From the IMG/VR virus record IMGVR_UViG_3300017764_000154, positions 1-20,407 of that record: DNA of 20,407 nt. One strand, given 5' to 3'. The position numbers and the translations under genes are program-made. How positions within the stretch are numbered: position 1 is the stretch's first letter; each line of letters opens with the position of its first letter. This document shows positions 1-20,407 of this stretch, piece by piece. Origin of the DNA: a virus. The notes beneath the pieces were generated by a model, which was not told the origin of the DNA, did not search any database, and saw nothing but the letters and a program-made list of their open reading frames with translations.

Positions 1-71
1 AAAGAATGTGTAGAGTGAATGAAGTAGCAACGATGGCTACAGTAAACGCACGTATGCGCTTAGTGTAACAA

Positions 72-272
72 TCAGGCAGGCAGCCAGTCTTGCATAAAAA
101 GCTGCAAGTCGTAGGTGTCGTCGGTGTCAGTCTCAGCAACAAGATCGGCGTGTGACATGTCAGCTAGTTGCAACATGTAGTCGTCGGGATGCATAAGGCT
201 GTCGTCGTCATGAGCGAAGAACACGTGCTCTTGATAGAGAGCGGAGCGGAGTTGATCGGCTGTGTAAGTCAT
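72..272 (-). CDS. Small, extremely acidic early protein (66 aa), unknown function
   Basis: I do not recognise this protein. It has 15 Asp/Glu, one Arg and no Lys in 66 residues, giving a net charge near -14, with a DDD run at residues 22-24 and a TDTDD stretch at 47-51. It has no signal peptide or membrane segment. The ATG lies exactly where RNA from a sigma70-type promoter (279-307) is expected to start, so the mRNA may be leaderless. No later start is plausible, because the next Met is residue 27. It follows the 55-aa gene after a 50-bp gap that is entirely promoter. Small, very acidic early phage proteins include DNA mimics such as T7 Ocr and other host-takeover inhibitors. That role here is inference from charge and position only. 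Confidence 0.75.
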   Translation of the reverse strand: MTYTADQLRSALYQEHVFFAHDDDSLMHPDDYMLQLADMSHADLVAETDTDDTYDLQLFMQDWLPA

Positions 273-278
273 GAACTA

Positions 279-307
279 AGTATGGCAGAAAATGAGTGAG
301 AAGTCAA
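279..307 (-). promoter_or_regulatory. Sigma70-type extended -10 promoter P1
   Basis: On the minus strand, TTGACT (307-302) is separated by exactly 17 nt from CATACT (284-279), and TGC just before the hexamer gives an extended -10. The hexamer ends 6 nt before the ATG of the 66-aa gene. A start at the usual +7 position would be the A of ATG. The promoter lies directly after the stop codon of the 55-aa gene. It is near-duplicated at 497-525. Confidence 0.8.
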
Positions 308-322
308 GAGGTAGTGGACACT
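279..322 (-). repeat. Duplicated promoter cassette, copy 1 (44 bp)
   Basis: This 44-bp block aligns without gaps to 497-540 at 33 of 44 positions. The conserved parts are AGTG at the start, CAC and ACC, then CTTGACTT around the -35 and an uninterrupted TCTGCCATACT at the -10. Most of the spacer has diverged. Conservation extends upstream of the -35, so the two copies look like a duplicated regulatory cassette rather than two chance promoters. Confidence 0.7.
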
Positions 323-490
323 TCACCAATTGACTAACCACGTACCTTCGTTAGCACCAGCGGCACGAGCAGCACGACGAGCAGCAGTAGCAGCACGCTC
401 GGCAGCGAGACACTCAGCAGCAATACTAGCAAGGCGAGCATCAGAAGCATAGACGCCGTTGGAGTTGAAGCGGATGGGTTGTTTGTTCAT
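323..490 (-). CDS. Small Ala/Arg-rich early protein (55 aa), unknown function
   Basis: This is a short reading frame starting MNKQPIRF and ending TWLVNW. Residues 17-45 are dominated by Ala with regularly spaced Arg and Glu, which predicts a long amphipathic helix. It shows no signal peptide or Cys-based zinc motif. It is supported by its own extended -10 promoter (497-525), whose -10 ends 6 nt before the ATG, and by the second promoter starting right after its stop. It is an early-type gene between the 60-aa basic protein and the 66-aa acidic protein. I do not recognise a family. A helical nucleic-acid-binding or protein-binding peptide is possible, but this is only inferred from composition. 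Confidence 0.65.
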   Translation of the reverse strand: MNKQPIRFNSNGVYASDARLASIAAECLAAERAATAARRAARAAGANEGTWLVNW

Positions 491-496
491 GCTGTT

Positions 497-525
497 AGTA
501 TGGCAGAGATCAGGTGGAAAGTCAA
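497..525 (-). promoter_or_regulatory. Sigma70-type extended -10 promoter P2
   Basis: On the minus strand, TTGACT (525-520) is followed after 17 nt by CATACT (502-497) with an upstream TGC. The ATG at 490 begins 6 nt beyond the hexamer, as in P1, so a leaderless transcript is expected. It sits in the 49-nt gap after the stop of the 60-aa gene. Confidence 0.8.
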
Positions 526-540
526 GCGGTGGTGTGCACT
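497..540 (-). repeat. Duplicated promoter cassette, copy 2 (44 bp)
   Basis: Partner of the block at 279-322 (33 of 44 identical, no gaps). Identity is concentrated in the -35 region, the TCTGCCATACT block and a short upstream element beginning AGTG. Confidence 0.7.
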
Positions 541-722
541 TACTGAACTGGTTGGTAGTATGTGTGTTCTACGCTGTTGCTGATTTCATGATGTTGAACA
601 CCGTTGATCTTTGCTGGTTTGTTACGCTTACCTTTTGGTACTTTGTTACACCATAGCAGCGTTTTGATTGGTTTACTGCCGCGTGTGAATGTGACATCTT
701 TGAGTTTAACTTTAGTTGTCAT
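540..722 (-). CDS. Small basic early protein (60 aa), unknown function
   Basis: The protein begins MTTKVKLKDV and is Lys/Arg-rich through residues 1-38, with KGKRNKPAK near 32-40. The C-terminal third is more neutral and contains His and Tyr. There are no zinc pairs, signal peptide or membrane segment. I chose ATG 722 over an in-frame TTG one codon upstream because ATG 722 overlaps the TGA of the preceding gene (TGATG), a usual translational-coupling arrangement. It should be co-transcribed with that gene from P3. The charge pattern would fit nucleic-acid binding, but no family is recognised. Confidence 0.6.
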   Translation of the reverse strand: MTTKVKLKDVTFTRGSKPIKTLLWCNKVPKGKRNKPAKINGVQHHEISNSVEHTYYQPVQ

Positions 723-1051
723 CAATTACGAGAGAAAGTGTAACCGTGCTCAAATTCTACAGTCTCATTGTTGTCAGTAATGAACCACTCATAGTTCTTC
801 TGATATACACCACAACGTGTGCCATCACACAGCGTGTTGATGATAGCATTTAGGCGTGATTTGGTTGTGTTTGATTGCCAACCACCATCATATACTTCCA
901 CACTGTTGTTGTCAATGGTAGCGATAAGATTCTTGTGCAAGTATACACAGCACACATTACGTGATGGTGAATACATTACCTCTGTGTTGTCTTTACGCCA
1001 GTCATTCTTGTTAATGACTGCGCTGCACATTTGTTGTTCGATGAGTCGCAT
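722..1051 (-). CDS. Conserved cyanophage-type early protein (109 aa)
   Basis: The protein starts MRLIEQQM and contains VYLHKNLIATIDNN and a DGGWQSNTTKSRLNA stretch. I recognise this pattern from small early proteins in cyanophages and other phages, whose function is unknown. The family typically starts at the equivalent MR-IEQQM. The reading frame extends upstream to a GTG at 1084, but the -10 hexamer of P3 (1080-1075) overlaps those codons. RNA would begin near 1068, downstream of that GTG, so ATG 1051 is the better start with a leader of about 17 nt. No strong Shine-Dalgarno is visible. Four Cys are present, including a VCCV pair. It is the first gene of the putative early region and is coupled to the 60-aa gene. 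Confidence 0.8.
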   Translation of the reverse strand: MRLIEQQMCSAVINKNDWRKDNTEVMYSPSRNVCCVYLHKNLIATIDNNSVEVYDGGWQSNTTKSRLNAIINTLCDGTRCGVYQKNYEWFITDNNETVEFEHGYTFSRN

Positions 1052-1074
1052 GTCATTCGCTTGAGTATGTACAT

Positions 1075-1103
1075 AGTATTGCACGGATCACTGCACATGT
1101 CAA
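1075..1103 (-). promoter_or_regulatory. Sigma70-type promoter P3, consensus -35
   Basis: On the minus strand, TTGACA (1103-1098, a perfect -35) is followed after 17 nt by AATACT (1080-1075) with TGC immediately upstream, an extended -10. It should drive the 109-aa and 60-aa genes. It is the first strong host-type promoter reached after the late genes and lies just downstream of three palindromes (1124-1185). Confidence 0.8.
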
Positions 1104-1123
1104 GCGTTCTACGATTAGTACTG

Positions 1124-1141
1124 CTTATCATTGTTGATAAG
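1124..1141. promoter_or_regulatory. Palindrome, 7-bp arms and 4-nt centre (operator candidate)
   Basis: CTTATCA and TGATAAG are perfect inverted arms around TTGT. The site is centred about 30 bp upstream of the P3 -35 element. Size and position fit a dimeric regulator site, although a small RNA hairpin is possible. Confidence 0.45.
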
Positions 1142-1150
1142 ATGCTCTAA

Positions 1151-1162
1151 TGTGTGCACACA
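1151..1162. promoter_or_regulatory. Perfect 12-bp palindrome (operator candidate)
   Basis: TGTGTGCACACA is self-complementary with no loop. It therefore fits a protein-binding site better than an RNA hairpin. It lies between two other palindromes, with centres about 24 and 20 bp away. Confidence 0.4.
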
Positions 1163-1168
1163 GATGTT

Positions 1169-1185
1169 TTGAGAATCGTTCTCAA
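1169..1185. promoter_or_regulatory. 17-bp palindrome resembling a Fur-type box
   Basis: TTGAGAA and TTCTCAA are perfect 7-bp arms around TCG. The core TGAGAATCGTTCTCA resembles the 7-1-7 type of Fur box, with one departure from symmetric TGAGAAT-N-ATTCTCA. Binding by host Fur is inference; an unrelated dimeric repressor is equally possible. Confidence 0.4.
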
Positions 1186-1224
1186 TAACAATAACACGCA
1201 CTAAGTATCACTAACTGTGTCTGC

Positions 1225-1318
1225 CGCTCGCGCTACGCGCTCGCTTTATTTGCGCCAGGTTAGCGATGCTTTGCCCTGTGCAATACTGCGCCAACGTTGT
1301 TAGCGAGCGTAGCGAGCG
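1225..1318. repeat. GC-rich long-range inverted repeat (imperfect 17-bp stem)
   Basis: The right arm 1302-1318 is two near-copies of AGCGAGCGT. All 17 of its bases can pair with 1225-1245, whose arm has two extra 2-nt bulges. The innermost 8 bp (AGCGAGCG with CGCTCGCT) pair perfectly. The loop is about 56 nt. The GC content contrasts sharply with the AT-rich sequence on its right. Possible roles are a terminator without a U-tract, an RNase processing site, or a structure at the packaging terminus. Confidence 0.5.
1251..1306. repeat. Degenerate direct repeat TGCGCCA ... GTTAGCGA
   Basis: TGCGCCA occurs at 1251-1257 and 1287-1293, and GTTAGCGA at 1259-1266 and 1299-1306. The order is the same in both copies, but the gap between the two motifs differs (1 versus 5 nt). 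It lies mostly within the loop of the long inverted repeat. Confidence 0.4.
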
Positions 1319-1319
1319 A

Positions 1320-1349
1320 CCTAATTATAATTAACAACAATCCTAATTA
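1320..1349. repeat. AT-rich direct repeat CCTAATTA with palindrome
   Basis: CCTAATTA occurs at 1320-1327 and 1342-1349, 22 bp apart (about two helical turns). A perfect palindrome, TAATTATAATTA, lies at 1322-1333. The sequence is easily melted and adjoins the GC-rich hairpin. No function can be assigned. Confidence 0.35.
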
Positions 1350-1359
1350 ATTTGTATTT

Positions 1360-1389
1360 TTTATACCCCTATGGGGGATTTATTTGTAA
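1360..1389 (-). promoter_or_regulatory. Weak promoter-like pair with a GC dyad in the spacer
   Basis: On the minus strand, TTACAA (1389-1384) and TATAAA (1365-1360) are 18 nt apart, and the spacer holds CCCC-ATA-GGGG (1366-1376 region). The -35 overlaps the end of the small ORF after thyX. Alternatively the dyad is a poor terminator; on the minus strand it is followed by an A-rich rather than a T-rich tract. Low certainty. Confidence 0.25.
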
Positions 1390-1562
1390 TTCTTATTAAA
1401 ATATAGGTCTGACAAATTTTTGTCATTTTTTGAGACCGTATATTCTACGATTTCGCCAGTTTCCGCCTGTAACTGCAGTAAAAAGGTATCTGGACCGGTT
1501 TCAACCAGTCCGACGATCAACATATTAAGTAAAAACATGTGTTTAGCAGAACATAGCTGCAT
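1380..1562 (-). CDS. Small protein overlapping the thyX 3' end (up to 60 aa)
   Basis: This frame overlaps the end of thyX by 20 nt in another frame. In-frame ATGs lie at 1562, 1538 and 1523, and none has a clear Shine-Dalgarno. Starting at 1523 gives 47 aa beginning MLIVGLVETGPDTF, which reads as a compact beta-rich protein (LLQLQ ... GEIVEYTV). Starting at 1562 adds a hydrophobic lead (MFLLN). The sequence looks protein-like and ends in a basic NKNYK tail. I have no family assignment. It is the last gene before the junction region and is probably translated by coupling to thyX. The choice of start is uncertain. Confidence 0.5.
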   Translation of the reverse strand: MQLCSAKHMFLLNMLIVGLVETGPDTFLLQLQAETGEIVEYTVSKNDKNLSDLYFNKNYK

Positions 1563-2172
1563 AAATGGTAGGAAACTCTTGATGAATCAAGTTTTTGACT
1601 TGATCTGCGATAAGTTTATGCTCATATTGGGTACCATTAGCACATCTAAGGTCACAATAGTGCAACCAAGACCGCAGGGTACCGTTCATATAGAGTTTAG
1701 TAGGTGTTGAGAGGGGTAGGATGTCTCTTGCACACTCTTTAGCTACACCAGCTGCTAACATTTCGTTATACAGGCTCTCACTAAGCTCAAACAAGCTATT
1801 CATCTTGATATTAAACTCATCAACAGTAACAGGATCTAAGTTATCAATACTATTCTGTCTATTCTTTGTATCTTGACGCCTAAGCTTAGGGATAAGAGCA
1901 GGTTCCGTCACTTGGGCGTACCTTTGGGAAAACTCTTGGAAGGAGAAGGAACGGTGACGTAAGATTTGAGCAGCAACACTTCGGGTTGTCTCAATCTTCA
2001 CACACATATTCACCATCTCAAAAGGTGACCAATGCTTATGTTTAATCAAGTACCTAATCAAACGTTCTGACTCAGGGTTATCCTGGTTATCAGGGTTAGA
2101 CACTCTAGCCATATAGGCAATTAGTTTCTCAGCATCCGGGGTGGTATGTACTAATGATACTGTATGATACAT
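1543..2172 (-). CDS. thyX: Flavin-dependent thymidylate synthase ThyX
   Basis: ThyX methylates dUMP to dTMP using methylenetetrahydrofolate as carbon donor and FAD/NADPH as reductant, supplying thymidine for phage DNA synthesis. The signature RHRxxSxxxxSxR is intact at residues 72-84 (R72, H73, R74, S77, S82, R84). A C-terminal helix near residues 153-174 (NGTLRSWLHY...QYE) matches the conserved substrate and flavin-binding part of the family. At 209 aa it is near the usual phage or bacterial length and looks complete. No Shine-Dalgarno is visible before the ATG. Phages often carry thyX, but usually with the replication genes. Here it follows terL after a 167-nt gap that contains hairpins, at the very end of the late block. 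Confidence 0.95.
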   Translation of the reverse strand: MYHTVSLVHTTPDAEKLIAYMARVSNPDNQDNPESERLIRYLIKHKHWSPFEMVNMCVKIETTRSVAAQILRHRSFSFQEFSQRYAQVTEPALIPKLRRQDTKNRQNSIDNLDPVTVDEFNIKMNSLFELSESLYNEMLAAGVAKECARDILPLSTPTKLYMNGTLRSWLHYCDLRCANGTQYEHKLIADQVKNLIHQEFPTIYAAMFC

Positions 2173-2240
2173 GTAAGAGGTGGTTAACGTAGTTGGTGGT
2201 AGTACTTATAAGATGAGTACGGAAACGAATCATCAGATAA

Positions 2241-2290
2241 GAAGGAAGGAGGAAGGTTGTCGTTAAGACAACCGCCGAGTTCCTTCCTTC
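2241..2290 (-). promoter_or_regulatory. Two-tier hairpin between terL and thyX
   Basis: The outer arms 2241-2250 and 2281-2290 are perfectly complementary over 10 bp (GAAGGAAGGA with TCCTTCCTTC). The inner arms 2255-2261 and 2267-2273 are perfectly complementary over 7 bp (GGTTGTC with GACAACC) around a 5-nt loop. An asymmetric internal loop of 4 and 7 nt separates them. No run of T follows on the minus strand, so this is not a classic intrinsic terminator. A processing site of the RNase III kind used in T7 mRNAs, or an mRNA 3'-end stabiliser, would fit. Confidence 0.6.
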
Positions 2291-2291
2291 G

Positions 2292-2322
2292 CAGGAGTCG
2301 GGTCCACCCTTCCCTTCTCCTG
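2292..2322 (-). repeat. Second inverted repeat after the terL stop
   Basis: CAGGAG (2292-2297) and CTCCTG (2317-2322) are perfect 6-bp arms around 19 nt. It lies immediately upstream, in reading direction, of the two-tier hairpin, and the two could stack or compete. The stem is short, so significance is modest. Confidence 0.35.
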
Positions 2323-2339
2323 TATAGGTCCGCCATCGC

Positions 2340-4064
2340 TCAAACCCAGTTGGGGACTGAGTTGTTACCACCACCTTTTGCCTGTTGTCTTTGCTCGTAA
2401 TTCATACCTAAAACCATATAATTTGCAGAGGATTGAGGGTCGTCAATAAACTCTGCTAACATTTGATTCCACTCATTACGTTTACGTTCTTTGATTGCTT
2501 CTTGGGCTGATATACCCATTGCATCTGTAAAGTACTTAACGCCTTGAGCAAGACAGTCAATTCTGTCGTCGTGTTTAACTGCACCCTTCTCACGACACAT
2601 TCTACTCATTTGGTAGAACAACATGTACATTAGTCTACGTTCAGGAGCTTCGTCGGGGTTAGACCGGAAGTCCCACTCGATAACGGACTTGTCAACAACG
2701 AGTCGGTGTTGATTGAGGACGGGTTCGAGGGAATCAATGATTCGATCTTCTTTTCTAACAGTTGCTCTGACTTCTTCAACATCGCATCTTTGATTAGTTT
2801 GTTGGAGGTGTTTTCGGAACAACTCGCTAACAATACCGTCGCCAAAGTTAGTTTCAATGACAAGCTTAGATACTTCATACTTTTTACAACCTTTTAGAAT
2901 GTCCAGTAATGTTTTGTCTGAGTATCCATCTCGGTAAGCACGCATTTCGTGCAAGTACAGGATACCATTACGTTGGGATATATAAGCTGCTGTCGTTTCA
3001 TCCGAGCCACGACCCGACGGGTCAACACTGCAGATTGTTTCGCTGTAAGAGTCCCAGTCTCCCTGTAACTGCATTGGACTGTAGAAATAATCTCCAGGTA
3101 GTCCGACAGTGGGGAGGTCCTTGATAACGTTTTTTGGGTCTGAGCACCAGATGACGGACTCAGGAGCAGACTTAGGGTTAACAGAGGTAACGATAAGGTC
3201 CGCACATTTAAGAGGAAATTTGTCAGCATCGGATAGGCTTGTGTCTAACATGAACTGCAACATAAAGTTGCTACGACCCATGGACGCTTCACGTTCAATC
3301 AGGTCTTCATTATCAAAGCGGTCATCTGTTACGTCCCATTTATCAGCACCTTTCTCAATATCTTCGACCAGCTGAGGCGCTAGAAGACCTTCGTAATTGC
3401 TTGTCTTACGTGGATACCGAGCAGGCCATACAAAGGGCTTGTATGACCGCTCAGCAAGGCGCTTATAGACGGTAAACGTAGTCTGAGGGGTACCTAAGTA
3501 CATAATACGTGAATCATCCTTTGGTGTGAGGATAGATTCAGCTTCTGTACAAAGTTGTAGGAGCTTCTCTCTCATTAACTCCGTCATTGAGTTACCAGGA
3601 ACTTCAATGTCGTCTAGAATCATTAGGTCGGCGCGAGAGCCCGTCAACTGACCTGTGATTCCAACGGACTTTACGCTTGGGGCTTGGTGGGGTGAGCACT
3701 TCACATCGAAGCTTACCCTGCTCCACCTTGCATCGTCTCCAGTCGGTCGTAAATGAGAAAGCCATAACGTTTCAATGATAAGTTTTTGTAGAAAGATAGA
3801 CATGTTATCTGCACGTTCTTTAGACGCGGAGATAATCATAATCTTTCGCTCTGGATCGTTAAACAAAGTCCAGAGAACAAATGCGCCTGTGATCCACGAC
3901 TTACCAACTCCACGGAAAGCCTGTATCTGAAGACGCTTAGGTCCATGTTGAAGATAGTCTGCGATTGCATATTGCGCACGTGTAGGATTGGGTAGATCAA
4001 GCTCCGCCCACAGAGCCTGTAGGAAGAGCTTAAAGTCACCTTGTAAAAGGTCTAGTGTATTCAT
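2340..4064 (-). CDS. terL: Terminase large subunit, T7 gp19-like (574 aa)
   Basis: This is the ATP-driven motor and nuclease that cuts concatemeric DNA and pumps it into the prohead through the portal. The ATPase domain has a Walker A-like AFRGVGKSW at residues 49-57, Walker B LMILDD at 147-152 followed by catalytic E154, and a coupling motif GTPQT at 191-195. The C-terminal RNase H-like nuclease domain has CSVDPSGRGSDET (D348), ETNFGDG (E404) and HDDRIDCLAQ (D499, D500, D503). Its length fits T7 gp19 (586 aa), and the protein appears full-length and intact. The ATG overlaps the TGA of the upstream gene (ATGA), so translation is probably coupled. Confidence 0.97.
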   Translation of the reverse strand: MNTLDLLQGDFKLFLQALWAELDLPNPTRAQYAIADYLQHGPKRLQIQAFRGVGKSWITGAFVLWTLFNDPERKIMIISASKERADNMSIFLQKLIIETLWLSHLRPTGDDARWSRVSFDVKCSPHQAPSVKSVGITGQLTGSRADLMILDDIEVPGNSMTELMREKLLQLCTEAESILTPKDDSRIMYLGTPQTTFTVYKRLAERSYKPFVWPARYPRKTSNYEGLLAPQLVEDIEKGADKWDVTDDRFDNEDLIEREASMGRSNFMLQFMLDTSLSDADKFPLKCADLIVTSVNPKSAPESVIWCSDPKNVIKDLPTVGLPGDYFYSPMQLQGDWDSYSETICSVDPSGRGSDETTAAYISQRNGILYLHEMRAYRDGYSDKTLLDILKGCKKYEVSKLVIETNFGDGIVSELFRKHLQQTNQRCDVEEVRATVRKEDRIIDSLEPVLNQHRLVVDKSVIEWDFRSNPDEAPERRLMYMLFYQMSRMCREKGAVKHDDRIDCLAQGVKYFTDAMGISAQEAIKERKRNEWNQMLAEFIDDPQSSANYMVLGMNYEQRQQAKGGGNNSVPNWV

Positions 4065-5299
4065 TTATTAATGCCAAAAAATTCAGAGAAACCAAATTCA
4101 GGTAAGGTAAATTTAGCTCCGTGAGCACCAATTGAAAGACGCCCGCCGCGCTTTATAGCTCGCCCAGCATCACCCAAAGCACCTTCGTCTAGTCTATCCA
4201 TTAAAGGTCTGGCGTTTTGTTGACGGCTTTGTTGAAGCGTTTCACCAAAATCTTGAGATTCATCAAACAACTCACCACCCTGCAAATCACCAACAGCAAC
4301 ATCAGATACAACGTCACCGAAAGCTTGAGCTGGGTCACCCCCAGTAGCTAAAGCTGCAACTGCAGCAATACCACCAAAGCCTGTTCCTACTGCTATATCG
4401 TCTATAGGACCAGGGAATTTAGTTAACATATTACCTGTAGCAATTAAGCGGTTAGGAAAGGACAACCTCATTGACCCTCCAATTACTTTTGGCTTACCAA
4501 GCTCTTGATAACTGGCAATAATTGCAGGTTCAATGGCAGGACTGCGTGCAATTTTTTTCATTTGCGCAATCTCTTCCACTGTATTATCAGCCATGTAAGC
4601 ACGTTCTAGTCCAGGAATTTTGCGAATTGCCTGTACACGGGGTGCATCTGTAGCTTTACCGACTTCAAAATCTGCAAGTTGAGGGGCGATACGTGCGTCA
4701 AGAGCTTCAAACAAAGCTTGTTCGTCAGCAATTTCAGCAGCTGTTAGGTTTTTAGCGTACCCCGCTGTACCAAATCTATGAGAAGTAGTACTTGCATCAG
4801 GGTTTTTACCGATACCAGAAGCACGTTCTAGACCAGTTGCTCGGTCGTCAGCTTTATGTGCAAAGTTAGATTGTGCCGTGTCGCCACGAATAACACCTCT
4901 TTCACCTGTAGCTTGACTAAACCGCATGCCATATTTGTCTTGCAAACGGCGAATAGCACCACGGACAACATCACCTTTAGCTCTTGCCAAAGTGCTGCCA
5001 CCTGTTCGTTGTTGAATTAAGTGGTGAATAGTATCATCAGCAAGCAGCTCCCACGCTTTCATGGTGCTCATTTCCATGCGGCGGATGCTGTTCATTAGTT
5101 TTTTACGGTCACCACCAGCTGATTCGATGATATCACCGTAAGCTTCGGGATCAAAATCCAGATTACTTAGAGCTTTTTTAACTTTTTTAAGTGCTGACGG
5201 TTCACGACCTGTTGCCTTACGTTCAGCAATCAGATCATCTTCCAAACCAACCAGCAACTCTCTAGCATAGTCATGCAACTGGGCTAGTTCTTTATCCAT
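4061..5299 (-). CDS. 412-aa protein of unknown function between HNH and TerL
   Basis: I do not recognise a domain. Residues 1-130 are charged and helical (MDKELAQLHDYARELL..., and RGAIRRLQDKYG near 113). Residues 140-260 are mixed and hydrophilic. Residues 301-320 are a Gly/Ala-rich hydrophobic stretch (DIAVGTGFGG then IAAVAALATG) that could be a membrane-active or glycine-zipper segment. The C-terminus (FTLPEFGFSEFFGINK) is aromatic. No signal peptide is present. It overlaps the HNH stop (TAATG) and the TerL start (ATGA), which places it firmly in the packaging operon. A packaging accessory or minor virion protein is plausible. T7 has no equivalent gene directly before gp19. Confidence 0.85.
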   Translation of the reverse strand: MDKELAQLHDYARELLVGLEDDLIAERKATGREPSALKKVKKALSNLDFDPEAYGDIIESAGGDRKKLMNSIRRMEMSTMKAWELLADDTIHHLIQQRTGGSTLARAKGDVVRGAIRRLQDKYGMRFSQATGERGVIRGDTAQSNFAHKADDRATGLERASGIGKNPDASTTSHRFGTAGYAKNLTAAEIADEQALFEALDARIAPQLADFEVGKATDAPRVQAIRKIPGLERAYMADNTVEEIAQMKKIARSPAIEPAIIASYQELGKPKVIGGSMRLSFPNRLIATGNMLTKFPGPIDDIAVGTGFGGIAAVAALATGGDPAQAFGDVVSDVAVGDLQGGELFDESQDFGETLQQSRQQNARPLMDRLDEGALGDAGRAIKRGGRLSIGAHGAKFTLPEFGFSEFFGINK

Positions 5300-5628
5300 T
5301 AAGCAATATGCTCCATAATAATTTTTTCACGGAGCCTATTGACTCCAAATTTCTCCCTCATCCAATCAAGGACATGGGCACTTCCTTTCTCCTGATTACA
5401 ACGGGTGCAGGCACATACGACATTCGTTGCGACATCCTGCCCACCGCGAGCCCTAGGATGAACATGATCGATAGATAACTGACTAAGGTCATAAGTTTTT
5501 CCGCAATAAATACATGTATGGTCAAAGTGTTCCTTAATAGAGCGCCTCCACAGGCGCTTGGCTTCTGGTGAGGTCATAACTATTAAGTTGTAGAGGTAAT
5601 CGTCAGGAGTTGGAAGTAACGGGGTCAT
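5299..5628 (-). CDS. HNH endonuclease (109 aa)
   Basis: This is a compact HNH nuclease. CxYC at residues 39-42 and CTRC at 74-77 form the likely structural zinc site, and the beta-beta-alpha-metal core has D54-H55 and N69 with N78 nearby. The RGGQDV spacing between the DH and N residues is typical of the McrA/HNH group. Free-standing HNH proteins in phages are either homing endonucleases or packaging partners that stimulate terminase cleavage, as in some HK97-like phages. Its position between TerS and TerL, with ATGA overlap upstream and TAATG overlap downstream, favours a packaging role, but this is inference. No intron or intein is visible around it. Confidence 0.92.
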   Translation of the reverse strand: MTPLLPTPDDYLYNLIVMTSPEAKRLWRRSIKEHFDHTCIYCGKTYDLSQLSIDHVHPRARGGQDVATNVVCACTRCNQEKGSAHVLDWMREKFGVNRLREKIIMEHIA

Positions 5629-5861
5629 GCTCGGCCTTTACGTGCTCGGTTTTTAGATGCTTTTTCAAGGAATGTTTTACCATTCTTTTTGTGTGAGACA
5701 TCTTTACCGTCACCATTACCATAGGTACCCCGTTCTTTGTTTTCTTTGTTTAGTTGAGACCGCTTAGCGATCTGTAGTTTAGATGAGTCGTACTTCTTTT
5801 GGTACGACTTGTAGTTACCATTAGCGTACTTAGCGCCGCTATATTTAGACGTTCGAGCCAT
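5625..5861 (-). CDS. Small very basic protein (78 aa), unknown function
   Basis: The protein starts MARTSKYSG and is rich in Lys, Arg, Tyr and Asn throughout, with GDGKDVSHKKNGKT near residues 51-64 and KNRARKGRA at the C-terminus. Small basic proteins with a 'DVSHK...NR.R' pattern recur near terminase genes in cyanophages as far as I recall, with no known function. A reading frame continues six codons upstream to 5879. GGAGG at 5866-5870, 4 nt before ATG 5861, decides the start in favour of 5861. It overlaps the end of the TerS candidate by 17 nt and the HNH start by 4 nt. DNA or RNA binding is likely from charge alone. Confidence 0.75.
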   Translation of the reverse strand: MARTSKYSGAKYANGNYKSYQKKYDSSKLQIAKRSQLNKENKERGTYGNGDGKDVSHKKNGKTFLEKASKNRARKGRA

Positions 5862-6093
5862 GTAGCCTCCGTTGTACAAGCTCAGGATCTACTTGGGGCA
5901 TAACTGCTGCCAGTTTAGACAGCGGGTTACCCTCAAGGGCGACACCACTAATGTCATTTGTCTTAAGCCAGTCACAAGCTGCTTTCAAATCTTGAGTAGA
6001 AGCCTCACCTGATTTAATACGGGCAAGGAACTCCTTTGTGACAAGGTTATGCAACTCGTTAAACTGATCCTCAGTAGCCTTTTTCTTAGTCAT
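5845..6093 (-). CDS. Terminase small subunit candidate, T7 gp18-like (82 aa)
   Basis: T7 gp18 (89 aa) recognises concatemer DNA and works with gp19 in maturation. This protein has the right size and an all-helical profile: a basic start (MTKKKATEDQFNELH), a helix through residues 14-47 with ARIKSGEASTQDLKAACDWLKTN, then a hydrophobic LSKLAAV and an acidic C-terminal helix. The 'SGE-ST-DL-AA-DWLK' pattern resembles the DNA-packaging small subunit family of cyanopodoviruses. It lies upstream of the HNH nuclease and TerL and overlaps the preceding gene by 8 nt. Identification rests on pattern, size and context, so it is probable rather than certain. Confidence 0.7.
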   Translation of the reverse strand: MTKKKATEDQFNELHNLVTKEFLARIKSGEASTQDLKAACDWLKTNDISGVALEGNPLSKLAAVMPQVDPELVQRRLHGSNV

Positions 6094-6340
6094 TTCGTAA
6101 AGCTATTTGGTCAAGTTTGTTTTCAATACGTACCATGTGATCTTCCATACGGCTAAGTAATTCAGATAATTCTGCTTTTTTTACGTAGTCAGAAGCAACA
6201 TTCAGCTCTATACCATCAAGCCTACGGTCAAGGGCGCTAATACGTTCATGGACGCTGTTTATTCGATTGTGTAATCTATTATTTAACGCAGCGCCACCTG
6301 CGACGACTGCAACAGCTATGCTGACAAGTGCTTCACTCAT
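6086..6340 (-). CDS. Membrane-anchored coiled-coil protein (84 aa), XhlA-like in layout
   Basis: One N-terminal hydrophobic segment (residues 4-20, ALVSIAVAVVAGGAAL) is followed by a continuous coiled coil at residues 25-80, with heptad-like RINSVHERISALDRRLDGIEL and LLSRMEDHMVRIENKLDQIA. This layout resembles small phage lysis accessories of the XhlA/hemolysin type with the order reversed, and also spanin-like periplasmic coiled coils. No lipobox and no Cys are present. It overlaps both neighbours by 8 nt and lies between the secreted-protein pair and TerS, near where T7 keeps its spanin genes. A lysis role is inference. Confidence 0.7.
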   Translation of the reverse strand: MSEALVSIAVAVVAGGAALNNRLHNRINSVHERISALDRRLDGIELNVASDYVKKAELSELLSRMEDHMVRIENKLDQIALRND

Positions 6341-6983
6341 TTTCTAATGCTACAATAGGTACAATATCATTGCAAAGCACTTCGACACGTGAACCAGGTC
6401 TAAATGTAAACCCAGCTTTCATAATCTCAGTACATTTAAGTGCACGAACAAGTTCGTAATCAAGACGCATTTTTTGTTCGTGTTTACGTGCAATAGCTTT
6501 GCAAGTCTCAATCATGCCGCCATCTAAAGGTACTGCAAAATTTAGTTGTACGCCAAAGTTATTGCTGCGTACATAGCCAGTATATTCGTAAGGAATAGTA
6601 TCGTTGCCCATATAAAAGGGCGAAAATTGCATGGTTGATCCATTACAACTATTGTTGGCTGCAAAGTATTGACGAGACGGTGCACCATTGTTTTGGAATT
6701 GCACCGCCTGATTAGTCACGTTACCTGTAGCTGCTGCCACAGGGTTAGATGTGTTTTGAACTTTAGGCTGTTCTCCAGCAAGTGCTGGGCTTACTGAGAG
6801 AAGACAGACAGCGAGGTAGTAGTAGAGGTTGATTGAATAACTTCGTCCACTACGATGTTCTCTACAACTCCTGCTGCTCGATCCACTGTTTCCAGTTGAA
6901 ACTGCTCTCCGGTTGTTGTTACTGAATAGGTTGTCCCAGAATCTTGAATATCTCCACTGGGAGTTACGTTGGTTCCAGACCAT
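6333..6983 (-). CDS. Secreted Cys-containing protein with an overlapping-frame N-terminus (216 aa as an open frame)
   Basis: The non-overlapping part (residues 65-216) contains NPVAAATGNVTNQAVQ and a C-terminal helical region with CKAIARKH, LKCTEIM and VLCNDIV. I recognise this as a cyanophage secreted protein family of unknown function. Four Cys (113, 161, 184, 204) suggest disulphides outside the cytoplasm. A signal-peptide-like segment, INLYYYLAVCLLSVSPALAG, spans residues 51-70 with a likely cut after ALA. No ATG, GTG or TTG lies in frame near it. The only visible start is ATG 6983, 193 nt inside the previous gene, giving an Arg/Ser/Asn-rich 50-residue extension. The true start is unresolved: a long N-terminus, a rare start codon, or a -1 frameshift from the 116-aa gene. 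Confidence 0.7.
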   Translation of the reverse strand: MVWNQRNSQWRYSRFWDNLFSNNNRRAVSTGNSGSSSRSCREHRSGRSYSINLYYYLAVCLLSVSPALAGEQPKVQNTSNPVAAATGNVTNQAVQFQNNGAPSRQYFAANNSCNGSTMQFSPFYMGNDTIPYEYTGYVRSNNFGVQLNFAVPLDGGMIETCKAIARKHEQKMRLDYELVRALKCTEIMKAGFTFRPGSRVEVLCNDIVPIVALENE

Positions 6984-7141
6984 GACTTATAATCACCACC
7001 ATAGATGTTTGTCGTAATTGTACGATCAATGTCCACAGTGGTAGTCGTGGTGGCTTGCATACTACCCTGGGTAAAATTAGGTGTAACCTGTTGAGCTGCA
7101 GCAGGGCTAGCCAACATCAATAGCAAAATAAGACGTTTCAT
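6791..7141 (-). CDS. Secreted Thr-rich protein (116 aa), unknown function
   Basis: A classical signal peptide MKRLILLLMLASPAAA (residues 1-16) is followed by QQVTPNFTQGSM and a Thr/Val-rich beta-type body, including GGDYKSWSGTNVTPSG. The protein ends STTTSLSVFSQ. I recognise this pattern from cyanophage secreted proteins of unknown function, usually next to the family encoded by the following frame. The signal peptide has no lipobox Cys, so it is not an outer-membrane spanin. The ATG overlaps the TGA of the holin candidate. The last 193 nt also encode another open frame. A role in the cell envelope during lysis or in virion decoration is possible, but nothing in the sequence decides it. Confidence 0.8.
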   Translation of the reverse strand: MKRLILLLMLASPAAAQQVTPNFTQGSMQATTTTTVDIDRTITTNIYGGDYKSWSGTNVTPSGDIQDSGTTYSVTTTGEQFQLETVDRAAGVVENIVVDEVIQSTSTTTSLSVFSQ

Positions 7142-7434
7142 TCTTCTTTCTTTTTAGGTTCAGGAGGTTTGGGATTCGTTTTAGTGTTTGATGTAGTCAG
7201 TCCGAACGTAGCGAGCGCCCCTGTAAAGACACTGGCTACGAATGTTATGTCGCCACCACTTTGCCCTTTTTTAATCATAGGAAGATCAACGTAATTAAGT
7301 GTAATAATAAAACCACTCCATACGACGACACCTAGACGAACAAAGGTACCAAGGATTTGTAATTCATCCTCAGTATTTTCTTTTACTTTAGCTAAGAAGC
7401 CTTTGGTTCCTTCTTTTTTGTCAACTTGCTCCAT
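7138..7434 (-). CDS. Holin candidate, two membrane segments (98 aa)
   Basis: The N-terminus is hydrophilic and charged (residues 1-26). A first membrane segment spans about 30-47 (FVRLGVVVWSGFIITLNY) and a second about 63-80 (TFVASVFTGALATFGLT). The C-terminus is Lys/Pro-rich (KPPEPKKKEE). Two membrane segments, about 100 residues and a charged tail match the class II holin plan, which makes pores in the inner membrane at lysis. T7 also has its holin (gp17.5) between the tail fibre and the terminase genes. No endolysin is adjacent. It starts inside the end of the preceding gene (43-nt overlap) without a clear Shine-Dalgarno. The assignment rests on topology and context only. Confidence 0.65.
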   Translation of the reverse strand: MEQVDKKEGTKGFLAKVKENTEDELQILGTFVRLGVVVWSGFIITLNYVDLPMIKKGQSGGDITFVASVFTGALATFGLTTSNTKTNPKPPEPKKKEE

Positions 7435-7850
7435 GTTTGTTTGAATACTGGTTTGAGTATCATTACAATATATTTGAACAAAGACGTAGCAGTTAGGGTG
7501 GCGGCAACAGAAATAAATGCTGTTGTAGCTGCAGTTGTCATGATAGTAGTTGTAGGCATAGGTACCTCAATGTCCGTAAACGGAATCTCTACTATCTGTG
7601 CCTCTTCAGGCACGTTAGATTTTGTAGGTGGTGCGGGTTTAGGTTTTGTAACCGTTTCCTCTTGTGGAGGTTCATCTGCTGTATTAATACCTTGAATACC
7701 TGGCGGTGGTCTAAGGGTGTTAGGAGGCACTACAAGGGGCTTGTAACTAGGTAGTTGAGCCCTTGGTACCTCCAGTACCGCTTGAGGCAGCTCAGGGGCT
7801 GCTGGAAGGTTTAGAGAAGGTAATACAGGAGGATCAGTCCAGGGGTCCAC
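7392..7850 (-). CDS. Proline-rich membrane protein (152 aa), unknown function
   Basis: Residues 1-90 are extended and Pro-rich (WTDPPVLPSLNLP..., LPSYKPLVVPPNTLRPPP..., KPKPAPPTK). A segment of hydrophobic and small residues follows at about 103-131 (TAATTAFISVAATLTATSL then FKYIVMIL), and the tail is basic (KLTKKKEPK). The layout resembles a TonB- or spanin-like envelope-spanning protein with inverted topology. I recall similar 'DPPVLPS' proteins in marine cyanophages, without a known role. The start is a GTG at 7850 that overlaps the end of the 55-aa gene by 17 nt. No later ATG preserves the DPPVLPS region. It sits in the putative lysis cassette directly before the holin candidate. Confidence 0.75.
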   Translation of the reverse strand: MDPWTDPPVLPSLNLPAAPELPQAVLEVPRAQLPSYKPLVVPPNTLRPPPGIQGINTADEPPQEETVTKPKPAPPTKSNVPEEAQIVEIPFTDIEVPMPTTTIMTTAATTAFISVAATLTATSLFKYIVMILKPVFKQTWSKLTKKKEPKAS

Positions 7851-8001
7851 CGAACAAACCGCGTTCGATAAATTTTACTGCTTGATCGTCTACAGTATTG
7901 TCAGATTGTTCAGCCAATTTTGTCAACAAATCAACAATAAGACGTTTAACTTTTTCAGAGTTTAGGAATGAAAAAAGAATTGGACGGATTAGGGTGATCA
8001 T
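7834..8001 (-). CDS. Small conserved-looking protein MITLIRPILF (55 aa)
   Basis: This is a short frame filling the gap between the 78-aa and 152-aa genes. It starts MITLIRPILFSFLNSEKVKR, continues LIVDLLTKLAEQSDNTVDDQAVKFIERGLF and ends GGPLD. The first 12 residues are hydrophobic and the rest forms amphipathic helices. I recall a closely similar small family in cyanophages, with the same start and a 'DNTVDD.AVK' motif, and no known function. The ATG follows the previous stop by 5 nt, and the TGA lies 17 nt inside the next gene, so it is tightly packed in the operon. A peripheral membrane or holin-accessory protein is possible. Confidence 0.75.
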   Translation of the reverse strand: MITLIRPILFSFLNSEKVKRLIVDLLTKLAEQSDNTVDDQAVKFIERGLFGGPLD

Positions 8002-8006
8002 AATAA

Positions 8007-8243
8007 TTAAACAGCGGGGTAGTTTTCTTCAAGGTAAGCTTTGAATACTGTATTTAGGTTATCCAGACTGAGGTCAGCACCTTCCAAATCATCAATGATG
8101 GCAGTAGCGATAACATGTCCTCCGGGGTTGCCAGCCACAGCCCATACATGATTTAGGTCAAACCTAATGTCATATCCGATAACGTTGATCGTGTCGGAAG
8201 TTGTAAATCCAAAAAACCTTTGTTCTGTAAACGTAATCTCCAT
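8007..8243 (-). CDS. Small acidic protein (78 aa), unknown function
   Basis: The protein starts MEITFTEQRFFGF, with a beta-rich first half (TINVIGYDIRFDLNHVWAVAG) and a C-terminal acidic helical part (DDLEGADLSLDNLNTVFKAYLEENYPAV). There is no signal peptide or membrane segment. The start is well supported: GAGGAG at 8250-8255 lies 6 nt before the ATG, and the ATG overlaps the TAA of the preceding gene (TAATG). It follows two probable virion-surface genes. It could be a small virion or chaperone protein for the fibre module, but no family is recognised. Confidence 0.75.
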   Translation of the reverse strand: MEITFTEQRFFGFTTSDTINVIGYDIRFDLNHVWAVAGNPGGHVIATAIIDDLEGADLSLDNLNTVFKAYLEENYPAV

Positions 8244-8434
8244 TATTGACTCCTCGGATAGATTTGACCTGGACCTGTACGCAATGCTGATGGGTCCTCA
8301 AATATACTTAATCTAATTGTAGTGTAAGAACCACTTTTTAGCCCAAAAGAAGGTAGAGAATTTAAAGTAGAAGCGGGCGAATAAGCATCTGTTATCTCAA
8401 GGGAAGGTAAATTACTTAATTTAATTACTGACAT
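8243..8434 (-). CDS. Small protein (63 aa), unknown function
   Basis: The protein starts MSVIKLSNLPSLEITDAYSPAS and ends GPGQIYPRSQ. It is rich in Ser, Pro and Leu, with alternating hydrophobic residues that suggest short beta strands. It has no membrane segment or Cys. The gene follows the 313-aa gene by 3 nt, with a weak AAGG about 8 nt before the ATG, and overlaps the 78-aa gene by one base. Its place between a fibre-like protein and other small genes suggests a virion or assembly function. I do not recognise it. Confidence 0.7.
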   Translation of the reverse strand: MSVIKLSNLPSLEITDAYSPASTLNSLPSFGLKSGSYTTIRLSIFEDPSALRTGPGQIYPRSQ

Positions 8435-8437
8435 AAA

Positions 8438-9379
8438 TTATACCTTACGAATGCACATACCATCTTGACTAAGAACATACCATTCCTCACTTCCGGCAGT
8501 AACAACAATGTTGTCACCTGGAGTTTGGTTTACCTTGGTATAACCTAGATTAGAGTTGTAACCAATTGGAGCACCTCCACTTTTAACAATTGCATTAGGG
8601 ATAACAGGAACGTTACCGCTAAGGTTTTGGTCAAGACCCAAGGTAAGTGCAATAGGTGCACCACCAAAATAAGACGCGCTGGACCCGGACTGACCGCTAA
8701 ATCCCATTGGACTTTGCCCAAAAGCATCAACAGGCCATGCTCCTCTTTTAACACCAGAAGATACAAGACGCATGTTTCCTGCACCCTGTAAATCTACGTT
8801 AACACTTGTACTATCACGCCATTTGGCCCAATCACCAGTATAACGTGTATTATTATCATAATAACTGAGAGAAGACGTATAAACAGTAGGGGCCGCGGAG
8901 CCACTAATACTACCAACACCAATAACAAGTGGAATGTTAGCTGCAGTTTCTGTAGTAGTAGTAGGTTTAACAAAGCCAAATTGACCAATTACCGAGGAAG
9001 TACCAGAAGTAATAATTTGGGCAATTCCAAAGGAATTATCGTCTGCTTTAATTGTTCTAAGTTCAACGGTAGTGTTACCAAAAAAAGCACCGGATTCAAT
9101 ACCACCGCCAGTTACTTCGGTTCCACTTGTCCAACCAGTACCTACTGTAAGACTATGGGCATAAGTTGTGTTTCCGCTATATTCGTAGCGATGATAAGTA
9201 TCGGCGTAAGTACCAGTACCGTTACTAATTTTAAAAATACAAACGTTTCCACTATCATAAATAACGTTAGCGCCGCTGATGCCAAGTGCGCTCATACCAG
9301 CTTTTACGCAATCACGAAAAGCAGTATTACCAGTTACGTTGTAGGTAGTACTAGTGTCGTGTGTAATTGTTGCAGTCAT
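8438..9379 (-). CDS. Ser/Thr/Gly-rich probable virion surface protein (313 aa)
   Basis: No catalytic motif is recognised. The protein is rich in Thr, Ser, Gly, Asn and Tyr, and is probably mostly beta: an N-terminal part MTATITHDTSTTYNVTGN, a middle with many TTT/TSS runs, and a C-terminal part with GGAPIGYNSNLG and EEWYVLSQDGMCIRKV. The 'FRDCVKAGMSALG' helix near residues 21-33 followed by a beta domain recalls phage fibre- or decoration-type proteins that sit next to tail fibres. It starts 3 nt after the fibre stop. A second receptor-binding, baseplate or capsid-decoration protein is the most likely class, inferred from composition and position. Confidence 0.8.
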   Translation of the reverse strand: MTATITHDTSTTYNVTGNTAFRDCVKAGMSALGISGANVIYDSGNVCIFKISNGTGTYADTYHRYEYSGNTTYAHSLTVGTGWTSGTEVTGGGIESGAFFGNTTVELRTIKADDNSFGIAQIITSGTSSVIGQFGFVKPTTTTETAANIPLVIGVGSISGSAAPTVYTSSLSYYDNNTRYTGDWAKWRDSTSVNVDLQGAGNMRLVSSGVKRGAWPVDAFGQSPMGFSGQSGSSASYFGGAPIALTLGLDQNLSGNVPVIPNAIVKSGGAPIGYNSNLGYTKVNQTPGDNIVVTAGSEEWYVLSQDGMCIRKV

Positions 9380-9382
9380 TAA

Positions 9383-12300
9383 TTAAGCCTCAAGAGAAAG
9401 ATATTTGAAAATAAAGGTTGCTGTACCCGTAGAACCATCGTTTGTAAAACGATAGTTAAATGTAGTTGAAGGGGTATTTTCCGCGTTAGCAATAATAGTT
9501 TGCGGAGAAAGATTGATTGTTTGCGATCCTGTGTTAATTGTTTCTAACAACACACCAGAACCAGCAACTGGATCATTAGAACGGTTCCTAGATGAGTCAG
9601 CACTTGAAGAATCAGATCTGTTATACAAACGGAACCAACCGTAAGCAGTACCAGAAATCTCTACACTAATCAGAATACTGGTTTTAGGCAGAGTAACTGT
9701 GCCTGTACCTGTTTGACCGCTACTAATAGAAGCAGTGGTTAGTGTTGTAGATGTTCTAGAAGCAGAACTTGATGAAGTAGTCCAAGAAAGATTACCTGAA
9801 CCGTCAGTTTTTAGAACTTGATCAGCAGTACCATCATCATTTGGCAGAGTCAGTGTATAACTAGCTGCAGCCGAATGCGGTGGACCTTTAATAGTAATAC
9901 CGTGACTATTGTTCTCACAGTTAAGTTTAAACTGACCAGAACCTTTAGTTGCGTTACCTTTAAAGACAACAACACCTGTACCATTTGGATCCAGATCGAT
10001 GTCACCATTAGAGACAGAAACAATATCTTGACCGTTTACATCTAAGTCGCCACCAAGTTGTGGTGTAGTGTCATCGACAACATCGCTACTACCACCACCA
10101 GATTGAGCAACCCAATCATAATCAGAACCATTCCAACTCAGTACTTCGTTAGTAGCTGCAGTAGAGGTGTTCAGGTGCGCATCAACATCACTGTTAGCGT
10201 ATGCAGTAGCGCCTGTTGCAATACCATCTAGTTTTGCACCATCAGTTGCGACATCTCGCCCATCAACAGTACCAGTAACGGTAATGTTACCGGTTACAGT
10301 GGTGTCTTTAAGGTCTACAGTTTCAGAAACTTGATTGACTACAAGAACATCACCAGCTTTAAATTTACCAACGTGGTCAGTGCTTGATTGCCAAACCTTA
10401 CCACCATTGAGTTCAATGACTTGATTTGCTTCAACAGGTACACCACCATTATCGGGGTGATCACCATAGTCAGTACCAACACCAACAAACTCAAAGGTGT
10501 GTCCACCAGTGCTAATGTAAGACCGCAAAGCAAAGCTTACGGTTGTGTTAGTAATGTTAGAAGTCAGACCAGTGGTCAGAACAATATCCCAACCAGAACC
10601 ATTTGCAGTACTACTTACAACACCATAATCAACACCATCAATGGTCACCATCATGTGATCCAAAGGACGGCTCACAGTACCGTGGAAAGATCCAGCGGTT
10701 GTGATAGCACCAATAGTAATGGTAGTAGCACCAGAGCTAGCTGCGTTTGCCGTAGCAGTAGCAATAGCAGACGGGCTCTTACCATCAGCAATCAAACCAT
10801 AACGACCGAAGTCACTGACACAGTTAGACAGGTTAATCTGTCCACCGTTCTTAGCCTTAGCATGGTAGTGAGCAAACGTGCCGAAGAACGACACAAGCTG
10901 TGCATAACCGTTGTTAGTAACAAGAATACCAGGACCATCGAGTGTGATCTGGGTAAATGCATCCACAACCATGCTTCGGATTGGGCTGCTAGAACTGACA
11001 GCAGAACCATCAATCAGCAAACCACCACCACAAGGTGCAGAGGTTTGGTCACCTGCTACTGCGCTATAGGTTTGTGCATCAGTAGATGGGAAGGTGTTAG
11101 GATCAAAGTTAGCGTTGTCAAAGTGTGCATCACTGAAGTGTGTACAGTTTTGGATGTACGGGCTCTTCAGGATTGTAGGCGCTACGTCAGTACGGAACCT
11201 GACAGAGAACGGTTGGTTGCTGGGCAAACCATACGTTGAATCATTATCGAGGCTGTTATTGCGGCTGCCTTGGTCAGCAGTAGGAACCTTAAGACCAAGC
11301 AACGTAAGGTTAGCAATATAAGTACCACTATCAACCTCAAACATATCGTTGTTTTCAGTCGCAACCGTAGGGTGCACAAAGCAGCTACGCATCGACTCAC
11401 CAACAATAGAGATGTTGTTTTTCTTGATGCGGAGAGGCAGTGTCTCTTGGTACACACCAGGTGCAACCTTAATCAGACTACCGTCACTACTAGAGGAGGC
11501 ATTGATAAGATCAAGAGCACGGCCAATAGACTGCAACGGTGCTTGAGGCAGGAACCCAGTTACATCAGAGGCATCGCTACCATTAGTTACGTCCACATAC
11601 CGAACAATGGTTGTAGTAGCAGGGCTAAATGGCTGACCAACAGCAACAGTACGCCAACCGCTCCCATCATAAATCTTGTGAACTTGGTTACCAGGTGCAG
11701 TACTGAGCCACTGTTTACCGGTATGCGCAGTACTAGGCGGTGTAACGCTTGTATTTACTTCAACATCATGACGAGCAGCAAGTGCGCCTGCAGTGACAAT
11801 TTTATCGTCTTCGTTAGTCCAAGTACTAGCATAAGCACTAGTCAGTACAATATCATCAGATTTAATCTGACTAATATCAATGTTAGTTAGTTGACCGTTA
11901 ATAGCCGCAGTAGTTGCAATCTTGGTGTCACTAGAACTCCAAGTGTCAGTTGATGTAATAGTATCTTCAAAGTTATTCCAATAATAATTCTGAAGATACG
12001 TAGTAACCTCTGCCTCAGTAATATCTGGGCACAAAGACTCTTGAACAGCAAATCGCAGCTGCTCAAAGTTACTGTTTAGATCATCAGACCTAATTGCCGA
12101 TCCAGGGTTAAACAACGCCTGAATATCGTCAATGTTAGTAATTCGTCGGATCTTAACATTAGCAGTAGCGTCACTAGGAGTCGGAGGTGCCGTGCCTGTA
12201 AACTCTACAGTAGTGGGGTTCGCATCTGTGACTTGCCAAGGGTAGGTAGCATCTGTCGTTAAGATTTCATCGTATTCTTTTGTAGTTACGTTCCAAAAAT

Positions 12301-12406
12301 AAACGTGGATTTCAGATTTAAAAACATACGGGAAATCAAACGAAAATTGTGTTTGAGACCCGTTTCCTGATTTAATTGTTTGTACGGCAGAGCATACTGA
12401 TGACAT
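9383..12406 (-). CDS. Tail fibre with T7 gp17-type N-terminus (1007 aa)
   Basis: Residues 1-130 match the T7 gp17 N-terminal attachment domain in pattern: FSFDFPYVFKSEIHVYF, a VTDANPTTVEF strand region, VKIRRITNIDD and SAIRSDDLNSNFEQLRFA. This part docks the fibre to the tail. Residues about 265-420 (VRYVDVTNGSD, APLQSIGRALDLI, IKVAPGVYQE, ISIVGESM) have the pectate-lyase-like right-handed beta-helix pattern of phage fibres and depolymerases. Residues about 714-740 carry the common fibre motif DGRDVATDGAKLDGIATGATA. The C-terminal 180 residues include the widespread SYTLTLPNDDGTADQVLKTD motif and a beta-rich tip. No polysaccharide-cleaving residues can be assigned from sequence. It lies directly after the gp16-like gene, as in T7. 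Confidence 0.93.
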   Translation of the reverse strand: MSSVCSAVQTIKSGNGSQTQFSFDFPYVFKSEIHVYFWNVTTKEYDEILTTDATYPWQVTDANPTTVEFTGTAPPTPSDATANVKIRRITNIDDIQALFNPGSAIRSDDLNSNFEQLRFAVQESLCPDITEAEVTTYLQNYYWNNFEDTITSTDTWSSSDTKIATTAAINGQLTNIDISQIKSDDIVLTSAYASTWTNEDDKIVTAGALAARHDVEVNTSVTPPSTAHTGKQWLSTAPGNQVHKIYDGSGWRTVAVGQPFSPATTTIVRYVDVTNGSDASDVTGFLPQAPLQSIGRALDLINASSSSDGSLIKVAPGVYQETLPLRIKKNNISIVGESMRSCFVHPTVATENNDMFEVDSGTYIANLTLLGLKVPTADQGSRNNSLDNDSTYGLPSNQPFSVRFRTDVAPTILKSPYIQNCTHFSDAHFDNANFDPNTFPSTDAQTYSAVAGDQTSAPCGGGLLIDGSAVSSSSPIRSMVVDAFTQITLDGPGILVTNNGYAQLVSFFGTFAHYHAKAKNGGQINLSNCVSDFGRYGLIADGKSPSAIATATANAASSGATTITIGAITTAGSFHGTVSRPLDHMMVTIDGVDYGVVSSTANGSGWDIVLTTGLTSNITNTTVSFALRSYISTGGHTFEFVGVGTDYGDHPDNGGVPVEANQVIELNGGKVWQSSTDHVGKFKAGDVLVVNQVSETVDLKDTTVTGNITVTGTVDGRDVATDGAKLDGIATGATAYANSDVDAHLNTSTAATNEVLSWNGSDYDWVAQSGGGSSDVVDDTTPQLGGDLDVNGQDIVSVSNGDIDLDPNGTGVVVFKGNATKGSGQFKLNCENNSHGITIKGPPHSAAASYTLTLPNDDGTADQVLKTDGSGNLSWTTSSSSASRTSTTLTTASISSGQTGTGTVTLPKTSILISVEISGTAYGWFRLYNRSDSSSADSSRNRSNDPVAGSGVLLETINTGSQTINLSPQTIIANAENTPSTTFNYRFTNDGSTGTATFIFKYLSLEA

Positions 12407-12411
12407 GTTCT

Positions 12412-15400
12412 TTAATAACGATTAGTTGGGATAGGGGAAATACCTTGTTCAGCCCGTTGATCATTGATCTTTTTCACCATAATACGCTGCTCAATAGCAT
12501 TACGCATTTCAGGGTCAAGGCTTTCAAATGCACGTTGCTCAGCAGCTTTTTGTGCATCACGAAGCATCATATGGATCTGATCATATTTAGCAATAGGTAC
12601 ATCCTGAGAACCGACAAAGTTCGGTGGACGACGCATTGCTCTCAGTTCTTTGATGGTGTTTCGTGCTTCAGCTGTTTTCATAACACGACCAATCTCATCT
12701 CTAAACATACCCTGCTGACCCATGATAGCGTTTAGCTCATTACGTTCAGCAGCAGTCAAGTCAACGCCTTGACGTTTCTTAAATGCAGACGATACATCGT
12801 ATTCAACGTCATACAAGAACTTCTCTTCCTTTGTCATAGCTGGATGGATTTTCAAAGGAGAGTAAGCATTCCAGACACGTTGCAGCATACTGTATTTATT
12901 AGGGGCTTCACCACTAACAGGGCTGATAACAGTAGGAAGGCGGTTTGTTTGATCGACTAGACCGATAATCCTGTTACGGTCGGCAATCATTTCAATAATG
13001 TTGTTGTTCAGATCTTTCAGACCACCGTCAAGAATCTTACCAAACTCATTCCGCATACCGCCCAAAGGACCAAGCGAATTGATTTGTCCGGCGACAAAAC
13101 GATTAGCAGCAAACTTGTTACCGCTCATTGTTTCTACCAATGGACGGAGTGCAGACACACCGGCAGGATCTGTCAGTGCAGCAGCAAGGATAAAGCTGGC
13201 TTTTTCAAAAAGATTTTCAGTAGCAGCTTCACCAAGCATATCAAAGTTGTCAGCAATGTTTGCCACAGCTGCAACCCAGTTACTTAGACCAGGACCAAGC
13301 ATTTCATTATACTCAAACCTAGTACCATCTTCAGCAACAACCGAACGTGGTTTAAAATTGCTGTTCTTCATTCGTGCAGTGTTAAGTTGCCGATCTACGT
13401 TGCCATCACCAGTAACAGCAAAGAGACCATCACCAAACAGTTTATCCTTGAGGGTATTACCGATAACCATAGAGGTTATAAAGGTACCAATAGCCTTACG
13501 ACCCAACGTCCGATTCTTTAGATCAATAAGGGTGTTAAGTTTAGCGGTTTCATCCATCAACTCTACTTTATGACCACGAGCCCTAAGGATATTCTCCATT
13601 TGCTCAGGGTTTTCCATAAAGGTTTTGACAGACGTGTATGCCAATTCGTTAACATCTCTTTGGAAAGACTTGAGAGGCATTGGAAGGTAGTCATCAGCAA
13701 CCCGAACAATGTTCATCATCGTTGTCGGGAATGTAAGGAACGGAACCAATCCAGGCAGAGTTTGTAGCAGGTTACCTACATCTTTACTCAACCCAGTTTC
13801 AAGGTTCAGTGCAATATCTGATGTACTATATTTAACAGCCTTGTCTTTAATCAGACCGTCAGCACCAAACATGCTGTCATATTCAACATCAGCAAGTTCT
13901 TTGATTCTAGCTGGGGTAGCTGCTTCACCAAGACGTTCTAGCTCATCCATAGCACGGAAACGTGCCTGAGCATTAGCCAAGGTAGCACCAGTCCAACCAT
14001 CAAATCCAGTAAACAAGTTAGGCACAAGACGGAACACAGGGTCAGCAGCCATAGCTTGCATTTCCTCGTATTGTTTAACAAGGAACTTAAATCCGTTGTT
14101 ACCACGTGCAGCCTCTTGTTCAGCAATATAGCGATATTGGTCTAGCTTTTCCTCTTGTTTAATAACAAGGTCAAGACGAGATTGTCCTTTTACAGAGTTG
14201 GGGTTTTGAGATGCTTTCATAAACATCTGACCGGCATAAGGCAATGCTTTTTTCTGTGTATCAAAGATAGCACTGTAAGCCATCCAACCGCGCTGTAGAG
14301 ACTTCATATCCTTGTGGAGCATAGCACCACCAAAGTAGGAGATAGGCTCACCTACAAGGCCACTAAGGTTGCCATACAGAGCTTTGCCTGCAGTGGCAAT
14401 TGCAGACAACAAGCTGTTAAAGTAATTAGCACGTACAGCCTGTGCGATAATGTTAGGTTGATCTGGATTAGGATCAAAGATAGGACGGAAGTTAGCAAAG
14501 CTGTTAAGAATGTCCTCGTTCATCTTTGCAATGGTGTTAATCCTACCATCGCTTAGTTCATACAGTTCAAGGAAAGAATCCAAGATGTCAGGACGGTTTT
14601 GTTGCAACCACATCCAGTTCTCAGTAAACTTCTCACTATCAGACTGAATCTGCCGTAGAGCTACAGGGTAGCCTTCTTTAATCTCATCAGCAATCTGTTG
14701 AGGTGTTTTGAACAGGTTCTTAGCTTTTTCACCAAGAGCTGCAATACCTTTCTTTTGCTGGGTAAAGTAACGAGTAGAGCCAACCAGTTGCTGCAGGAAG
14801 TTAATTTTATCTAGGATTTGTTCTTGTGCGTTTTCAATAGCAACAGAACCACGGTTGATACGAATGCCTTCAGACAAATCAGCAATTTGACCAGCCATCG
14901 ACGTTGCAGTATATGCCTGAGCACGTGCAACATCCATACCTTGGAATTCTTTTACCAAAGTATTGATAGAGCTAAGTGCATCAGTATAACCATCCTGTGA
15001 CAGTACCTCAACACCAGCCTCATTCTTAACGATCTGAGGGTCAAGCATACGACGCATGTCGTCAATGCTAGCAGTAGGGTCAAACAGTTCTAGAACAAGT
15101 TTGTCACCAGCTTCAACTACTTCATCGGCAGACACAGTAAAGTCATCAGCAACCATACCGACTTTATCAGCTTCTTTGAGCTGTTTGGTAAGACCAATAG
15201 TAATATCCTCAACACCACCAGGTGTTTCAGCACCATACTTAAGAGCAGGACCACTGATAAAATTACCTAGACGACCATGGACAGTACCTTTGTTACCTTG
15301 GATACGTGCAGCATCAATACTAGCACCAACGATACCAAAGTCATCTACAGTACGGAGACCGGTTTCACGGAACTCGTACATGTCATGGACACCTTTAAGA

Positions 15401-16416
15401 GGAATGTTAGGGTCAGTCGTTTTACTTGCGTTGTAGTAACCCAGCTCATCCAGTGCTTCATCTTGCTTAGCTTGGTATTCAAGCAGTGCCTCTTCAGGTA
15501 CATCACTGGTAGGTTTCGGTTTGTTAGCAGCAAGGTACTTTACAGCCTGATCGCTTTCACCAACAATTTTAGGAGCGTTTTTAAATACATCCTTTACTTC
15601 ACCAACAGCAGAAACAAATTTACCAGCAAAGTTAGCAAAAGGAATCAAGAAACCCATTGCCAGGTCTTCATTGATATTCTTTTGCCGTTTAAGGTCTGGT
15701 GCTTCCCCAGCAAGAGTAGCCCAACTATCAGGGATGAAATCCCAAGTCTCAGGCCAGTTCTTTTTAAGTGAACCTAGCAGATTGTCCTCTTCATATTCAG
15801 AAGCGACAGCACCCACAGCAACAGAAGCACCAGCTTCAATACCACGGGAACCGACAAACTTCATGAAAGCTGTGTTGCCAAGTTGGTTGATCTTAGCACC
15901 AGCTCCAAGTTTACTAACGGCTTGAGATTGCAATGCAGCTGCTCCACGCATACCAAGACCTTGCAAACCCATGGTGGGGATAGCAACAGACGATACACTC
16001 CGAACAGTTTGTGCAATTTTGTTTTCGTATTTAGTTGCCTTAGGAATGTCTGGGATAAAATCAGGCAGAACAGCATTAACAAAATCAGTTGCTGTATCAA
16101 TGACACCAGTAACGGCTGCCATATCAAGTTCAGCACCTTCTTTTCTAATCTGCTCTAGATCGATGTTACCTTCTGCATCCCTGTATGGGCTTTGACTGCC
16201 TTCCGTAGAAGGCTGAGGGGTTGACTCAACTGGTGCGGTTTGTCCTGCCGTAGCAGGTTGTGCGGCTTGTAGATCAAGCGTCTGTTCCTTCTCTTGAGAA
16301 GCCGTCTCTCTAGTTTCAATATGCTCAAGCATATCGTTAGAAAGACGGGTTTCACGCTCTTTCTCATCCAGCACAAAATCCTCACCTAGGTTGGAGTATT
16401 CTGAGGGATCGTTCAT
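12412..16416 (-). CDS. Internal virion protein, T7 gp16-like by position (1334 aa)
   Basis: This is the largest gene. T7 gp16 (1318 aa) is the core protein that forms part of the channel carrying DNA across the cell envelope, and length and order match. The first 90 residues are acidic, Gln/Pro-rich and low-complexity (ASQEKEQTLDLQAAQPATAG). Gly/Ala-rich amphipathic segments follow near 145-210, then long helical stretches with charged patterns through the rest. I see no transglycosylase signature here, unlike T7 gp16, where it is N-terminal; in this phage it lies in the preceding protein. The gene starts 7 nt after the previous stop, with an AT-rich spacer and no Shine-Dalgarno. Confidence 0.85.
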   Translation of the reverse strand: MNDPSEYSNLGEDFVLDEKERETRLSNDMLEHIETRETASQEKEQTLDLQAAQPATAGQTAPVESTPQPSTEGSQSPYRDAEGNIDLEQIRKEGAELDMAAVTGVIDTATDFVNAVLPDFIPDIPKATKYENKIAQTVRSVSSVAIPTMGLQGLGMRGAAALQSQAVSKLGAGAKINQLGNTAFMKFVGSRGIEAGASVAVGAVASEYEEDNLLGSLKKNWPETWDFIPDSWATLAGEAPDLKRQKNINEDLAMGFLIPFANFAGKFVSAVGEVKDVFKNAPKIVGESDQAVKYLAANKPKPTSDVPEEALLEYQAKQDEALDELGYYNASKTTDPNIPLKGVHDMYEFRETGLRTVDDFGIVGASIDAARIQGNKGTVHGRLGNFISGPALKYGAETPGGVEDITIGLTKQLKEADKVGMVADDFTVSADEVVEAGDKLVLELFDPTASIDDMRRMLDPQIVKNEAGVEVLSQDGYTDALSSINTLVKEFQGMDVARAQAYTATSMAGQIADLSEGIRINRGSVAIENAQEQILDKINFLQQLVGSTRYFTQQKKGIAALGEKAKNLFKTPQQIADEIKEGYPVALRQIQSDSEKFTENWMWLQQNRPDILDSFLELYELSDGRINTIAKMNEDILNSFANFRPIFDPNPDQPNIIAQAVRANYFNSLLSAIATAGKALYGNLSGLVGEPISYFGGAMLHKDMKSLQRGWMAYSAIFDTQKKALPYAGQMFMKASQNPNSVKGQSRLDLVIKQEEKLDQYRYIAEQEAARGNNGFKFLVKQYEEMQAMAADPVFRLVPNLFTGFDGWTGATLANAQARFRAMDELERLGEAATPARIKELADVEYDSMFGADGLIKDKAVKYSTSDIALNLETGLSKDVGNLLQTLPGLVPFLTFPTTMMNIVRVADDYLPMPLKSFQRDVNELAYTSVKTFMENPEQMENILRARGHKVELMDETAKLNTLIDLKNRTLGRKAIGTFITSMVIGNTLKDKLFGDGLFAVTGDGNVDRQLNTARMKNSNFKPRSVVAEDGTRFEYNEMLGPGLSNWVAAVANIADNFDMLGEAATENLFEKASFILAAALTDPAGVSALRPLVETMSGNKFAANRFVAGQINSLGPLGGMRNEFGKILDGGLKDLNNNIIEMIADRNRIIGLVDQTNRLPTVISPVSGEAPNKYSMLQRVWNAYSPLKIHPAMTKEEKFLYDVEYDVSSAFKKRQGVDLTAAERNELNAIMGQQGMFRDEIGRVMKTAEARNTIKELRAMRRPPNFVGSQDVPIAKYDQIHMMLRDAQKAAEQRAFESLDPEMRNAIEQRIMVKKINDQRAEQGISPIPTNRY

Positions 16417-16423
16417 TTGTTAA

Positions 16424-19006
16424 TTAAAAACCAAATCGTTGAATTGCTACTGGTCTATGTTCGTCATACATTCTCTTAGCACCACTACGTGCGGTAGTGC
16501 CATTAGCATCTGCAGCGTCTCGGTTAGCTTTAGGGTTGCCAGCCAATACTGTAGTGTACAAATCTTCTAAGGTAGCACCTTTTGTGCTCATACCTGCTCT
16601 AGCAAATCTATCTTTAAAGTACCTGACTACAGGTCCGAGCAGTTGCTCTTCAAACGACATGCCAGGTACTACACCATAGGCTTTACGTTCAGGTCCACCA
16701 AATTGGATAAGTCCTCGGTAGTTATCACCTTCTCCACCTACCTGACCTGGGTCGTATGTACCACCGGTTTCAAAACCAATAATAGTAGCTAGGTCGATAG
16801 GATCAACACCAAGTTCAGCAGCAGCGGTTTGTAGTGCATCACGTTGGTTAGTAAAGTTATTGCCACTCATAGAAGCACGTACAGGTAAACGACCAGTTTG
16901 AGGGGACAGCGCACGGTTAACCTGTTGGCTAACACCATTCTCAATACCAGACTTAAATGTTCTACGTACTGCTGGGTTTAGACCATCGTACATGTCAACA
17001 ATAGGGCTTGGTGTAAGAAGAGGTATTTGCTTACCACTGGTTCTGTTGTTTGCTGCAGCCTGTGCGTTATACACTTCACTAGGTTTCAAGCCGTACATAT
17101 CAGCAACTTGCTCGATACCATCAGGATAGACAAACGGTAGACCTTGCTCAGCCCTAGCTGAAACCTCTTGCTGTTCTTTTTCGTTCATCAAAAGATACGG
17201 TGTGTCAACCACTTGACCGGCGGTTTTACCGCTAGCCTGTTTAGAAATGTACACTGACATCTCTTGACGAGTCTTATCAATCTTACCGATGCTTAGGTAC
17301 TCCCTACCAGTACCGGTTTCCTTGTAGGAAAAGGGATTAGTACGATCCCCATTGCTAGCAGTACGAAGTAGTGTTTCAAGGTTTTTACGGGTGAGGTTTG
17401 CATCTTGAGTTTGTTTAAGGTCTTGTTTAATAAAGTTTGTGATAGCTACTTTATTTAGCTCAACTTGTGTGTTAGTAGCACCAGGTAATACAGAAGAAAA
17501 GTCTGCCAAACCTTTGGCATAATCTTCAATACCTTCTAACAGAGGTGCATAACCAGGACCGTATTGACGTTCTTGCTGAGCTGCAAGCAGTTCTTTGCCA
17601 CGTCTCTGTAGATTAGTATCTTCCAGGCTGTTAATAAAAGTACCGTCTAGCATATCCTTACCAGCAAGACGATTAAGCAACTGACTGTTCAGCTCTTTGT
17701 TTCTTTTCTTACCAGCGGTGTACAACTGCTTAACACTGGCAGGCATAGCAATGCCTCTTTCATTAGCGTAATCAAGCAGATAAGAATAGGTTAATTCAGG
17801 ATCTTTGTCAAAATCAGCACGGATGTTGTCAAGGTTGTTATCAACCAATTCTTGAAACTCATCTACCTTAAGACGCTCTTCTATCCTGTTCCGTTTATCA
17901 ATAGCTTTTTTTCTTTCTTGGGCACCAGCTGTAACACGGTTGGGAAATTCTTCACCAAAGGTTTTACCGTTACCCTTTAGATCCATTGACAGCAAAACTT
18001 TTTCATTGCTATCAGCTTTGGAATACTCTTCCTGATATCTATCTAAAGCCCATGTATGACCAAAATTAGCAACGGAATGATTAAAAGCACTGATGATGTT
18101 TTCAGGATCACCGCCGCTGTACAAGGTGTCAATCTGAGCCTCAGCCTCAGCCTCAAACCGTTTTTTCTGTTCGGTTCTAGCTCTGTTTACAAACGATGTG
18201 TTACTTTCGTCAATAGCTTTAAAAGCTTCTGACAAATACACAGGGTTAGGGTTACCTAATGTAATCAATACATCTTTTTTAAGACGTTGATGAAGCTGCC
18301 TAGTAAGGTTAGCGTCACCACCAGCTTCTACACCAGAAAATAATTTACCATCATCACCGACAAAAATTTTGTCAGTAGACATCATGTAGTCATCACGCAG
18401 TGTATCGTAAAGCAATTTAGCGCGACGGTTGTCATACACTTGTGCTGCCTTACCAACAATAGCAGGGTTACTTACGTGACTCTTAATTGTATCAACAGGA
18501 TCTTCACCTGTTAAAAGTGCGTTGATACGTATTTCGGTATTAAGTTTAATACCACCGTCAGTCTGAGCCCTTCTGGCTTTTGCTGCTTCTAGTTCTTGCT
18601 CAATACTAATAGGCTCTGCCAATGCATCAGCGACGTTACGTTTAGTTTGTCGGTTAGCCTCTTGAGTAATAGCTTTAGAAAGGGTACCACTAAACTCCAT
18701 AAGACCGGTGAACATCTCACCGACCCCCTCAGTTTTAGTAGGTTCGAGTATTGCCTTACCACGCTGCTCTTCATTGTAAAGAGCGATCTTATGGTTTTCA
18801 CGCTCAATCCTTTCAGTGTAAGCAGCGTCTTCTTTCATCGCCTGGAGTTCTTTATCACGCCGTTCGTTTTCAGAACGACGACGTTTCTCCATGCCTTGGA
18901 TAAGCCGGTTGCTGTCTTCACGCATCCGGTCAATACCCGCTGTACTTAATTGTTGTGGACTAAATCCCCTGCTGCGTGCAGCGGGTTGATATTGGATACG
19001 TGCCAT
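16424..19006 (-). CDS. Internal virion protein with C-terminal transglycosylase-like domain (860 aa)
   Basis: By order this is the T7 gp15 counterpart, a core protein ejected into the cell envelope with DNA. The N-terminus (MARIQYQPAARSRGFSPQQLSTAG) resembles internal core proteins of cyanopodoviruses as I recall them. Residues 20-110 are a highly charged coiled coil (GMEKRRRSENERRDKELQ). Most of the middle is helical. Residues 720-860 look like a lytic-transglycosylase (SLT) fold: helix TAAAELGVDPIDLATIIGFE with likely catalytic E746, then TGG and GLIQFGG at about 765-772. This would open peptidoglycan during DNA entry. T7 gp15 is 747 aa and lacks this domain, so the extra length fits an added enzyme module. 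Confidence 0.9.
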   Translation of the reverse strand: MARIQYQPAARSRGFSPQQLSTAGIDRMREDSNRLIQGMEKRRRSENERRDKELQAMKEDAAYTERIERENHKIALYNEEQRGKAILEPTKTEGVGEMFTGLMEFSGTLSKAITQEANRQTKRNVADALAEPISIEQELEAAKARRAQTDGGIKLNTEIRINALLTGEDPVDTIKSHVSNPAIVGKAAQVYDNRRAKLLYDTLRDDYMMSTDKIFVGDDGKLFSGVEAGGDANLTRQLHQRLKKDVLITLGNPNPVYLSEAFKAIDESNTSFVNRARTEQKKRFEAEAEAQIDTLYSGGDPENIISAFNHSVANFGHTWALDRYQEEYSKADSNEKVLLSMDLKGNGKTFGEEFPNRVTAGAQERKKAIDKRNRIEERLKVDEFQELVDNNLDNIRADFDKDPELTYSYLLDYANERGIAMPASVKQLYTAGKKRNKELNSQLLNRLAGKDMLDGTFINSLEDTNLQRRGKELLAAQQERQYGPGYAPLLEGIEDYAKGLADFSSVLPGATNTQVELNKVAITNFIKQDLKQTQDANLTRKNLETLLRTASNGDRTNPFSYKETGTGREYLSIGKIDKTRQEMSVYISKQASGKTAGQVVDTPYLLMNEKEQQEVSARAEQGLPFVYPDGIEQVADMYGLKPSEVYNAQAAANNRTSGKQIPLLTPSPIVDMYDGLNPAVRRTFKSGIENGVSQQVNRALSPQTGRLPVRASMSGNNFTNQRDALQTAAAELGVDPIDLATIIGFETGGTYDPGQVGGEGDNYRGLIQFGGPERKAYGVVPGMSFEEQLLGPVVRYFKDRFARAGMSTKGATLEDLYTTVLAGNPKANRDAADANGTTARSGAKRMYDEHRPVAIQRFGF

Positions 19007-19013
19007 AAATTAT

Positions 19014-20366
19014 TTAAGGAAATTTAAATGGTGTGCCACCTACAAAATTAGCTGGACTGTTACCTAAATAGTTAATTGGGTTAGTTAACTTTGTTGCAGC
19101 TGAAGCTGCCACATTAGTAGTAGCAGAAGCTGCAGCTTGTGTTCCAGTGCCAAAGGCATTACCCATCATACTACCAAGACCACCAGCTTGACCAACAGCA
19201 TTGATTGCACCAACGCCAGTAGCAACTGTGCTAACAACAGAAGCAACAGTTTTGATACCTGCAGACCACAAGTTTTCTTGCTGGGCTGATGGGACAAACC
19301 CAGGAATCATTTCCATACGGTCAACAAAGATACGCTCAGGTGGTAGTTCCGGTTCAGGGTCATAAGACAAACGTTGTGGTTTAATCATCATAGCTGCCCG
19401 TGTGTTAGCATCAGAAACACTTCTTTCCAACTCAATCTGTTGAACGTTACGCTCAGCTTGAGTCATCAAACTTTGCATGTTTGCATTAAGGACTTCGATA
19501 TTACCTTGAGCAGCGCTTTCAGCATCTGCAATAGCATTTTCAATTCTTTTTAGATTGAGACCAACGCCCATTTTAGAAAGAGATGCGTCAGCATTAAGCT
19601 CAGCCATCTGGATTGCAGCTGTTACTTTCCTGCCAGACAGCTCTGTATCCAACGCCATAAGTGAGCGGTGAAGTGATGCCATGTTAGCTTGCTGGGCTTT
19701 AGCTGTAGACTTACCAGCTTGACCAAGTTGAGCAGTACCTTGAGCAACTAGACTATCAACCATAGCAGATTCCTTCTGCAAACCAGTCTGTTCACGTTGC
19801 TGCTTCAATTCATTTTCGATGCTCATAGCACCAAATTGTTGCCGGCTATTGATACCAGCAAGTTGGATGTTTTGTTCAGCTCGGTTGATACCTTGTTCAG
19901 CATAAGCCTGCCGCAAGGCAGACATCGATTCTTGATGCTGAAAATTTTGCTGAATAAAAGCTTCGTTAATAGCAGCCCGTTCACCTTCGATAGCAATATC
20001 CCTAGCCTGCTCATTAAGTCGAAGCTGTTGCTGACCTATCGCTTGGCTTTTGTAATACTGATTAAGCTGTGCAGTATATTGATAGTCTTGGATCTCTTTA
20101 CCACGTTCCCAATTACGTACATTGGTTTCGTGCGTAAAGTCACGCATCGCTTGATAATTAGCTTTATCAGCTTCATCAAGTTTTTTGTTATGCTGGTTGT
20201 GGGTCTTAGCTATCTTTTTTTGCTGCTTTTTGGCGTTCTTTTCGTTTTTCTTTGCCTTTTTATTTCGGCTATAAGCACCGGTAGTAATCAGGTCTTTGAA
20301 AAACTGCATCTCCAGACCAGAGACAGCAAGCTGTTGATCCAGTAAATTCTCTTTTGGATTAAACAT
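19014..20366 (-). CDS. Internal virion protein, T7 gp14-like by position (450 aa)
   Basis: T7 gp14 is the ejected protein thought to form the outer-membrane part of the DNA-entry channel. Here residues 30-60 are strongly basic (NKKAKKNEKNAKKQQKK). Residues 60-320 are long Gln/Ala-rich helices that should form coiled coils. The C-terminal 90 residues are Ala/Gly/Val-rich (IKTVASVVSTVATGVGAINAVGQAGG), suited to membrane insertion. It is longer than T7 gp14 (196 aa), as is usual for cyanophage versions. The start is ATG 20366 rather than the TTG one codon upstream, because a strong AGGAGGG (20371-20377) stands 4 nt before it. Assignment rests on order and composition. Confidence 0.85.
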   Translation of the reverse strand: MFNPKENLLDQQLAVSGLEMQFFKDLITTGAYSRNKKAKKNEKNAKKQQKKIAKTHNQHNKKLDEADKANYQAMRDFTHETNVRNWERGKEIQDYQYTAQLNQYYKSQAIGQQQLRLNEQARDIAIEGERAAINEAFIQQNFQHQESMSALRQAYAEQGINRAEQNIQLAGINSRQQFGAMSIENELKQQREQTGLQKESAMVDSLVAQGTAQLGQAGKSTAKAQQANMASLHRSLMALDTELSGRKVTAAIQMAELNADASLSKMGVGLNLKRIENAIADAESAAQGNIEVLNANMQSLMTQAERNVQQIELERSVSDANTRAAMMIKPQRLSYDPEPELPPERIFVDRMEMIPGFVPSAQQENLWSAGIKTVASVVSTVATGVGAINAVGQAGGLGSMMGNAFGTGTQAAASATTNVAASAATKLTNPINYLGNSPANFVGGTPFKFP

Positions 20367-20370
20367 CAAG

Positions 20371-20377
20371 CCCTCCT
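20371..20377 (-). promoter_or_regulatory. Strong ribosome binding site of the gp14-like gene
   Basis: AGGAGGG on the minus strand, with CTTG between it and the ATG at 20366. Most later genes in the block lack such a site, so this could set a high entry rate for ribosomes at the head of the internal-protein segment. Confidence 0.75.
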
Positions 20378-20407
20378 ATAGAATCGTGGGGAATAAATAA
20401 ATTACCA

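Follow-up and report, generated by a model that had tools for sequence, protein, structure and literature searches.

Host-type early promoters, similar to sigma-70 promoters, were described for the T4-like cyanomyoviruses S-PM2 and Syn9 (PMC2984593), and host-type early promoters were also described for Ma-LMM01 (PMC5780444). In S. elongatus UTEX 2973, 19 start sites were assigned as leaderless (PMC6091082), and leaderless starts were considered probable in Prochlorococcus (PMC5607370). The AR9 paper notes that leaderless transcripts are common in phages (PMC5312081). Leaderless translation is favoured when the 5' end is near, when the start region has little structure and when CA repeats lie downstream (PMC9031893). 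Our literature search, mostly of work outside subscription journals, yielded no publication on leaderless early genes of cyanophages, and mapped 5' ends for T7-like cyanophages were absent from the literature found.

The window (the whole stretch of DNA analyzed, a contig of 20,407 bp) represents part of a T7-like cyanophage genome and is read on the minus strand. Its nearest named relatives, both in the Autographiviridae, were the Synechococcus phage S-RIP1 and the uncultured MedDCM-OCT-S04-C24; the phage is a marine, Synechococcus-type member of this T7-like group. Two promoter cassettes occupy the low end of the window, beyond TerL and the 209-aa ORF; this part corresponds to the early region that precedes the RNA polymerase (RNAP) gene in the relatives. 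The window contig ends ahead of this gene. In relatives whose contigs carry RNAP or TerL, the cassettes followed TerL and preceded RNAP, all on one strand, and in those with both genes they were upstream of and co-directional with RNAP, as in the early region of Autographiviridae. The features are as follows:

2340-4064, TerL
1543-2172, 209-aa ORF, occupying the thyX position of the relatives
1075..1103, minus strand, leadered early promoter, the first in the region, TTGACA-17-AATACT with TG, putative +1 at 1068
ATG at 1051, minus strand, Kyano_Gp96 gene (PF23790), behind the leadered promoter 1103..1075
526..550, minus strand, conserved upstream element of promoter 1 (-60 to -36), consensus CA-N10-TGTCCACTACCGC, holding the TAA at 542-540 of the preceding ORF
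497..525, minus strand, promoter 1, -35 TTGACT (525-520), 17-nt spacer ending in TGC, extended -10 CATACT (502-497)
491..496, minus strand, discriminator of promoter 1, AACAGC, 6 nt, from the -10 to the ATG
323..490, minus strand, early gene 1 (55 aa, phrog_10986), ATG 490-488, putative +1 at the A at 490
308..332, minus strand, conserved upstream element of promoter 2 (-60 to -36), consensus CA-N10-TGTCCACTACCGC, holding the TGA at 325-323 of gene 323-490
279..307, minus strand, promoter 2, -35 TTGACT (307-302), 17-nt spacer ending in TGC, extended -10 CATACT (284-279)
273..278, minus strand, discriminator of promoter 2, TAGTTC, 6 nt
72..272, minus strand, early gene 2 (66 aa, acidic, phrog_734), ATG 272-270, putative +1 at the A at 272

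A non-coding stretch (window 1090-1380) that separates the 209-aa ORF from the early genes carries GC-rich inverted repeats (GTCGCTCGCTACGCTCGC... and GAGCGCGTAGCGCGAGC), and it is possibly a genome-end or replication region.

The sequence-only reading had described these cassettes as duplicated host-type promoters, each starting at the stop of the gene before it and each followed by one tiny leaderless gene. Both were found on the minus strand with every element it had listed: 33 of 44 bases are identical between 279-322 and 497-540, and both cassettes have a 17-nt spacer, TGCCATACT as extended -10 and a 6-nt gap to the ATG. The preceding stops were located as well (TAA at 542-540 and TGA at 325-323), with their first base at -52 and -53. 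TTGACT-17-CATACT with TG agrees with what is expected of a sigma-70-type promoter (-35 and -10 hexamers spaced by 16-18 nt, or an extended -10), with 9 of 12 matches in each cassette. Both small proteins belong only to PHROGs families of unknown function, and neither had a match in Pfam. Promoter-like matches were about as frequent in the window as in shuffled sequence (37 versus 35.9 +/- 5.8 expected). A single match is therefore ordinary, and a comparative test was needed.

IMG/VR (2.9 million contigs) was scanned for the promoter together with an ATG at a gap of 5, 6 or 7 nt. The 6-nt gap gave 69 stretches, the 7-nt gap one, and the 5-nt gap none. The -10 thus stands at a fixed distance upstream of the ATG, as proposed for leaderless genes, and the expectation that related phages would carry this promoter 6 nt before an ATG was borne out. 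That the promoters are chance matches, as the shuffles alone might suggest, has a negligible probability, and this explanation was rejected since the exact arrangement is conserved over dozens of contigs. The same IMG/VR collection was also scanned with the ATG left out of the pattern (TTGACTT-N13-TGCCATACT), which gave at least 130 distinct sites. Among the matches listed, 64 of 130 distinct sites had the ATG at offset 6, and none had it at 5, 8 or 9. In bacterial genomes, this pattern was followed by an offset-6 ATG at 5 of 121 sites (Fisher p = 2.9e-17 against the viral count among the matches listed, a nominal value because the sites come from related phages). One of the five bacterial sites was on a MAG contig resembling the same phage group. 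Three such promoters were seen on a contig filed under a Crocinitomicaceae MAG (L177, PACT01000003.1), which is probably a cyanophage binned there by mistake. The related viral pattern TTGACA-N14-TGCTATACT had the offset-6 ATG at 12 of 137 sites, so a milder preference may exist elsewhere.

Because the sites are related, the number of independent gene clusters is a better measure than the p values. The 64 ORFs behind an offset-6 ATG, among the matches listed, formed 14 clusters by BLASTP. About 12 of these were convincing families, and the two less convincing ones were a 7-codon ORF and a non-cyanophage-like singleton. ORF length was at least 40 aa in 61 of the 64, again among the matches listed. 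Dozens of related viruses show this exact placement, in front of about a dozen unrelated genes, which argues that the messages of the tiny early genes are probably made without a leader.

At least 29 distinct tandem pairs were found. In most of them phrog_734 occupied the second slot, and the first slot held one of several unrelated tiny genes. Contigs L078 and L119 had three units of promoter and tiny gene; in both, a further 56-aa gene (MMNNKTTNPYASYIL...) is placed in front. The relatives thus agree with the proposed modular layout of one promoter per tiny gene in tandem. Furthermore, since the slots behind this promoter are filled by tiny genes that are unrelated to one another, promoter plus ATG appears to be an exchangeable module. 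The term duplicated holds in part: the promoters are a shared, repeated element, but they are not the product of a recent tandem duplication. Promoters within one locus were 68% similar and those of different loci 67-71%, and the genes behind them (phrog_10986 and phrog_734) are unrelated, which points to a shared constrained element. The cassette was absent from the cultured T7-like cyanophages S-SBP1, KBS-P-1A and S-TIP37, and is therefore not general.

The transcription start was considered from base preferences. Starts are usually preceded by a pyrimidine at -1 and fall on a purine at +1. At the 64 sites among the matches listed, the ATG followed a C in 54 cases and a T in 10. Of the leadered genes that this promoter precedes, 37 of 38 among the matches listed had a purine as the seventh base after the -10. 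Both observations are consistent with a +1 at the seventh base, and we infer that this base, the A of the ATG in the cassettes, is the transcription start. Initiation 1-5 nt upstream of the ATG, giving near-leaderless messages, is unlikely: start sites of sigma-70 promoters commonly vary by 1-2 nt, but a pyrimidine followed by A was present at all 64 listed sites, and the purine stands at the same place in the leadered genes.

One promoter type would serve both uses in this phage: promoter 1103..1075 is leadered, and the two cassettes have leaderless geometry. In relatives, the leader of the corresponding promoter contains GGAG. Other genes behind the same promoter have leaders of about 17-22 nt, and their predicted +1 likewise falls on the seventh base. 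A second upstream element, ATAAGCAnnACTnATC (window 1075-1128, minus strand), precedes the leadered promoter at the same distance, and it also precedes many sites on other contigs of the scan. The CA-N10-TGTCCACTACCGC block before the -35 is common to T7-like and T4-like cyanophages, with C-60 and G-47 invariant across 69 sites, and it may be a candidate for activator binding. A dyad operator or RNA hairpin was rejected for this upstream region: the dyad, centred at -53.5, is weak, and its inner positions do not covary.

Homologues, annotated starts and codon-position changes agree with the offset-6 ATG as the true start of the downstream gene, except in contig L075 and in three T4-like phages. 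Annotated starts coincided with offset 6 in S-RIP1, MedDCM-OCT-S04-C24 (GU943054) and S-BM3. The homologue of gene 323-490 in MedDCM-OCT-S04-C24 (GU943054, CDS 707-874) is annotated from the same ATG, and the phrog_734 homologues of S-RIP1 (CDS 24003), GU943054 (CDS 925) and the T4-like S-RIM12 have the same Met as their annotated start. The same start Met (MNYTKEQLIDAL) was present in T4-like phage homologues of the phrog_734 gene whose operons do not have this promoter. In two families, changes directly after the ATG were mainly at the third codon position. In the T4-like phages S-RIM12, ACG-2014g and S-CAM8, the offset-6 ATG is in frame with a later ATG picked by the annotators. In L075, it opens only a 7-codon ORF ahead of the real phrog_734 gene; an extra stretch (2280-2360, minus strand) shifts the phrog_734 start downstream there, and the stop of the 7-codon ORF overlaps the real ATG (TGATG).

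Shine-Dalgarno (SD) tetramers were present at 0 of 64 sites among the matches listed. This absence alone is weak support because control cyanophage genes rarely carry an SD either (39 of 221). C+A made up 0.76 of codons 2-9 (197 control starts: 0.57), and folding of the first 40 nt gave an MFE of -1.4 kcal/mol versus -4.7 kcal/mol in controls. Part of this C/A-rich, unstructured-start signal may be due to relatedness of the genes.

Two further explanations accept the promoters as real. The 6-nt gap could simply have been inherited if promoter and ATG spread together as a recombination module, with leaderless translation having no role of its own. The exchangeable genes behind one promoter, the frequency of tandem units and the origin of the contigs from related phages agree with inheritance. 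However, members of one family differ at 17-49% of discriminator positions while the discriminator length is constant, boxes other than CATACT (TATCAT, TATTAT) likewise keep the 6-nt gap (8 of 22), and the distance from the stop to the promoter ranges from -4 to 173 nt while the promoter-ATG gap does not vary. C/A-rich, unstructured gene starts across families also speak against inheritance alone, and this explanation is improbable. The small genes could also be translated mainly from leadered readthrough mRNA begun at 1103..1075, with the internal promoters as weak boosters. All genes are co-directional, the scan saw no terminator-like site on the minus strand from 1103 to 243, and the host translates many genes without an SD (PMC5607370). 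Readthrough as the main source is nevertheless rather unlikely, since it leaves the exact 6-nt gap, the -1 pyrimidine and the conserved internal promoters unexplained.

The cassettes are best read as host sigma-70-type early promoters that probably make leaderless mRNAs in exchangeable one-gene modules. The relatives support the host-type promoter, the leaderless geometry and the early position that the sequence-only reading had proposed. Its further suggestion, that early genes could stay expressed in this way while ordinary initiation is impaired, is speculative. In the predicted sequence of events, unmodified host RNA polymerase would transcribe the 55-aa and 66-aa genes after injection, ahead of phage RNA polymerase synthesis. 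The cassettes would be recognized through the primary sigma factor of the host, and transcription would begin on the A of the ATG to give a leaderless mRNA. Ribosomes would then start at the 5'-terminal AUG without an SD, aided by the unstructured, C/A-rich coding start. Readthrough from the leadered promoter 1103..1075 may add further, thus possibly leadered, transcripts. In related phages, unrelated tiny genes are exchanged in the slots behind the promoter, and the modules sit between the terminase and RNA polymerase genes. A more far-reaching and tentative idea, which we consider possible but doubtful, is a dedicated leaderless first wave: two unrelated families of marine Synechococcus phages would share the promoter module, its distance to the ATG would serve leaderless translation, and tiny host-takeover genes would be swapped behind it.

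Leaderless mRNAs are known, yet few of them have been mapped in cyanobacteria. With about twelve unrelated families behind it, the recurring module would offer a natural experiment on how leaderless messages are translated, and it would correct or confirm the start codons of many tiny phage genes. It also points to a position at which probable host-takeover genes are traded among phages. Since S-RIP1 is in culture, the cassette is directly testable.

Compared with known systems, the early regions of S-RIP1 and MedDCM-OCT-S04-C24 are direct relatives, with one (CDS 24003) and two (CDS 707, 925) cassettes of leaderless geometry, respectively; their genes are annotated only as hypothetical proteins and the promoter is unannotated. 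The T4-like S-RIM12, S-RIM2, S-RIM8, ACG-2014g and S-CAM8 have the same -10 block and the TGTCCAC upstream element, but T4-like instances are mostly leadered (about 18 nt: ATAAGA-GTCAAA...ATG), and a few have an offset-6 ATG. In the first 50 kb of Syn9 the pattern was absent, save one non-family match. Leaderless mRNAs of bacteria and phages (lambda cI; PMC9031893) resemble the cassette messages in the AUG at the 5' end, which is predicted here, and in the lack of an SD, the unstructured start and the CA repeats. In 'TA-led' genes (PMC3160421), the -10 likewise lies some 12 nt upstream of the start codon. The textbook leaderless case in phages is a single repressor gene, whereas here many phages share one promoter module in front of a series of tiny lytic early genes with predicted 5' ends. 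The host-type early promoters of T7-like phages (Autographiviridae) are likewise sigma-70-like, lie upstream of the RNA polymerase gene and serve small early genes. Unlike them, the cassette promoter is placed exactly at the start codon and is repeated before individual genes.
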